DNA of 64,000 bases from Aureispira sp. (GTDB taxonomy: Bacteria > Bacteroidota > Bacteroidia > Chitinophagales > Saprospiraceae). Location: positions 1 to 64,000 of the forward strand of contig JAAEPD010000087.1 of NCBI GenBank assembly GCA_024222455.1, in the 5' to 3' direction. The notes below the pieces were generated by a model. It did no database searches, was not told where the DNA came from, and saw nothing but the letters and a program-made list of their open reading frames with translations. Both the position numbers and the translations under genes were made by a program. This document shows positions 1 to 64,000 of this stretch, piece by piece (position 1 is the first letter of the stretch; each line of letters opens with the position of its first letter).

Positions 1-132
1 GCTTGGGTGGACGCTTTTCGTTCCCTGCTAATTCGATTTGAGACTTCTGCTCAAAACTGGATTCAAGCCCACTACTTAGTTTTTGCTATGATTTTTCTTA
101 AAAAATATCTCACATTAACTTTTAGTTTTTAA
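1..132 (+). CDS. C-terminal fragment of an IS5-like DDE transposase (cut by window edge)
   Basis: Frame 1 is open from base 1 to a TAA at 130-132 and gives 43 residues. The stretch AWVDAFRSLLIRFETSAQNW, followed by a hydrophobic end (HYLVFAMIFLKK), resembles from memory the C-terminus of Bacteroidota IS5-group transposases, where a Trp-rich 'ERxNAW' segment leads into an 'RFET..NW' motif and a hydrophobic tail. The start and the catalytic DDE residues lie left of the window, so intactness cannot be judged. The 104 bases between this stop and the next gene show no obvious terminal inverted repeat, which cannot be tested without the other end. Confidence 0.5.
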   Translation, partial: AWVDAFRSLLIRFETSAQNWIQAHYLVFAMIFLKKYLTLTFSF

Positions 133-236
133 ATCACTTCATTTATAAAAAAAGAGAGAAACCAAAAACAATATAAGAAGGCTTCTGTTCTTTCTATGTT
201 TATTTAGGAATCTGATTATTATATATAATATACCTT

Positions 237-1217
237 ATGCACACAATACAAGATCTACGTAGCGAATTTGAGGAATATCTAGGACAAAATGGATTTGACT
301 TGAGTCCGAAAGAATTGTACGAACCATTAGATTATATATTAGCCTTAGGAGGTAAAAGAATGCGTCCAATCTTAGTAATGATGGCTTGTAATCTTTTTTC
401 GGAAGAGCTTAAACCTAGTTTAGCCCCTGCTTATGGTGTAGAGTTGTTCCATAATTTTTCTTTGATGCATGATGACATTATGGATGAAGCCCCTCTACGA
501 AGAGGCAAGGCAACAGTGCATACTAAATATAATACAAATACTGCAATTCTTTCGGGAGATGTAATGTTGGTTTATGCTTATCAGTATGTTGCTCAAGTTG
601 CTAGTGAGTTGTTGCCTATAGTTATTAAAGTTTTTAATGAAACTGCTATTGGCGTTTGTGAAGGGCAGCAAATGGATATGAATTTTGAGACGAGCTCAAC
701 AGTGAGTATACCAGAGTATATCCGTATGATAGAACTCAAAACCTCTGTGTTGGTACATGGTGGGATGAAAATAGGAGCCTTGGTTGGTGGCGCCACAGAA
801 ACTCAAGCTGATTTAGTAGCTGAGTTTGGCCGAAATATGGGGATTGCTTTTCAGCTGCAAGATGACTTGTTAGACACCTTTGGAGAGTCTGCTAAGGTCG
901 GTAAACGTATAGGTGGTGATATTCTTCAGAATAAAAAGACGTACTTGGTTTTAAAAGCTTTAGAATTGGTAGATGCGACCACTCGTCAAGAGTTGATGAC
1001 TTGGATGACTACTTCAACAAACTCCACAAAGGAGGAGGAAAAAATAGAAGCAGTCAGAGCTATATTTACAGCTTCTGGAGTTGTAGAAGCTATTAATAAA
1101 GAGATTCAAAACTATGAAAATAAAGCATTAGAATATCTTGCTCAGGTGGATTTACCTGCAAAACAAAAAGAGCCTTTAAAAGCTTTTTTGAGCATGATTA
1201 TGCAAAGAGAACATTAG
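237..1217 (+). CDS. Polyprenyl (isoprenyl) diphosphate synthase
   Basis: All-alpha trans-prenyltransferase that condenses isopentenyl diphosphate onto an allylic diphosphate, feeding quinone or other isoprenoid synthesis in the cytoplasm. It has the family signatures in order: GGKRMRP (residues 38-44, diphosphate binding), the first Asp-rich motif DDIMD (79-83) followed by LRRGK, and the second Asp-rich motif DDLLD (209-213) in a GIAFQLQDD context. At 326 aa it has the usual length. Chain length (farnesyl, geranylgeranyl or octaprenyl) cannot be fixed from sequence alone; the residues before the first motif are Phe-His-Asn-Phe-Ser-Leu-Met-His. It is monocistronic and ends just before a strong bidirectional terminator. 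Confidence 0.92.
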   Translation: MHTIQDLRSEFEEYLGQNGFDLSPKELYEPLDYILALGGKRMRPILVMMACNLFSEELKPSLAPAYGVELFHNFSLMHDDIMDEAPLRRGKATVHTKYNTNTAILSGDVMLVYAYQYVAQVASELLPIVIKVFNETAIGVCEGQQMDMNFETSSTVSIPEYIRMIELKTSVLVHGGMKIGALVGGATETQADLVAEFGRNMGIAFQLQDDLLDTFGESAKVGKRIGGDILQNKKTYLVLKALELVDATTRQELMTWMTTSTNSTKEEEKIEAVRAIFTASGVVEAINKEIQNYENKALEYLAQVDLPAKQKEPLKAFLSMIMQREH

Positions 1218-1221
1218 TATA

Positions 1222-1262
1222 AAAAAAACGCCTTGTAGATAAATTCTACAAGGCGTTTTTTC
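1222..1262. terminator. Bidirectional rho-independent terminator
   Basis: A perfect 15-bp stem (1224-1238 with 1246-1260) and a 7-nt loop, with A tracts on the left and T tracts on the right. It lies between the convergent prenyl synthase and LRR lipoprotein genes and can serve both. Confidence 0.9.
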
Positions 1263-1283
1263 TTGATAGAATAGACTTCCTGT

Positions 1284-1832
1284 TTAAAATTTTAGTTTAG
1301 CATTCGGGAAAAACTCACCTGCTTTATCTTGTTCTGCACTCGAAAGCTCAGTTTTTTTGCAACCTAAGTGCTTTAGATCTTTTAAGTTTGCCATACATGG
1401 AGGTAAGCTACTAATCGGATTGCTCCCTATATGCAAACGCTCTAAACCCACCAACTCACAAATACAATTAGGCACTTCTGCTAGGTTATTGTATCCCACT
1501 TTTAGCAGTCTAAGATTTTTGAGGTTACCCAGCGAGTTGGGTAGAGTTGTCAGTTGGTTGTATCCCAAGTATAATTCTTCAAGTTGTGTTAATTGCCCAA
1601 TACTTTCGGGTAATGAGGTCAACTCATTTTTACCTAGATGGAGTTTTTTTAGATTGGTTAATTGTCCAATACGATCATCTATTTGACTTAAGCCCTTTTC
1701 GCCTAGTTTTAGAACTGTTACAGCTTCTGGGTTTTCTAAGGCTTCTTCTAGCGAATTGTATTCTGATGAACCACAAGAGCTAATAAAAAATAAGAAACTT
1801 AGAAGGCTTAATAATTGAATAGTTTTGTACAT
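1284..1832 (-). CDS. Leucine-rich-repeat lipoprotein
   Basis: Starts with an SPII signal peptide whose lipobox ends at Cys20 (FISSCG), so it is probably membrane-anchored. Residues about 58-165 form four to five leucine-rich repeats of 23 residues with the pattern LxxLxxLxLGxNxLxxLPxx, the bacterial/plant 'LPxSIGxL' subtype. The protein has no enzymatic domain and ends shortly after the last repeat, so a binding or scaffold role at the cell envelope is likely. The partner is unknown. Single gene, convergent with the prenyl synthase. Confidence 0.85.
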   Translation of the reverse strand: MYKTIQLLSLLSFLFFISSCGSSEYNSLEEALENPEAVTVLKLGEKGLSQIDDRIGQLTNLKKLHLGKNELTSLPESIGQLTQLEELYLGYNQLTTLPNSLGNLKNLRLLKVGYNNLAEVPNCICELVGLERLHIGSNPISSLPPCMANLKDLKHLGCKKTELSSAEQDKAGEFFPNAKLKF

Positions 1833-1911
1833 GGGTATGGTTGTTTAGGGTTTTTGAATAGTTCAATATTCTATAAAAAATTATATTAACGCAAGTTTTA
1901 GGGATTTTAAT

Positions 1912-2586
1912 TTATGGTAAACAGTATTGCTGGAGTTCCTCTTTTTTACCAAAAAAAACGTTCAAATCCACTGCGCCATCAATTCCTTGTATAGAACCAT
2001 TATCGCTGTATTGCCAAAATTCCCAAGGAATATCTGTAGCAGCAGATCTATTATAATAGGCTATCCAAATAGGATTGTCTATTTGCCCCTTTAGGTGCTG
2101 CTCATAAAAGCTTTTGTAGGTGTATACAATAGGTTTAGCATTGTAATGGTTTTCTATATACTGCAACCAAATTCTAATGTCTCGAACTATTAGGTCTGTG
2201 GTTACCTTATCGGTAACTTCTATATCTAGTACTGGAACTAAATCTCCTGATTGTAGGTCAACTGCTTCTATAAAATTTTGAATTTGTTGTTGGACTGCAA
2301 CCTTAGGTCGAAAAAAATGATAAGCACCTTTCACTACAGGTAATTGATCTAGGTTTTTCCAATTATGTTGAAATAACGAATCTTTATAAAATCCTCCTTC
2401 TGTTGCCTTGACTAATACAAATTCTAAATTATTCTCTTTAAATTTTTTCCAATCAATACGCTTCTGATAATGGGAGATATCAATACCTTTTGTTGGATAA
2501 TTATCTGCTTCATGAGAACATGCTGTAAGATTGATTATACCTAAGCTCAGAATGAAAAATACAAGAGTTTTGGAAATAGGATTCAT
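1912..2586 (-). CDS. GH25 lysozyme-family lipoprotein
   Basis: Peptidoglycan muramidase of glycoside hydrolase family 25 (N-acetylmuramidase, TIM-like barrel). Visible signatures: GIDISHYQ (residues 34-41, with the N-terminal Asp36), AYHFF (about 88-92), PVLDIEV with the expected catalytic acids Asp121 and Glu123, and a C-terminal WQYSDNGSIQGIDGAVDLN block. A lipobox at Cys23 (NLTACS) predicts membrane anchoring, so it probably acts on the cell's own wall in the periplasm or, if surface-exported, on other bacteria. At 224 aa it is a single-domain enzyme with no SH3 or LysM binding module. Monocistronic. Confidence 0.9.
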   Translation of the reverse strand: MNPISKTLVFFILSLGIINLTACSHEADNYPTKGIDISHYQKRIDWKKFKENNLEFVLVKATEGGFYKDSLFQHNWKNLDQLPVVKGAYHFFRPKVAVQQQIQNFIEAVDLQSGDLVPVLDIEVTDKVTTDLIVRDIRIWLQYIENHYNAKPIVYTYKSFYEQHLKGQIDNPIWIAYYNRSAATDIPWEFWQYSDNGSIQGIDGAVDLNVFFGKKEELQQYCLP

Positions 2587-2777
2587 AAGACTTGAATAGT
2601 AAAACGGTTTAGATTTTAAAAATAGAAAAACAAAAAAAAATCAGAAAAAATTTCGCTAGAAGGGTAATATCCAAAATTTTATCAGCATAAAGAGATGTAA
2701 CACACAAAAAAAAGAAATAAAAACAACAGAAGGAAATAGAAACATTTGGAAGACTAAAAAAAACACTCCTATTAGTT

Positions 2778-3224
2778 ATGAAAAAAGTATTGATGATAAG
2801 TATTTTGATGGTAATAGGGTCTACTATAAGTTTTGCACAAGCTTCCAAAAATATTCACCAGTTGTTTACAATGAAAGAGAGTATTGAAAAATTAAATATT
2901 AATGTACCCTCTTCTAATATTCAAATTAAAAAAGTAAAAAGTAGCCGAATTCGTGTAGAGATTACTGTTAAGTTAGAAACTCCAAATCTGAATATGTTAG
3001 AGTTTTTGATAGATAAAGGCCGTTATGAGTTGGTACAAGAGACCAATAATTTAGAAACTGAATTAAGCATCAGCAGCAAGAAAAATAATAATGTAATTAT
3101 TATAAAAGGTAAGGAGTGTAAGGAAGAGTTGAGCTACATAGTATATATACCAGAGTCTATAGAGCAGGTAAGTGCTATGAGTTTGGAAACAGGAGAGCGA
3201 GCTGTTGTTGCAATAGATAATTAA
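2778..3224 (+). CDS. Small exported protein, ASKNIHQ family, paralogue 1
   Basis: First of three tandem paralogues (the others start at 3495 and 4305). It has a signal peptide of about 20 residues, then ASKNIHQL at the mature N-terminus, then a predicted beta-rich body. Conserved points across the three copies: a VEVKK/IQIKK strand, an N-L-x-x-L block before DKGRYEL, and a 'KGKECKEELSYIVYIPE' segment with one conserved Cys. The overall pattern recalls DUF4097/GIN-type beta-solenoid adhesin-like domains, but I cannot claim membership. Function unknown; periplasmic or secreted. It is followed by its own terminator, so the copies may be transcribed separately. Confidence 0.8.
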   Translation: MKKVLMISILMVIGSTISFAQASKNIHQLFTMKESIEKLNINVPSSNIQIKKVKSSRIRVEITVKLETPNLNMLEFLIDKGRYELVQETNNLETELSISSKKNNNVIIIKGKECKEELSYIVYIPESIEQVSAMSLETGERAVVAIDN

Positions 3225-3290
3225 TATAAAACTTCAATAAATATAAGTTTTCAAGAGTAAAATTGGGTGAATTTTAGTTAATGGATGACA

Positions 3291-3327
3291 AGCACTTTAT
3301 GCACAAGGCATAAGGTGCTGTTTTTTT
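3291..3327 (+). terminator. Terminator after paralogue 1
   Basis: Twelve-base stem 3291-3302 pairing with 3308-3319 (one G-T wobble), a 5-nt loop, then seven T residues at 3321-3327. Confidence 0.8.
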
Positions 3328-3494
3328 AGGATTAAAACCATTTAGGAGTTGTCTACAAAATAGAAAAAATCTTAATTTTAAAATATATTTCTTTTAAAAA
3401 TATTTGTAATTATTTGACTTTATTTTGATTATAGAGAGGTCTGGTTTTTGTGGTATTCTTAACATAAGATACACCTAACCTAAAATTTTTCCAG

Positions 3495-4031
3495 ATGAAA
3501 CTCTCTACTCTTTTAATCGGATTTTTAATAGTTTTATGTAATCTACAATTAGAAGCTCAGGCCTCTAAAAATGTTCACCAACTGATTGCCTTAGGGGATG
3601 ATGAAAAAGAACTTAGAACATTGAATCTCCATGTACATGGTGACGATGTAGAAGTGATAAAAATACGAGGAACTCGTGTGCAAGCAAAAACTAGGGTTTC
3701 GATTTCTTTTGATAACTTACCCTTTTTAAATTACTTGATGGATAATGGACGGTATGAACTAGAATCTATTCCTTCAGGAGGAGAGTCGAGCATCAATATT
3801 GAAGCTAAGTTTAATAATGATATAGTGATTAGGGGAGAGCATTGTTCAGAAACAATATCTTATGTATTTTATGTGCCAGAGTATATTGAAAATGTACAAA
3901 TTCATAATTTAGATTCGGGTTTTGATACAAATACAAATACTGATTCTGATGAGGAGATCGATTATGATTATCAAGTTGAATCTGATTCTGATGAGGAGAT
4001 CGATTATGACTATCAGGTTGAATCTGATTAA
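3495..4031 (+). CDS. Small exported protein, ASKNVHQ family, paralogue 2 with acidic repeat tail
   Basis: Second paralogue of the tandem family: signal peptide to about residue 21, ASKNVHQL, the DNGRYELE block, and the 'RGEHCSETISYVFYVPE' segment with the conserved Cys. Unlike its sisters it carries an extra C-terminal tail of about 34 residues rich in Asp and Glu, containing two exact copies of DSDEEIDYDYQVES (residues 150-163 and 164-177). Such acidic DxDxDE tails often bind calcium, which is inference only here. The tail comes from a 42-bp DNA repeat. Function unknown; exported. Confidence 0.8.
   Translation: MKLSTLLIGFLIVLCNLQLEAQASKNVHQLIALGDDEKELRTLNLHVHGDDVEVIKIRGTRVQAKTRVSISFDNLPFLNYLMDNGRYELESIPSGGESSINIEAKFNNDIVIRGEHCSETISYVFYVPEYIENVQIHNLDSGFDTNTNTDSDEEIDYDYQVESDSDEEIDYDYQVESD
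3942..4025 (+). repeat. 42-bp tandem duplication, two copies, in frame
   Basis: 3942-3983 and 3984-4025 are adjacent direct repeats that differ at only two third-codon positions. Each encodes DSDEEIDYDYQVES. The high DNA identity points to a recent duplication or continuing copy-number variation. Confidence 0.95.
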
Positions 4032-4108
4032 GATTTTAATTTAGAATTTCATTTTGATAAAAAGTGGGATTTCAAAAAGCCTAGAACTATTTTATAGTTT
4101 AATATATA

Positions 4109-4138
4109 TGTGAATTCAACTATGGGTTCACATTTTTT
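4109..4138 (+). terminator. Weak terminator-like hairpin after paralogue 2
   Basis: Short stem 4109-4114 with 4127-4132 followed by a T run at 4133-4138. It is weaker than the terminators after the other two paralogues. Confidence 0.4.
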
Positions 4139-4304
4139 GTGTGTTAAAAACACATACACGGTTTGCTTTAAATTTTGAATTGTTTGTTTTTTGCAGAATA
4201 AAAGATATGTTTTTTAGAATTTTTGTGAAATAAAATTCTTTTACTCGTGGTTTTTTTGTATTATTGTATTGGGGGCATTAAATATACACTAAAACACAGG
4301 GGCT

Positions 4305-4742
4305 ATGAAATACTTTATACTCACTCTTATAAGTTGTTTGGGCATTACTTACCTATCTGCACAAAATGCCTCAAAGAATATTCATCAAATCATTAACATA
4401 GAACAGGAAGAATTGCCGTCTTCTGTCCATATTCATATTCAATCTGGAAATGTAGAAGTCAAAAAGGCAGCAGGATCTAGAATTTGGGTATGTGGGAGTG
4501 CTAAGATTTCTATTCCTAATCTCTATTTTTTGGATCACCTGATTAAGAATGGACGATATGAATTAGAGTTAACAGGAGATAATAGAGCTATCCGAATAGA
4601 GGATAAACAAAAGGGATCTATAATGGTAAAAGGTCAAGACTGTAAGGAAGAAATAAAATACACTATATATGTTCCTGAGGATATCAGCACTGTGATTGTG
4701 TGGGATAACGAAACAGGCGACAATATAGTGATGAGCGATTAG
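4305..4742 (+). CDS. Small exported protein, ASKNIHQ family, paralogue 3
   Basis: Third paralogue of the tandem family. It has a signal peptide to about residue 19 (YLSAQ), NASKNIHQI, the strand VHIHIQSGNVEVKKAAGSR, the LIKNGRYELE block and the 'KGQDCKEEIKYTIYVPED' segment with the conserved Cys. It lacks the acidic tail of copy 2. It contains one extra Cys (ICV-type, about residue 64) not shared with the others. Function unknown; exported. It is closed by a strong hairpin shared with the convergent downstream gene. Confidence 0.8.
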   Translation: MKYFILTLISCLGITYLSAQNASKNIHQIINIEQEELPSSVHIHIQSGNVEVKKAAGSRIWVCGSAKISIPNLYFLDHLIKNGRYELELTGDNRAIRIEDKQKGSIMVKGQDCKEEIKYTIYVPEDISTVIVWDNETGDNIVMSD

Positions 4743-4766
4743 GGTTAATTAATGGAAGTTTGGTAT

Positions 4767-4807
4767 AAGCTCTGTGAACTAGTTTCACAGAGCTTTCCAT
4801 TTTTTAG
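4767..4807. terminator. Bidirectional terminator between paralogue 3 and a small membrane protein
   Basis: Perfect 12-bp stem 4767-4778 with 4784-4795 and a 5-nt loop, followed by a T-rich run at 4801-4805 on the plus strand. Confidence 0.85.
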
Positions 4808-4813
4808 GAGGGG

Positions 4814-5074
4814 TTATTCCCTAGAAGAAGAATTAGGCACCATGTTATAAAGTAAAGCTAAAACCATGAGCATAACTAGAGGAAATACTAAAATATAGGC
4901 TGTGAAATTGCTTTCTAACTCATCTGCAGAAATATAGGCAAAGACTAATCCCAGCAGAATACTAGGAATGAGCATCCAAAGGTTTTTGGGCTGTTTAGCT
5001 AAAAGTGGAATGGTAAAAAAGATAAGAACAATAGCTAGAATTCCTATTACGGTCAAAATAAGGGTAGTTATCAT
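4814..5074 (-). CDS. Small integral membrane protein
   Basis: 86 residues with three predicted transmembrane segments (about 1-23, 32-50 and 58-78) joined by very short loops. There is one charged loop (ADELES) and a polar tail. I recognise no family. It stands alone, convergent with paralogue 3, and its size and hydrophobic profile support a real membrane protein. Function unknown. Confidence 0.65.
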   Translation of the reverse strand: MITTLILTVIGILAIVLIFFTIPLLAKQPKNLWMLIPSILLGLVFAYISADELESNFTAYILVFPLVMLMVLALLYNMVPNSSSRE

Positions 5075-5202
5075 AACTCAGGTTGCTGTTGAATAAAAAA
5101 GAAAACCCCCAAGCCTATATACACCTTTTGAAATTAGGACTTGGGAGTAACTTTATGTAAGGATCTTTAACTAAAATTAAAAAATAGGGGCAAAGCCTTT
5201 TC

Positions 5203-5610
5203 TTATAAAACAGTAGGATTGGTTAGATAGATAGCTCCATGTTTAGACTCACTGACAGTAGCTTTTATGGTAACTTCGGCATCTTTTTCAATAGCTTTGG
5301 CTATTGCTCCGTTCTCTGTGCTAAATACTACTTGTACTTTTGCTTGTTTTAGTCCAGATAAGACTTCATCCCCTAAAGCGAGATTCACCCCTGACATGGT
5401 TTCGCTAGCTCCCCAACTAATAGCCTTTATCGTAATTTCTTGATCTTTGAGTTCATCAAATTTACTATTAAGATCATTACAAGTAAGACTAGTTGACTCT
5501 TCTTTGGGAGGGTTATTGGTTTCTGAATTGCTAGTAGCAGCATCTCCGCCACAAGCAACTAGAAAAAAGGATAGAGCTAAAAATAAGATTGAATTAAATA
5601 TTGTTTTCAT
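5203..5610 (-). CDS. OB-fold-like (tRNA_anti-like) lipoprotein, copy 2
   Basis: SPII signal peptide with lipobox ending at Cys20 (FLVACGG), a low-complexity Ser/Asn/Glu linker, then a domain of about 95 residues of the tRNA_anti-like/OB-fold pattern: 'CNDLNSKFDELKDQEITIKAISWG' ... 'ATVSESKHGAIYLTNP'. Such small periplasmic OB folds are common in Bacteroidota and usually uncharacterised. Its start codon overlaps the stop of the upstream paralogue by one base (TAATG), indicating translational coupling. The two signal peptides are nearly identical, so the pair arose by tandem duplication, with strong later divergence of the domain. Confidence 0.8.
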   Translation of the reverse strand: MKTIFNSILFLALSFFLVACGGDAATSNSETNNPPKEESTSLTCNDLNSKFDELKDQEITIKAISWGASETMSGVNLALGDEVLSGLKQAKVQVVFSTENGAIAKAIEKDAEVTIKATVSESKHGAIYLTNPTVL

Positions 5611-6020
5611 TATAATTTTTTAGGATTAATAAGTCTAGGAGCACCATATTCATCTTCTCCAACTTTGCCTTCTAATGCGATCTCTTCATCTTCTTTGATG
5701 TTCAATAAAGGATCATTTTCATTTTCAAATACAATGACTGCTATGTCGTAAGAATCATTTTTGCTTTGGGGTTTAGTCCCAAACTGCATTTGTCTTGTGC
5801 CATTTACTTTTAAGGCACCATAACTAAAGGCTTTTATTTTTACTTGTTTGCCTTCGTATTTCTCAAAATTCAGGTTAAGTTCTTCAATAGAAATATAGCC
5901 ATCATTAGAGCTGCTAACTTCTTCTTTTATTTCTGCATCATTAGTAGCAGCATCTTCACTACAGGCAACTAAAAAAATAGATAGGGCTAAAAATAAGATT
6001 GAATTGAATACTGATTTCAT
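5610..6020 (-). CDS. OB-fold-like (tRNA_anti-like) lipoprotein, copy 1
   Basis: First gene of the two-gene lipoprotein unit. Lipobox ends at Cys20 (FLVACSE); linker; then 'IEELNLNFEKYEGKQVKIKAFSYG' ... 'EGKVGEDEYGAPRLINP', the same architecture as its downstream sister. The closing GxVxExxxGAxxLxNP block is the most conserved part. The gene ends with TAATG shared with the next start. Probably an inner- or outer-membrane-anchored periplasmic protein of unknown ligand. It lies 50 bp downstream of the poly-Ser protein gene on the same strand. Confidence 0.8.
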   Translation of the reverse strand: MKSVFNSILFLALSIFLVACSEDAATNDAEIKEEVSSSNDGYISIEELNLNFEKYEGKQVKIKAFSYGALKVNGTRQMQFGTKPQSKNDSYDIAVIVFENENDPLLNIKEDEEIALEGKVGEDEYGAPRLINPKKL

Positions 6021-6070
6021 GATATTATGTATGTTGATTTTGATTTTTAAAATGGTTGAATGAGCAATAT

Positions 6071-7345
6071 TTATTTGTTGACATTATTGCAGTTCATTTC
6101 TTCTTTTTGGTGCTTATTCTGATAAAGAATATTGCTAGAGTATTTTCCACCACCTTCATAGTCTCTAACCAAATAACCCTCTACACGATAGCATTTGCCA
6201 TCTTCGGCCTTATGAGCAGTTTCTATTAGTATTTTCTTTTCTTTAGGTAGGTCAAACTCATTCTTGACTACAAACCAATCTGAAGTAATACTGACTCTCA
6301 ATACTTTGCCATAACCTCTTGCGGCTGTTTTTTTAGTTGCAATAGCACTCAATTTAGAGTCACTAAGGTGTGCTTTTGTTATTCTAACTTTGCTTATTCT
6401 AAATTGATGAGCTTTGGCATCTAGGTTTTTGAGTTCATCACTATCCGAAAGCACTGTTAATTCTTTGATACCCGCTTCTTGTTTTTGAACTAAGGCTAAA
6501 ACATCGGCATCGGTAGGAGCTAATTTCAAGAATTCTTTTCCATAGCTAATTGATTTAGTCAATTTTTTGATCGTATGGTCAGGACGGTCACCTGGCTGAA
6601 AAGATTTTAGAAACTCGTCTGTTTTTCGGTTTTCTGCTGACCAATATTCAAGAGAACGGGTTCCTTCCTTCATATCATTTAAGGTATATTCTTTTACCTT
6701 AGGCACAGAGTTAGTGTAGAATACTTCTACTTTTTCTATACTTTTTTGGTGACTTTCTGTCTTGAAATCACTTGCGTTAATTTCCTTTTTAAGTACTAAA
6801 AACTGTTCTTTATTTAACTTATCACAATAGGTTTTATCTGTAGAACCTACTGTTCTATAATAAGTATCTAATTTATCCTCAAACCAAGAAATGCTCTCTG
6901 TATAGCTGCTTAGTTTTTTGCTTAAGGCTGCCTCTGCTGCTCCTTTATCACGCTCTTGTTTGAGTTTATCATAAGCCGCTTGATCTTGCTCCAGTTCTGA
7001 CCAGTTGGGATCTAATTCTTTAATTTTTTCGAGTGCTTCAGCACATTCTTCTAAGTTTCCAAAAGAAAGATTATTTCTGAAACTTCGGATATATCGAACA
7101 GCAGGGCTTGCTTCCATCTTTTCTCTAGAAGTTTGACCAGAAGATTTAGACGAACTAGAACTGGAAGATGAGGATGAAGAGGAGCTACTAGATTTTGGGT
7201 CTGCTTTAGCCGTTTCTTTTTTTGCTTTCTTTTTAGTGGCTGATTTGGCCATTGATTTTAGCTTGCCAAATTGAGCATCTGCATTAGAATGCATTCCTAA
7301 AAAGAAGACTAAAAACACAATTGTCAAGAGTGATGTCTTTTTCAT
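6071..7345 (-). CDS. Exported protein with poly-serine linker, function unknown
   Basis: I place the start at the ATG at 7345 (protein MKKTSLLTIVFLVFF..., about 424 aa), because it begins a clean signal peptide ending near DAQFG. An upstream in-frame ATG at 7399 would put 18 non-signal residues in front. After a Lys/Ala-rich segment comes a run of 15 consecutive Ser residues encoded by mixed Ser codons, then a helical region with EKIKELDPNW and repeated Lys/Glu heptads, and a beta-rich C-terminus. Ser-rich linkers are typical of surface or periplasmic spacers. No family recognised. A 21-bp-phased direct repeat lies about 180 bp upstream. Confidence 0.7.
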   Translation of the reverse strand: MKKTSLLTIVFLVFFLGMHSNADAQFGKLKSMAKSATKKKAKKETAKADPKSSSSSSSSSSSSSSSKSSGQTSREKMEASPAVRYIRSFRNNLSFGNLEECAEALEKIKELDPNWSELEQDQAAYDKLKQERDKGAAEAALSKKLSSYTESISWFEDKLDTYYRTVGSTDKTYCDKLNKEQFLVLKKEINASDFKTESHQKSIEKVEVFYTNSVPKVKEYTLNDMKEGTRSLEYWSAENRKTDEFLKSFQPGDRPDHTIKKLTKSISYGKEFLKLAPTDADVLALVQKQEAGIKELTVLSDSDELKNLDAKAHQFRISKVRITKAHLSDSKLSAIATKKTAARGYGKVLRVSITSDWFVVKNEFDLPKEKKILIETAHKAEDGKCYRVEGYLVRDYEGGGKYSSNILYQNKHQKEEMNCNNVNK

Positions 7346-7523
7346 TACTGAATAATTTATGGTTAATGTAATCTTGAAGCAGCCCATAAAAAGCTGCACA
7401 AAGAGTAGGTTGCAGTATACTCTTTAGCAACTCTGTATGGTTGTTTCAATTATCTGATTACAAAAGTATCTTATTCAGTACAAGCTTGCTTGCTTAATGG
7501 ACAAGTGTAGGAGAGGAGTGTAT

Positions 7524-7551
7524 ATTCGTTGATGTTTGTTGTAGATTCGTT
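7524..7551. promoter_or_regulatory. Two ATTCGTT direct repeats at 21-bp period (possible LytTR sites)
   Basis: ATTCGTT occurs at 7524-7530 and again at 7545-7551, exactly 21 bp apart. The core is the reverse complement of the AACGAA core in the 31-42 kb arrays. It lies between the LytTR regulator gene (stop at 7588) and the start of the poly-Ser protein gene (7345). With only two copies, chance cannot be excluded. Confidence 0.4.
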
Positions 7552-7587
7552 TTAGAATCCTTTTCTATTAGTATTTACCATTAAAAG

Positions 7588-8337
7588 TTAATGTAAATCT
7601 TTGAGGAAGTGAATAACCTGATCTTTTTTTCTAATAGCGACAGGTACTTGCTTTTCGTTGTTAGTGACTAGGTAGTTTTTGTCACCTTTTTCATAGCGAA
7701 TAACATGGTCAAAATTAACTAAATAAGACTGATGTGTACGCATGAAATTCTTTTTAGGTAGTAGGTTTTCGTATTCTCTTAGAGATTTGGAGACTAAGAT
7801 TTTTCTATCATCAATTAAGTGAAAGGTAGTGTAGTTTCGGTCAGATTCGCAATAAGCGATATCCTCTATATTAATAATATGAATGCTATCAGCTGTTTTT
7901 AAGGTTAGTTTTTTAATTTGAGTGTTTGGAGTTTCTACATTCTGCAGAAATAGGCCAATCCGCTCATTCCAAAGGTCTTGAGTTATCTTTTGTTTGGCTT
8001 TCTGAATAGCTTCCAAAAATTCATCTAGGTCAATTGGCTTTAGGAGGTAATCAATAGCAGATACTTTGAGTGCTTTTATGGCATATTCATCATAGGCAGT
8101 TATGAATATTACATTCAATGATTTGCCTATGGTGCGTTTGAGTACATCAAAACCATTCCCATCACCTAACCTTATGTCTAGAAGAATAAGAGAAGGCGAC
8201 TGTTGATGAATAGCCTCTACAGCAGCTTTTACGCTATCTGCTTCCGAAATTTGAGTTACTTCAGGGCAATACAATTTGAGCATTTGATGAACGGTTTCTC
8301 TTGCTCTTTTTTCGTCGTCAACTATTAATATATGCAT
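7588..8337 (-). CDS. LytTR-family response regulator (paired with TPR kinase)
   Basis: N-terminal receiver domain with acidic pocket DDE (residues 7-9), phosphoacceptor Asp54 (ILLDIRLG), a Thr in 'FITAYDEYAIKAL' and Lys in 'YLLKPI'. A C-terminal LytTR DNA-binding domain (about 140-245) contains 'EDIAYCESDRNYTTFHL' and 'FMRTHQSYLVNF'. It is the expected partner of the kinase gene immediately upstream, which ends 12 bp before its start. LytTR domains bind direct repeats spaced about 21 bp; a matching pair lies 37-64 bp downstream of this gene. Cytoplasmic transcription factor. Confidence 0.92.
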   Translation of the reverse strand: MHILIVDDEKRARETVHQMLKLYCPEVTQISEADSVKAAVEAIHQQSPSLILLDIRLGDGNGFDVLKRTIGKSLNVIFITAYDEYAIKALKVSAIDYLLKPIDLDEFLEAIQKAKQKITQDLWNERIGLFLQNVETPNTQIKKLTLKTADSIHIINIEDIAYCESDRNYTTFHLIDDRKILVSKSLREYENLLPKKNFMRTHQSYLVNFDHVIRYEKGDKNYLVTNNEKQVPVAIRKKDQVIHFLKDLH

Positions 8338-8349
8338 AAGTAGATTGGT

Positions 8350-10284
8350 CTAAAAGTTCTGTTTTAATGGAATCCTAAAGGTAACAACTGTTCCTTTAGG
8401 ACTAAGCTGTTCAATGTTAAAATTGATTTGGAGACTACTTTTTTTATTCAAAAAATCTAGTCGTTCTTTGGTGATAACAGTTGCTAAAGATACATGATCC
8501 TTTTGTGTGTCTGTCTTGCTATTTATGCCAATACCATTATCTTCTACTTTTACTTCGAGTAGATCTGTTGTTAAGTGAAATTTAATATCTAATTGCCCTT
8601 GATAATCTATTTGACTGAGACCATGTTCCAAAGCATTTTCAATAAAAGGCTGAGTGAGCATAGGAGGGATAAGTGTAGAATCCATATCTAGCTCATCATC
8701 GATGTCAATATGGTAATCAAATTTATTATCGAAACGCAACAATTGGAGCTTTAGGTAGTTTTCTAACCACTGTATTTCTTTATGAAGTGTAATGTATTCG
8801 TCCCTCGAATTTTCTAGAATAGCTCTTACCAGTTTGGCAAAAGAGGATAAGTATTTACCAGCTGCTCTAGGCTCATTTTTATACACAAAACTTTGAATGG
8901 CATTCAAGGAGTTGAATATAAAGTGTGGGTTCATCTGATTGCGTAGCAATTGGTGCTTGATTTGGGTTGTTTGCTGGAGTGCTTTTGTTTTGTTATCTCT
9001 AAGTATAAGGTAGGCTATTAAAATTACTAGTAGCAACCCGATAAGCGCACCATAAGTGAATTGTAGGTTTTTTGCTGCTTTGAGTTTTTCTATATCACGT
9101 TCTTTTTCTAAAAGTTGATTCTCTTGAGCTAAGAGTTGATTTTCTTGTTCTTTTTTCTTGGTTTCATACTTTATTTCAAGATTCTTTATTTGTTCTTGCT
9201 TGTTTTCATTCAAGATAGAATCTTTTAATAAAATAAATTCTTCTTGGTAGTAGAATGCTTTTTCAAAATTCCCTAAAACTCCATAACAACTATAGATTAT
9301 TTCTAAAGCATCATGCACTACTTTTTTGAAATTGAGTGGTTGAGCTTGTTTTAAAGCTTCTTGAGCAAGTTCTAAACTGTAAGTATAGTTTTTTAGTTGA
9401 AATTGTAGAGCAGCAAGATTTAAGTGCAATTTGAGATACTTCTGGATAGATAAATGCTGTTTTAAGCCAATTGCTTTTTCTAAATAGATAGATGCAATTT
9501 CTAACTGTTTTTGTTTTCTGTAGAATCGCCCCAATTGGTCGTAGACCATTGCACAAGAGGCTTCATCATTTTGTTGTTTGAAAATATCTAGCGCCAACTC
9601 TGTATAGTAGGTTACAGAATCGATTGCAGAGAGATCTTCATATATAATTCCTAAATTAAAATAATTAATAGCTAGGGCGCTGAGTTCATTCAATTGTTTA
9701 TACAGTTCTACCGATTTGTAACCATATTCTAATGCCTTTTCATTATCATTTTGAACAATAGCAATCGAAACTAATGTTGTATAATTTTGAGCAACTCCCA
9801 AAGTATCTTTGAGTTGTTCGTTTAAGACCATTCCTTTATAAACATATTGAGCAGCAGAATCATATTCGCTGAGCAAGCGATAAACATTTGCTTTGTTGCT
9901 ATAAACTTTAGCAATACCTTTTGTATCATCTATTTTTGTGAAAATAGTCAAAGCTGTATCTAAATAGCTTAAGGCTTCTTGAGTATAACCTTGAGCTCCA
10001 TGTAAGGAAGCCAATAGATTATAGACGCCGGCATAGGCTATTAAGCTATCTTTAGGGACTATAGATAAGCTCTCTTTTGCATGGGCCACTCCTTTTTTTG
10101 GATTGCTGTAGATATAGGCATAAGCAAGGTCTTTTAGTATTTTAGATTTAGTATAGGCATCTTTTTCTATACTAGCCAAATGCTCTAAACTATCCAAATA
10201 GGCTTGTGGCTGAGCAGAACTACTAAAGCTTAGACTACAGAGATAGACAATCAACAATAAACGAAAGAGGTGAAACATAAACAT
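8350..10284 (-). CDS. TPR-containing LytS-type sensor histidine kinase
   Basis: Signal peptide (to about residue 25), then a periplasmic TPR array of about 7-8 repeats (about 30-350), a coiled coil (EQIKNLEIKYETKKKEQENQ region), one transmembrane helix (about 405-428), a His_kinase (PF06580) domain with the phosphoacceptor motif QMNPHFIFNSL (His454), and an HATPase domain with an N-box (PFIENALEHG) and DNGIG. This is the usual Bacteroidota architecture for LytS kinases that read extracytoplasmic signals through TPRs. Twelve bases separate it from the regulator gene on the same strand, and a terminator separates it from the upstream thrS. Confidence 0.92.
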   Translation of the reverse strand: MFMFHLFRLLLIVYLCSLSFSSSAQPQAYLDSLEHLASIEKDAYTKSKILKDLAYAYIYSNPKKGVAHAKESLSIVPKDSLIAYAGVYNLLASLHGAQGYTQEALSYLDTALTIFTKIDDTKGIAKVYSNKANVYRLLSEYDSAAQYVYKGMVLNEQLKDTLGVAQNYTTLVSIAIVQNDNEKALEYGYKSVELYKQLNELSALAINYFNLGIIYEDLSAIDSVTYYTELALDIFKQQNDEASCAMVYDQLGRFYRKQKQLEIASIYLEKAIGLKQHLSIQKYLKLHLNLAALQFQLKNYTYSLELAQEALKQAQPLNFKKVVHDALEIIYSCYGVLGNFEKAFYYQEEFILLKDSILNENKQEQIKNLEIKYETKKKEQENQLLAQENQLLEKERDIEKLKAAKNLQFTYGALIGLLLVILIAYLILRDNKTKALQQTTQIKHQLLRNQMNPHFIFNSLNAIQSFVYKNEPRAAGKYLSSFAKLVRAILENSRDEYITLHKEIQWLENYLKLQLLRFDNKFDYHIDIDDELDMDSTLIPPMLTQPFIENALEHGLSQIDYQGQLDIKFHLTTDLLEVKVEDNGIGINSKTDTQKDHVSLATVITKERLDFLNKKSSLQINFNIEQLSPKGTVVTFRIPLKQNF

Positions 10285-10291
10285 ATATAGA

Positions 10292-10325
10292 ATTAAAAAA
10301 AGCGAGGTACAATATGCACCTCGCT
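10292..10325 (-). terminator. thrS terminator
   Basis: Eight-bp stem 10301-10308 with 10318-10325. On the minus strand it is followed by a T tract (10300-10295). It separates thrS from the TPR-kinase operon. Confidence 0.8.
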
Positions 10326-10363
10326 AAATATTATATTATAAGCTACTATATAGCTTTGGAGGT

Positions 10364-12301
10364 TTAGCCCTCTGCATCTAACAATTCTTGGAAGAACTGA
10401 GTAAAGGCATCAACCGATAATGCACCTTTGTCTCCATCCTCTACACCTTGTAGACGTACCGAAACAGTACCACTTTCCACCTCTTTTTCTCCAACAATTA
10501 GCATCAATGGAATACGTTTAAGCTCAGTATCTCTAATCTTGCGACCTACAGTCTCGTTACGAGCATCTACATAACCACGAATATCTTTTTCTTCCAGTTT
10601 GTTTTTGATGTTCTCTGCATATTCCACAAAACGATCAGACACTGGAATCAGTACATATTGCTCAGGAGTTAACCACAGCGGGAATTTACCGGCAGTATGC
10701 TCTATCAGTACCGAAATGAAACGCTCCAATGAACCAAATGGAGCACGGTGAATCATAACAGGACGGTGTGTTTGGTTATCAGAACCAACATACTCTAGCT
10801 CAAAACGCTCTGGTAAGTTATAATCTACCTGTATAGTACCCAACTGCCAAGAACGACCCAAAGCATCACGCACCATGAAATCCAATTTAGGACCATAAAA
10901 TGCAGCTTCACCTAGCTCAGTTACTGTTTTTAAGCCCTTTTCTTGAGTAGCTTCTATAATCGCATTTTCGGCAGCGTTCCAGTTTTCGTCAGAACCGATG
11001 TATTTTTCTGGCTTTTCTGGATCACGCAAAGAGATTTGAGCAGTAAACTCACTAAAGCCCATTTTCTTGAAAACATGCAGTGTTAAATCAATTACATCCA
11101 AGAACTCAGCTTTTAACTGATCTGTAGTACAGAAAATATGTGCATCATCTTGAGTAAAACAACGTACTCTAGATAGACCATGCAACTCCCCACTTTGCTC
11201 ATAGCGGTACACTGTACCAAACTCTGCAATACGCATTGGCAATTCTTTGTAAGAATGCGGTTTGTGTGCAAAAATCTCACAGTGATGAGGACAGTTCATT
11301 GGTTTTAGCATAAACTCTTCATCCTCTTTTGGAGTTTGAATAGGTTGGAAGCTATCTTCCCCATACTTCTCATAGTGTCCAGAAGTGATGTATAAGTTTT
11401 TATGTCCAATATGTGGTGTAGATACCAATTGGTATCCACGTCTAATTTGTTCCTTAGTTAAAAAATCTTGTAAGCGGTTACGTAGTGCAGTACCCTTTGG
11501 CAACCAAATTGGTAAACCAGCACCTACTTTTTCCGAAAACATAAACAATTCTAACTCTTTACCCAACTTACGGTGATCACGCTTCTTAGCTTCCTCTAGC
11601 ATGACTAAATACTCTTTGAGTGCTTTAGCTTTAGGGAAAGATATACCATAAATACGAGTTAATTGCTGACGAGTCTCATCGCCACGCCAGTAAGCACCTG
11701 CAATGTTCAAGAGTTTAACTGCTTTGATAAAACCAGTATGTGGGATGTGAGGCCCTCTACACAAGTCAGTAAAATTACCTTGTTGGTAGAATGTAATATT
11801 CCCATCTTCTAAGCCTTCTAAGAGTTCCAGCTTGTATTCATCATCTTTTTCTTTGAAATAACTGATGGCATCCGCTTTAGAAATAGATGTGCGGACATAC
11901 TCGTTTTTCTGACGAGCCAACTCAATCATTTTTTTCTCAATGGCTTCCAATTCATTACCAGAAATGGTACGTTCTCCTAAGTCGATATCGTAGTAAAATC
12001 CATTCTCGATAGGAGGTCCAATGGCAAATTTGATACCTGGATAGAGTGCCTCTAGAGCCTCTGCCATTAAGTGTGCACTAGAATGCCAGAAGGCAGATTT
12101 GCCACCATCTTCACGAAAGGTCAACAACTTGATATTAGAGCTGTCGGTAATTGGGCGTGTTGCATCCCATATTTCACCGTTAATCTCGGCTGCTAATACA
12201 TTTCTTGCTAAGCCTTCGCTAATCGATTTGGCTACTTCTAGTCCAGTTACTCCCGATTCATACTTACGAACGCTGCCATCAGGAAGAGTGATGTCAATCA
12301 T
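10364..12301 (-). CDS. thrS: Threonyl-tRNA synthetase
   Basis: Class II aminoacyl-tRNA synthetase that attaches threonine to tRNA-Thr. The full-length domain order is present: TGS domain (residues 1-61, [17 protein letters not shown]), editing/SAD domain with [11 protein letters not shown] and 'FTDLCRGPH', catalytic core with the zinc-binding and motif 2 region ([10 protein letters not shown], '[16 protein letters not shown]', '[13 protein letters not shown]'), motif 3 ([11 protein letters not shown]), and the anticodon-binding domain ('[16 protein letters not shown]'). At 645 aa it is normal in length. It is a single gene bounded by its own terminator. The leader contains an elaborate inverted-repeat structure (see 12338-12417) likely to regulate it. 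Confidence 0.97.
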
Positions 12302-12337
12302 AATTTTTTGTTTGTTAAAAAAGTGAATAAATTAATC

Positions 12338-12417
12338 ATAGTTTGTGAATTTTTTCTACTCAATTGAGTAGAAAAAATACTGCTCTTTTTATTCTAGAAT
12401 AAAAAGACACAAACTAT
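12338..12417 (-). promoter_or_regulatory. thrS leader: perfect three-way-junction structure
   Basis: Three nested perfect inverted repeats: an outer 10-bp stem (12338-12347 with 12408-12417) encloses a 30-bp perfect palindrome (12349-12378) and a 24-bp perfect palindrome (12384-12407), joined by linkers of 1, 5 and 0 nt. It lies 37-116 nt before the thrS ATG and would sit in the 5' leader if transcription starts upstream. It may be an RNA regulatory element (E. coli thrS is autoregulated through a leader operator) or a small MITE-like DNA element. No T-box or anticodon-like loop was identified. Confidence 0.6.
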
Positions 12418-12492
12418 CTAATAAAAAACTCTCAACCAACCGTTATTGACTACAAACTCAAGCGTATTGGTCAAGCGCACCAAAAATACAGA

Positions 12493-12514
12493 ATTCTATT
12501 AAATTCAATAGAAT
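12493..12514 (-). terminator. AT-rich hairpin downstream of the 12583-13446 gene
   Basis: An 8-bp stem (12493-12500 with 12507-12514) around a 6-nt loop. On the minus strand a T-rich run follows a few bases later. It is a weak candidate terminator for the T9SS gene that stops at 12583. Confidence 0.35.
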
Positions 12515-12582
12515 ATACTCCAATAGTTTTTGGCTTAATATAATTCCCTTTTTATCAGATAATTTTAGGATCTGTTGAAGTT

Positions 12583-13446
12583 CTATTTGATAACAATCAT
12601 TTTTTTGCTCTGAACTTCGCCTTTATCTGTTCTGATACTGTATAGGTATGTACCACTAGACAACTCTTGTGTAGAAATTCGAAGATGATCAAACTGCTGA
12701 TCAATAGTATAGTTTTTAAGCATTACACCATCAATGGTATAAATAGTTAATACAGCTTTTTCTACATCTTGGGGTAATTGATAATTGATGTTTGTATAGT
12801 TTTGGGCAGGATTGGGGCTGTTCTCCATTTCAAAAGCAGAATTGACTACACTAGGGCTTCTGAAACCAGTAATACTCCCACAAGGATCACAACTCAACGT
12901 ACCTGGTAAGGAGTAAACATAAGCAGCTGTACTAGGATAATCAGAGTCTGATAAAATCATTTTTGTTCCATTAGTTGCTGTATTAAAAATAGAAGATAAA
13001 ATATCTGTAGATTTATAAACAGGTCTAACATTCCCTTGCTTGAACAAAATAGAACCTGTTTCATTAATTATAGCTGTAATAACAGTGTCATTATTATTAA
13101 CAGAATTATAGCCGTCAATCATTAACATAAACTCAACTTCTGCATCTTGGTCAAATAATCCTTCTTTTATATAGAACACTCTATTGGTATATTCATCATA
13201 AGCATTTGTATCTATAAGGTTAACAGTAGGTATGCTGATTGTTTTATAGATTGAATGATTTAGGTTATATATATTAACTTCCCAGGCATTACTTTGAACT
13301 ACATATTTTTTTCCTGCACTTTCTAAATTAGCTACATCCATAGGAGCTGCTGATCCTTGAGAATAATTATAAATATGTTCTAATCCTATTTGGGCTTGAG
13401 TAGCCAAGAATATAAAAGAGAAAATTAAGGTTGATAATACTCGCAT
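12583..13446 (-). CDS. T9SS-exported protein with sorting domain
   Basis: Signal peptide (to about residue 18, ATQAQ), a body of about 190 residues with no recognised fold, and a C-terminal T9SS sorting domain (about 210-287) with its hallmarks: 'NSPNPAQNYTNINYQLP', 'LTIYTIDGVMLK', 'SGTYLYSIRTDKGEVQSKKM' ending in IVIK. Such proteins cross the inner membrane by Sec and the outer membrane by the type IX system, then are released or anchored on the surface. Its upstream region has no AACGAA array, unlike the four cargo genes in 25.7-42.4 kb. Role unknown. Confidence 0.85.
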   Translation of the reverse strand: MRVLSTLIFSFIFLATQAQIGLEHIYNYSQGSAAPMDVANLESAGKKYVVQSNAWEVNIYNLNHSIYKTISIPTVNLIDTNAYDEYTNRVFYIKEGLFDQDAEVEFMLMIDGYNSVNNNDTVITAIINETGSILFKQGNVRPVYKSTDILSSIFNTATNGTKMILSDSDYPSTAAYVYSLPGTLSCDPCGSITGFRSPSVVNSAFEMENSPNPAQNYTNINYQLPQDVEKAVLTIYTIDGVMLKNYTIDQQFDHLRISTQELSSGTYLYSIRTDKGEVQSKKMIVIK

Positions 13447-13558
13447 ATTGTTATCTATTTAAGAGATTGAAAAAATATAAATCAAAAGTACTTTAATTAT
13501 AATTTTTTATCAAATAGAATTTTGATAATAAGTTAAGTATTCAAGCTATATTTAGAGT

Positions 13559-15058
13559 ATGAAAACACCATCCAATAAATTGTTTAGACTAGTGAAGTCT
13601 ATGACTAAGTCAGAGAAACGTAGCTTTAAATTGCAAGTTGCTAAATACAAGAATAATAGTTTGAGTATTGAGCTTTTTGATTTGCTTAATCAGCAATCCT
13701 CCTATGATGAGGCAAAACTCCTGAAAAAGCTAAAAGCTACAACATTAGTCAAAAAGAATTTCAAAGTTCATAAAAAGCATTTGTATGATGCAATTATGAA
13801 AAGTCTGCGTTCGTCTAAAGTAGGTACAGATACCGAAATAAAGCTAAGGCAAGAATTTGATTATTGTGTAATATTGAGAGATAAAGGGTTTATAGATGAG
13901 GCAATACAGAGCTTAGATAAGCTTATTGGTAAGGCTAAAAAGAATGATAGTTATGCAATTTGGGCTGAAGCAGCTTTATGGAAGTCAGGGTTGGTTTTTA
14001 ATAAAATGGATAAAAAATCAATTGAAGAAAGCTTAGAAGCCTTAAATGAACAGCTATTGGCTGTAGATGCTTTGAGAATCCAAGGAGATTTAAATCAATT
14101 TTTTATAAAGGGTATTCATGCTATGAAAAAACATGGAAAAGATTCTGTTCCACAAGAAATTTTCCAAGCATTATTAGATTATCCTGAGCCATCTTTACCT
14201 ATCTTGAAATATAAGCTGTATATGGTGAAAATACAGTATTTTTTTGCTCAAAATCAATTGGAAGAAAGCTATCAGATTAGCAAGAAATCAATAAAATTAG
14301 TACATGATATTGCTGCTTTTCAGGAAACCAATAAGATTGCTTATTGCTCTGTAATGGCTACACATTTAAAAATCTTGCGAGGAACTCATCGATATCAAGA
14401 GATGTTGGAGTTAATTGAATTGTGGAGTGCTTTTTTGAAAAAAGAGGGTTTAGGGCTTTTGGCTACACGCTCTATTTTTGTGCTGAAAAGGGCAGTTCGG
14501 TATTTGGAGTTGTTAGGTGTATTGCCTCAAGATTTTGTTTTAGAACATACAGTGGAAGATATTAGCCAATACATAAATTCTGAGTTACAAGGTGAAGTTT
14601 ATACAGAGTGGTATGACCAGATAAAATATAATTTTGTTAAGGAGGATTATAAAGCTTTATTGAGTATTAATGATTTGAAAGATTCTTTCCCTCTAGAGGT
14701 TCAAGTTCTGAATTATACAACTACAGCACGATTATTGATTATAATTGCTTATTTCGAATTAGACCAGACTAATATATTATCACATTTTATTGATACTACT
14801 AAGTATTTTTTGAAGCAGAATGAGCTTTATGAAGGAGGGACTCCAATCATTCTAAATTTCTTTAATACAAAAGAGCTCTATGAACTCAAAGTTCCTCAAG
14901 CTATTTTTGAGAAACTGCAAAAAGAATTACTGGAAATAGGTTATAAAGAAGATGTTATATTAAGTTGGTTAGATCATAAATTGACAGGAAAATCTATACT
15001 ATCTTGCTATAGAACTACTGTTTTGGAAAATAAGAATAAAAGACCTAATTCGATTTAA
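13559..15058 (+). CDS. Helical-repeat cytoplasmic protein of unknown function
   Basis: 499 residues without signal peptide or membrane segment. The N-terminus 'KLFRLVKSMTKSEKRSFKL' is, to my recollection, a Bacteroidota family signature for predicted helical-repeat (TPR-like) proteins. The rest is almost all alpha-helical with many Leu/Lys/Glu heptad-like stretches and repeat-like segments such as 'DEAIQSLDKLIGKAKK'. No catalytic motif is visible. It stands alone between two genes on the same strand (gap of 235 bp downstream). Function unknown. Confidence 0.7.
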   Translation: MKTPSNKLFRLVKSMTKSEKRSFKLQVAKYKNNSLSIELFDLLNQQSSYDEAKLLKKLKATTLVKKNFKVHKKHLYDAIMKSLRSSKVGTDTEIKLRQEFDYCVILRDKGFIDEAIQSLDKLIGKAKKNDSYAIWAEAALWKSGLVFNKMDKKSIEESLEALNEQLLAVDALRIQGDLNQFFIKGIHAMKKHGKDSVPQEIFQALLDYPEPSLPILKYKLYMVKIQYFFAQNQLEESYQISKKSIKLVHDIAAFQETNKIAYCSVMATHLKILRGTHRYQEMLELIELWSAFLKKEGLGLLATRSIFVLKRAVRYLELLGVLPQDFVLEHTVEDISQYINSELQGEVYTEWYDQIKYNFVKEDYKALLSINDLKDSFPLEVQVLNYTTTARLLIIIAYFELDQTNILSHFIDTTKYFLKQNELYEGGTPIILNFFNTKELYELKVPQAIFEKLQKELLEIGYKEDVILSWLDHKLTGKSILSCYRTTVLENKNKRPNSI

Positions 15059-15293
15059 CCATTAAAATAGTCAGAAAAAAATAATACCAAAAAAGAGACA
15101 AAATTTATATGTCTAGCTAATGTTTTTGTTTGTAGTAGGTTGATTTGTAGTAAGTTGTTTTTGTTTTGGGAACGATGCTCTGTAAACGACTAAATTTGAT
15201 CTTTGCTAATATTACCTCTAGACATTTTGCTCAAAAAGCACTATTTTTGTTTAGTTTTATTATTCAACTATAATAATATATATACCATTCTTT

Positions 15294-17039
15294 ATGAAAA
15301 AAAAATTATCTAAACACCGAAAACGCATAAGCTCCTTAACTAAATGGACTGGTCTTACTTTAGGTTTGGCTATGCCTATGTTTTTTATGAGTGCTGGCAA
15401 TTTTAGTACTTTTAATAATCAACCTGATGAGCATATGCTATCTGATTATCAGAAGTTGAAAGCTGAAATTTGTGAGAAAGTCTATAAAGATATTACAAAA
15501 ACTGTAAAAGATACTCGTAAAGCTCCGACCTTCAATTTTATATACAACCGTTATGGTAAGCCTTATTATAATGCTTATTATAGCCCAAGCAATAACACTA
15601 TCAATTTTGGAGAGGGAATTTATGATTTAGCAACTCGATTCAAAAAAGATTCTATCAATGTAGTGGCTACTGTGATGGGGCATGAGATTGCTCACTTCTA
15701 CAAAGATCATGGTTGGGCACATGCCTTTGGTTTAGCTAATCCTGATACAGAAATCAAAACCAATGTAGATAACTCTATGTATAACTCTGATGACCGTTCT
15801 CGTATAGAGGCTGAGGCGGATTATTATGGAGGTATTTTTGGTTACATGACAGGGTATAATACTTTGGCTGTAGGATCTGAATTCTTCTCAGAATTATATG
15901 ATGCACTGAATATTCCTGATGAGACATTTGGTTATCCATCTCGTAAGGATCGTATGAGTATCTATGACAACTCTAAAAAAATGTTAGAGAAGTTGATACC
16001 TGTATTTAAGGCTGCTAATATGCTTAGTTTGACTAAACATTATGAAAAAGCATCTATGTGCTACGATTATGTTATTAATACTTTCCCTAGTCGTGAGATG
16101 TATAATAATGCAGGTGTAGCTTTAGCATGGGAAGCGTTGGCTTTATATTCTCCAGAAGAATTGAAATATGTATACCCATTTGGTATTGATATGGACACTC
16201 GTTTGGATAATGCTGGTACTAAAGGTGCTGGAGAGACCAAAGAGGAGAAACGTGTTCGCTTATTGAAAGCGGCTAAAGAGTCGTTCAATGATGCTGTACA
16301 TATTGATGAGAATTATGCTGCTAGTTATGTTAACTTAGCATTGACTCATGAATTGTTGGGTGAACATGAGATGGCACTAGGCTTAGCTGCTAAGGCAGTG
16401 AAATTGGCTGATGAGCAAGGCAATAAAATGTTAGCGGCTAATGGTCATATTGCAAGAGGAATTGTCTTTGCAAATACTAATAAAAAATCAGACGCTAAAA
16501 AAGAATTTGGTTCTGCCAAAGATGGTAGTCAAATCATTGCAGAAGCAAATTTAGATGCAGTAACTAATAATGGTTTTGCTAAGCTATTTAAGAAAAAATT
16601 ACCTGAAGAGATTGAAGGTGATGAAGAATTAATCTCAGATGTTGGAATTGAAGCTATCGAAGGTTTATTTGATGATAGAGACCAATTCCAAATCACGAAG
16701 ATTAGTGCTCAAAATGACAATCGTCCAGAAACTGTAGTTGTATCCGTAGAAGAAGAAGAGTTTGATGCTATTATTGTAGCTACTTATGGTGGATATTATG
16801 GTACTAAAGAGGAGATAGAAGGATTCATTATGACTAAACCAGGTTATGATGATGAGACTTCTAGAGGTATCACCATTGGGAGTAAACTTAAAGAAGTACA
16901 AGAGGAATATGGAAAACCTACCAAACTAATGGGAGGAAGCCAAGCTACATTCTTATACTATCAAAAATCTGGAATTATCTTCCTAATGGATAGTGATAAT
17001 AAAGTATCAAGTTGGATGATTTATGGTAAGGTGAAATAA
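15294..17039 (+). CDS. M48-family zinc metalloprotease with TPR domain
   Basis: N-terminal basic segment followed by a hydrophobic helix (about 17-37; signal or anchor). The peptidase has the zincin motif HEIAH (His130, Glu131, His134, in VMGHEIAHFYKDHG) and the downstream third-ligand segment EAEADYYGG (about 172-180), as in M48 (Ste24/HtpX/BepA-like) enzymes. Residues about 240-420 form TPR-like helices ('AKESFNDAVHIDENYAASYVNLAL'). The C-terminal 100 residues form a separate small domain with a 'GITIGSKLKEVQEEYGKP' motif. The combination of M48 and TPR suggests envelope protein quality control, as in BepA. Single gene closed by a terminator. Confidence 0.85.
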   Translation: MKKKLSKHRKRISSLTKWTGLTLGLAMPMFFMSAGNFSTFNNQPDEHMLSDYQKLKAEICEKVYKDITKTVKDTRKAPTFNFIYNRYGKPYYNAYYSPSNNTINFGEGIYDLATRFKKDSINVVATVMGHEIAHFYKDHGWAHAFGLANPDTEIKTNVDNSMYNSDDRSRIEAEADYYGGIFGYMTGYNTLAVGSEFFSELYDALNIPDETFGYPSRKDRMSIYDNSKKMLEKLIPVFKAANMLSLTKHYEKASMCYDYVINTFPSREMYNNAGVALAWEALALYSPEELKYVYPFGIDMDTRLDNAGTKGAGETKEEKRVRLLKAAKESFNDAVHIDENYAASYVNLALTHELLGEHEMALGLAAKAVKLADEQGNKMLAANGHIARGIVFANTNKKSDAKKEFGSAKDGSQIIAEANLDAVTNNGFAKLFKKKLPEEIEGDEELISDVGIEAIEGLFDDRDQFQITKISAQNDNRPETVVVSVEEEEFDAIIVATYGGYYGTKEEIEGFIMTKPGYDDETSRGITIGSKLKEVQEEYGKPTKLMGGSQATFLYYQKSGIIFLMDSDNKVSSWMIYGKVK

Positions 17040-17080
17040 CCTACAACTAATAATATTACATACAATACTATTGTAATGAT

Positions 17081-17115
17081 GCGATGTCTAAAAATATTAG
17101 GCATCGCTTTTTTTT
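17081..17115 (+). terminator. Terminator of the M48 protease gene
   Basis: Ten-bp stem 17081-17090 with 17098-17107 (one G-U), a 7-nt loop, then eight T residues. Confidence 0.85.
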
Positions 17116-17333
17116 GCTTTAGACCTATATGAGATTAGCTTATGTAGTTGAATGATTACATCTTCTAAAAATAAGAGGGGATTTGCAGCTACATTTTGCC
17201 AATATTAACTTTTAGTAAGTAGTATTTAAAGCTGAAAACAATTTTAGCTGTGATTCGCTAGAGGGGAAAGTTACTTAAAGGCGGAGAGAATATGGATAGT
17301 ACCATTATTAGAAAGCTTAAAAGTACATTTATG

Positions 17334-17368
17334 CAATAAAAAAAGCCTCTGCAGTTTGCAGAGGCTTT
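17334..17368 (-). terminator. Terminator of the T9SS gene at 17401-19734
   Basis: Perfect 12-bp stem 17342-17353 with 17357-17368 and a 3-nt loop. On the minus strand it runs into a T tract. Confidence 0.85.
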
Positions 17369-17400
17369 ATCCTTTTTAGAAAAGGTATTTATCTATTGTC

Positions 17401-19734
17401 TTATTCTTTGATAAAACGCTTAGTCATAGTGTTGTTATCACTTTGGATAGTGATAAAGTAAACACCAGCAGGAGCACTTTGTATATCAAAAGTTTTCACT
17501 TCGCTAAGAACGTTAGCGCTGTTAGCTGTGCTAATTACTTTACCCATAACATCTGTTAAACGGTAAGAAATGTTTTCAACTTCTTTCTCAAAGTTAACTT
17601 CTACATTAATTGCACTACTAGTAGGGTTAGGATAAACCATCAACTCGCCAGCAACAACATTTTCTACTTCTCCTACTGAAGTAATAGGAGCACAAAGAGA
17701 AGCGTTTACTGTTTTAGGAGCCATCATAACACCTATAGAAGGTACGAAGTTACCATTAATACCTGGAGTTGACCAGCCATTACCTGTTCCACCTGGCTCA
17801 TCTACATAGAATGGTTGGAACCAAACATTGTTGCTTCTGAAACCACCTGCGCTAGTACCACCAGCAAAAACATTCATGAAGTAATCTAATCCTTCATCAG
17901 CAGCAAACCAGAAACCAGTACCACTATCAAATGCACTACCACCATGATTTACACCTTCTGCCATAGTAATTAAGTAACGCTTTCCAGCAGTTAAGCTAAC
18001 ACCACCTGTACCTACAGGGAAAGGATCAACATCAATTGTAGCAGTTTGGTAACTTTGTCCAGCAGTAATACCTGTTATATTAAGAAGTCCATCACCTACT
18101 ATAACAAGCTCAGGGTTTGGATTAGCAACATTAGCAATATCACCATCTAAAACACCACTAGCTCCACCGCCATCAGTCCATTCATAGATATATACTTTAA
18201 GACCTTGAGATCCTGTTCCTGCATAACCACCAGGTACATAGTATTGTACTTTTACAGAATCAATTACATCATTGCTTGCTGCATAGAATACACTACCCAT
18301 TTCAAAGTCATTGAAACTTGGTCTGTTAAGCAACATTGGTGCATTAGCGTAAGGATCGCCATTAGTATTTAAGCGAGCTTTAGACCAATAGTCATCTGTA
18401 ATGCTGAACTCACGAGTAATCATATTGTTTGTAGGATCAAAATCATTTGCTGGAGCAAATACATCATAAGTACAAACATAATCTGAGTAACCATCAGATA
18501 AAGTAGCAAAAGAGAAGTTATTAACAAACTTAGAAGGGCTAATCGAATCAAAGTTAGATGTACGACCTACTTCATTAGCTGCTAAAGTATCTACCAATAA
18601 AGTATCTTGATAGATAACACAGTTAGAACCAGTAGAATCAAATTTCTCGATTGAGAAGTATACAGGAACATCATAACCTGTAATAGCTCCTTTGTTACTA
18701 GTACGTGCACCATAAAGGAATTGACTCATGTCAACTTGGTTGCTAGGAGTGTAACGACTGTTACTCACTTGCATAGCTGAAGCCATCTCAAAATAAGAGC
18801 TTACAGCACTAGAAGTACCACCTGCGATAGCATAATCTACATCAGGTTGAGAAATAATAGATACTTCATCAATAAATGCATAATAGTATCTTGCTTCACA
18901 AGTAAATTTAATACGACACTTAGTATTGTCATGACCTGCAAATACATCATATCCATTCCATGCTGTAGGGAATGGAATCAAAATTTTAGTACCTCCTAAG
19001 AAAGGAGTAGGAAAGCTAGGATACCCAGGAGCAGCTGTTGATGCAGCAGATAAGATATCTGCACTTGCATGCCATGTAGCTCCATCATCGTAAGAAAAAC
19101 TTACAGATAATTCAGGTACAGAGAAGAAACGGTGTAGTACATAAAACTCAAGACTCAAGTTAGTTCCAACACCTGTTGTTGCATTATACTCTGCAGACAA
19201 GTCAATTCGAGGAGAGATTAATTCTCCTTTGTGTGTAGTACAAGTATGAGTTGGGTCTCCACCAAAAGGTCCGTTGTTACCATTGTAAGCACCTGTAGCG
19301 TGTAGGTAATCAGAATCAAATACAGCTACTCCATCTGCTGAACCAGGAGAACCAGATGGCCAACCTGTAGAAAAAGATGTAGCACCTACTGGATTAGAGA
19401 TAACTGGTCCATGACTAGTTGTGTCATAAGGTGCTTGTAAGCGTTTCCAATGAGCACTATCATTGGTCATTTCAGCTACAACAGGATTAGCTGCTGCACA
19501 TTGCCAAAGACTGTATGTTGTCCATTGAGTAGCAGAAAGTTGTGTGTTACTATAAGGGTCAGCGTTAGCAGAAGAAAAAGCAGTACTCATAGTACCGTCT
19601 GCATAACCTGCACCACCACTACCTGTTGCTGCACCCCAAATAGGAGTTTGTGCTTGAACTGGTGAACTTGCAAATGCCGCAAGAGCAACCACCAATAGCG
19701 CAGAGAGTTTTTGCGTAAGATTGGCTTTAATCAT
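17401..19734 (-). CDS. Large T9SS-exported protein
   Basis: 777 residues. Signal peptide to about residue 29 (SPVQAQ). The body is beta-rich, with a jelly-roll-like region near residues 190-300 ('LSLEFYVLHRF', 'FSYDDGATWHAS') typical of MAM/concanavalin-like domains in Bacteroidota surface proteins. The final 80 residues are a T9SS sorting domain: MVYPNPTSSAINVEVNF, 'LTDVMGKVIST', 'PAGVYFITIQSDNNTMTKRF', ending IKE. Pro/Gly- and Asn-rich loops and few Lys in the body fit an extracellular protein. No catalytic motif seen; adhesion or matrix role is a guess. Confidence 0.85.
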   Translation of the reverse strand: MIKANLTQKLSALLVVALAAFASSPVQAQTPIWGAATGSGGAGYADGTMSTAFSSANADPYSNTQLSATQWTTYSLWQCAAANPVVAEMTNDSAHWKRLQAPYDTTSHGPVISNPVGATSFSTGWPSGSPGSADGVAVFDSDYLHATGAYNGNNGPFGGDPTHTCTTHKGELISPRIDLSAEYNATTGVGTNLSLEFYVLHRFFSVPELSVSFSYDDGATWHASADILSAASTAAPGYPSFPTPFLGGTKILIPFPTAWNGYDVFAGHDNTKCRIKFTCEARYYYAFIDEVSIISQPDVDYAIAGGTSSAVSSYFEMASAMQVSNSRYTPSNQVDMSQFLYGARTSNKGAITGYDVPVYFSIEKFDSTGSNCVIYQDTLLVDTLAANEVGRTSNFDSISPSKFVNNFSFATLSDGYSDYVCTYDVFAPANDFDPTNNMITREFSITDDYWSKARLNTNGDPYANAPMLLNRPSFNDFEMGSVFYAASNDVIDSVKVQYYVPGGYAGTGSQGLKVYIYEWTDGGGASGVLDGDIANVANPNPELVIVGDGLLNITGITAGQSYQTATIDVDPFPVGTGGVSLTAGKRYLITMAEGVNHGGSAFDSGTGFWFAADEGLDYFMNVFAGGTSAGGFRSNNVWFQPFYVDEPGGTGNGWSTPGINGNFVPSIGVMMAPKTVNASLCAPITSVGEVENVVAGELMVYPNPTSSAINVEVNFEKEVENISYRLTDVMGKVISTANSANVLSEVKTFDIQSAPAGVYFITIQSDNNTMTKRFIKE

Positions 19735-20036
19735 GATTAATTAATTTTAGTTTAAAAGAATAAATTTTTTAAATCCTTAGCTTATAAAGTTATGTAAAAC
19801 TACATAAATTTATTTAAAATATAGTAGTATCCATTTAACATTTTATTAACCACAGTCATTTTGACAACAGAATGACGCAGCTTGATATACAAGCAGATAC
19901 TACTCTCATTCTACAATATTATAGGAATATTCTCAAGATAAAAATAACAATAAAATAGAATTGTCAGATATTAGATTTGTTATAATTTGGGGAAAGCCTT
20001 TTATATAAAGTAGTAAAGCCTTTTGTTTTGTCAGAT
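19735..20036. other. Intergenic region with short inverted repeat
   Basis: Leader and promoter region of the T9SS gene. It contains a 7-bp inverted repeat with a 4-nt loop at 19790-19807 (TTATGTA / TACATAA), 56-73 bp upstream of the ATG; this could be an operator or leader hairpin. Nothing else identified. Confidence 0.4.
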
Positions 20037-21041
20037 TTAATTGTCTAATAGTTGTGCAGATTCTACTAATAGTTGAGATTTATTGATCGGGACAACACCT
20101 ATTTTTTCACAAACTTGTCCCCCCGCAATATTTGCTAAAATAGCAGAGTTTTGAATGGAAATATTACTTGCTACACCCAATGCTACTACACTTATTACAG
20201 TATCTCCTGCGCCACAAACATCGGCTACCTGACGTTCTTTAGTAGGGAAATGTTGGTAGTTGTTGGGACTGCCTAAAAATAATCCTTTAGCTCCTAATGT
20301 AATCAATACATGAGTACATTGAAGTTGGTCTTGTATATACTTTGCAGCCTTACTAAGTGCCCCTAAATCTAAATTTTGTTCTTGTATCTGTAAGCCCAAC
20401 CCTTCATTAATCTCTTTTAAGTTGGGTTTGAATAAGGTGATCCCTTTATAGGCTAAAAAATTTGCCTTTTTAGGATCTGCAACGGTAGGAATATTCCTTT
20501 TTTGAGCTTCTTGTATGGTATGATCTATTATTTCTGGACTGAGTATTCCCTTATTATAGTCTTGGAAAATAATTACTTTAATATCTACAGTATCTAACTT
20601 TTGAGTGATAGCAAGTTTTAGAGCTTCAACCATATCGTCGTTTAGTGGACTAGTCAGTTCGCGATCGTATCTAAAGAGTTGTTGGTTTCGAGCGAGTACT
20701 CTTGTTTTGATAGTAGTTGGCCTAGTCTGATCGGCCAAAATACCACTAGCATTTATTTGATGTTGCTCCATCAGAGTATTGAAAAGACTTCCATTGCTAT
20801 CATTTCCCACTACAGAAACTAAATGAGGATTAGCCCCTAAAGCTTGTAGGTTTAGAGCTACATTAGCTGCACCTCCTAGCCGATGCTCCTCTCTCTCGTG
20901 TATAACTACAGGCACTGGTGCCTCAGGAGAGATGCGTTCTACTCGTCCTATTAGATAATGATCTAAAATAACATCTCCTAATACCAAAACATCAATATCC
21001 TTAAACGTATCAGCCGTAAAATTTGTGTTTAATGATTGCAC
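20037..21041 (-). CDS. rfaE1: PfkB-family heptose-7-phosphate kinase (RfaE1/HldE N-domain type)
   Basis: Ribokinase-fold sugar kinase most like the N-terminal domain of HldE, which phosphorylates D-glycero-beta-D-manno-heptose 7-phosphate at position 1 in ADP-heptose synthesis for LPS. Visible signatures: LVLGDVILDHYLIGRVERIS and PEAPVPVV (residues 19-46), the GGAANVALN motif (56-64), and the C-terminal DVCGAGDTV with catalytic Asp280. At 334 aa it is a stand-alone kinase domain without the adenylyltransferase half found in E. coli HldE, a common split arrangement. It follows the lipoprotein gene by 33 bp, so the two may be co-transcribed. Substrate assignment is by family resemblance. Confidence 0.85.
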   Translation of the reverse strand: MQSLNTNFTADTFKDIDVLVLGDVILDHYLIGRVERISPEAPVPVVIHEREEHRLGGAANVALNLQALGANPHLVSVVGNDSNGSLFNTLMEQHQINASGILADQTRPTTIKTRVLARNQQLFRYDRELTSPLNDDMVEALKLAITQKLDTVDIKVIIFQDYNKGILSPEIIDHTIQEAQKRNIPTVADPKKANFLAYKGITLFKPNLKEINEGLGLQIQEQNLDLGALSKAAKYIQDQLQCTHVLITLGAKGLFLGSPNNYQHFPTKERQVADVCGAGDTVISVVALGVASNISIQNSAILANIAGGQVCEKIGVVPINKSQLLVESAQLLDN

Positions 21042-21074
21042 AAGAATCTTTATTTGGTCGTTTTTAATAATAGC

Positions 21075-21800
21075 TTATTGGCCTACTCCTGCAATTACTT
21101 GAGCAGTACAAAACATACTTTCATTATTGATGATTAATACGCCTTCATGAAGCGCAGTAAGATCAGCAATAGTAGCATTAAACAGGCAAATATGTCGACC
21201 ATCAAACCCTGATAAATAAATCTTGTCTCCTTGTATTGTCCCTTCTAATGGAATTGAGGTGTTATTATCAATAACTAAGGATCCTGTGGCTTTATTTTTT
21301 TCAGTGGCTATACGCAATTGTGTTTCTAAAGTAGAATCTTGAGATACAATTGCTTTGACAGCCCAAGTTCCTGTAATATTATCAACAGGAGTCATTCGGA
21401 TATTAGGGAAGCGGTGCGTTTGAGCATTTTGTGCTTGAAACGAAATAGGATAACTCTTTTCTGTTTTGTCAAACCAATGTCCTTCCATTAAGTTAACCTC
21501 ATATATAAGTCTAAGGTGGCTTTGGGCATCATCGAAATAAACATAAACGGTATCTCCCCAAAAACGAAGGCTATCACTTTGGAGTTGATGTTCCCCATTA
21601 AAAAATACAAAATTTTGAGGTTGCCCTTCTTCTGAACTATTAATATTAAAGGTAATAGGTATTTTTTCTCCTTCAACAATAAATACCCCTCTCCAATTTC
21701 CAGGAGCTACATGCTCAAAAGGTTTTCCTTTTTCAATCCCAAGACAACCTAAGTTAGATAGTATAGTGAATAGTGTGAGACAAATAATAAGCGAACGCAT
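21075..21800 (-). CDS. Probable lipoprotein with two beta-rich domains
   Basis: Signal peptide with a non-canonical lipobox-like end (SNLGC, Cys19). Two similar beta-rich halves follow: 'APGNWRGVFIVEGEKIPITFNI' with 'VNLMEGHWFDK', then 'ITGTWAVKAIVSQDSTLETQLRI' with 'GSLVIDNN' and 'LEGTIQGDKIYLSGFDG'. The first half resembles the N-terminal domain found before thioredoxin folds in some Bacteroidota TlpA-like proteins, but no CxxC thioredoxin domain is present, so either the family association or a truncated architecture applies. It lies upstream of the heptose kinase. Function unknown. Confidence 0.65.
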   Translation of the reverse strand: MRSLIICLTLFTILSNLGCLGIEKGKPFEHVAPGNWRGVFIVEGEKIPITFNINSSEEGQPQNFVFFNGEHQLQSDSLRFWGDTVYVYFDDAQSHLRLIYEVNLMEGHWFDKTEKSYPISFQAQNAQTHRFPNIRMTPVDNITGTWAVKAIVSQDSTLETQLRIATEKNKATGSLVIDNNTSIPLEGTIQGDKIYLSGFDGRHICLFNATIADLTALHEGVLIINNESMFCTAQVIAGVGQ

Positions 21801-22162
21801 AATAATTTATTGATTTAGTTGCTGGCATAATCCATGGCCTAACAGCTTTTTATTTAGCTTGTCAGGAATTTATAGATTATTAAAGATTCTGCAAAGTTAA
21901 TTTTATTTGTGCAAATATTAAGAATTCTATATATCTTAGGAAGATGTAAACAATAATCATTGTCTTTTCTTTATGGATTTCAATAGCCTTTGATAATCCA
22001 TTTTTTAACAACTTTCTAAGTTAAATAGGGGAAGAGTAGACGACAAACGACTAATATTTAGTTAATATATTAAAAGAGCCTATAAAAACTTTCTTTTAGT
22101 ACTTTTTTTGAATAAAACCCAACAAGGTGGTTTGATGAATTAACCCACGAAATTATATAAGT
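21801..22162. other. Divergent intergenic region
   Basis: Lies between the lipoprotein gene (minus) and a secreted-protein gene (plus), and must hold both promoters. I could not identify convincing -33/-7 pairs or repeats. Confidence 0.4.
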
Positions 22163-23278
22163 ATGCAAATTTTTTTTTGGCGGTTACTATTATGTTATTG
22201 TATTTGCTTTAACAGTGCTTTGTTTGCCCAAAACAATCAAGCTGTTGTTTGGAGAGGCTTTGAACATAGTTGGACTTATAATCACAGGATTAATAGGTTG
22301 GGTAACTATATTACTCAAAACAACAACAAGTTAACTAGTTGTCATGCTAGTGCATCTGGTTTGGGGGCTGATAGTACAACATTTACATCACATTATAGTT
22401 TTGTCAAAAGCCCTAATGTTGCTTTTCAAGCAGGAAAAAAAGATATAAAACTATATGGTAAAGAAAAACACCTAATTACCAAAATTATCGAAATTGCAGT
22501 ACCCGCAAAAGAAGGCCTCAAGAACAAAGACGAATATATAACCTTACTCAATGGGTTTGATTTGAGAGCAGTAGACAGAGCAGATAAAATACAGTTGCTT
22601 AGATTATCTGTAGAAAATGCTGAATACGCTCCTGCTGTCAACGAAATTCGATTTTACCTAAGAGTCACCTTAGTTGTAAACTGTCAGTCTTTTGAATGTT
22701 CTAGGTTCAATCAAAAAACAACCTACAACCTATCTATACATTATCTAATAGCAGCAGGGGATACAGAGTACTTGACCGAAAGACCTAAAATGTTGACTAA
22801 AGATTATCCTTGGGGCAAAAAAGATGAACACCATCATACCTCTGACAAACGTTATATCATTGGCAAAAAAGATGGAGAATACCAAAATGCTTTATTAGGC
22901 ATAAAATCAATGGCATTAACATTGGACGATGCTCATTGGACTGTGGAATACCACAACAACATTACTCCATTGGATTATAATAAAGAAACAGGGCGTTTAG
23001 ATTTTGCTGCAGATCTATTTTTTAAGGAGTGGCAGCAAGGGATGAAAACAATGTCTGCCAAACCCCAACACTCTAAGTTTTCGAGTAAGAAAAAAGGTTG
23101 GTGTGTCTTAGATGTTGGGATATCCCTATTGCAATTTAAGGAAGCTGAAATCGTTCATAAAAAGCATGGAGGTTCTATGTTTTGGGAAGGGTTCAATGCT
23201 CCTTCTAGTGACGGAAAAGCCATGTATGAACAACCCTTAGTTTTTCCGTTTAAGACTACCAATGCTACAGATAAATAA
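22163..23278 (+). CDS. Secreted protein of unknown function
   Basis: 371 residues with a signal peptide to about residue 23 (ALFAQ). No T9SS sorting domain or lipobox follows, so it is predicted periplasmic or outer-membrane associated. The mature part is rich in Lys, His and Tyr and contains three Cys near the middle (VVNCQSFECSRF) plus one near the start (TSCHAS) and one late (GWCVLD). It has beta-rich segments such as 'EIRFYLRVTLVVNC'. No family recognised. It precedes the epimerase/glycosyltransferase pair by 149 bp; any functional link is unproven. Confidence 0.65.
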   Translation: MQIFFWRLLLCYCICFNSALFAQNNQAVVWRGFEHSWTYNHRINRLGNYITQNNNKLTSCHASASGLGADSTTFTSHYSFVKSPNVAFQAGKKDIKLYGKEKHLITKIIEIAVPAKEGLKNKDEYITLLNGFDLRAVDRADKIQLLRLSVENAEYAPAVNEIRFYLRVTLVVNCQSFECSRFNQKTTYNLSIHYLIAAGDTEYLTERPKMLTKDYPWGKKDEHHHTSDKRYIIGKKDGEYQNALLGIKSMALTLDDAHWTVEYHNNITPLDYNKETGRLDFAADLFFKEWQQGMKTMSAKPQHSKFSSKKKGWCVLDVGISLLQFKEAEIVHKKHGGSMFWEGFNAPSSDGKAMYEQPLVFPFKTTNATDK

Positions 23279-23427
23279 AAAAGAGGAATATCTTTAGGGC
23301 TTGTTTGCCATAAATCCATAGTTTTAAACAGCTTTAATACTAAAAAATAAGGCAACAATTAACTATCTTTGCCCAAAGTTTTAAGACTTCTAATATTTTA
23401 ATATACAAACCATATAATTTCTAAATT

Positions 23428-24429
23428 ATGAGTATTTCGTTAGTAACTGGAGGAGCTGGTTTTATAGGTGCACATGTCGTTAATGAACTTATCGATATGG
23501 GACACCAAGTAATAGTAATGGATGATTTGAGTGGAGGATTTGAGGAAAATATTAATCCCAAAGCAACCTTTATTAAGGGTTCTATTACAGACCATGAATT
23601 AGTTACAAAGATATTCAATGATTATGCATTTGACTATGTGTATCATTTGGCTGCTTATGCTGCTGAGGGCTTGAGCCACTTTATTCGTAGATTCAATTAC
23701 ACCAATAATCTAATTGGTAGTATCAACTTGATCAATGAGTCGATCAAGCATAAAATTAAGTGTTTTATTTTTACTTCTTCTATTGCAGTATATGGTGCAG
23801 GTCAACTGCCAATGCGTGAGGATATTACACCTCTGCCAGAGGATCCTTATGGTATAGCTAAGTTAGCAGTAGAGCAAGATCTCAAAACAGCTCATGAAAT
23901 GTTTGGTCTAAACTCAGTTATCTTCCGTCCACACAATGTATATGGAGAATATCAAAATATTGGAGATCGCTATAGAAATGTAGTAGGTATTTTCATGAAT
24001 CAATTGATGTTAGGAAAGTCATTGACTGTATTTGGCGATGGTGGTCAAACTCGTGCATTTAGTTATATCGGAGATGTTGCTCCTTATATTGCTAACTGTG
24101 TGAATGTTCCTGAGTCGTATAACGAAACCTTTAATGTAGGTGCTGATAAGGAATATTCTGTAAAGGAGTTAGCTGAAACGATTATGAAAACCATGAACTT
24201 GGAGCAACCTTTACGCCATTTGCCTGCTCGTAATGAAGTGGAACATGCTTATGCAGATCACTCTAAAGTAAAAAGAGTATTTAATATTGATGATAGCAAA
24301 ATTGTAACCTTAGAAGAAGGTATCCAAAAAATGGCGGATTGGGCTGGAAATGTAGGCTCTCGTGCAAGTGGCAAGTTTGGTAATATCGAGATTACTGAAA
24401 AAGTGCCAAGTATCTGGTTAGAAGATTAA
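23428..24429 (+). CDS. NAD-dependent sugar-nucleotide epimerase/dehydratase
   Basis: Extended short-chain dehydrogenase (UDP-glucose 4-epimerase/dTDP-glucose 4,6-dehydratase superfamily). The Rossmann motif GGAGFIG (residues 8-14) binds NAD; 'YHLAAYAAE', Ser117/118 in FTSSIAVYG and the catalytic pair Tyr141-Lys145 (PYGIAKLAVEQ) complete the active site. 'RPHNVYGEYQNIGDRY' and 'GDGGQTRAFSYIGDVA' are substrate-side motifs typical of nucleotide-sugar epimerases. At 333 aa it is full length. It sits 42 bp before a glycosyltransferase gene, so they likely supply and transfer a sugar for surface polysaccharide. The exact substrate is undetermined. Confidence 0.88.
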   Translation: MSISLVTGGAGFIGAHVVNELIDMGHQVIVMDDLSGGFEENINPKATFIKGSITDHELVTKIFNDYAFDYVYHLAAYAAEGLSHFIRRFNYTNNLIGSINLINESIKHKIKCFIFTSSIAVYGAGQLPMREDITPLPEDPYGIAKLAVEQDLKTAHEMFGLNSVIFRPHNVYGEYQNIGDRYRNVVGIFMNQLMLGKSLTVFGDGGQTRAFSYIGDVAPYIANCVNVPESYNETFNVGADKEYSVKELAETIMKTMNLEQPLRHLPARNEVEHAYADHSKVKRVFNIDDSKIVTLEEGIQKMADWAGNVGSRASGKFGNIEITEKVPSIWLED

Positions 24430-24471
24430 AAAGTAGAATTGCATAGGTCACTATTAATTAAAAAATTAGTT

Positions 24472-25560
24472 TTGAAAAAAAAGATCTTATTCTTAGGGAT
24501 TCATCGAAAAGATCGCTCACCTTCGCAGCGATTTAGATTTGAACAATATTTAGACTATTTAGAAGAGAATGGATTTCAATGCGAATTCTCTAACATCATT
24601 AGAGCTGAAGACGACAAGGTCTTTTATGGTGCAGGTAATTTCTTTGGGAAGCTAGGTATTTTGATGCGAAGTATCTCCAAACGTTGGAAAGAATCAGCTA
24701 GAGCTAAAGACTACGATATCGTATTTGTGCAGCGAGAGTGTTTTATGCTGGGAACTACTTTTTTTGAAAAGCGTTTTGCAAAAAAGACCAAACTCGTTTT
24801 TGATTTTGACGATTCTATTTGGTTGCAAGTTGTTTCCGCCAACAATAAGTCTGTAGGCTTTCTGAAAGATGCTGACAAGACAGCCAAATTGATCGAGATG
24901 TCAGATATGGTGTTTGCTGGCAATCCTTATTTAGCCAACTATGCTTCTAAGTACAACAAAAACGTGAAGATAGTCCCAACTACTATTGATACCGAAGAAT
25001 ATGTGCGTGTGCCGCAAGAACCTAGAGATAGAGTTTGTGTAGGTTGGAGCGGAAGTTTTACAACTATAGAGCATTTTGAGCACTGTTTACCAGCTTTAGC
25101 CAAACTCAAAGAGAAATATGGCGACAAAGTCTATTTCAAGGTAATTGGTGATGGAAATTACAAGCATGAAGAGTTGGGTATACAAGGTATTCCTTGGACC
25201 AAAAAAGATGAACTAAAAGAGCTTTCTGAAATAGAAATAGGTCTGATGCCTTTGCCTAATGATGAGTGGACGAATGGTAAGTGTGGTTTGAAAGGGCTAC
25301 AATACATGGCTTTAGATATTCCTACCATTATGTCACCAGTAGGAGTCAATACCGAAATCATTCAAGATGGAGAAAATGGTTTGTTGGCAGATGGAGTAGA
25401 TGAGTGGGTAGAAAAAATCTCTATGCTGATTGATAATCCTGAACTACGTGAAACAATGGGTAAAAAGGGTAGAAAAACAGTGGTAGACCAATATTCTGTA
25501 ATTTCAGAACGAGACAACTATGTCAAACACTTCAACGAGCTGCTCAGCAAAGAGAGCTAA
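24472..25560 (+). CDS. GT-B glycosyltransferase (group 1 type), TTG start
   Basis: Start: no ATG exists near the N-terminus. TTG at 24472 gives the natural beginning (M)KKKILFLGI; an earlier in-frame TTG at 24439 would add 11 residues. Domains: N-terminal GT-B half with 'HRKDRSPSQRFRFEQYLDYL', linker, and the C-terminal nucleotide-sugar domain with 'VGWSGSFTTIEH' and the E-x7-E-like region ('SPVGVNTEIIQDGENGLL'), as in GT4 enzymes. 'DFDDSIW' is a motif common in this subgroup. It transfers a sugar from a nucleotide donor in the cytoplasm; the acceptor is unknown. Likely operon with the epimerase upstream; a terminator follows. Confidence 0.82.
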   Translation: MKKKILFLGIHRKDRSPSQRFRFEQYLDYLEENGFQCEFSNIIRAEDDKVFYGAGNFFGKLGILMRSISKRWKESARAKDYDIVFVQRECFMLGTTFFEKRFAKKTKLVFDFDDSIWLQVVSANNKSVGFLKDADKTAKLIEMSDMVFAGNPYLANYASKYNKNVKIVPTTIDTEEYVRVPQEPRDRVCVGWSGSFTTIEHFEHCLPALAKLKEKYGDKVYFKVIGDGNYKHEELGIQGIPWTKKDELKELSEIEIGLMPLPNDEWTNGKCGLKGLQYMALDIPTIMSPVGVNTEIIQDGENGLLADGVDEWVEKISMLIDNPELRETMGKKGRKTVVDQYSVISERDNYVKHFNELLSKES

Positions 25561-25594
25561 ATAAGATACTCTAACAAGCCTGATAGATAAAAAA

Positions 25595-25630
25595 ACAAAA
25601 CACCAGCCCTTGTGGTTGGTGTTTTTGTTT
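25595..25630. terminator. Bidirectional terminator
   Basis: Stem 25597-25608 with 25614-25625 (one G-U pair), flanked by A tracts left and T tracts right. It lies between the glycosyltransferase and the large T9SS gene, which converge here. A second small hairpin (8 bp, 25648-25667) lies just beyond the T9SS gene stop. Confidence 0.85.
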
Positions 25631-25678
25631 ATCCATAAATAAGCACTATGAAAGTTAAAACTTTCATGGGTGTACATC

Positions 25679-28600
25679 TTAATCTATCTTAATAAATTTT
25701 CGTTGTTGTCTCCAAGTACCAGCTCCCAGTTGTATCCAATAACTTCCAGCAGGCAACAGTTGCACATCTATTTGTTGTTGTTGCATTCCTCTTTTCAGAA
25801 TTACGCTTTTATCATAAACTACTTGCCCTAATACATCCAATATTTTTATATTCAGTTCTTCAGAGTCGAGTCCTTCAGCCACTAAACTCAATTGCAGCTG
25901 ATCTCTTACGGGAATAGGGTAGAGCTTGAAATTGAGTTGCTGCAATTGTTCAAAGCAACTAGATTGAACTTGAATAACCTTAGAAAACTGTTGTAGCCCA
26001 TCTGTATCTACTGTTCGTAGTCGATAATAATTGCTACTATGTTTTAAGGCTTTATCCATAAAGCGATAAACAGAGCCACTACCTGTTGCTGTTAGTTGAC
26101 GGAGTGCTTCAAACTCAAAGCCATTAGCACTACGTTGTACTTCAAAATAGCTTAGATTTTCTTCTTCTGTAGATTGCCATTGCAACTCTACTGCACAATC
26201 CTCTTCTTTTCCTTCAAAACTAACCAGCTGTACAGGCAAGAACCTTACTTCTTGTCCAAAAGCACAAGCACATTGTTGATCTCCATTATCTGGAACAGTA
26301 CGGAATGTTGCTATAATGCTATCTCCAAGAGCAGGATCACAACTGGTATTGTTGATGATCTGATTCCAATCAAAAGTTACACTACCACCATTCGGAATAG
26401 CTAGAGTAGTTTGATATTCTCCTAATAAAACATCTCCTGTTGTATAACCCCCAGAATGATCGGTGTCACAGAAAAACTCTACTGTCGTTTCATCCCCAAG
26501 AGCTACATCTTTACCAGAGTTAGAGATTGTAGCATTGAGCAAAACAGTATTTTGAGCACCACTAATATTATTATTATAAGTATTGATGGTAATACCTAAA
26601 TTTGGTCGATCCACTACTATTTCGCTGCTAGTAGAACCATTAATGGCCATAGACGAGCAAGTAGAGGCATCTGCTACACAAGTCAAATCTGTATTGAAAG
26701 ATGTAAATGTAGGGCTAGGATAACTACCACAGAAAGTAGGCATCGCATTCACATCTATTTGGAAGCGGAAGAGTACACTATCTCCAACAGGGATACTAGC
26801 CGGCATAGCCCATGTCAATTGATTCATACCTGCTACTACAGCCTGTGTAGGTTGTGTACTTGGAGCATTTATTTGCCCAGCAGCTACAGGGTTATAGCTC
26901 AAGAAGCTTACATCTGTAGGAAACTGAATAACAATTTCGTCAGAGCTTCGAGTTTCGCCACCACCCAAATTTCGGATATAGACTTCATAGTTGTGAGTAG
27001 AAGCACTTCCACAACTGGCTACTGTATCAATATTAGTGCGCATTTGTGTGAAATAAGGTGCATCACCAGTACCTTTTATCACAATAGGTGTCACATTAAA
27101 ATTGAGTGTTGGAATAGTATCTCCACAAGGACGTTCAGCTTCTACACTTATAGGAAAATTGGTGCCTGATGTGAAATCACAATCTGTGCTTAGATCGAAA
27201 CGTAACTTAATTTTACGCTCATTGGTGCTGTCTGCATTAGCTGTTCCTATCAGTCCTTCTGTGTTGATTTTAGAGCTATAAGCATTAATGTCAAAAGTCA
27301 ATTGACTTCCACTAACAGTTGGATCAGCAACAACCACAAAACCGCTATTGACAGGGTGTTCTATTTGTACACTACCCGACTCAAAATTGAGCCCTGAAGT
27401 AAGATCTACGATAGTTGCAAGGTCATAAACATTACTAGGTTGAGCACTAGTGAGTTCTATTTCATAAGTAAACACCTCACACATATCTACAGAATCTGTA
27501 GGACCAGTAACCAAGAGTTGAATCTCAGAAGGAGGTGTTTGTATTTTTAGATATTCTTGTTGGAGAGTACAAGGATAATCTGTAATTGTATCAGGATAAC
27601 CATTGCAATTCCAACCTACTTTTAGGAGTAGACTATCTGCAACACAGCTATTTTGTACTGCACGTATTCTATAGTAACTATCATCTGCTTGTAGGATAGC
27701 ACCTAGCTTATAAATTCCTTTAGAACTAGGAGTAACCGTAACATTATTTGTGGTGTCAAAAATATCTATTATTTGAATACTTCCTGCAATACTCTCTATA
27801 CCTAAAAAGGTGCTGTCCGCATCAGAGTTATTGGCAATGTTTTGTACTCTAATCAACCATTCTACAGTATCTTGAGTAGCAACTACAGTAGGTGTGATAG
27901 GGACTATAGATAAGTCTGGAGGAAATAATCGCATGCGATGTCCACTCCCGATCTCTGCAGCATTAGTATTGGTTAGGGTATCAAAAGTATACATTGCTAT
28001 AGTACCTGTTTGAGGTGTTAGGGGGACAACCTCACAGGAGCCTTTTGGCCTGTATGCAAGTTGAATTTGACACTCTTCACTTAGAACCTCTTTAGTCCCA
28101 CCATAAATAGCTAAATATTGTTTAATGTCAAAGACCCATTCTGTGCCATTGTTTCGTATAATATCAGGACTTATAGCTTCGCTTGGCCAACCAGTAGGAC
28201 TAGTATTGTTATTGACAAGGTCTCGAACAGAAGAAAAGTCCCATGTATAGCCATTCGGCACAGTGATGATAAAACTGTCTGGAATGATGGGTAAACGATA
28301 TTCATAAGGAAACCAACGAGAGCTTTGAGCACCCATAGAGGAAATTATTTTTACGGACATAGCGGGACTCTGACAACTGTATACATTATTGAGCGCATTG
28401 TCAAAATTTATGATTGCACGATAACCTACTATTATAAAATTACCAGGCAATCCATCACAGCCAAATTTTAGAGAATCAACTGTAGGATTTAGACTATCTG
28501 ACATATAAATAGATCCCAAAAATGGAGCTACACTTTGTGAAAAACCTAAATTGGTCGTTAGCTCAAAGAGTCCTCTGAATACAATAGAATCATCTTGCTC

Positions 28601-30802
28601 AAATTTGAATCCAGGTGGTAAGCCACAAACACTATTTGCATCAAAAATATATTCTGGACCAGAACCTGTAGCTTCTACTCTACAATTGTATTGCAAACCA
28701 GTATTATTATCAAAAATAGTAATGTCTGCAGAATCAATAGCAGAGAAGTTGCTAGACGCATTGATAGAAACATAAGCATGCTCAAAATCGGGGTTAGCCC
28801 CATCTGTAATAACAGAACCATTCAGCACCACTTCCATAGTATCTCCAAATAGAAAACGATTAAACTTAATTTTGTTGCTGTCTAAGCTACCTGAAAGATC
28901 ACGAACTTTATTATTGTCATTGTCTGGCGATCCAAAATTGATACGTTGAATATTGCCATAGTCTATCAAAAAACCTGCATTGCAAGGAGATGGGCAGCCA
29001 ACCAAAAAGGTAGTAGCTGTTCCACAGGCTAACCGAAAAGAAGTAAAATCTGTACAACTTGGGTTAGGGACATAATTAAGATTGATTCCAATATCTTGAG
29101 TTCCTCCTACACCTCCATTGGCAGCACAATCACCACGTAGTTTTATGCGAATAGCTCTAGTTAACGTCTCTAGAATTGGAGCATTGTATCGAGCTGTGAC
29201 AGTATCTCCACTCACTATAGTCGCATCTGGGAAAAGCCCTCTATAAAGAATATCTCCAGGATTATTGTCAAAGACTAAACCATTGGGGAGTATAAATTGG
29301 AATTCGATATAACCACCAGGTTCATTATTGTTGAAGTACATTCCAGAGAAATAAAAATCAAAATTTTCTGTACTGTCAGACTCAATGCTAGACGGTACTT
29401 CATATAGCCTAAAACGGGGATTCATTATAAGATAAGTAGGTGTAGTATTCGTTACGAAACTACCATTGCCACAAGGGTCTTTGTAAGAAGAAGAAGGACG
29501 GTTGTAGAAATGATAAGTCCCCGAATAACAAGTATTACTCAAGTTTGGACGACAATAATTAACATCCCAGTTTATGAATAGGGTATCTCCAACTTCTAGT
29601 GTAATAGAGTCAGGGAAGGTATATCTAAAATTAGTATAATAGCGTCTGCTGCTACCATGACATTGAGCACGCCAACTATCAAAAGGAATAGTATCCTGCT
29701 CGAGTACTGTTAAGTCCGTATTCAAAATTTGTTGCTGAGTACCAGTACTGCCAATCGTAAAATAAACAGAACCTGTATCAATAGGTGCATGATAGATGGC
29801 TGTATTAATCCCACCATTATTAAAAAATATTTTAGTAGCAGTACCAGTTCCATTATTAATAAGCATACAGGTTTGGGATTGCGGACCATCTCCAAAACAC
29901 CAGTTGTTATGGTTAATAGTGCGTTCTATAGCTAAGTTGGGTGTGCCAGGGATGACATTAGCGGCTATTGGGAACGTAGATATCTTGCAGGATAGTCCAT
30001 CGCAGCCCCAACCTGTATTCAAATCAGTACTTAAGTTATTGCAATCGCTGATGGTAATTTTATAAACAACTGTTAAATCCTCACCAGCAATAAGTAGGCT
30101 ATCTGTGCCTAAGGCATCGTTGACAAACCAAATAGTATCATTAGTTGCGTTCAAGGTACCTATATTAGGGCTAGAATATTGAATGCCAGAAGTAGGGTTA
30201 AGTGCTAAGAAAACACTATCTGTTGCTCCATTACCACCATTAGTAATAACAACACTTTGACTATGGATACTCCCTACAGCTCCTGTAAGACTAGCAGGTG
30301 TAACACTACTAAAACTTAGAGATGGTGCTAATAAACTGTAAGCACTACTTGGTGCTGAAGTATGGCTTCCTGTACTATGATTGAGGGTATATTGGTTGGC
30401 TAAAACTCCACTACCCTCTACGAAGGTAAGTGCATCACAATTGGCTCGAATAGCAATATTGAATTGGACAGTACCACTAACAGAAGGAATGTCATTCATA
30501 GAGAAAATAGGAGCATTTAAGTCGCTAATATCAAATTCTTGGAGATTGAAACTGGTCAACTCATTGAAGGTGCCAGGTCTATAAAATACTCCAGGAGGAA
30601 AATTGATTGTAAGTTGAGGGGTTACAAATGGACTTCCACTAACATTAGTAAATTCTACTAAAAAGGTATCTTGCTCATAACATGTAGTTAGGCTGAGACT
30701 ACCACTACTTGTCAAATTCCAATTGACTTGAGCTGTGCCAATTTGAGCGAGGAACAATAGCCCTGAGAAGACAAGGCAACGCCATGTAAAATTTTGTTTC
30801 AT
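25679..30802 (-). CDS. Giant T9SS-exported protein (1707 aa), putative surface adhesin
   Basis: Signal peptide to about residue 24, then about 1500 residues of repeated immunoglobulin-like/DUF11-like beta-sandwich modules rich in Thr, Ser and Asn, with recurring 'LxxNxGTGTATKIFF' and 'GDTLFINWDV' patterns. A CARDB-like module lies near residues 1440-1520 ('LLNATISNSGKDVALGDE'), then a segment 'VELQWQSTEEENLSYFEVQRSANG' (fibronectin-like), common just before T9SS tails. The C-terminus is a T9SS sorting domain (LYPIPVRDQLQLSL ... SYWIQLGAG ... KFIKID). Many Cys pairs suggest disulphides. It is divergent from kinase 1, and the intervening 171 bp carry 21-bp-phased AACGAA repeats. Adhesin role is inferred from architecture. 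Confidence 0.88.
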   Translation of the reverse strand: MKQNFTWRCLVFSGLLFLAQIGTAQVNWNLTSSGSLSLTTCYEQDTFLVEFTNVSGSPFVTPQLTINFPPGVFYRPGTFNELTSFNLQEFDISDLNAPIFSMNDIPSVSGTVQFNIAIRANCDALTFVEGSGVLANQYTLNHSTGSHTSAPSSAYSLLAPSLSFSSVTPASLTGAVGSIHSQSVVITNGGNGATDSVFLALNPTSGIQYSSPNIGTLNATNDTIWFVNDALGTDSLLIAGEDLTVVYKITISDCNNLSTDLNTGWGCDGLSCKISTFPIAANVIPGTPNLAIERTINHNNWCFGDGPQSQTCMLINNGTGTATKIFFNNGGINTAIYHAPIDTGSVYFTIGSTGTQQQILNTDLTVLEQDTIPFDSWRAQCHGSSRRYYTNFRYTFPDSITLEVGDTLFINWDVNYCRPNLSNTCYSGTYHFYNRPSSSYKDPCGNGSFVTNTTPTYLIMNPRFRLYEVPSSIESDSTENFDFYFSGMYFNNNEPGGYIEFQFILPNGLVFDNNPGDILYRGLFPDATIVSGDTVTARYNAPILETLTRAIRIKLRGDCAANGGVGGTQDIGINLNYVPNPSCTDFTSFRLACGTATTFLVGCPSPCNAGFLIDYGNIQRINFGSPDNDNNKVRDLSGSLDSNKIKFNRFLFGDTMEVVLNGSVITDGANPDFEHAYVSINASSNFSAIDSADITIFDNNTGLQYNCRVEATGSGPEYIFDANSVCGLPPGFKFEQDDSIVFRGLFELTTNLGFSQSVAPFLGSIYMSDSLNPTVDSLKFGCDGLPGNFIIVGYRAIINFDNALNNVYSCQSPAMSVKIISSMGAQSSRWFPYEYRLPIIPDSFIITVPNGYTWDFSSVRDLVNNNTSPTGWPSEAISPDIIRNNGTEWVFDIKQYLAIYGGTKEVLSEECQIQLAYRPKGSCEVVPLTPQTGTIAMYTFDTLTNTNAAEIGSGHRMRLFPPDLSIVPITPTVVATQDTVEWLIRVQNIANNSDADSTFLGIESIAGSIQIIDIFDTTNNVTVTPSSKGIYKLGAILQADDSYYRIRAVQNSCVADSLLLKVGWNCNGYPDTITDYPCTLQQEYLKIQTPPSEIQLLVTGPTDSVDMCEVFTYEIELTSAQPSNVYDLATIVDLTSGLNFESGSVQIEHPVNSGFVVVADPTVSGSQLTFDINAYSSKINTEGLIGTANADSTNERKIKLRFDLSTDCDFTSGTNFPISVEAERPCGDTIPTLNFNVTPIVIKGTGDAPYFTQMRTNIDTVASCGSASTHNYEVYIRNLGGGETRSSDEIVIQFPTDVSFLSYNPVAAGQINAPSTQPTQAVVAGMNQLTWAMPASIPVGDSVLFRFQIDVNAMPTFCGSYPSPTFTSFNTDLTCVADASTCSSMAINGSTSSEIVVDRPNLGITINTYNNNISGAQNTVLLNATISNSGKDVALGDETTVEFFCDTDHSGGYTTGDVLLGEYQTTLAIPNGGSVTFDWNQIINNTSCDPALGDSIIATFRTVPDNGDQQCACAFGQEVRFLPVQLVSFEGKEEDCAVELQWQSTEEENLSYFEVQRSANGFEFEALRQLTATGSGSVYRFMDKALKHSSNYYRLRTVDTDGLQQFSKVIQVQSSCFEQLQQLNFKLYPIPVRDQLQLSLVAEGLDSEELNIKILDVLGQVVYDKSVILKRGMQQQQIDVQLLPAGSYWIQLGAGTWRQQRKFIKID

Positions 30803-30823
30803 AGTGCGGTTTTTATAATCTAC

Positions 30824-30850
30824 TTATGGATAATACTTTATGGATAATAC
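30824..30850. repeat. 13-bp direct repeat, two copies
   Basis: TTATGGATAATAC at 30824-30836 and 30838-30850, separated by one base, in the presumed 5' leader of the 1707-aa protein gene. Significance unknown. Confidence 0.8.
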
Positions 30851-30889
30851 AAATGTAGGGCATTAAGTAGTAGAGCGTTAGTGCAAAAC

Positions 30890-30938
30890 AACAAACAGGG
30901 CATATGACTTAACGAAGAGGGAATATGAAGCAACGAAG
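30890..30938. promoter_or_regulatory. Array A: AACGAA-type repeats at 21-bp steps (putative LytTR operator)
   Basis: AACGAAG at 30911-30917 and 30932-30938, plus a degenerate AACAAAC at 30890-30896, all exactly 21 bp apart, each within a wider ATATGA-containing unit. The array lies between the divergent starts of the 1707-aa T9SS gene (30802) and kinase 1 (30974). On the minus strand the core reads TTCGTTAAG, matching 8 of 9 positions of the published LytTR repeat consensus. It could control either or both genes. Confidence 0.6.
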
Positions 30939-30973
30939 CAAAAAATGCTAGAATAATTGTATTTTGATAAAAG

Positions 30974-33900
30974 ATGAATTATTTGCTATACATATGGTGT
31001 TTTTTGGGTATGCTTTCGTTGTGTCAGGGGCAATCTTCTTACTATTGGAAGTTGACTGATGAAGATGGTTTGCCAAGCATGGAGGTTTATGATATATTGC
31101 AAGACTCTAAGGGCTATGTCTGGATTGCAACGGATGGAGGTTTATGTAGATTTGATGGGATGAGTTTGAAAACATATAAACACCCAGAACAAAAAGGTTT
31201 AGCTGCTACTCGAATACAAGAGGACGAAAGAGGTTTTATTTGGTATAAAAACTTCAAGAATCAGCTGTTTTATGTGGATAGTTCAAATACCACAAAATTG
31301 CTCGAACTCCCCAATAATGTAGAGCTAAATACTTATTTTATATACAAACATTTAGGTTCTAAAGTATGGATTAATAGCAATCAGTTTTATGTTTATGATT
31401 TCAACAATAAATTGTGGGCTACCGATTCTATCCCTAATATAAGTCCTGGAGCTTACGCAGGTAATGGGTCAACAGAGTTGCAGGCAACAAAAGATGCTTT
31501 AGTTTTTATCAATCGCAAAGGAGAGTTATGGACTAAAACAGAAACTAGTGCAGCCTTGAAATGTACTATTGATGCAGATAAATTTAAAAATCACATTGTT
31601 TATCCTTTTGGGCAAGATTCAATAGTATTAGTGACTCGCCAAGCTGTATATATAGATGCTATTGATCAAATTTGCAACTTAAAAGAAGAGGCTGTATTGA
31701 TAGACCAAAAAGAAGTTTTAGATGCAGTTGTTCATACAGATGCTATTTGGGTGCGTACTCGAAAAGGGGCTTATTGTTTTCAGAAGGGTAGTAAAGGGAA
31801 ATGGGAGCAGGTTTACCATTTGTTAGAAAACGAGCAAATATCGGCTGTTCAAAAGGATCGTGAAGGGAATATATGGATAGGAACATTGCAAGGTGGTGTT
31901 TATATTTTTCCCTCTTTGGATATACAGTACTTTAATGAACAAAATTCTACACTGACCAACTCACACATACACTGTATTACTAAAGATGCCCAGGAACGAC
32001 TATTTTTGGGAGCTAGTGATGGAAATTTGATGCATTTTGATCCTAAAAGCTATCAAACCACCAATAGATATACAGGTAAACAAGCTGCTGTAACAGCAGC
32101 CGTTGTAGATTATAAACGTGCTCAAATATTATTCAGCGCAGAAGGCTTGCATGTAGCAGACCTAAACGACCCTAGTCGTATAGAAAGTAAATATGTCTTG
32201 CTATGGGGGCATGAGATGGAAATATACAAAGAAGATCAAATCTTGGCTGGCAACTATTTGGGAGCTTATACTTATAGTTTAGTGGGAGCCCCCGCATCTA
32301 CTCAACCTGACCCAAGTGTCTTTAATAATCAAGCTAAGTATCATACAAAGTATATAAAAGATGGTGAAACGCAATATCCAATTATTCGACATACTTTTAA
32401 GCTTCGTAAACGGACTACAGCTATTTGGGTAGATAAACTGGTTGAAGATAAGTTTTGGCTTGGCTTTGGCGATAGCCTTTTTTATTATGAAAATACGATA
32501 CCTAAACCTATTTTAACTAAAGAAAATAAGAGTCTATCTGTAACCGATATACATCAAACAGAGAATGGGACTATTTGGGTGACTACACCTAATGATGGGG
32601 TTTATGGAATTGATGACAATCAAGTGAAATATCATTTTTCGCTGAAAGATGGCCTGCCTAGTATCAATTGCAAAACATTAACTACAGATAAGGATTGGCT
32701 TTGGGTTGGTACTGACAAGGGTTTGTGCAAACTAAACATAACAACATCTGAAATATTGGTCTATAATCAATTGGATGGTTTAGTTTCTGAAGAAATTAGA
32801 GATATAGAGGTTGTGGATGGAGTAGTTTGGGCTGCCACTATTAAGGGGCTAATAGGGATGGATACACACACACCTATGTTTAATAAAACTGCTCCATTTA
32901 TACACTTGACAGCTGTCTATATTAATAATAACAATACTCCTTTAGATCAAGGGCTTGAATTGACTTATACTCAGAATAATTTGAAGCTGGATTTTCAGAC
33001 TACTCTTATAAGAGGTCGAGGGAACTATGTCTATGAGTATCGCTTGTTGGGTTTAGATAGTGTTTGGTTAGAACAACCTAGTAGTACAAATTTTGTTCGT
33101 TTTCAGAGTTTAGTGTCAGGTGATTATGTGTTTGAGGTACGTGCAAAAAATGAAGATGGAGTGAGAAGTATTCATGCAGCTAGTATAGCGTTTAGTATAA
33201 AACCTCCATATTGGCAAACATGGTGGTTTAGAGGATTGAGTTATCTTGTTATGGGGTTAATAGTTGCCATAGGGCTAGGATGGCGATATCAAATTATGCG
33301 TAAACGACAGGCTATAGAAAATAGCATGAATCAGTTGAGAATGCAGGCGTTACAGTCACAGATGAATCCCCATTTTGTGTTTAATGCAATGAGTACTATC
33401 CAAAGTTATTGGGTGCAAAAACAACCTAAAATAGCATTGATGTATCATGCTAGGTTTGCTAAATTAATGCGCTTGATTTTCGACTATTCAAAGGAGTTGA
33501 CTATACATATAGAGGATGAATTAGAGTTCTTGAAAACCTATGTAAGTTTAGAACAAATGCGTTTTGAAGATAAGGTAGAAGTTGTTTTTGATGTAGAAGA
33601 AAACTTGGTTAACCAAGAGGTTTATATACCCCCATTATTGATTCAGCCAATAGTAGAAAATAGTTTTAAACATGGGTTTTTGCATAAAGAAGAACCTGGC
33701 TTGCTCCAAGTTGTATTAAAAAAGGAAGGAAATTATCTATATTGCAAAATAGTAGATGATGGGGTAGGCCGTGTAGAGGCTAAAGAAAATAGAGCTTGGC
33801 AAAATAATGAAGAGAAGGAGCGGTCGAGTACAGATGTAGTAATAGAACGCTTGGCTATTCTGAATAAAACGTATGGAGCTAACTCTAATCAAGTTACTTT

Positions 33901-33976
33901 TAAAGTAACTGACTTAGAATCTGCTGATGGGCAAGCTAATGGAACCCAAATAGAAATGTGGATACCTTTAAAATAA
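30974..33976 (+). CDS. Reg_prop/Y_Y_Y LytS-type histidine kinase 1
   Basis: Hybrid sensor with a large periplasmic part: signal peptide (to about 19), a two-component-regulator propeller built of Reg_prop blades ('VYDILQDSKGYVWIATDGGL', 'NIWIGTLQGGVYIFPS', 'DWLWVGTDKGLCKL'), a Y_Y_Y domain (about 655-735, 'YVYEYRLLGLDSVWLEQPS'), one transmembrane helix (about 750-772), then a LytS-type His_kinase with QMNPHFVFNAM (His800) and an HATPase with 'PIVENSFKHGF' and DDGVGR. Bacteroidota propeller sensors usually respond to carbohydrates, but the ligand here is unknown. The response regulator follows after 13 bp. It is closely paralogous to the kinase at 42525. Confidence 0.92.
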   Translation: MNYLLYIWCFLGMLSLCQGQSSYYWKLTDEDGLPSMEVYDILQDSKGYVWIATDGGLCRFDGMSLKTYKHPEQKGLAATRIQEDERGFIWYKNFKNQLFYVDSSNTTKLLELPNNVELNTYFIYKHLGSKVWINSNQFYVYDFNNKLWATDSIPNISPGAYAGNGSTELQATKDALVFINRKGELWTKTETSAALKCTIDADKFKNHIVYPFGQDSIVLVTRQAVYIDAIDQICNLKEEAVLIDQKEVLDAVVHTDAIWVRTRKGAYCFQKGSKGKWEQVYHLLENEQISAVQKDREGNIWIGTLQGGVYIFPSLDIQYFNEQNSTLTNSHIHCITKDAQERLFLGASDGNLMHFDPKSYQTTNRYTGKQAAVTAAVVDYKRAQILFSAEGLHVADLNDPSRIESKYVLLWGHEMEIYKEDQILAGNYLGAYTYSLVGAPASTQPDPSVFNNQAKYHTKYIKDGETQYPIIRHTFKLRKRTTAIWVDKLVEDKFWLGFGDSLFYYENTIPKPILTKENKSLSVTDIHQTENGTIWVTTPNDGVYGIDDNQVKYHFSLKDGLPSINCKTLTTDKDWLWVGTDKGLCKLNITTSEILVYNQLDGLVSEEIRDIEVVDGVVWAATIKGLIGMDTHTPMFNKTAPFIHLTAVYINNNNTPLDQGLELTYTQNNLKLDFQTTLIRGRGNYVYEYRLLGLDSVWLEQPSSTNFVRFQSLVSGDYVFEVRAKNEDGVRSIHAASIAFSIKPPYWQTWWFRGLSYLVMGLIVAIGLGWRYQIMRKRQAIENSMNQLRMQALQSQMNPHFVFNAMSTIQSYWVQKQPKIALMYHARFAKLMRLIFDYSKELTIHIEDELEFLKTYVSLEQMRFEDKVEVVFDVEENLVNQEVYIPPLLIQPIVENSFKHGFLHKEEPGLLQVVLKKEGNYLYCKIVDDGVGRVEAKENRAWQNNEEKERSSTDVVIERLAILNKTYGANSNQVTFKVTDLESADGQANGTQIEMWIPLK

Positions 33977-33989
33977 CTCTGGATAGACT

Positions 33990-34739
33990 ATGAAGTTGAT
34001 TCAATGTGTAATTGTAGAAGACGAAAAACAAACACGTAATTTTTTGCGCTCTTTGCTTGAGGGGTATTGCGAAGATATAGAAGTGGTTGCAGAAGCTGCG
34101 GATGTAGAAGAGGCTGTTGTGGCTATCAAAAAACATCAACCAGATTTAGTTTTTTTGGATATTGAAATGCCAAGAGAAAATGGTTTTAACCTCTATAAGT
34201 ACTTTGACTCTATTGATTTTGAAGTTATTTTTACTACTGCTTATAGTCAGTATGCTATAAAAGCAATCAAATTAGCAGCCTTAGATTATCTGATAAAACC
34301 CATTGCTTTAGAAGAGTTAAAAGAAGCTTTAGGGAGATTTAGAGATAAACAAAAAGAACCTAAAGATTATAGTTCTAATCATAAATTGATAGAAACTACC
34401 CTAAAAAGTAATATCCCTCAGAAAATAGCCTTGCCTTGTGCTGATGGTTATATTTTTGCCAAAGTAGATGAAATTGTTAGATGCCAATCAGATCGAAGTT
34501 ATACACTTTTTGTGCTCGAAAACAAAGAACAGGTTTGGACCTCTCGAAACTTGGGAGAATATGATAATATCTTAAGTGAATATGGTTTTGCAAGAGTACA
34601 CCGATCACATTTGATCAATCCAAAATTTATCAAAAAGTTTGTTCGAAAAAAGACTTCTGTGTTAATAATGGAAGATGACTGTGAAATCATTATTTCTGCA
34701 ACTAAACGAGATGAACTCCTCAGAAAGTTTTTTCTATAA
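33990..34739 (+). CDS. LytTR-family response regulator 1
   Basis: Receiver domain with acidic pocket E10-D11-E12, phosphoacceptor Asp57 (LVFLDIEMPRENG), 'IFTTAYSQYAIKAI' and 'YLIKPI'. The LytTR DNA-binding domain (about 140-247) has 'DEIVRCQSDRSYTLFVL' and 'FARVHRSHLINP'. It is cotranscribed with kinase 1 (13-bp gap) and very similar to regulator 2 at 45544. LytTR proteins bind 9-bp direct repeats 21 bp apart; four such arrays precede the neighbouring T9SS cargo genes. Cytoplasmic; predicted to be phosphorylated by kinase 1. Confidence 0.93.
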   Translation: MKLIQCVIVEDEKQTRNFLRSLLEGYCEDIEVVAEAADVEEAVVAIKKHQPDLVFLDIEMPRENGFNLYKYFDSIDFEVIFTTAYSQYAIKAIKLAALDYLIKPIALEELKEALGRFRDKQKEPKDYSSNHKLIETTLKSNIPQKIALPCADGYIFAKVDEIVRCQSDRSYTLFVLENKEQVWTSRNLGEYDNILSEYGFARVHRSHLINPKFIKKFVRKKTSVLIMEDDCEIIISATKRDELLRKFFL

Positions 34740-34776
34740 AAAAATAGAGCAGCCACTGTTTTCAATATGGCTGCTC
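34740..34776 (-). terminator. Terminator of the FG-GAP T9SS gene
   Basis: Nine-bp stem 34747-34755 with 34768-34776. On the minus strand it is followed by a T-rich run. It lies between regulator 1 and the convergent T9SS gene. Confidence 0.75.
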
Positions 34777-34800
34777 CTGCTTTAGAGTATAGTATTTATC

Positions 34801-37800
34801 TTACTGTTTCAGTATTTTTAGACTTCCTAAATACTTATCCTCACTTTGTAATTGCAAGAAATAGACACCAGGCATACTATTCAAGTTAATATTTAACTGT
34901 TGCTGATTATCAAAAAATAGCTCTTGGACTATTTGCCCTGTTACAGTACTAACCTTTATTTGAATCTGATTATAATGTTGTCCTAAATCTAGGGTTACTT
35001 GGCCAGTAGTAGGGTTAGGATAGGCTTTGATCATCTCTGTATCTTGAATGTTTTCCACCTTTGTAACCACAAAACAAGTTGAAGTATCTGTACAGTTAGA
35101 GTTTCCTTTGTAGGTGATAATTGCATAGTTTCCAGTTCCTGTAGGTGTATAACTATCTCCATAGCCAACTACTGTAAAGTTGTTATTACAATCGACCCAT
35201 TGGAAGTAGTCACCAGCATTTTGGTCATAATATATATTGCTAGATAAGCTGCCATTTGATAAACTTACTACAGGTGTTTCTCCTAGAATATCAGCGATTA
35301 AGACATTAATTGTATTGCAACCAGCACCTGCTAAAGTAGTGTCGATATAAGTACCATCTGTATCCGCAGATTGACCATACCATGGTATAGCATCACAACT
35401 TGCTTGGTAACTTTTATTAAGTTCATATGGACTAACCTCATGCACATAGAGTATCTGTGTACTATTAAACGAAATATTAGCACTAGCCAAACTAACAATC
35501 TTACCATCTGATATAGCAACAGCTCTACCAAATTGCTCTGTTTCATCAATCGTTCTAAGTTGGTCAAGTTGTGTGAGTGTACCAGAAGGATCAACTAAGT
35601 AAAGGCGTATATCTCCTTCAGCAGTAGCTGTGATGCCTGATTGGAAAGTCTTGTTTCTATCCGATACTACCAACAGTTCTCCATCTGCATCAAGGTCAAG
35701 TCCTAAACTAGAACCTTGGAAGTATCCAGAAGCATAGCTGCCTATATTAGCTGTTTGTGTCCAGTTGTTGTTGCTTGTATTTTTCTTAAACAAACGAGCA
35801 CCACCTGAAGTGCCTGTGTAGGAACTTGGTCCAGAACCAACGGTATATGTTCTTCCTGAGAACCCAACAGCTACCATACCCTGTATGACTGCTACATCAC
35901 TTCCTAGTCGATCACCATCCTTAGCATCACTGTTGGTGATAGAACCAAGAGGCGACCAGTTGCCTCCATATTGATAGACATATACTTTTCCTGCGTTTAT
36001 GTGTGTATTTACTTCTTTACCAGGGTGTCCAATGGCCATTCTATCGCCTTCAATATCTACTGAAAAACCAAATTCTCCATCAGCTCCATTCTGGTAATCA
36101 GGATTATCTATTTGTTGTGTATAATTGAACTGTGTAGTTTGATGGTTATAAATCTTGACAATGCCATACTTATTGACAGTCGTAGCATAGTCATAATAAG
36201 GTAAACCAATAACAAGATGATCGCCCTCTAAGGCTAGACCACCTTTACCTTGAGGATTATTTTGTTGATAGCTTTGGTTCTGGATAGTTTGATAGTGGCT
36301 CCAACTGTTGCCAGCTCCTTTTTTATATACAAATACTTTGTGTGTATAACTATCAGGTTGTGCAAAGGTATCTGCCGAAACAGCTATAAAATCGCCATTG
36401 ATTTCTACATTAGCACCAAATCTACCACTGTTATTATTTATGGTTTGGATGCTATTCCAAGCACCATTTATCTTTTGGAATATTTTGATATATCTTGTTG
36501 TTGTTCCTCCAATAAAGAAACTTGTAACCGCAAAGTCGCCATCAATATCCGTATCTAAAATGATTGCATTATTCCCATCTGAGTGGGTGTAGGATTCGTT
36601 CCAATTTGGATTAATATTGAGCGTTATGGTACTAACGCTGTCACAACCTTCGGGAGTTTGTAAGGTATCTAAAACCGTTGTATTGGTATAATAGGTGTCA
36701 TTGCCCCACAAATAAGGTTCACAAATAGCTCTTGTTTCAGTACCTGTATAGGTTGGTACCGTCAAGTTAAGTATCTGAACACTATCACAACCAACAGGAC
36801 TTGGAGAGGTAACCATATATTGTCCAGTTTGGTTAAAACTACTACCATAAAAAGAGGTAGAACCACAGCTTGTTAGATTATGAACTTTGTAGTTGTTGCA
36901 GCTTTTATAAAAATAAGCAGCACCAGCACTCTCCACAAAATTTTGTCCCAAGCTATCTAAGTCCTCTCTTGGAGCACCAATGAGTAGATCATCTTCCCAA
37001 AGACTAACTCCTTGTGCAAAACGATCCATAGAATCTCGATCAGGAGAAACTATTTTTTGGAATAGGCTCCATTTGCTATTATTATTCCAGTCATAATAAA
37101 TAAAAGCAGCTCCTGCATCATTTAGTGGATTAGTCTCATTTTCATCTGTTGTCTCTTCAGGAGTAGCAATAACAATTTTATTGTTATAAACACTGATTTG
37201 AGCACCAAAATAGTCATCTGTATCTGGGCTAGGATTATAAATAGTATCTACAATACCCCAATCGCCTGTTGTAGTATTAGGACGTAAGGCACATGCCAAA
37301 CCCTCGTTGTTGTTGTGTGCAGCAGCTCCAATTACCAATAGACTATCATCCATTGCCATAGCAGAGCCAAAAAAGTTGTTAGCTTGAGAAATATTATATC
37401 CATAAATCACTTGGTCAAACGCAAAAGGCCAAGTAGCCCCTTTTTCGTATCTAAAAACCTGTGATAACCCTGGAACTCCTACAAATACAGTAGAGTCTTT
37501 AGCCGCTATTGCTGCTCCAAAAAATCGATTAGCCCCTGATATACCTGTTAGAGTAGTTTCAAGAGTCCATGAACCAAAAGAGTTTTGATTATAAATGCGG
37601 ACATAACCTTGACCATTGTTGTAGTTTGGGGCGCCTGCATAAATTCGACCATCTTTCATCGTTAAAGATTGCCCTAAATTATCATTAGCATTGGTTCCAT
37701 AATGACTAATTTGGTATTTCCATCCAAGCGCATCACGAGCATAGATGTCAATACGGCCACAGTTTTGTTTTGTGCCATCGTTAGCAAAAGGAGCACCTAA

Positions 37801-38139
37801 TACGGCGATATTTCCCTCAAGAGCAACGGCCATGCCTGCTTGATCAAAATTTTGAGGAGTGATGTTAGGGTACAATGGGCCAGCAGATACCCAAACACCA
37901 GCGCCGTTTTTTTCATAGACAGCGGCTGTTCCTACAGCAGTGTAGCCAAAAAAAGAACTGGAATAACCCGGAACACCTACAATAGCATATTGATCGTTTA
38001 TAGCTACAGCATTTCCCATGAATGCATTGCTGTTCCGCTCTGAGCTGGGCGGAACATTTTTAGCGTCAAAATTCCAATACTGAGCAGTACTGATTCCTGA
38101 AATATATAATGCGAAAAAAGTAAATAATAATCTCTTCAT
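34801..38139 (-). CDS. T9SS-exported FG-GAP beta-propeller protein (1112 aa)
   Basis: Signal peptide to about residue 19 (GISTAQ), then two sets of FG-GAP/integrin-like propeller blades with the repeating pattern of 'MGNAVAINDQYAIVGVPGY', 'NFFGSAMAMDDSLLVIGAAAH' and 'DRLGSDVAVIQGMVAVGFSG'. Between them is a short 'CGSTSFYGSSFNQTGQY' segment of the kind seen in MAM/Ig-like adhesins. The C-terminus is a T9SS sorting domain (AYPNPTTGQVTLDLGQ ... PGVYFLQLQSEDKY ... ILKQ), closely similar to that of the next gene. Predicted surface or secreted protein. The upstream region holds array B. Confidence 0.9.
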   Translation of the reverse strand: MKRLLFTFFALYISGISTAQYWNFDAKNVPPSSERNSNAFMGNAVAINDQYAIVGVPGYSSSFFGYTAVGTAAVYEKNGAGVWVSAGPLYPNITPQNFDQAGMAVALEGNIAVLGAPFANDGTKQNCGRIDIYARDALGWKYQISHYGTNANDNLGQSLTMKDGRIYAGAPNYNNGQGYVRIYNQNSFGSWTLETTLTGISGANRFFGAAIAAKDSTVFVGVPGLSQVFRYEKGATWPFAFDQVIYGYNISQANNFFGSAMAMDDSLLVIGAAAHNNNEGLACALRPNTTTGDWGIVDTIYNPSPDTDDYFGAQISVYNNKIVIATPEETTDENETNPLNDAGAAFIYYDWNNNSKWSLFQKIVSPDRDSMDRFAQGVSLWEDDLLIGAPREDLDSLGQNFVESAGAAYFYKSCNNYKVHNLTSCGSTSFYGSSFNQTGQYMVTSPSPVGCDSVQILNLTVPTYTGTETRAICEPYLWGNDTYYTNTTVLDTLQTPEGCDSVSTITLNINPNWNESYTHSDGNNAIILDTDIDGDFAVTSFFIGGTTTRYIKIFQKINGAWNSIQTINNNSGRFGANVEINGDFIAVSADTFAQPDSYTHKVFVYKKGAGNSWSHYQTIQNQSYQQNNPQGKGGLALEGDHLVIGLPYYDYATTVNKYGIVKIYNHQTTQFNYTQQIDNPDYQNGADGEFGFSVDIEGDRMAIGHPGKEVNTHINAGKVYVYQYGGNWSPLGSITNSDAKDGDRLGSDVAVIQGMVAVGFSGRTYTVGSGPSSYTGTSGGARLFKKNTSNNNWTQTANIGSYASGYFQGSSLGLDLDADGELLVVSDRNKTFQSGITATAEGDIRLYLVDPSGTLTQLDQLRTIDETEQFGRAVAISDGKIVSLASANISFNSTQILYVHEVSPYELNKSYQASCDAIPWYGQSADTDGTYIDTTLAGAGCNTINVLIADILGETPVVSLSNGSLSSNIYYDQNAGDYFQWVDCNNNFTVVGYGDSYTPTGTGNYAIITYKGNSNCTDTSTCFVVTKVENIQDTEMIKAYPNPTTGQVTLDLGQHYNQIQIKVSTVTGQIVQELFFDNQQQLNINLNSMPGVYFLQLQSEDKYLGSLKILKQ

Positions 38140-38219
38140 TTGCTCTACATTTTGATGTGTTTAAACAGATAATTTTCCACAAAGGACGGAGATCTATTAG
38201 TATTACACAACCTCAAACT

Positions 38220-38268
38220 AACGAACGCTAGCTATGGGTTAACGAATCCTTGCTATGGGTTAACGAAA
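38220..38268. promoter_or_regulatory. Array B: three AACGAA repeats at 21-bp steps (putative LytTR operator)
   Basis: AACGAAC at 38220-38226, AACGAAT at 38241-38247 and AACGAAA at 38262-38268, the last two within the wider unit GCTATGGGTTAACGAA. The array lies 81-129 bp upstream of the FG-GAP gene start (38139). Orientation relative to the cargo gene matches arrays A, C and D (TTCGTT on the coding strand). Confidence 0.65.
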
Positions 38269-38274
38269 AAAAAA

Positions 38275-38302
38275 GAGCTATAAACATCAATGCTTATAGC
38301 TC
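38275..38302 (-). terminator. Terminator of the beta-helix T9SS gene
   Basis: Nine-bp stem 38275-38283 with 38294-38302, 10-nt loop, then a T9 run on the minus strand. It lies 16 bp past the stop at 38318. An identical hairpin is present in the second repeat copy at 40369-40396. Confidence 0.85.
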
Positions 38303-38317
38303 CTTTAAAGTTCTAGC

Positions 38318-40237
38318 TTATATTTTCAATATTTTCATAGTGCTCAAGTGGCCTTTAGAGCTTTGTATTTTTAGGAGATAAACACCAGAATCTCCACTTA
38401 TCCTAAGATTGAGTCGGTCTTGGTTGTTGAAGATTTGAGATTGAACAAGTTGCCCTGTAAGTGTAAATAATTGAACTTCTAAATCATCATAAATCTGGTC
38501 TAAATGGACAGTTAACTCACCAGAACTAGGATTTGGAAAAACTTCAATAGGGGTTATGTCTAGCTTCTCTGTGTCAAGTATAACAAGTGCCTCGTAAGCT
38601 CCGATATCTACACTATTACCAATAGGTCGATTGTTATTTGCTAGGTCTGTTGTTAAACCTGTATTATTCCAAGCTGCATTGTCTCCTGCATCAATAGCAG
38701 GTGAGTTGTTTTGTAGTCTAAAATCTCCATTAAGTGCATCAACAAATAGAGGGTTTTGATCTATATTATTACTACCCATAAGAGTTGTAGGTAAAATCAT
38801 AGTGCCATCATCTATACTGTCTTGTATGATACAATAATTGCAAAATACATCACCTACACTATTATCAGTATGTATTTCATCTTGATTGTTCCAAAAAATA
38901 GAATTTTTGATGTAGAGTCCAATACTTGAATTTGATGAATAGTCTTGAATAGCACCACCTGAATCGTTAGCACTATTACCATAAAAAGTATTATTAGTGA
39001 TATTATTGGTATTGTAATAACTATTTTGAAAAGCTATGGCACCTCCTTCTCTAGCGGTATTGTTATAAAAAAGATTATTTATGAAATTGCTAGTATAGGC
39101 CCCTCCTAGAGTTGGGAAACTAGTGATGTTTATAAAAACAGCACCTCCATTACTATTGCCTGGTAATGCAGAATTACCTTTGAAAATACTGTTGCGAAGA
39201 TCCAAGCTACCTTTGGAACAAACAGCTCCTCCAGAGTTCATATTATCATAAAAAGTGCAGTTATCTACTATAGCAGTATCACATTGCAATAACATAGCTG
39301 AACCTGCGGAATTATAATTATCCACAAAATGACTATTGGTTACCTTAATATATTTACCCTTAATAGAAAATGCTGATCTAGAGTTACTATCTACAATGCA
39401 ACTATCTATAGTTGCATGTAAATTACCAGAAGTAGATCCCTCTAAAAAGATGGCACTCCCTCTAAAGGTAGCAGCATTTTTTCTGAATGTATTATTGCAA
39501 ATTACTAGATCATAAACACTATTGACCGCTGAACCAAGAGCAGCCCCAAAATAGGCTGTGTTATTAATAAAGGTATTGTTACGAATGTCAGGATTCATAA
39601 TTTGTGAAGGGGTATTATATTTAGGGTTCAGAAAGATTGCACCACCATAGTTAGCTGCATGATTGTTATTGAATGTATTATTTTGAATATTAGCTTTGCA
39701 CTCTGCACCAGAATACCTACCATACAGAGTTAGGCCACCACCATTTTGGTTAAAACCTGATCCATCAGCATTTCCATCTTCGATATGAAAACCATCAATA
39801 ATCATATTATTACTATTGGGGCTTAATATTTTTATGTACACTACACAATAAGCGTTATCACTATTGTCATTAATAGTTCCTAAATCGCCACTCAATCTAG
39901 TAATATTTATATTGAAATTGCGTTGATTGAGTTGTGTTTCTACTCCTGAAAAGCCCCCATAGAGTTGGATGTTTTTTGTGAAATAGAATCGTTTAATTCT
40001 ATTGTCAGTTGGTGTAGTATCTCCTGCTTCAGATTCGGTAGGGTAGTAAGTACCTGTAGCAACCCAAATAGTACTACTATCAGCTGCCGAATTAATGGCA
40101 GCTTGTAAATTAGTATAAGCATCACTCCAAGAACTACCATCGTTATTACCTGTCGCATTTAGGTTAACATATATTTGGGCTTGTAATGAATACGAAAAAA
40201 TAAGACTATATATAAGAAGAAGTGTAGATGTTTTCAT
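38318..40237 (-). CDS. T9SS-exported right-handed beta-helix protein (about 639 aa)
   Basis: I place the start at ATG 40237 (MKTSTLLLIYSLIFSYSLQAQ, a signal peptide) rather than at 40276, which would prefix 13 residues. After 'DGSSWSDAYTNLQAAINSAADS', the classic entry to polymorphic-outer-membrane/parallel-beta-helix proteins, come many coils of the type 'NNTFNNNHAANYGGAIFL' and 'NSIFKGNSALPGNSNGGAVF' (about residues 150-480). The C-terminus is a T9SS sorting domain (VFPNPSSGELTVHLDQ ... GVYLLKIQSSKGHLS ... ILKI), closely similar to that of the FG-GAP protein. Predicted secreted or surface; array C lies upstream. Confidence 0.9.
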   Translation of the reverse strand: MKTSTLLLIYSLIFSYSLQAQIYVNLNATGNNDGSSWSDAYTNLQAAINSAADSSTIWVATGTYYPTESEAGDTTPTDNRIKRFYFTKNIQLYGGFSGVETQLNQRNFNINITRLSGDLGTINDNSDNAYCVVYIKILSPNSNNMIIDGFHIEDGNADGSGFNQNGGGLTLYGRYSGAECKANIQNNTFNNNHAANYGGAIFLNPKYNTPSQIMNPDIRNNTFINNTAYFGAALGSAVNSVYDLVICNNTFRKNAATFRGSAIFLEGSTSGNLHATIDSCIVDSNSRSAFSIKGKYIKVTNSHFVDNYNSAGSAMLLQCDTAIVDNCTFYDNMNSGGAVCSKGSLDLRNSIFKGNSALPGNSNGGAVFINITSFPTLGGAYTSNFINNLFYNNTAREGGAIAFQNSYYNTNNITNNTFYGNSANDSGGAIQDYSSNSSIGLYIKNSIFWNNQDEIHTDNSVGDVFCNYCIIQDSIDDGTMILPTTLMGSNNIDQNPLFVDALNGDFRLQNNSPAIDAGDNAAWNNTGLTTDLANNNRPIGNSVDIGAYEALVILDTEKLDITPIEVFPNPSSGELTVHLDQIYDDLEVQLFTLTGQLVQSQIFNNQDRLNLRISGDSGVYLLKIQSSKGHLSTMKILKI

Positions 40238-40297
40238 ATGGTATAAAAATTTTAAATTATAGTTTGAATAAAACAAAAGTCTATAATCTGAAACAGA

Positions 40298-40399
40298 TAC
40301 ACAACCTCAAACTAACGAACGCTAGCTATGGGTTAACGAATCCTTGCTATGGGTTAACGAAAAAAAAAGAGCTATAAACATCAATGCTTATAGCTCCTT
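40298..40399. repeat. 102-bp perfect repeat, copy 2
   Basis: Identical to 38204-38305 at every base. It includes array C and the hairpin at 40369-40396. The terminator half now sits 244 bp beyond the nearest upstream gene end, which suggests it was copied together with the operator. Confidence 0.95.
40314..40362. promoter_or_regulatory. Array C: three AACGAA repeats at 21-bp steps (putative LytTR operator)
   Basis: AACGAAC at 40314-40320, AACGAAT at 40335-40341 and AACGAAA at 40356-40362. It lies 77-125 bp upstream of the beta-helix gene start (40237). The 60 bp on its cargo side (40261-40320) match 42384-42443 with two mismatches, so operator and core promoter appear conserved together. Confidence 0.65.
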
Positions 40400-40400
40400 A

Positions 40401-40559
40401 GGAATGAGAAATAAATAAAGTGCGATTATTTAAGTCGTTATTTTAGGTGTTGGCAAAGCATTTTTTGAAGGAATAGCCTAGCTATTGCTGAAAAAAATAA
40501 TGTAGCCAAAATCTAAAAGAGCATTTTAAAGAACGATACTTTATTTAATTTTCATTCCT
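40401..40559. repeat. Long imperfect inverted repeat (foldback element)
   Basis: The outer 21 bases (40401-40421) pair with 40539-40559 with two mismatches. Further blocks pair inward toward the centre near 40480 with more mismatches. It is noncoding and lies 84 bp downstream of the SBBP gene stop. It may be a MITE-like foldback element or a large transcript-end hairpin. Confidence 0.6.
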
Positions 40560-40642
40560 TAGCTAAGTTGTTTGAAAATGAATTATCGAAGTCTGTTTTG
40601 AACTCTAGTTTTAAACAACTTTATGTCATCAGTTGCGAAAGG

Positions 40643-42358
40643 TTAGGATTTAATTATCTTCTTTTTAATCCTTTCTTTATCAGTTGTTATAGTAAGTATG
40701 TAAACACCGTTTTTTAAAGCGGAGAGATTAAGGTCATTTTTATCAATTATATTTTTTGTCCATACCTCTTTCCCATCAAGTGTATATATTTGCAATAAAC
40801 CAGTCATGGACTTATCAAAGTAAATAATTCCATTAGTTGGGTTAGGGAATATATTGATGCCTTCTTTACTGGATTCTAAATTAGTAATAGGAGTCGTTAG
40901 ACTTTGAGATAGTTTGAAAATGAATAAATCATCATCAGCTTGGGCACTTAAGTTAAATGTTCCTATGCTTGGATCAAAATCTACAGTTTCCTTGAAAAAA
41001 CCAGTGACATAAATATTACTTAGGTCATCTAATGAGATGGAGTAGCCAATCTCATTATTGTTACCTCCAAGATGTTCAGCCCAAATAAAACTGCCACTAT
41101 TATCTAACTTGAGAATAAAAATATCACTAAGCCCATTTGATGTTAAATTACTAACCCCTGTATTCGGATCAAAATCTACCGTATTAAAAAATGAACCCGT
41201 AAGATATATGTTGTTCATATTGTCAGTCGCTATTGAATATCCAACATCGTATTGACTTGATCCTCCTACTCCTTTGGCCCAAATAAAGTTTCCAGAAGGA
41301 TCTAATTTTTGAATAAAAATATCTTTAGTATTCACAACAGAACTTAAATTGTTCACTCCAGCATTAGGATCAAAATCTACAGTCCAGTTATAATATCCAG
41401 TGGTATAAACGTTTCCTAAGTTATCTAAGGTAATATCTTTCCCCTCGTCAGTACTAGGTCCCCCCATTGTCTTATTCCAAATAAAACTTCCATTCTCATC
41501 CAACTTGAGAATGAAAATATCACTAGAACCATTAGATGTTGAATTATTAATTCCAGCATTAGGATTAAAGTCTATAGAGCCTTCAAAAAAACCAGTAATG
41601 TATATATCATTTGAATTATTTATTTCCATGCCGTATGTATGCTCATTAGATGTTCCTCCTATGCTTTTAGCCCAAATAAAGTTTCCAGAAGGATCTAGTT
41701 TTTGTATAAAAATATCACTATTCCCTGCCGAGTAAGAATACATCGTACTAGCATTGGGATTTAGATCAATAGTGTCTCTAAATGAGCCACAAGTATATAT
41801 ATTACCCAAATGGTCAGTAGCAACTGCTCCTGCATCATCTGGCAAATCGCTACCAATACTTTTAGCCCAAATAAAGTTTCCAGAGGAATCTAGTTTTTGT
41901 ATAAAAATATCATAACTCCCATTTGATGTTAAGCTAGTAACTCCATTAGAAGAGGGATCAAAATCTACCGTTCCAGAAAATCTTCCAGTGGTAATGATAT
42001 TTCCTGTTGGATCTATAGTTATATCTAGACCTTCATCATAACCATTTCCTCCAAAGTTTTTTGCCCAAACAAGGTTTCCTGTTGAATTTAACTTCATGAT
42101 AAATACATCTCCACTTGCGTTATTTGAAGTTAAATTAACTGTATTAGAGGAGGGATCAAAATCTACAACACCACTAAAAATACCAGTAGTATATGTATTC
42201 CCCAATGCATCTGATACTGTTGAAAAGCCTTTGTCTGTATCATTAGGAGCCATTGGGGATGGAGTTCCGCCTGCTGATATAGCCCATTCAAAATTTTGAG
42301 ACAATAGATTTTGTTGACTAGTAATGAAAATGAAACAAAGTAGTATTAGTTTTTTCAT
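40643..42358 (-). CDS. T9SS-exported SBBP beta-propeller protein (571 aa)
   Basis: Signal peptide to about residue 20 (QNLLSQ). The body is about eight near-identical repeats of 50-56 residues of the SBBP (seven-bladed beta-propeller) kind: 'LGNIYTTGYYNWTVDFDPN', 'DIFIQKLDPSGNFIWAKSIG'. A linker precedes a C-terminal T9SS sorting domain (IFPNPTNGIIYFDKSM ... NGVYILTITTDKERIK ... IIKS). Predicted surface or secreted protein. It is divergent from kinase 2, with array D in the 166-bp gap. Confidence 0.9.
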   Translation of the reverse strand: MKKLILLCFIFITSQQNLLSQNFEWAISAGGTPSPMAPNDTDKGFSTVSDALGNTYTTGIFSGVVDFDPSSNTVNLTSNNASGDVFIMKLNSTGNLVWAKNFGGNGYDEGLDITIDPTGNIITTGRFSGTVDFDPSSNGVTSLTSNGSYDIFIQKLDSSGNFIWAKSIGSDLPDDAGAVATDHLGNIYTCGSFRDTIDLNPNASTMYSYSAGNSDIFIQKLDPSGNFIWAKSIGGTSNEHTYGMEINNSNDIYITGFFEGSIDFNPNAGINNSTSNGSSDIFILKLDENGSFIWNKTMGGPSTDEGKDITLDNLGNVYTTGYYNWTVDFDPNAGVNNLSSVVNTKDIFIQKLDPSGNFIWAKGVGGSSQYDVGYSIATDNMNNIYLTGSFFNTVDFDPNTGVSNLTSNGLSDIFILKLDNSGSFIWAEHLGGNNNEIGYSISLDDLSNIYVTGFFKETVDFDPSIGTFNLSAQADDDLFIFKLSQSLTTPITNLESSKEGINIFPNPTNGIIYFDKSMTGLLQIYTLDGKEVWTKNIIDKNDLNLSALKNGVYILTITTDKERIKKKIIKS

Positions 42359-42383
42359 GAAAATTATTTGAAATGATGTAAAA

Positions 42384-42443
42384 AGTTTGAATAAAACAAA
42401 AGTCTATAATTTGAAACAGATGCACAACCTCAAACTAACGAAC
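42384..42443. repeat. 60-bp promoter-proximal block shared with 40261-40320
   Basis: Fifty-eight of 60 bases match between the two upstream regions, ending at the first AACGAAC of arrays C and D. It is on the cargo-gene side of the array, so it probably includes the core promoter of the SBBP and beta-helix genes. Confidence 0.9.
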
Positions 42444-42485
42444 ACTTGCTATGAGTTAACGAAGCCTTGCTGTGGCTTAACGAGG
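42437..42485. promoter_or_regulatory. Array D: three AACGAA-type repeats at 21-bp steps (putative LytTR operator)
   Basis: AACGAAC at 42437-42443, AACGAAG at 42458-42464 and AACGAGG at 42479-42485, between the divergent SBBP gene (start 42358) and kinase 2 (start 42525). A TATCTTTG matching the Bacteroidota -7 consensus (TAnnTTTG) lies at 42512-42519 on the kinase side, but only 5 nt from the kinase ATG, so it would give a nearly leaderless mRNA. Confidence 0.65.
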
Positions 42486-42524
42486 CTGCTCTAAAAAAAC
42501 TTAAATAGTTGTATCTTTGATTTG

Positions 42525-45500
42525 ATGAAAATAGTGTTAATCATATCATTCTTTTGGCTAGTATGGAGCATTTCGCTAATTGCGCAACAACCATATACTT
42601 GGCAACTAACCGATAGGGATGGTCTGCCCAGTATGGAAGTATATGACTTATACCAAGATAGAAAAGGTGCTATTTGGATAGGAACAGATGCTGGCTTTTG
42701 TAGGTATAATGGGCAAACTATAAAATCGTACAGTCATCCTAAACAGAAAGGAACCTCTGCTAGTCGTATTTCAGAAGATAGGGAAGGACGTATTTGGTAT
42801 CAGAATTTTAATGGACAGCTCTTTTTTGTAGAAGAAGATAGCCTACAGTTATTCCAAGCTCATAAAGAAAAATCTTTTTACACCTACTTTTTTCATGCAC
42901 AGGATACTAACCAAAATCTACTGTGGATAGCTGATAAGGACTCCTTGCGTAACTATAATTTATCAGATAGAACGCAAAAGGTAACTCTGCTTCCTTGTGA
43001 TAGTATAGGACTTCGGAATAATCGAGCTACTAATCTTCACTACTGGGCACCTAATCGGTTGTTGTTTGTAAATAGCTTACAAGAATTATGGACAAAAGAT
43101 GCTAGTCAAGAGAAATCATGGGGGAAGGGAGATAAAGATGTTTGGTGCTCTGCTTTTCCTTATAGTTCAGATTCTATAATTCTATATGACGTTGATAATA
43201 TTTATATAGATGTTCTTGATTCCATTATGGAACTGAAAACAAGTGCAAAGCTAGCAAACATAAAGGCTCAAATCTATAAAGTATTTGTAGATAGAGACAA
43301 AAATATATGGGCAGGGACAAGCGAAGGTGTTTATTTTTGGCTTAAAAAACCTGATGGAGGATTTGAAGAGGCACAACTATTTTTAGCAAAACAGCAAGTA
43401 TCCTCTTTTTGTCAAGATAGAGAGGGCAATTATTGGTTTGGAACCTTACGTAATGGGGTGTTCATAATACCTCATCTCAATATGCAGTATTATGATGCTG
43501 CTAACTCTAGCCTATTGAATGGACAAGTTAACAAATTAGTAAAAGTAGATGAATATAATTTGCTTTTAGGTTTATCTAATGGCACTGTAGCTAACTTAGA
43601 AACAAATACGAAACAAATAGTACACTACAAAGGTAATGCACCCAATAATAATGTTACAGGACTGTTGTATGACCCTTATCGAAAGCAAATATTGTTTTTT
43701 GCTCGAAGACTCTTTATTTTTGATTGGGATAAGAAACAAGAGGAGGAATCCTACAGCCATCATACAGGTTTTCATCAAGGGATTATTTATAAAAAAAATG
43801 ATTTAATACTTGGGACGAATAGTGGTGCTTCTTGGCAAAAACTCTATCCTAAAATAGCTCAAGATACTTTACCTCCACAAACATTAGAACTGGCTGATTT
43901 GATAAATAAAGAGACGAGTATCAGCGATAGTGTTACCTATTATCGATATTGGATTAGGCGACAACGAGTAAATGCTCTTTGGGCAGATTATACTGCTGAT
44001 AATAAGTTTTGGGTGGGTTATGATGATAGTCTTTTTTATTATATAGATGGCCAAGCTTTTAGTGTACTAACTGCTGAGAACAATCCTGTTAATTCTTTGG
44101 ATATTTCTCAAGATAAAGAAGGCACAGTTTGGGTAGGAACGGTTAATAATGGTATCTATGGAATCGTTAATAATCGTATTCAATATCATTATACTACAAA
44201 AAATGGCTTACCTAGTAATCTTTGTAGAACCTTAGCTGTAGATGGTCAAAACCTTTGGGTAGGTACGAATAAGGGAATATTTAATTTGAATCTAGAAACA
44301 GATCAAATCAGTTTATATAATGAATTAGATGGGTTAGTTTCAGAAGAGATAAGAGATATAGAAGTAGCTAATGGGCGAATTTGGGCAGCAACTACTAGAG
44401 GTTTGATTTCTTTTGATAAAGAACTCTTGGCAAATAATCTTACTCCGCCTCTTCTTTCTTTGAAAGCAATAAAAGTTAATAATAAAATACACCCTCTGCA
44501 ATCTAGTTTTCAATTGGGGCATGAACAAACAAATTTAAAATTTTATTTTGAAGGTTTAGCCTTTCGAGCAAGAGGAAATTATGTATACGAATATAGATTG
44601 TTAGGTTTAGATAGTTTGTGGGTAGAGCCGCCTGGGTATACTAATTTTATACAATTTGAAAGATTGAATTCAGGACACTATAATTTAGAAATCCGCATAA
44701 AAAATGAAGATGGTATAGTAAGTACCCAAAATATAAAAATTTCGTTTACTATAGCACAACCTTATTGGGAAACTTGGTGGTTTCGGGGTTTAGCTTATTT
44801 AATAGCTATTTTGGTCATTGTAACTTTTGTTAGGTGGCGTTATCAAATTGCGCAAAAACGACAAAATCAAGAAAATATGATTAATGAGTTGAGAGGACAA
44901 GCCTTGCAATCACAGATGAATCCACATTTTGTATTTAATGCAATGAGTGCAATACAGGGGTATTGGATGCAAAAACAACCCGAAATTGCCCTAAACTACC
45001 ATGCTAAGTTTGCAAAGTTGATGCGTTTGATTTTTGATTACTCAAAGGAATTAGCTATTCATATAGAAGCGGAGATAGAGTTTTTGGAGGTGTATGTAGC
45101 CTTAGAACAAATGCGTTTTGAAGATCAAGTGGAGTGCTGTTTTGAGGTGGAAGAAGCTTTAAGAGAACAAGAAATATACATTCCTCCATTATTGATTCAG
45201 CCAATAGTAGAAAATAGTTTTAAGCATGGGTTTTTACACAAAAAAGGTAAAGGTCGATTACTAATTAGCCTAAAAAAACAAGGAAATTATGTATATTGTA
45301 AGGTAGCTGATGATGGAGTAGGACGTAGAATGACACAGCAAAAGAAAGCTTGGCGAAAAGATAAACAAAAGGAACGTTCGAGTACAGATGTAGTAATAGA
45401 ACGCTTGGCCATTCTGAATAAAACTTATGGTGCTAATCCTAATCAAGTAACTTTTAAAGTAACTGACCTAACAGCTTCTGACGGACAAGCTAGTGGGACC

Positions 45501-45530
45501 CAAACAGAAATGTGGATACCCTTAAAATAA
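42525..45530 (+). CDS. Reg_prop/Y_Y_Y LytS-type histidine kinase 2
   Basis: Start at the ATG 42525; an in-frame TTG directly before it (42522) is also possible. Same architecture as kinase 1: signal peptide (ISLIAQ), Reg_prop propeller blades ('AIWIGTDAGFCRYNG', 'NYWFGTLRNGVFIIPH', 'NLWVGTNKGIFNL'), Y_Y_Y domain, transmembrane helix (near the segment 'WWFRGLAYLIAILVIVTFV'), His_kinase with QMNPHFVFNAM (His801) and HATPase 'PIVENSFKHGF'. Sequence is close to kinase 1 throughout, and the C-terminal half is nearly identical in places. The paralogue arose by duplication of the kinase-regulator unit. Confidence 0.92.
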   Translation: MKIVLIISFFWLVWSISLIAQQPYTWQLTDRDGLPSMEVYDLYQDRKGAIWIGTDAGFCRYNGQTIKSYSHPKQKGTSASRISEDREGRIWYQNFNGQLFFVEEDSLQLFQAHKEKSFYTYFFHAQDTNQNLLWIADKDSLRNYNLSDRTQKVTLLPCDSIGLRNNRATNLHYWAPNRLLFVNSLQELWTKDASQEKSWGKGDKDVWCSAFPYSSDSIILYDVDNIYIDVLDSIMELKTSAKLANIKAQIYKVFVDRDKNIWAGTSEGVYFWLKKPDGGFEEAQLFLAKQQVSSFCQDREGNYWFGTLRNGVFIIPHLNMQYYDAANSSLLNGQVNKLVKVDEYNLLLGLSNGTVANLETNTKQIVHYKGNAPNNNVTGLLYDPYRKQILFFARRLFIFDWDKKQEEESYSHHTGFHQGIIYKKNDLILGTNSGASWQKLYPKIAQDTLPPQTLELADLINKETSISDSVTYYRYWIRRQRVNALWADYTADNKFWVGYDDSLFYYIDGQAFSVLTAENNPVNSLDISQDKEGTVWVGTVNNGIYGIVNNRIQYHYTTKNGLPSNLCRTLAVDGQNLWVGTNKGIFNLNLETDQISLYNELDGLVSEEIRDIEVANGRIWAATTRGLISFDKELLANNLTPPLLSLKAIKVNNKIHPLQSSFQLGHEQTNLKFYFEGLAFRARGNYVYEYRLLGLDSLWVEPPGYTNFIQFERLNSGHYNLEIRIKNEDGIVSTQNIKISFTIAQPYWETWWFRGLAYLIAILVIVTFVRWRYQIAQKRQNQENMINELRGQALQSQMNPHFVFNAMSAIQGYWMQKQPEIALNYHAKFAKLMRLIFDYSKELAIHIEAEIEFLEVYVALEQMRFEDQVECCFEVEEALREQEIYIPPLLIQPIVENSFKHGFLHKKGKGRLLISLKKQGNYVYCKVADDGVGRRMTQQKKAWRKDKQKERSSTDVVIERLAILNKTYGANPNQVTFKVTDLTASDGQASGTQTEMWIPLK

Positions 45531-45543
45531 TTCTGAATAGACT

Positions 45544-46296
45544 ATGAAGTTGATTCAATGCATAATTATAGAAGACGAAAAACAAACTAGAAAGCTCTTG
45601 CGATCGTTGCTAGAGGACTTTTGTGAGGGGGTGGAGGTTTTGGCTGAGGCTGCTAATGTAAAGGAAGGGGTAGAGGCCATCAAGAAACATAAACCAGAGT
45701 TAGTTTTTTTGGATATAGAAATGCCTAAAGAAAGTGGGTTTAGCTTGTACAAATACTTTGATCAAGTAGACTTTGAAGTTATTTTTACTACTGCTTACAG
45801 TCAATATGCTGTAAAAGCCATCAAATTAGCAGCTTTAGACTATCTGATTAAACCAATTAATCTAGAGGAACTGATGGAAACTCTAGAGCGGTTCAAATCC
45901 AAAAGAGAACAGTCTTTAGATTATTCTCCTAACTATCAATTGATGGAAAATGCCTTACAGAATACAGGAGATCAAAAAATTGCTTTGCCTTGTTCTGATG
46001 GCTATATTTTTGTAAAATTAGATGATATTATTCGTTGTCAATCAGATAAGAGCTATACACTATTTATTCTGAAAAATAAGGAAGAGGTATGGACCTCCCA
46101 AAATCTTGGGGAATATACCAATATGTTGAGTGGTTATGGGTTTAAACGTGTGCATCGTTCTCATTTGATCAACCCTAAGTTTATCAAGCGATTTATTAGA
46201 GGTAAAGCTCCAATATTAGTTATGGAAGACAATACCCAAATTACGATAGCTGCATCTAAAAAAGAAGAGCTCCTCAAGGACTTTTTTATGCCCTAA
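45544..46296 (+). CDS. LytTR-family response regulator 2
   Basis: Receiver with Asp57 in 'LVFLDIEMPKESG', 'IFTTAYSQYAVKAI' and 'YLIKPI'. The LytTR domain has 'DDIIRCQSDKSYTLFIL' and 'FKRVHRSHLINP'. It is highly similar to regulator 1 and also follows its kinase by 13 bp, with an almost identical intergenic sequence. The conserved DNA-binding helices of the two regulators imply overlapping operator recognition. Its stop overlaps the convergent metallophosphoesterase gene by four bases (46293-46296). Confidence 0.93.
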   Translation: MKLIQCIIIEDEKQTRKLLRSLLEDFCEGVEVLAEAANVKEGVEAIKKHKPELVFLDIEMPKESGFSLYKYFDQVDFEVIFTTAYSQYAVKAIKLAALDYLIKPINLEELMETLERFKSKREQSLDYSPNYQLMENALQNTGDQKIALPCSDGYIFVKLDDIIRCQSDKSYTLFILKNKEEVWTSQNLGEYTNMLSGYGFKRVHRSHLINPKFIKRFIRGKAPILVMEDNTQITIAASKKEELLKDFFMP

Positions 46297-47102
46297 ACAT
46301 AAAATATATTCATCTCTGCTCTTGCTCCAAAACGTACAGGGAAAAGATTAGACCCCACTCCTTTAGATACATAAGCAGGAATTATATCTTTTCTATACCA
46401 CCCATTCAAGTATTTGCCACAGCCTGGTGGCAAAAAGGGAACAAAACCGAAAAAATTGACTTGGCCCCCATGAGTATGCCCCGATAAGATAAAATCGACA
46501 GGAGTATTAGCCTGTTTGAATATGGTTTCGTTGTAAGCAGGGCAATGATTGAGTACCAAATGAAAATCGTTGACTTGAGGAGGTTCTGCTTGTTTATAAT
46601 TTGCCTGCCCACCCAATAAATCATCTACTCCTGTGATCGAAATATTTCGATTTTTGAGTTGGAATACCTTATGTTGATTGACTAGTAATGTACAGTTGTA
46701 TTTTTGATACATTGCCTGCAATGCTTGTAGATCAGTTCTGCCCCAATATTCCCAATTGCCCAAGATGGCAACTTTAGGAATCAGAATATCTATTGCTGCT
46801 AATATTTTTTCAAATTCATTCAAATCACTCTTCCCATCTACTACATCTCCCGTAAAACAGATTAAATCAGGTTTTTGCTCATTAATTTGACGACAAGCAC
46901 GCTGCCAAATGTATCCAAATGAACGCATGTGAATATCCGATATTTCCAAAATCTTGATAGGGTCTATCAATTTATCATCCTTAGAGAGGTGATGTTCTGG
47001 ATATCGTATGAAGAAGCGTTCTAACCAAAAGGCATCTAACAATATAAATAAAACACTTAGCCAAAACCCTCGTTTGATAAATTTGCGTCGATTGATTTTC
47101 AT
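46293..47102 (-). CDS. Membrane-anchored metallophosphoesterase (calcineurin-like)
   Basis: Phosphodiesterase of the YaeI-like metallophosphoesterase group. Metal-binding motifs in order: ISDIHM (near residue 54), 'FTGDVVDG', GNWEYWG (GNxE in place of the usual GNHE), NHCPAYN and GHTHGGQ. N-terminus MKINRRKFIKR and a hydrophobic helix (about 12-32) look like a Tat-type or uncleaved signal anchor, so the enzyme may face the periplasm. Substrate unknown. The gene overlaps regulator 2 by 4 bp tail to tail. A 62-bp copy of its 5' end occurs 2.6 kb away (49682-49743). Confidence 0.85.
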   Translation of the reverse strand: MKINRRKFIKRGFWLSVLFILLDAFWLERFFIRYPEHHLSKDDKLIDPIKILEISDIHMRSFGYIWQRACRQINEQKPDLICFTGDVVDGKSDLNEFEKILAAIDILIPKVAILGNWEYWGRTDLQALQAMYQKYNCTLLVNQHKVFQLKNRNISITGVDDLLGGQANYKQAEPPQVNDFHLVLNHCPAYNETIFKQANTPVDFILSGHTHGGQVNFFGFVPFLPPGCGKYLNGWYRKDIIPAYVSKGVGSNLFPVRFGARAEMNIFYV

Positions 47103-47122
47103 ATTGTTGGCATCAGTTTTCT

Positions 47123-48034
47123 TTAATTCATGTTATATTTTTCTCTGTATTCTGATGGACTTAGTCCTTCCTTCTTTTTGAATAATCTTGAAAAATATTG
47201 AGGATATTCAAATCCCAATTCATAGGCTACTTCCGAAATACTTTTATTGGGCTTCAATAAAATATTCTTGGCTTCATCAATCAAGTACAGTTGTAGGTGT
47301 TCGGTTGTAGTTTTACCTGTTTCTTTTTTCAGGGTGTCACTAAGATAGCGTTGCGAAACCGACAGCTTATCTGCTAAGAGTTCTATACTTGGAATACCTT
47401 TTTGTTGCAAGAGCCCTGATTCAAAATATTCATCTAGTTGTTGATTAAACTGTTCTAATAGATCATTCGATAGTTCTTTTCGGTTTAAAAACTGTCGTTC
47501 ATAAAAACGGTTGGCATATTTTAGAAGGGTGCTTAATTGAGAAATGATGATTTCTTTACTAAATTCATCTTGATTGTTGTTATATTCTATTTCAATATTC
47601 TCTACAATAGATTCTATCTGTCTTTCTTCTTTTGGTGAAAGATGTAAGGCTTCATTTGCTGAGTAGGAAAAGAACCCATATTTCTTAATTTGTTGTGCTA
47701 ATTCAGTTCCTTTGAGAAAGTCTTCATGAAAGTTTATAGAAAAACCTTTTTGCTCAAAAACTACACTGCTATCCCATTGCAAAACTTGACGTGGTGCAAT
47801 AAAAATTAATGCTCCATTGGTGAAATCATATTTTGTTCGACCATAGTTTAAGTTTCCTTTCATTATTTTTTTCAGACTAATAGAATAGCAATCCGTTATA
47901 ATCGGTGGTGAACTCTCTTTTGGGCAAGGAAGAAAATTATCCCCTTTGGCAGACAAGACACTCAACATTGGATGTTCGGGGCGAGGTAGTTGCATATAAT
48001 CAAAATATGCCGACAGTGTTTTGAAATGATTCAT
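47123..48034 (-). CDS. AraC-family transcriptional regulator
   Basis: 303 residues. The N-terminal about 190 form a cupin-like effector part ('FSINFHEDFLKGTELAQQIKKYGF'). The C-terminal HTH_18 DNA-binding pair has 'SIELLADKLSVSQRYLSDTLKK' as the first helix-turn-helix and 'ISEVAYELGFEYPQYFSRLFKK' as the second, ending 'LSPSEYREKYN'. It belongs to a minus-strand cluster with the SDR (48572-49522) and the frameshifted membrane gene, so it probably controls that operon; repeats 21 bp apart upstream of the SDR (49582-49617) fit an AraC operator. The effector is unknown. Confidence 0.9.
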   Translation of the reverse strand: MNHFKTLSAYFDYMQLPRPEHPMLSVLSAKGDNFLPCPKESSPPIITDCYSISLKKIMKGNLNYGRTKYDFTNGALIFIAPRQVLQWDSSVVFEQKGFSINFHEDFLKGTELAQQIKKYGFFSYSANEALHLSPKEERQIESIVENIEIEYNNNQDEFSKEIIISQLSTLLKYANRFYERQFLNRKELSNDLLEQFNQQLDEYFESGLLQQKGIPSIELLADKLSVSQRYLSDTLKKETGKTTTEHLQLYLIDEAKNILLKPNKSISEVAYELGFEYPQYFSRLFKKKEGLSPSEYREKYNMN

Positions 48035-48035
48035 T

Positions 48036-48254
48036 TTAATTTCTGTTTTGTTGCTCTACTAAAAGTAATTGCTCATGGTATGCTTTTATTCTAGTGTTAG
48101 CATTACTGTCTATCATTATAATAATGGTCATCATAGCAATAGTTATAATACTGATTGTCCGCCAAATTGGTTTATCAATAAAGATAATTAACAAAGCTGC
48201 AACTGCAATAATGAGTGGAATAATTTTGAAAACGATAGTTTGATACTCCGCCAT
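48036..48254 (-). CDS. Downstream part of a frameshifted small membrane protein
   Basis: 72 residues beginning MAEYQTIVFKIIPLI with two transmembrane segments, then 'SNANTRIKAYHEQLLLVEQQ'. It overlaps the upstream frame (48188-48547) by 67 bp. I interpret the two as one protein split by a one-base shift in an A5 tract (minus strand; 48257-48261 on plus): adding one A joins ...EK to ...TMAEYQTIVFK. This reconstructs what I recall as a Bacteroidota membrane-protein family of about 190 aa. It could be sequencing error, true mutation, or -1 frameshifting. Function unknown. Confidence 0.6.
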   Translation of the reverse strand: MAEYQTIVFKIIPLIIAVAALLIIFIDKPIWRTISIITIAMMTIIIMIDSNANTRIKAYHEQLLLVEQQNRN

Positions 48255-48547
48255 TGTTTTTCAGTTCGGGTAATTTCTGATTGTACAAAAGCGGAAGCAT
48301 CTCTATTGTATGTAGTTGCAAAGTTTGTGACTCTTGATTTATTGGAGAAATACAATCCAATCCCTATGGTCAAAAGTAAAACACCCGCTACCAAGGTTGG
48401 ATACACAAATGCTTTAGCGAGGTCAGTTTTTCCTAATTGCCAAAAGCCTATGGTTGCCAATAGAAATAGGGCCCCAAAAAGAATGAAAAAAATTGATGAA
48501 AAAACTTCGTCTTTTGCCCATTCCGTAGCTGTTTTTAAGATTTCCAT
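48188..48547 (-). CDS. Upstream part of a frameshifted small membrane protein
   Basis: 119 residues: 'MEILKTATEWAKDEVFSSIFFI' with two transmembrane helices (about 17-35 and 48-66), then 'SRVTNFATTYNRDASAFVQSEI'. After about residue 96 the sequence (from WRSIKLSFSKL on) loses its resemblance to the family and continues only because the frame shifted. The natural continuation is encoded in the +48036-48254 frame. It lies 24 bp downstream of the SDR gene and just before the AraC gene, so it is probably part of the same transcript. Confidence 0.6.
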   Translation of the reverse strand: MEILKTATEWAKDEVFSSIFFILFGALFLLATIGFWQLGKTDLAKAFVYPTLVAGVLLLTIGIGLYFSNKSRVTNFATTYNRDASAFVQSEITRTEKQWRSIKLSFSKLFHSLLQLQLC

Positions 48548-48571
48548 ATCTTTATGTTTTGAGATTTTGGC

Positions 48572-49522
48572 TTAAAAACTCCACTTAAAACCAGTTGCCT
48601 GTTCAGACACCGTCCACAACTTTCCTGAGACAGCTTTATCTTTGGCGTGTGGCTCTATTTTATGTACACCAACTGGACCAGTCCAATTGCTTCGTCCTGT
48701 AGGTCCATAAAACCCTTTTTGATCTAAATTTTCTTCAGTAGCACACATCAATTCAGGATAAGCACCTTTTTCAGCTGATTGTGTTAATGGTAACAATTTC
48801 ATTATACCAAATATAATTCTCATCATTAAACTACCACTTGTTGAGATAAGGGAGGTTCTAGAAGAACCAGGGTGACAAGCATAAGCTTTAACATCTGTTT
48901 TGTCAGCTGCCTTTAATCTATCCTGTAATTCGTAAATAGACATAATCTGTGCTAGTTTACTTTGGCTATAGGCTTTATTAGCAGTGTAATCTTTATTCCA
49001 GGTCATATCATCAAATTTGATTGTTTTGATTCCCATATCATAGCCCATACTGCCTACTGTAACAATACGCCCTTTGGATTTTTCAATTAGAGGGAAGAGC
49101 ATGCCTTGTAGTAAGAAATGACCATAGTGGTTTACCCCCAGTTGACTTTCAAAGCCATCAACTGTTATCTGTTGCTTGGGTACTTGGGCGATAGCAGCGT
49201 TACAAATAAGAGCATCGATACGTGCTACTGTTTTAAGCATCTCTTCAGCAGCTTTTTTTACAGAAGCCAGTTCGGCAAGATCCATTTGGATGCAAGATAT
49301 ATCTATATCTTTCCCTAGCTCTTGTTGTAAAGTTGCGATGACATCAGCCGATTTTTTGGGGTTACGATTCAGCATCACCACTTTAGCTTCCTTTGATAGC
49401 AATATTTTTGCTGCTTCAAATCCAGTACCGCTAGTAGTACCTGTTATGACGTATGTTTTGCCATTTAAATTTCCTATTCTTTCAGGTGTCCAGCCTGCTT
49501 TACCAAATTGATTTGTACTCAT
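48572..49522 (-). CDS. Short-chain dehydrogenase/reductase (LPOR/retinol-dehydrogenase-like)
   Basis: Classical SDR of 316 aa. NAD(P)-binding TGTTSGTG (residues 27-34), structural NAA (108-110), catalytic Ser158 and the Tyr185-x3-Lys189 pair (AYSQSKLA). The N-terminal 20 residues and the C-terminal tail 'YGPTGRSNWTGPVGVHKIEP' follow the pattern of protochlorophyllide-reductase-like/retinol-dehydrogenase-like SDRs, which act on hydrophobic substrates; the substrate here is not deducible. Probably under the AraC regulator. First gene of the cluster; 60-95 bp upstream lie 21-bp-phased repeats. Confidence 0.88.
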   Translation of the reverse strand: MSTNQFGKAGWTPERIGNLNGKTYVITGTTSGTGFEAAKILLSKEAKVVMLNRNPKKSADVIATLQQELGKDIDISCIQMDLAELASVKKAAEEMLKTVARIDALICNAAIAQVPKQQITVDGFESQLGVNHYGHFLLQGMLFPLIEKSKGRIVTVGSMGYDMGIKTIKFDDMTWNKDYTANKAYSQSKLAQIMSIYELQDRLKAADKTDVKAYACHPGSSRTSLISTSGSLMMRIIFGIMKLLPLTQSAEKGAYPELMCATEENLDQKGFYGPTGRSNWTGPVGVHKIEPHAKDKAVSGKLWTVSEQATGFKWSF

Positions 49523-49581
49523 CCCTAAATGTATTTTTGATTATTTAATAAGAACAATACAAAGGTAAGTGCTAAGCAGTC

Positions 49582-49617
49582 TGAATGCCTTATACTAAAT
49601 TTCGAATGTTGTATATT
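49582..49617. promoter_or_regulatory. Direct repeats at 21-bp step (possible AraC operator)
   Basis: GAATG-x3-TATA occurs at 49583-49594 and 49604-49615, exactly 21 bp apart, with several transitions between copies. It lies upstream of the SDR gene (start 49522), and an AraC regulator is encoded in the same cluster. AraC-type half-sites are often spaced this way. Confidence 0.45.
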
Positions 49618-49623
49618 TTTTGG

Positions 49624-49743
49624 TTATAGAGCTGTCGTGGGCGAGCTAAAAATGTATGGACTATTATGAATTAATATTGGTAATATAAATAAAACGCTTA
49701 GCCAAAAAACTCGTTTGATAAATTTACGTCGATTGATTTTCAT
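49624..49743 (-). pseudogene. 5' remnant of the metallophosphoesterase gene (39-codon frame)
   Basis: 49682-49743 repeats 47041-47102 with four mismatches in 62 bases, starting exactly at the ATG and encoding M-K-I-N-R-R-K-F-I-K-R-V. After the repeat the frame runs into unrelated sequence and stops at 49624. It is too short to be a functional enzyme. With the intact copy it flanks the AraC/SDR cluster as a direct repeat. Confidence 0.7.
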
Positions 49744-49869
49744 AATGAGATTGATTGAAATCATAAGGTAGAATGATTCAGGTCATTCAAAAGTTATAAG
49801 GATAGCTGTTTCTTTGCAATACTGAAGTTATCATTATTCCTCAACAGTTTAAGTAAAAAATGGAGTCTT

Positions 49870-50724
49870 ATGAAAAACATTTTAGTTCCTACTGATTTTT
49901 CGGATTGTGCAGCACATGCTAAGGATGCAGCATTGCAATTAGCTAAGAAAACAGGTGCAGCACTTACTTATATACATATAATGGATATTCCTAGAAATTG
50001 GGGAGTATTGGGAAATGGTAAATTATTGGATTATCCAGAGCAAATTCGAGAGCAAATTGGTGTTGCAGAAGTACAAATGGATAACTTAGTAAAAATGGCT
50101 ACTAAAGAAGGTGTGACTGCCAAAAAAATATTGACATACGATCAGAACTTAGAAGATTTAATAAGACATATCGAAAATCATGACTATGATATGGTTGTGA
50201 TGGGGTCTCATGGAGCAAGTGGTATGAAGGAAGTATTTTTGGGTTCTGTAGCTCAAAAAGTATTGCGAGGTTCTACTGCCCCAGTACTAGTAATTAAGAG
50301 CAAAATAGAAGATTTAAAAATAGAGAATATTGCTTTTGCTTCTACCTTTAAGGAAGACGTAGATGAGCCATTTCGTTATATCAAAACAATTGCAGATGCC
50401 TTTGGTGCCAAGATACATTTAGTGTATATCAATATGCCTTTTGCTTTTGAAGAGACACATAAATCGGAAGCTCGTATGCAAGCATTTTTAGATAAATTCC
50501 CAGTAAGCAACTGCACCATGAATATCTTTAACTCCTTTGATGAGGAAGCAGGTATTTTGCAGTTTGCCAAGCAACACAAAATAGATCTTATTGCTACCAC
50601 TACACATGGTAAGTCAGGGTTTATACAAATGTTGTCTCCAAGTATAACAGAAAGTCTAGCAAATCATGCTCAGCAGTTGGTGTTGAGTGTAAATGTCAAA
50701 GCTTATCAATCAGCAAAAGCTTAG
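49870..50724 (+). CDS. Tandem-domain universal stress protein (UspA family)
   Basis: Two UspA domains (about 1-145 and 150-280). The first has the ATP-binding-type motif G-x2-G-x9-G-S ('GSHGASGMKEVFLGSVA'). The second has a degenerate version ('TTHGKSGFIQMLSPSITE') and probably does not bind ATP the same way. The N-terminus is MKNILVPTDFSDCA. Cytoplasmic stress-response protein of 284 aa; regulation unknown. Single gene with a terminator after it. Confidence 0.9.
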   Translation: MKNILVPTDFSDCAAHAKDAALQLAKKTGAALTYIHIMDIPRNWGVLGNGKLLDYPEQIREQIGVAEVQMDNLVKMATKEGVTAKKILTYDQNLEDLIRHIENHDYDMVVMGSHGASGMKEVFLGSVAQKVLRGSTAPVLVIKSKIEDLKIENIAFASTFKEDVDEPFRYIKTIADAFGAKIHLVYINMPFAFEETHKSEARMQAFLDKFPVSNCTMNIFNSFDEEAGILQFAKQHKIDLIATTTHGKSGFIQMLSPSITESLANHAQQLVLSVNVKAYQSAKA

Positions 50725-50782
50725 GACATATAAAGAAGCATATGCATAACTTGTGGTAAATGTTGAATATGCAATGGCTGAA

Positions 50783-50824
50783 AGGGTAATGGTTCAGGAG
50801 TGATGCCATTACCCTACTTTTTTG
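50783..50824. terminator. Bidirectional terminator between uspA-like and tatD
   Basis: Ten-bp stem 50783-50792 with 50806-50815 and a 13-nt loop, followed by a T run at 50818-50823. The genes converge here. Confidence 0.75.
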
Positions 50825-50853
50825 TATAGAGCCACTATAGAATTAGTTTTTGC

Positions 50854-51642
50854 TTAACTAGCAGGTGTTTTGATGCCAAAAAGTTCAAATGCATTAGCAG
50901 TAGTTGCTTTAGCCACTTCTTCTAGTGATATACCTTTTACTTTAGCTAGACGTTCTGCTATTATTTTGATATAAGCACTCTCATTACGCTTGCCACGATA
51001 AGGGTGAGGAGTTAGGTATGGGGAATCTGTTTCTAGAACTAAGTGCTTTAAATCTATGTCCTTGACCACAGCATCTAATCCTGCTTTTTTGAAAGTTAAT
51101 ACACCCCCAATTCCCATTAAAAAGCCAAGATCAATAATTTTTTGAGCTTGCTCAAGGCTGCCTCCAAAACAATGGAATACACCTCTGAAGTTGTCTGTTT
51201 TTTCTTCTCCAACGAGTTGAATTAAATCGTCTAAGGAATCACGAGCATGAATAACGATAGGAATATCTAGTTCTTTGGCCCAACGAGATTGTATTCTAAA
51301 CGCTTCTTTTTGTTCTTTGATATGGGTTTTGTCCCAATAGTAATCTAGACCGATTTCGCCAACAGCGCAAAATGATCGTTTTTCAAACCATTTTTCCATT
51401 AAGGCTAAGGTCTTCATGTAATCACCATCCACAGAACATGGATGAAGACCCATCATGGCATGACAGCGCTCTGGATAAGCCGCCTCTAGCTCTAACATTT
51501 GAGGAATAGAAGGACGATCAATATTAGGTAAAAAGAAATGTTGAACATTGCTATCTATGGCACGTTGTATCATGGCATCCCTATCTTCATCGAATTTGGG
51601 AACATAAATATGTGTATGCGTATCTACTAAAAAAGTATTCAT
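50854..51642 (-). CDS. tatD: TatD-family metal-dependent deoxyribonuclease
   Basis: TIM-barrel metal-dependent hydrolase of 262 aa. Motifs: VDTHTHIY (metal-binding HxH near residue 9), 'VGEIGLDYYWD', 'IVIHARDS', 'GVFHCFGGS', and LETDSPYLTPHPYRG near the end. Family members are 3'-5' DNases with a role in DNA repair or degradation. Single gene on the minus strand with a shared terminator. Confidence 0.92.
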   Translation of the reverse strand: MNTFLVDTHTHIYVPKFDEDRDAMIQRAIDSNVQHFFLPNIDRPSIPQMLELEAAYPERCHAMMGLHPCSVDGDYMKTLALMEKWFEKRSFCAVGEIGLDYYWDKTHIKEQKEAFRIQSRWAKELDIPIVIHARDSLDDLIQLVGEEKTDNFRGVFHCFGGSLEQAQKIIDLGFLMGIGGVLTFKKAGLDAVVKDIDLKHLVLETDSPYLTPHPYRGKRNESAYIKIIAERLAKVKGISLEEVAKATTANAFELFGIKTPAS

Positions 51643-51999
51643 TGTAGTTAAAAGTATTATAGTGTTTTAAGTTATTAGTATTTAGATGTTTAAGCTGTTT
51701 TTTGTAAGAACTGAAGTAAAGATATTCTACAGTCTAAATACTGGTAGTCTACCATCTAAATTCTAAAATGTATCAAATATCTGGACACAACAATTAAGGG
51801 CAAAGATAAGTTTCCTCTTGACTTTTAGAAGCTTTTTGGGCAATTAGAACAAGTAAAATGAAGGACTCTAAAAAAAAACTTTCAAAAGTTATTGAAAAAA
51901 GAAAAATATTAATGTTTTTCGATAGAAAATATTATTTTTGTCAAGCAAAATAAAACAACCAAAAATTTTAATCAATCAAATTTAAATTCTATAACAATT
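51643..51999. other. Divergent intergenic region
   Basis: Promoter region for tatD and the acyl-CoA dehydrogenase gene. A TATTTTTG at 51933-51940 matches the Bacteroidota -7 consensus and would give a leader of about 50 nt for the dehydrogenase, but I see no good -33 element. No repeats or RNA genes seen. Confidence 0.4.
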
Positions 52000-53793
52000 A
52001 TGGAAACTGTAGAAACAGAGAACAAAGTATTGAAAGGGGGCGAGTTTTTAGTAGCGGAGAGCGATCCTATGTCTACTTTTATTGTAGAGGACTTTACTAG
52101 TGAGCAAACAATGGTGTTGAGCATGGTAAAAGAGTTTATAGATAAGCGTGTATTCCCTAATTCTGCAAAGATCGAAAAGCTAGATATAGAGCTAACTAAG
52201 CAGCTATTGAAAGAGGCTGGTGAGCAAGGAATTTTAGGTACTTCTTTCCCTGAAGAGTATGGTGGGTTTATGCAAAATTTTATCACCAATATGGCTCTAA
52301 CAGAGCTTTTTGCTAAAACACGTTCATTCTCTCTATCTTATGGTGCACATACAGGTATTGGTATGTTGCCAATCTTGTATTTTGGTACAGAGGAACAAAA
52401 AACAAAATATCTACCTTCTTTGGTAGCTGGTGATAAGTTTGCTGCATACTGTTTGACGGAGCCAGATTCTGGTTCTGATGCTTTGGCTGCTAAAACGAAA
52501 GCAATTCTTTCGGAAGATGGTAAGCATTATGTAATGAATGGTCAAAAAATGTGGATCACCAATGCTGGTTTTGCAGATGTATTTGTAGTGTTTGCTCAGA
52601 TCGATGGTGATAAATTTACAGGATTCATAGTAGAGCGTGGTTGGGAAGGCGTTTCTATAGGTGCTGAGGAAGATAAATTGGGTATCAAAGGTTCTTCTAC
52701 TCGTCAAGTATTCTTTGAGAATGTGAAAGTGCCTGTAGAGAATGTATTAGGAAATATAGGTAAAGGTCATAGAATTGCATTTAATATCTTGAACATTGGT
52801 CGTATCAAATTGGCTGCAGGAGTATTGGGTGGTTCTAAACTTACTTCTATGCTTTCTATACAATACGCTAATGAGCGTAAGCAATTTAAAGTGCCGATTG
52901 GTTCTTTTGGTGCTATCAAATATAAATTAGCTGAACAAGCTACTCGTATCTATGTAACTGAAGCTGCTATGCACCGTGCAAGTCGTGCGATCGACCATAT
53001 GGAAGAGAAGCTAAAAGAAGAAGGTAAATCATTAGGAGAAGCATTGTTGGGTGCTGCTGAGGAGTATGCTATTGAGTGTGCTATCCTGAAAGTACGTGGT
53101 TCTGAATGTTTGGACTATTGTGTAGATGAAGGACTACAAATTTATGGTGGTATGGGCTACTCTGAGGAGGCTCCTATGGCTGGCGCTTATAGAGATTCTC
53201 GTATCAATCGCATCTTTGAAGGTACCAACGAGATCAATCGTATGCTTTCTGTAGATATGCTAATGAAGCGTGTAATGCGTGGAAATATAGATATGATGAC
53301 TCCTGCTATGAAGGTGCAAAAAGAATTGATGTCTATGCCTTCATTTGGCGACAAACCAACAGGTTTATTAGCAGATGAGCAAGTTTATGTTCAAAACTTG
53401 AAAAAACTGTTCTTAGCTGTAGCTGGTGCAACAGTACAAGAGTTGATGCAAAAACTAGAGAAAGAGCAAGAAATCTTGATGAACCTTTCTGATATTATGA
53501 GTGAGATTTACTTATGTGAGTCTGCTATCATGGGAACTATCAAGGCAGCAAGTGTACGTGGAGAAGAGGCTTGTAAAGAAGAAATTGCAATGACTAGTTT
53601 GTATGTAAATGATGCTATTGAACGTGCTGGTGTTCATGCCAAAAATGCTGTAGCTTCTTGGGCTGAAGGTGATACTAAGCGTGTACTATTTATGGGAATT
53701 AAGCGCTATACAAAACATGACTTTTTGAACACTAAAGACTTGCGTCGTCAGATTGCTGACCGTTTGTTGGAAGCTAATGATTACTGCTTCTAA
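52000..53793 (+). CDS. Acyl-CoA dehydrogenase, long form (597 aa)
   Basis: FAD-dependent enzyme that oxidises acyl-CoA to the 2-enoyl-CoA in fatty-acid breakdown. N-, middle and C-terminal ACAD domains are present: 'CLTEPDSGSDALAAKTKA', 'YVMNGQKMWITNAGFAD', 'GIKGSSTRQVFF', 'GGMGYSEEAPMAGAYRD', and the catalytic-base motif FEGTNEINRM with Glu407. A C-terminal extension of about 165 residues beyond the core resembles very-long-chain/ACAD9-type enzymes. Monocistronic, with a strong terminator downstream. Confidence 0.92.
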   Translation: METVETENKVLKGGEFLVAESDPMSTFIVEDFTSEQTMVLSMVKEFIDKRVFPNSAKIEKLDIELTKQLLKEAGEQGILGTSFPEEYGGFMQNFITNMALTELFAKTRSFSLSYGAHTGIGMLPILYFGTEEQKTKYLPSLVAGDKFAAYCLTEPDSGSDALAAKTKAILSEDGKHYVMNGQKMWITNAGFADVFVVFAQIDGDKFTGFIVERGWEGVSIGAEEDKLGIKGSSTRQVFFENVKVPVENVLGNIGKGHRIAFNILNIGRIKLAAGVLGGSKLTSMLSIQYANERKQFKVPIGSFGAIKYKLAEQATRIYVTEAAMHRASRAIDHMEEKLKEEGKSLGEALLGAAEEYAIECAILKVRGSECLDYCVDEGLQIYGGMGYSEEAPMAGAYRDSRINRIFEGTNEINRMLSVDMLMKRVMRGNIDMMTPAMKVQKELMSMPSFGDKPTGLLADEQVYVQNLKKLFLAVAGATVQELMQKLEKEQEILMNLSDIMSEIYLCESAIMGTIKAASVRGEEACKEEIAMTSLYVNDAIERAGVHAKNAVASWAEGDTKRVLFMGIKRYTKHDFLNTKDLRRQIADRLLEANDYCF

Positions 53794-53830
53794 TATTAGT
53801 CTATGAAGTTTTTTAAGACAAGAATATACA

Positions 53831-53866
53831 GTGAGTAACTCTATTTTGGGGTTACTCACTTTTTTA
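53831..53866 (+). terminator. Terminator of the acyl-CoA dehydrogenase gene
   Basis: Nine-bp stem 53831-53839 with 53851-53859, then a T7 run. Confidence 0.85.
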
Positions 53867-53895
53867 TTTAAAAAAGTAGGTGAAACAACTGTTAT

Positions 53896-53928
53896 AAAGA
53901 GGGGGAGGGGGATTTTCTACAGTAAGTA
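53896..53928. repeat. Degenerate copy of the REP/MITE-like repeat end
   Basis: G-rich segment followed by GGGGGATTTTC, CTACAGTAAGTA. It matches the right end and flank of the palindromic element at 62819-62853, with a two-base gap and some substitutions. Probably a remnant of the same dispersed element. Confidence 0.6.
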
Positions 53929-53984
53929 TATTTCCCAAGTACCTTTTTTGACTTAGTAAAGGTCCATCAATTAAAAAACTAATT

Positions 53985-54806
53985 ATGAAAATACATTACT
54001 ATCTATTGAGCATACTTTTGTTGTGTACAGCTTGTGAGGAACCTAAAGTAACTAAAACTGAGCTAGTCGATCCTCCAACTAAAACTACATTACCAGAAGT
54101 AGAGCCTACTATCTTTCAGAAAGGCCAGTGGGCAGATAGGTCAACTGTAGAGTTGATGCAATTAGGAGAGTTACCAGCTACTTATTTGCCCATTCGATTC
54201 CAAACAACTAAAGACCGTCATACCTATCAGTTGGTAATGACAGAGCAAAAGAGTACAAAAATGGAAATACTCCAAACTCGAACAGATCTCTATAGTGCTA
54301 AAGAAGGATATGCTATGACAGGAGAGGAAGGGGCGACCAAAGCCTATCTCGACTTTGAGAAATCAGAAGCAGGTAATGATTTATTAATTTGCGATTATTC
54401 TAAAAGTCAAGATCCCTTTTATAGAAAGGGGAAGACTATTTATACCGAAATTCCTTTAGCTGTGGAGAATGTTCCTCAAAAGTATTACGCCGAAGGTTAT
54501 TACCATGTCTTTGATACTGCTCAAAATCTAGTAGCTGATGAGGTAATACTTTTGGGGAATGGGACAGTGCAAAATTTTGAACCCTACAAGACTTTTCAAA
54601 TGTCTAATTATTGGGAAGATACTCCTCTCTTAAGTTTGCAGGATACTATAGTCCAGTCCAGTCATTTTGTATTAGAGGACACTGATACTGGATTTGACCT
54701 ATATGAACTGAAAAATCTAGATATTGTAGAAGAAATTTACCCTAAAGGTGCTCAGAAAGGTAGACGTATGTGGACTTTCAAACGCATGAAAATGTATGAA
54801 GATTAG
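53985..54806 (+). CDS. Lipoprotein of unknown function
   Basis: Signal peptide with lipobox-like end at Cys17 (LLCTACEEP), a Thr/Pro/Glu-rich linker, then a beta-rich domain of about 220 residues containing 'FQTTKDRHTYQLVM', 'DLLICDYSK', and 'FDTAQNLVADEVILLGNGT'. No family recognised. It precedes an SRPBCC gene by 21 bp on the same strand, so they are likely co-transcribed. Confidence 0.65.
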   Translation: MKIHYYLLSILLLCTACEEPKVTKTELVDPPTKTTLPEVEPTIFQKGQWADRSTVELMQLGELPATYLPIRFQTTKDRHTYQLVMTEQKSTKMEILQTRTDLYSAKEGYAMTGEEGATKAYLDFEKSEAGNDLLICDYSKSQDPFYRKGKTIYTEIPLAVENVPQKYYAEGYYHVFDTAQNLVADEVILLGNGTVQNFEPYKTFQMSNYWEDTPLLSLQDTIVQSSHFVLEDTDTGFDLYELKNLDIVEEIYPKGAQKGRRMWTFKRMKMYED

Positions 54807-54827
54807 AATAGTATAAACTAAAATATA

Positions 54828-55280
54828 ATGGCAAAAAGAATAATAGAATCAAAAATAGTTATACAAGCGCCTATTCAAGATGTATGGGCAGTTTTATCCG
54901 ATTTCGAGAACTATGATCAATGGAACCCTTTTACTCCTCGTATTGATATTAAAAACGAAATTGGATCTAAAGTTGGTTTGCATGTTCGGTTAAATCCAAA
55001 ATCGAATAAAACTATGTTGCAACAGGAAACCCTACTCACATGGGAGGAAGGCAAAAAACTAGAATGGGGGATACAAGATGCTTGGTATGTCAAAACAGTG
55101 CGAGTACAATTATTAACAGCATTAGATAAGAATACTACGGAATATTACACCTCTGATCTATTTGAAGGCCCTTTAACTGGCCTTATATTGCTCTTGTATC
55201 GCAATAAAATACAAATAGGTTTTGATGATGTTTGTCAAGGACTCAAAAAGCAAGTAGAAAGTCTACAGGCTAAAACCTAG
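54828..55280 (+). CDS. SRPBCC (START-like) small ligand-binding protein
   Basis: 150 residues of the SRPBCC/polyketide-cyclase fold: 'ESKIVIQAPIQDVWAVLSDFENYDQWNPF' (written in two halves here: ESKIVIQAPIQDVW and AVLSDFENYDQWNPF) is the family's N-terminal signature, followed by alternating beta strands and a C-terminal helix 'QIGFDDVCQGLKKQVESLQ'. Such proteins bind hydrophobic ligands; the ligand here is unknown. It overlaps the convergent SDR gene by 18 bp (55263-55280). Confidence 0.85.
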   Translation: MAKRIIESKIVIQAPIQDVWAVLSDFENYDQWNPFTPRIDIKNEIGSKVGLHVRLNPKSNKTMLQQETLLTWEEGKKLEWGIQDAWYVKTVRVQLLTALDKNTTEYYTSDLFEGPLTGLILLLYRNKIQIGFDDVCQGLKKQVESLQAKT

Positions 55281-56249
55281 ACTTTCTAATAATTGCTCTG
55301 ATGCTGACCATACTTTTTTGCCATCTTCTTCCTGATAAGAAGCTTCTGACATGGATTTATCTTGCATCATATGCAAATATAAATCTGTTTTACCTTCCAT
55401 TGTTGGGCTACAGGCAAAGTATTCGGCTGGTCGAGATGCCTTGGGTGGTGTTTGGAAAAATGCTTTAAAAACTAACCAGAGTATAGGTTTTAGTATAGCA
55501 GGTGAGTTGCGAGAAATATTGCTATGCACAGCTCCTGGACAGAGTGTAAATATAGATAAGTCTTTTCCCTCATTGGCGTAACGACGATTCAACTCCACTA
55601 TAAAAATATTTAAGATAAGTTTGTAGTAACCATAAAACTTAACAACTTTTGCTGCACTATAGGGGATTGGTTGTCCAAAGGTATTGTAATCAATAGGTAA
55701 ATCTACTCGATGAGATTCGGAGGAAACAAAAATAAGTCTTGGGCGAATGGCATTTTGGGGTTTAATGATTTGATGCTGTAGAAGCAAGTTGACAAAATAG
55801 AAAGTGGATAAATAATTGACTGCAAACATCAAATCTAAACCATTGGCAGCTTGTTTGCTACCTGCCGAAACCATTCCAGCATTACACACTAAAATGTCAA
55901 TAGTTACCGCTTGTTCTTTCAGTCTTAAAACTAAATCTTTGATGGATTGTAATTCTGATAATTCTACAAACTCCATACGAATATTAGGATTCTCACTCAG
56001 CTCTTTTATTTCTTCTCCTTTTTTAGGTATGCCACTTCTAACAGCCATTATAATGTGTCCTCCTCGTTTTGCTAATTTGGTAGCTATAGCAAAACCTAAA
56101 CCTGTATTAGAACCTGTGACTAAAACAGTTTTTCCGTCAATGCGATCATTTTCTGCTAATATTTTATCTGTTTTAGGTGGAAATAAAGCATCTTTAATTC
56201 CAGTAATAGTAGCCTTAAATGTACTATCAAATTGTTTTTTATTGCTCAT
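55263..56249 (-). CDS. Short-chain dehydrogenase/reductase (retinol-dehydrogenase-like)
   Basis: Last gene of the DUF1214-sulfotransferase-SDR operon. Motifs: TGSNTGLG (residues 45-52), NAG (123-125), Ser176/177 in FVSSESH, catalytic Tyr197 and Lys201 (PYSAAKVVK). It has an N-terminal extension of about 40 residues and a C-terminal segment 'FACSPTMEGKTDLYLHM', as in retinol dehydrogenase-like SDRs. It probably acts on a lipid or steroid-like substrate, judging from its neighbours; this is inference. Its start lies 12 bp after the sulfotransferase stop. Confidence 0.88.
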   Translation of the reverse strand: MSNKKQFDSTFKATITGIKDALFPPKTDKILAENDRIDGKTVLVTGSNTGLGFAIATKLAKRGGHIIMAVRSGIPKKGEEIKELSENPNIRMEFVELSELQSIKDLVLRLKEQAVTIDILVCNAGMVSAGSKQAANGLDLMFAVNYLSTFYFVNLLLQHQIIKPQNAIRPRLIFVSSESHRVDLPIDYNTFGQPIPYSAAKVVKFYGYYKLILNIFIVELNRRYANEGKDLSIFTLCPGAVHSNISRNSPAILKPILWLVFKAFFQTPPKASRPAEYFACSPTMEGKTDLYLHMMQDKSMSEASYQEEDGKKVWSASEQLLESLGFSL

Positions 56250-56261
56250 GGTAGGTAATTT

Positions 56262-57458
56262 CTAAAGGTTAGGATATTCGTTTAAATAAAAAGAAAAATC
56301 ATTGTTAATTGATTCATTGGTCAAGCCAAAATTTTCCATTTTGTATTCATGCCTACCATATTTATTTTTTTTGTTTCGAACAGTAGCCTGTTGTAGTGAT
56401 GCTTCAACTATAGCATCCCAACTACGCCCAATCTGGCTATAAATGTTCTTAATAGAGCCAATTGGATCTTTGACTAAATCTTGATAATACAAATCTATAA
56501 TCTTCAGATTAGGATTGTTTTTGCGAACTTGCATGGTATGTTTGAGCATACTAATATTCTTGGTTACCCAATGATTGGCAACCTCCATAGGATTTACCTC
56601 CTTACTAAAAATCTTTCGACTGTGATAAACCATACTACAAAAAGAAGGGATACATTCTGTTGGGTGTCGATGGGTATGGATGATGACAGACTCAGGAAAT
56701 TTTTTAGCAACAACATCCATGTATTCTAGATGTTGAGGGGTTTTTAAAACCCATGTTTTAGGGGCTTTTTTCCATTGTAACACTTTTAACATTTTGATCA
56801 TCCAATCATAAGCAATACCATGATCTTGAGCGGCAACCCACTTACTAAAACTAGGAACATTCATAGTTGCTTCGGGTATTGCACTAAGCAAGCTTATATC
56901 ATTTAACAGAATCTCTTCTTCAGGGCTATCGAATTCGACAGGATGAATACTAAAAAAGACAGGAGATAAATAACGCAATGCTTTTTGGCCGATCAATGCT
57001 TGTTTAATACGCTTTTTTTCTTCGTTTTTCCCTTTTAGTGGGATTGGGTTGAGTGCTTCCCAAGAAAGCAATGCTCGATTGTTTTCATCTGCTGCTAGTA
57101 GGCGTTGCAAAAAGGTTGTACCAGTCCGTTGCAGGCCTGCAATAATGATAGGAGGCTGAATATTTTCTTGTAAGACTTCAGGGTGTTCCTCAAAGAGTTG
57201 AATAGCTCTTAATCGATTCTTTAAAACGCCTTTTAACCGTTCTTTGTTGGCAAATACTCCAAATGCATGTAGCTGTGCTTCATCATTGATAGATTGGCAA
57301 AGTAGCTCTAAGCGTTTTTCATAGTCTGATGCTCCAAAATTTGTGTAAGCTACACTTTTTTGCACTGACTTGATCAGTTGTTTATAATCTATTGGTTTAT
57401 TCTTAACTAACCGATTGTAAGCTCTTACTAAAAAAGGATATTTGCTGTTTAAACTCAT
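56262..57458 (-). CDS. Sulfotransferase-family protein (Sulfotransfer_3 type)
   Basis: 398 residues. The PAPS 5'-phosphosulfate loop signature GLQRTGTTF (residues 108-116) is clear. The 3'-phosphate side has 'VIIHTHRHPTECIPSF', and a conserved 'WVLKTPQHLEYMDVVAKKFP' lies before it. Members transfer sulfate from PAPS to hydroxyl groups of small hydrophobic acceptors, though this bacterial subgroup is uncharacterised. Middle gene of the operon: 11 bp after the DUF1214 gene and 12 bp before the SDR gene. Confidence 0.85.
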   Translation of the reverse strand: MSLNSKYPFLVRAYNRLVKNKPIDYKQLIKSVQKSVAYTNFGASDYEKRLELLCQSINDEAQLHAFGVFANKERLKGVLKNRLRAIQLFEEHPEVLQENIQPPIIIAGLQRTGTTFLQRLLAADENNRALLSWEALNPIPLKGKNEEKKRIKQALIGQKALRYLSPVFFSIHPVEFDSPEEEILLNDISLLSAIPEATMNVPSFSKWVAAQDHGIAYDWMIKMLKVLQWKKAPKTWVLKTPQHLEYMDVVAKKFPESVIIHTHRHPTECIPSFCSMVYHSRKIFSKEVNPMEVANHWVTKNISMLKHTMQVRKNNPNLKIIDLYYQDLVKDPIGSIKNIYSQIGRSWDAIVEASLQQATVRNKKNKYGRHEYKMENFGLTNESINNDFSFYLNEYPNL

Positions 57459-57469
57459 TAGAAATTTAT

Positions 57470-58651
57470 TTATAATAAAGATGGAATATCTGCAAATTTA
57501 ACAACTTCAATATTGGGTTGAGGATTACTGTCTGCATAAGCCCAACGTAGCAACATAGTACCTTCACTATGGTAAGCTGTGTCAATCCAGTTAGGGTGAG
57601 ATGGGTTTTGATGAGCTACAAATAGTTTAACAGTTCCATTATCTTCTATATGCGCAGTATGCATATTGATATGGATGTTGAAGTAGCGGTAATCTAAGGA
57701 TTCCATCCAATAATTATTGAGCTGAAAATTCCAATATTTACATTTAGGAGGAGTGAAATGAATGTATAATGCTTCATCATCAGCTAATTTCCAATAGCTA
57801 TGGTAGTACCAGATGTTTGCATCGCCTCCTGCAGCATTAGAAACCTCTGGAGAAAACAATGGAAGTTGATTTGCATGTTTTGTGAAACCTGTTGTCCATT
57901 TAGAAAAAAGAAAGGATGCTCCAGCCACAAAGGTTCCTGCCATATTGAGACCATTAAAAACGAGTTCAGGACTTAGCGGTAATGGCTTTTCGGAGCCACC
58001 AATACATTCTACATGTACCTCTGCTGCAAGCTCATTTTGGGCATCCATGAATGTTTGTCGAAGCATTAATAATGTGGTTTCTGCTTCAATCTTGAGCCAG
58101 TTTTTGCCCTTTTTTTCCTTTGTGACAAATATTTCAAAAGAACCATCTTCTTCAAATTGCATTTGACTACCTTCTAGAACACCACAAGGAGATAGTCCAC
58201 CTGTGCTTCCATAGCTTCCATTTTGAGTGAAGAAGCCTAAATAAAAAACGGATTGGCGATTGCCCCATATTCTATATTCATAGTCACCACTAATTTGAGC
58301 ATTTGAATAGTGATTGTCTGGATTATCTGCACCTAATTTCACAGTCTCATGCACCATTCGTTTAAAACTAGGAAATTGAGGATCTGCATGTTCTATAAAC
58401 GCATCTAAACCTGCACGAGTCAGGCGAGACAAATAACGAATACCTTCTGCTTGCTGAAAAGGGTCTAATGGTGCTTTCCCATAGAGTAGCGATGTGCCTG
58501 CTGTTTTGAGGGTGTCACAGAAGTCTTCCCAAGCTTTTCCTGATACAATCTGTTGGTTGATAACATCTTGCTCTGTTTTACCTAGTAATCTATTCTTAAA
58601 TCGTTTTATTTGTTTGTAACTATTGGCAATCCCAAAAATTAGTTTTTTCAT
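57470..58651 (-). CDS. DUF1214-domain protein
   Basis: 393 residues, without a signal peptide. The DUF1214 domain occupies the C-terminal half, with conserved 'NYWMESLDYRYFNIHIN', 'VAHQNPSHPNWIDTAYHSEG' and 'MLLRWAY'. The N-terminal half has an amphipathic helix and 'GDYEYRIWGNRQSVFYLGF'. DUF1214 proteins are often neighbours of sulfotransferases and SDRs, as here, and have no assigned activity. First gene of the operon; 21-bp-phased repeats lie 117-170 bp upstream (58768-58820). Confidence 0.85.
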   Translation of the reverse strand: MKKLIFGIANSYKQIKRFKNRLLGKTEQDVINQQIVSGKAWEDFCDTLKTAGTSLLYGKAPLDPFQQAEGIRYLSRLTRAGLDAFIEHADPQFPSFKRMVHETVKLGADNPDNHYSNAQISGDYEYRIWGNRQSVFYLGFFTQNGSYGSTGGLSPCGVLEGSQMQFEEDGSFEIFVTKEKKGKNWLKIEAETTLLMLRQTFMDAQNELAAEVHVECIGGSEKPLPLSPELVFNGLNMAGTFVAGASFLFSKWTTGFTKHANQLPLFSPEVSNAAGGDANIWYYHSYWKLADDEALYIHFTPPKCKYWNFQLNNYWMESLDYRYFNIHINMHTAHIEDNGTVKLFVAHQNPSHPNWIDTAYHSEGTMLLRWAYADSNPQPNIEVVKFADIPSLL

Positions 58652-59048
58652 ATTTAGACATTATGCTTGAAAATAAGTTCTTGCCCAAAATGCGAAAAAA
58701 AATGCTTTTCATCCTCTCTTAATGAACATATTTAAACTTTTTTAATGTTAAATAATGCTCTGAAATTGCTTCAATGAACAAATCTTTCCATTCGCTGAAA
58801 TATAAAGGCCACTCGCTGAATCGACTTGCATTGTATAGTAGAAATGGTCTAAGTTTGTAATAGATCAAACAACGAAACTAATACAATCACAAGTTCAATA
58901 ACAATAATTACATGATGCTAATCTTTACTTTTTAATTCTAAATTTTTTCTAAACGAAAGTGTAAAGTCTCAACAAGTACAACAATATTGGTGCGCACCTT
59001 TTTGGATTACTTTTAAATTAAAATACACTTACCAAAACAACAATAATT
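58652..59048. other. Divergent intergenic region with operator-like repeats
   Basis: 397 bp between the DUF1214 operon and a lipoprotein gene. Besides the repeats at 58768-58820 I see no gene, RNA or long palindrome. Confidence 0.6.
58768..58820. promoter_or_regulatory. TTCGCTGAA-type direct repeats at 21-bp step (possible AraC/LytTR operator)
   Basis: CATTCGCTGAA at 58789-58799 and CACTCGCTGAA at 58810-58820 differ at one position and lie exactly 21 bp apart. A weaker third copy, GCTTCAATGAA, lies at 58768-58778, also 21 bp away. The phasing fits a helix-face-dependent regulator such as the AraC-family protein encoded at 47123-48034; no binder can be named from sequence. Confidence 0.55.
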
Positions 59049-59627
59049 ATGAAAACGATAAAGAATGTTTTAGCAGGATTAGTAGGAATGGCTGTAATTG
59101 GAATGTTATTCACAGCATGTAAGAAAGATAATTTATTGACAATGGGAATGGGTGATGTAGAATATACAGGCTTTGACCTTTCGGATGATGGTACTGTTGT
59201 CGTGAATGGGGATGATGAAATGGCTCCTGATGGGCAAATGGATGCAGATGGAAATGCAACAGCTCCTTGTGGCTGCAACAAGCCCTTGCGTGCAAAATGC
59301 TTTACGCTAGTGTTTCCAGTACAAGTACGTAAACACGATAGTACTACCGTAACGATCAATAGCAAGGAAGACATGAAAGCTATGTTGATAGCGCAAATGC
59401 AAAATCACCCAAAGCCACCAAAAGGCCAAAAAGGACCTAAAGGCAAGTGTAACAAAAAGCCTAAGCCAAGAAAGCCAAAATTAGTATTTCCTGTAGATAT
59501 TACCTTGCAGGATAGTACAACCATGACAATTACCAGTAAAGAAGATTTGAAAGCTGTAGTTGATCAATGCAAAGAGGATCACCAAAACAATGCTTCTACA
59601 ACATCTACTGTAGTAGACAATAGTTAG
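59049..59627 (+). CDS. Lipoprotein with duplicated domain and Pro/Lys-rich linker
   Basis: SPII signal peptide with lipobox ending at Cys24 (FTACKK). The body contains two homologous segments: 'LVFPVQVRKHDSTTVTINSK' (about 88-107) and 'LVFPVDITLQDSTTMTITSK' (about 146-165), each followed by 'EDMKAML' or 'EDLKAVV', joined by a Pro-Lys-Gly-rich collagen-like linker (about 117-142). A Cys-Gly-Cys pair lies near residue 75. The LVFPV...DST..I.S.EDL pattern recurs, from memory, in Bacteroidota lipoproteins of unknown role. Divergent from the DUF1214 operon; terminator downstream. Confidence 0.75.
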   Translation: MKTIKNVLAGLVGMAVIGMLFTACKKDNLLTMGMGDVEYTGFDLSDDGTVVVNGDDEMAPDGQMDADGNATAPCGCNKPLRAKCFTLVFPVQVRKHDSTTVTINSKEDMKAMLIAQMQNHPKPPKGQKGPKGKCNKKPKPRKPKLVFPVDITLQDSTTMTITSKEDLKAVVDQCKEDHQNNASTTSTVVDNS

Positions 59628-59670
59628 AAAATAGAATAAGGCAAGCTAGGATTACAACTTGAATACAACA

Positions 59671-59713
59671 AAAAAAATCCCCTTAACCATCCGTAGGTTG
59701 AGGGGACTTTTTA
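59671..59713. terminator. Bidirectional terminator between lipoprotein and RNR genes
   Basis: Eleven-bp stem 59678-59688 with 59696-59706 (one G-U), flanked by A tracts left and T tracts right. Confidence 0.85.
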
Positions 59714-59729
59714 TTAGGACAAAGTAATT

Positions 59730-62342
59730 TTAACCACACTTAGATATTCCACAAGCACGGCATTTTTTGCAACCCTCCTCATAGATTAAATCATCGCTAC
59801 CACAGTCGTCGCAGTTTTCACCACTTACCTTAGCGTTTTCTTGTATATATTTTTTGAGTACTCTCGACAATGCTTTTCCATAAGAGGTTAATGCTCCTTT
59901 TGTTTTATTGAGCTGCTCTGTTATGAACTTGATACTAGCACCATGTCTTAAGGCTGTAGAAACTAATCTAGTGATTGTTTCCTCCTCATCTGTCAAGTCT
60001 GTAACTAAGTTACTAAAAGCATGATAGCTTTTGGTGTTGACCTTACCACTGTGCAGGATATAACTGCCCCTTGCTTTTTTGGAAACATAGAGCTTGTCAT
60101 GACCAGAAATATGAGTATGCTCTGAATGCAGGCAGAAAACCTCATAAGGGTTATCGTTCATCAAACCAACAATAACAGTCCATTTTACTCCTTTTACTAC
60201 CGTGTTATGTACTTCACACTCTAGTGTTTTAGGTCTTTTAGGAGCATCATTAGAAGCGAATTTAGACTTATCGGTAGTGTCAGATACCAAAACCCCGCTT
60301 CTAGAACCATCTCTATAGACCGTAATCCCTTTCAAGTTCTTTTTCCAAGCCTGCATGTATATTTTATCAACCTCTGCTAGACTCACATCTTTAGGTAGGT
60401 TGATGGTAGAAGATATACTGTGACTAATGTATTTTTGAATAATGCTTTGTATTTCTACTCTTTTTATCCAATCTATATCATTAGCGGTAGACTCAAACCA
60501 AGGTGAACGTTCAAATTGTTCTTGCAAAAACTCTTTAGAATTCTCTGGATTTTCTGGGTCCCAATTTTTTGCATTTGCAGCAATCCATGCTTGAAACTTA
60601 GGATGAACTACATTAAATTCTTGCCAAGAATCGCCATTATCATCTACAAAATCAACTTTTACATCTTCGTTGGCATTCACTTTCTTTCTTCTAGTGTAAT
60701 AAGGCATGAACAAAGGTTCTACACCTGATGTAACCTGAGCTAGAAGTGATACACTACCTGTAGGCGCTACGGTAGAGAAAGATACATTTCTTCTCCCATA
60801 TTGGCTTATTTTTTTAGCTTGACTAGGGAATTTTTCTACTAGATGTTGATAAAAAGGATTTTGGCCTCCTTCTGCATCACCTATAAACTCCATCTTGCTA
60901 TCAAAATCAGTAAAACTCCCTCTTGTAAGTGCTAAATCTATAGTACAATCTAGTTCTGAACGCATTTTGGTAGCCATAATCTCATCAATAAGCTTCAAGG
61001 ATTCATCAGAATCGTATTTGAAACCTAAGGCAGCCAAAGTATCTCCTAATGCTGTAAAACCTAAACCTGTTCTTCTCGAAGAGCTAGCAGCGGCCTTTAC
61101 TTTTAGCCATAGATTCAATTCTCTTTGCTTGACTTCTAAAGGCTCTGGGTCATTGTGTATCTTTTCGAGAATCTTCTCAATTTGCTCTAATTCTAAATCA
61201 ACAAGATCATCACTCAGTCTCATTGATTCGTAGTTTACTTCATAAAACTTCTGGAAATTGAAGCTAGCTTTCTTTGTGAAAGGATTGTCTATAAAGGCAA
61301 ATAAGTTGACAGCAATCAGTCTACAAGCATCATAAGGCTGCATCCCTATTTCCGAACAAGGGTTGGTTGTTACTGGTCTATATTGTGGATAAACACCATC
61401 AGGAGCATAGTCTACCATAGCATTCCAAAACATTAGACCAGGCTCAGCAGAAGCATGTGCTGATTTTATAATCTCAGCCCAATACTTTTTAGCTTTAATC
61501 TTTCTAGCATACTTTAGCCCACCTAATTGCTCAATTTCTGCTTCTCCAAATGTATGTAACACCTCATAATCAGTAAGCTCAAATTTGCCTTCTTTATAAA
61601 GCTTGGTAGCTTCTATCGTACAAGGGAAACCTAAGATATAATCCTCGTTATTTTCCACCGCTTTCATAAACTCATTGTTGAGTTTAATAGAAATATTGGC
61701 TCCTGTTACCTTAGTTAAATCTCTTTTGATCGTGATAAACTGCATAATATCAGGATGGTTGACTTCCATACTGAGCATCAACGCCCCTCTTCGTCCACCT
61801 TGAGCAACTTTTCGAGTTGTTTCAGAATATTTAGACATAAAAGAAACTGCTCCTGTAGAACTTTTAGCAGCATTACTTACTTTTCTGCCTTGAGGTGCTA
61901 GGGTAGAAAGGTCTAAACCAACACCACCTCTTCTTTTCATCAATTGGGCCATTTCTTCATCTTTTTGGAAGATGCCACCAAAAGAATCATGAGGTTGTCC
62001 GATCACAAAACAGTTGGATAATGATCCTATAGAGCCTACACCCAATTGAGCCATAATACTACCTTGAGGTATTATGTATTCAAAGTTTTTGAAATACTCA
62101 TAAATAGCTTGTTCTGTTAGTGGTTTTCTAGACTGGCCATAGTTAGATTGTTCTTGCCATTTGCTCTCCGTTTTGCTTAATTTGCTTTCGGATTTTTGAT
62201 ATTGCTCATCTACTCTAAAAAACTCTTTAGCCAATCTTTTATGCATACAGTCAGGAGTAATTTCTCCCTCAGCCATATATTTACTTTTCCATACATTGGC
62301 TGCTAGATCATCGCCATTAAAATACTCTAGTACTTTTCCCAT
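59730..62342 (-). CDS. nrdJ: Adenosylcobalamin-dependent (class II) ribonucleotide reductase
   Basis: Reduces ribonucleotides to deoxyribonucleotides using B12-derived radical chemistry, independent of oxygen. It has the RNR barrel motifs: 'GSIGSLSNCFVIGQ', 'MKRRGGVGLDLSTL', 'NPCSEIGMQPYDACRLI' and APTGSVSLLAQVTSGVEP. The C-terminal Cys-rich tail 'CDDCGSDDLIYEEGCKKC' followed by 'RACGISKCG' is the zinc-type module of the NrdJ_Z subfamily. At 870 aa it is full length and no separate small subunit is adjacent. No B12 riboswitch was seen upstream. Confidence 0.93.
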   Translation of the reverse strand: MGKVLEYFNGDDLAANVWKSKYMAEGEITPDCMHKRLAKEFFRVDEQYQKSESKLSKTESKWQEQSNYGQSRKPLTEQAIYEYFKNFEYIIPQGSIMAQLGVGSIGSLSNCFVIGQPHDSFGGIFQKDEEMAQLMKRRGGVGLDLSTLAPQGRKVSNAAKSSTGAVSFMSKYSETTRKVAQGGRRGALMLSMEVNHPDIMQFITIKRDLTKVTGANISIKLNNEFMKAVENNEDYILGFPCTIEATKLYKEGKFELTDYEVLHTFGEAEIEQLGGLKYARKIKAKKYWAEIIKSAHASAEPGLMFWNAMVDYAPDGVYPQYRPVTTNPCSEIGMQPYDACRLIAVNLFAFIDNPFTKKASFNFQKFYEVNYESMRLSDDLVDLELEQIEKILEKIHNDPEPLEVKQRELNLWLKVKAAASSSRRTGLGFTALGDTLAALGFKYDSDESLKLIDEIMATKMRSELDCTIDLALTRGSFTDFDSKMEFIGDAEGGQNPFYQHLVEKFPSQAKKISQYGRRNVSFSTVAPTGSVSLLAQVTSGVEPLFMPYYTRRKKVNANEDVKVDFVDDNGDSWQEFNVVHPKFQAWIAANAKNWDPENPENSKEFLQEQFERSPWFESTANDIDWIKRVEIQSIIQKYISHSISSTINLPKDVSLAEVDKIYMQAWKKNLKGITVYRDGSRSGVLVSDTTDKSKFASNDAPKRPKTLECEVHNTVVKGVKWTVIVGLMNDNPYEVFCLHSEHTHISGHDKLYVSKKARGSYILHSGKVNTKSYHAFSNLVTDLTDEEETITRLVSTALRHGASIKFITEQLNKTKGALTSYGKALSRVLKKYIQENAKVSGENCDDCGSDDLIYEEGCKKCRACGISKCG

Positions 62343-63077
62343 TATATTATATTTTACTTTAAGTTTTATAACTTATTGTTTGTTTTTTAATTCTTTGTTT
62401 TTCAAGGGGTTGTGGTTTTTGGTTTAGGTTGTGTATAATAGGTCCATTTGCTAGTGCTGGCAAAAGTAAAACAAATTATTTAGGGTTCATAATAACTTTG
62501 CATCTTCAAAAATAAAAAATAAAATTGCTCTAAAATAAGCTAAAAAAGGGGAGTGAAATATTGGTTTTTAGGCCTTTAAACTGACCTTTTGTACTTGAAA
62601 TATTTGGGTTTTTGAAAAGAAATATTGTTAACTTTTTTTTTGCTAGAGTTTTTGTTTTCTAGCATTTTATCTGGCAATACTTGAGCTATACTGAATATAT
62701 TGCTTGGGCAATCTAGCTTTATGCTAAAATGTTGGGTTTGAATAACTAATGAAAATCCCCCTAGCCCCCTTAAAAAGGGGGAATACAGTATGCATTATGT
62801 ATATAAAATCCCCCTTTTAAAGGGGGCTAGGGGGATTTTCCCTACAGTAAGTAAAACTTTAGCCTAATGTTTTACCTAACGCCTTAACTTTACCTGATTT
62901 TTGATCTGTGAAAGGTTAGGTGTTAGTAAAGAGGGTAGATCTATTGGGGAGTGGTTTGATCTATTCTGTTTTATTTAATAAACGTTCCTCTATAAATCCT
63001 TTTGGGTTATGTAGAAAAATAATATTTTTGATGTTGGTTTAGAATTATATCTAATAAACAACATATAAGCTACAATT
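62343..63077. other. Long divergent intergenic region with MITE/REP-like palindrome
   Basis: 735 bp between nrdJ and the aminotransferase gene, AT-rich (low GC) apart from the G/C-rich palindrome at 62751-62840. No ORF of note, tRNA, or cobalamin-riboswitch signature (B12 box) was found. Confidence 0.65.
62751..62840. repeat. REP/MITE-like palindromic element
   Basis: A 32-bp inverted repeat (62751-62782 with 62809-62840, one mismatch) around a 26-nt loop. Each arm is itself part-palindromic (CCCCCTT...AAGGGGG). The arm motif AATCCCCCTAGCCCCCTT is, to my recollection, a dispersed repeat in many bacterial phyla. A degenerate related sequence lies at 53896-53928. Noncoding; probably a mobile or REP-type repeat, though it could also act as a bidirectional terminator. 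Confidence 0.75.
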
Positions 63078-64000
63078 ATGCGTCCTATCCAAATGGTTGA
63101 CCTCAAAGCTCAGTATCAAGCTATCAAAACAGAAATAGATACCGCTATACAAGATGCTATTACCTCTGGAATTTTTATCAATGGCCCTAAGGTCAATGCT
63201 TTTAAAGCAAATATGGAAAAATACCTAGATGTGAAACATGTTATTCCTTGTGCTAATGGAACGGATGCATTGCAGATAGCTATGATGGCTTTGGATCTAA
63301 AACCTGGCGATGAGGTTATAGTACCTACATTTACTTATGTAGCGACTGCCGAAGTGATAGGCTTGTTAGGATTGGTGCCTGTGATGGTGGATGTAGATAA
63401 AGATACATTCAACGTAACAGCAGAGTTGATAGAACCTGCTATTAGCGAAAAAACAAAAGCTATTGTTCCTGTTCATTTATTTGGGCAGAGTGCAGATATG
63501 GAGCCGATTATGGCCCTAGCCAAAAAATATAACTTGTATGTAATAGAAGATAATGCTCAAGCAATTGGAGCTAAATATACTTTTAGTGATGGTAGTGTGC
63601 AAAGTGCAGGTTGCATAGGTGATGCTGGAACTACTTCTTTTTATCCTGCCAAGAACTTAGGTGCTTATGGTGATGGAGGTGCTATGTTTAGTAACGATGA
63701 TGAAATTGCTAGAAAGCTTAAGTTGGTAGCCAACCATGGTCAAAGTCGTAGATATTACCATGATTGCATTGGTGTTAATTCTCGTTTAGATGCTCTCCAA
63801 GCAGCTATCTTGGATGTAAAACTTAAATATTTGGATGATTATGCTGCTGGACGCCAAAAAGTAGCGGCTTATTATGATGCTGCTTTTGCTGATATGGATA
63901 TGATTCAGACACCAGTACGTCAGCACAATTCTACACATGTATTCCATCAATACACACTTCAAGTTCCTGCAGGTAAACGTGATGAACTCAAAGCTTATTT
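63078..64000 (+). CDS. DegT/DnrJ/EryC1-family aminotransferase (3' end outside window)
   Basis: PLP-dependent sugar aminotransferase. The N-terminus 'MRPIQMVDLKAQYQAIKTEI' and the segments 'CANGTDALQIAMMAL', 'GDEVIVPTFTYVATAEV', 'EDNAQAIGAKY', and the PLP-lysine motif 'SFYPAKNLGAYGDGG' (Lys192) are the family signature. It makes amino-deoxy sugars for surface polysaccharide. About 307 codons are visible and the frame is still open at base 64000; family members have about 370-400 residues, so about 60-90 residues lie outside. Start chosen at the ATG 63078. Confidence 0.92.
   Translation, partial: MRPIQMVDLKAQYQAIKTEIDTAIQDAITSGIFINGPKVNAFKANMEKYLDVKHVIPCANGTDALQIAMMALDLKPGDEVIVPTFTYVATAEVIGLLGLVPVMVDVDKDTFNVTAELIEPAISEKTKAIVPVHLFGQSADMEPIMALAKKYNLYVIEDNAQAIGAKYTFSDGSVQSAGCIGDAGTTSFYPAKNLGAYGDGGAMFSNDDEIARKLKLVANHGQSRRYYHDCIGVNSRLDALQAAILDVKLKYLDDYAAGRQKVAAYYDAAFADMDMIQTPVRQHNSTHVFHQYTLQVPAGKRDELKAY

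Follow-up and report, generated by a model that had tools for sequence, protein, structure and literature searches.

A perfect three-way junction upstream of thrS

Shortly before the threonyl-tRNA synthetase gene (thrS) of an Aureispira genome, three perfect inverted repeats are nested so that they could close a three-way junction. A preliminary description of this locus left two readings, a leader regulator of thrS or a tiny mobile hairpin element, and the question is which of them applies. The structure lies in a 64,000-nt stretch of DNA, referred to below as the window. Direct reading of the sequence bore out the geometry that had been described: a 10-bp outer stem (ATAGTTTGTG pairing with CACAAACTAT) encloses palindromes of 30 nt (ATTTTTTCTACTCAATTGAGTAGAAAAAAT) and 24 nt (TCTTTTTATTCTAGAATAAAAAGA), with linkers of 1, 5 and 0 nt (Table 1). 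The placement 37–116 nt upstream of thrS was also correct, given a minus-strand thrS start at 12301. The minimum free energy of the structure was −29.6 kcal/mol as against −8.95 ± 2.23 in dinucleotide shuffles (z = −9.3), and none of 200 shuffles equalled its stability. No Rfam family was matched by this sequence at gathering score, and relaxed searches gave only chance-level matches on the element.

One point was missing from the preliminary description: the element has polarity. A covariance model built from 32 aligned copies (see below) scored the window copy at 74.4 bits on the plus strand and at 42.9 bits on the minus strand; the copy is thus oriented opposite to thrS. Its ends fall slightly beyond the outer stem and are flanked by AATTA and AATAA.

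Table 1. Features of the thrS-proximal element copy and its surroundings (window coordinates)
Feature	Position	Strand	Basis
Left target-site duplication copy, AATTA	12330–12334	+	Register set by 85 copies; 4/5 match to right copy
Short-form element copy, hairpin 1 collapsed	12335–12419	+	Covariance model, 74.4 bits, E 1.9e-11 (whole genome)
Outer stem 5' arm = left terminal inverted repeat	12338–12347	+	Sequence; helix 1 covaries in 32 copies
Hairpin 1, perfect 30-nt palindrome (full-length copies: 22-bp stem, ~40-nt variable loop)	12349–12378	+	Sequence; long forms
Junction linker ACTGC, within conserved TACTGCT motif (12378–12384)	12379–12383	+	Conservation across alignments A1 and A3
Hairpin 2, perfect 24-nt palindrome; family consensus aTTTTTAGCTTGATAAAGyTAAAAAt	12384–12407	+	Sequence, alignment, covariation
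Outer stem 3' arm = right terminal inverted repeat	12408–12417	+	Sequence; covariation
Right target-site duplication copy, AATAA	12420–12424	+	Register from 85 copies
thrS; insertion in upstream region; runs against element polarity	10364–12301	−	ORF of 645 aa; relatives 70–82% identity
Neighbouring ORF, 287 aa, other side of insertion	12583–13446	−	ORF list

Copy number and distribution

The search for the same sequence elsewhere in the genome (7.76 Mb in 683 contigs; Saprospiraceae), which the preliminary description had proposed, was carried out at three levels. The window sequence as a DNA query returned partial relatives at once, a consensus query returned at least 40 copies at 78–92% identity, and the covariance model returned ~90 copies at E < 1e-3, located at unrelated loci. 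The copies mostly occur one per contig and therefore do not form a cassette array; an integron attC array was rejected because the copies are dispersed. Among the 32 aligned copies, no pair exceeds about 90% identity. A second, decayed copy is found on the contig of the window but outside it (L109, 2509–2601; C87:106208–106300), and an ORF is called across it.

Thirty relatives from the same family and order gave no match to the covariance model. Nor did the remaining 294 members of a 295-genome sample of the class, which were screened with stricter filters that lose weak matches. The thrS loci of 24 relatives were inspected individually and lack the element, with no match better than E 0.3; the nearest named relatives by thrS similarity are Aureispira sp. 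CCB-QB1 and Saprospira grandis (81–82% protein identity). The exact core motif was not found in viral contigs or in a genome contig collection (in which the genome itself may be hidden), and the long consensus was not found in plasmids or phages. Judging from the sequences searched, the element is a species- or genus-specific repeat family.

Anatomy of the element

Full-length copies measure about 148 bp and are organized as 5'-ACATTAGTNNRTGAAG (hairpin 1: 22 bp, ~40-nt variable loop) TACTGCT (hairpin 2: 11 bp) gCAYNNACTATTA-3', the end sequence of the element being TAATAGTNNRTG. Lengths between the end motifs peak near 81–86 and 142–143 nt. The long form shares its outer stem and hairpin 2 with the short form and differs in hairpin 1. 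Short forms, including the window copy, look like the product of a collapse of the long hairpin 1 stem; in the window copy, hairpin 1 would have shrunk and the palindromes would have become perfect. Nearly all full copies keep TAGTNNRTG, TACTGCT and CAYNNACTATT. The terminal inverted repeats (TAGTNNRTG / CAYNNACTA) have 95.8% of cells paired in the 32 copies, with imperfect pairing in the outermost 3–4 nt. Further derivatives exist: L050 lacks hairpin 1, and L143, L148 and L151 have a single hairpin. Together with L153, the latter three (C257, C75, C225 and C376 in the order L143, L148, L151, L153) are deletion derivatives with the outer stem or one hairpin only, and several lie shortly before a start codon.

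Target-site duplication

The flanks of 85 copies anchored on both end motifs were compared. The left flank at −9 to −5 before TAGT matches the right flank at +1 to +5 after ACTATT, with z of 3.1–5.0 per position and 9.4 for the five-base block, whereas positions farther along the same diagonal do not match (near zero). The scan covered several offsets and widths; the signal nevertheless lies on one diagonal and is far above the effect of that choice. It corresponds to a decayed 5-bp target-site duplication: the two pentamers are identical in 13 of the 85 copies (0.7 expected) and match at four of five positions in 10 others (4.9 expected), the window copy showing such a 4/5 match.

Covariation and the fold of one strand

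Covariation between copies was seen in each of the three helices. In the 32-copy alignment, double changes affect 10 pairs and 49 cells, as compared with 3.9 pairs and 11.7 cells in shuffles; none of 500 shuffles reached the observed covariation, and, since kinship among copies inflates such shuffle tests, slid-partner controls, which retain kinship, were also run and gave at most 8 cells. Within the outer stem, the three positions that vary are occupied by C-G, U-A, G-C and other pairs, while the flanking AGT and TG are fixed. The stem of the long form covaries too, although two of five measures for that alignment fall within the shuffle range.

G.U pairs outnumber A.C mismatches by 54 to 13 in a structure-blind alignment (41:13 without the most G.U-rich pair), and therefore it is the fold of one strand that is conserved. 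Strand-biased mutation was considered as a source of this excess and rejected, as unpaired positions display no such bias (C>T 13/96, G>A 20/125). When copies were split by orientation, the G.U:A.C ratio was 69:10 in sense (++) copies and 27:6 in reverse (−−) copies, i.e. the same asymmetry. This comparison draws on modest counts and on an alignment that had been fitted to the model, and a share of the G.U pairs is inherited. Selection on host mRNAs predicts the opposite bias in reverse copies; therefore, the fold belongs to the element and not to host leaders. The simplest reading of these alignments would be that selection acted on the fold of the element prior to insertion. A compensatory one-strand fold in both orientations makes it testable whether folds of bacterial MITEs are selected for mobility or for effects on host mRNAs.

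Gene context of the copies

In tandem gene pairs (genes in all placement counts are mechanical ORF calls), 32 copies have the sense orientation and 17 the reverse (P = 0.044). For the best-preserved copies the counts are 20 and 6 (P = 0.009), a lean that gives a hint of leader function. Sense copies typically have their right end 6–40 nt ahead of the start codon. There are 26 copies between divergent genes and 3 between convergent ones, but promoter-region targeting was rejected as an explanation, because divergent intergenic DNA is ~3 times longer than convergent intergenic DNA (measured in the window) and this largely accounts for the excess. A Pfam scan of 30 downstream proteins revealed no common pathway, the genes including those for a sulfatase, MutS, 3-dehydroquinate synthase, isocitrate dehydrogenase, PaaA, response regulators and a helicase; this makes a regulon unlikely. 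Some copies may have been domesticated at a later time.

A probable non-autonomous mobile element

We conclude, with a probability of about 0.83, that the structure in the window is one copy of a MITE-like transposable element, non-autonomous and restricted to the species or genus, and not a thrS switch. Several features of MITEs are found: (i) a length of ~81–150 bp, (ii) absence of a transposase gene, (iii) ~90 dispersed copies, (iv) terminal inverted repeats and (v) a target-site duplication of fixed length, 5 bp. Short target duplications of fixed length, produced by a cut with a 5-nt stagger in the case of 5 bp, are the usual mark of DDE-type transposition, and for this reason we infer that a DDE-type transposase acting in trans would have cut the target with a 5-nt stagger before insertion. 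The window copy would have inserted in this manner between thrS and the 287-aa ORF, antisense to thrS, and any effect on thrS would be incidental. The family would by now be old and mostly immobile, because the duplications have decayed, the copies are at most about 90% identical to one another and an autonomous partner was not found. The strand asymmetry is common to copies in either orientation relative to host genes, and the one-strand fold was therefore presumably selected during multiplication, in a transcript of the element or at a single-stranded DNA stage. To our knowledge, strong one-strand covariation is not usual for DDE-type MITEs, which counts against this explanation.

The partner was sought at limited depth by end-motif, PF01609, PF00665 and Y1 transposase searches of the 683-contig assembly, and none carrying the element ends was found. 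This is weak evidence, as the assembly breaks at IS copies. No matching end pair accompanies the PF01609 and PF00665 transposase loci, and the one Y1 transposase is a truncated fragment at a contig end. Candidates that were rejected comprise left ends lacking a right end, which turned out to be either long forms, decayed copies or deletion derivatives; one-ended right motifs, which are decayed copies or chance matches; and CATTAGTTAATGAA, present at 19 contig ends and internal to an unrelated high-copy IS. These contig ends (L237–L255, e.g. in C208, C453 and C582) belong to a high-copy insertion sequence that breaks the assembly and has one end, TAACGTGAACTAAGGATTAG, unlike that of the element.

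Alternative explanations

A cis-regulatory leader RNA, specific to thrS or of a more general class, would sense a signal and control the gene downstream. The covarying helices with their tolerance of G.U on one strand, the short distance of sense copies from start codons and the preference of well-preserved copies for the sense orientation all speak for such an RNA; however, the window copy is antisense to thrS, about one-third of the tandem copies are reversed with the same strand asymmetry, the genes downstream of the other copies share no function, intergenic length accounts for much of the placement, target-site duplications are present and Rfam gave no known regulatory RNA family such as T-box. 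As the sequence occurs at unrelated loci and is absent from the thrS leaders of the 24 relatives, the thrS regulator of the preliminary description is not supported, and a leader RNA of any class seems very improbable; the other reading put forward there, a tiny mobile hairpin element, holds, in view of the ~90 unrelated loci and the 5-bp duplication. A compatible addition to the MITE reading is that some sense copies have been domesticated as mRNA stabilizers, RNase III sites or translation modulators. There is precedent in NEMIS and ERIC transcripts (PMC2229807; PMC10969869), and the 20:6 bias and the proximity to start codons fit, but the bias is modest and was examined at several cut-offs, and insertion into short tandem intergenic gaps yields the same distances; we regard domestication as a minor but realistic possibility.

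The conserved fold itself allows other origins. Template switching during replication (quasipalindrome correction) could keep palindromes perfect and create covariation without selection, as the window palindromes, perfect yet unlike the consensus, might suggest. It predicts no excess of G.U over A.C unless correction is one-stranded, against the 54:13 observed, and AGT and TG are conserved around the variable NNR while NNR covaries, which makes this origin improbable. Movement as a folded single strand, by peel-and-paste as in IS200/IS605 or REPIN/RAYT or by attC-like integron recombination, would agree with a one-strand fold conserved at the level of the element, but the copies are not arrayed, the sole Y1 transposase is truncated at a contig end and the element has a 5-bp target-site duplication, which as far as we know is expected neither from Y1/HUH transposition nor from attC recombination; we give this mode very little credence. 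A further reading, in which the element multiplies through a folded single-strand stage (its own three-way-junction RNA or ssDNA) yet integrates by a 5-bp staggered cut, is speculative and rather unlikely; if true, selection on mobility itself would preserve the fold of one strand.

Comparison with known elements

Correia/NEMIS elements of Neisseria have TA as target, and BOX elements of Streptococcus pneumoniae are structured and modular. Correia/NEMIS, a MITE, resembles the present element in its two length forms, high copy number and structure, but forms a single stem-loop by end pairing, unlike the closed three-way junction and 5-bp duplication found here. Its forms of 107 and 155 bp differ by a 50-bp internal sequence, and its high-copy repeats yield a structured transcript (PMC2229807). 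ERIC/IRU of enterobacteria is a 127-bp structured, mostly intergenic MITE with reported orientation-dependent effects on mRNA (PMC2229807); its sequence, fold and hosts differ. CIR elements of Caulobacter and Brucella likewise have two hairpin arms joined by a linker (PMC2229807), but with a GANTC motif and no described enclosing stem. RUP of S. pneumoniae is 107 bp long and has 108 intergenic copies (PMC2229807); it inserts at TA and is associated with IS630-Spn1, whereas no comparable partner was found here. BrickBuilt of Porphyromonas gingivalis is a Bacteroidota MITE with predicted stem-loops (PMC4596501), but contains a minisatellite and has duplications of unequal length and unrelated ends. 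REPIN/RAYT consists of dispersed palindromic doublets whose folded DNA has been proposed as transposase substrate (PMC3116915); no duplication is expected there, in contrast to the 5 bp seen here, and no intact Y1 transposase was found in the genome.

Bacterial MITEs are generally AT-rich and intergenic, with transcripts forming stable stem-loops (review, PMC10969869). No MITE family of Saprospiraceae was found in the literature searched. The element is a new MITE family with a fold, a closed three-way junction, that is unusual for the bacterial MITEs described so far: the predicted structure combines an enclosing stem and two arms, with helices backed by covariation. A plausible but wrong regulatory reading is thereby corrected and a MITE family added for Saprospiraceae.

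Copies at a retron-like and a putative synthetase locus

One copy lies beside a reverse transcriptase, and a retron ncRNA was therefore considered and rejected: the locus has retron-like units of its own, and the element is inserted between those and the gene. The start of contig C470 (L136, 1–2649) encodes a retron-type reverse transcriptase (best PADLOC model RT_XIII, 668 bits), preceded by ~3 ncRNA-like units in tandem, every one containing a long and nearly perfect hairpin of its own that differs in sequence; the copy separates this array from the start of the reverse transcriptase. A single-hairpin derivative (L138, C177:8517–8538) is located immediately upstream of an ORF that starts with MSLPKHYDAQAAEKKWYQYW and resembles a valyl-tRNA synthetase; that this neighbour, like thrS, would be a tRNA synthetase gene is probably a coincidence.
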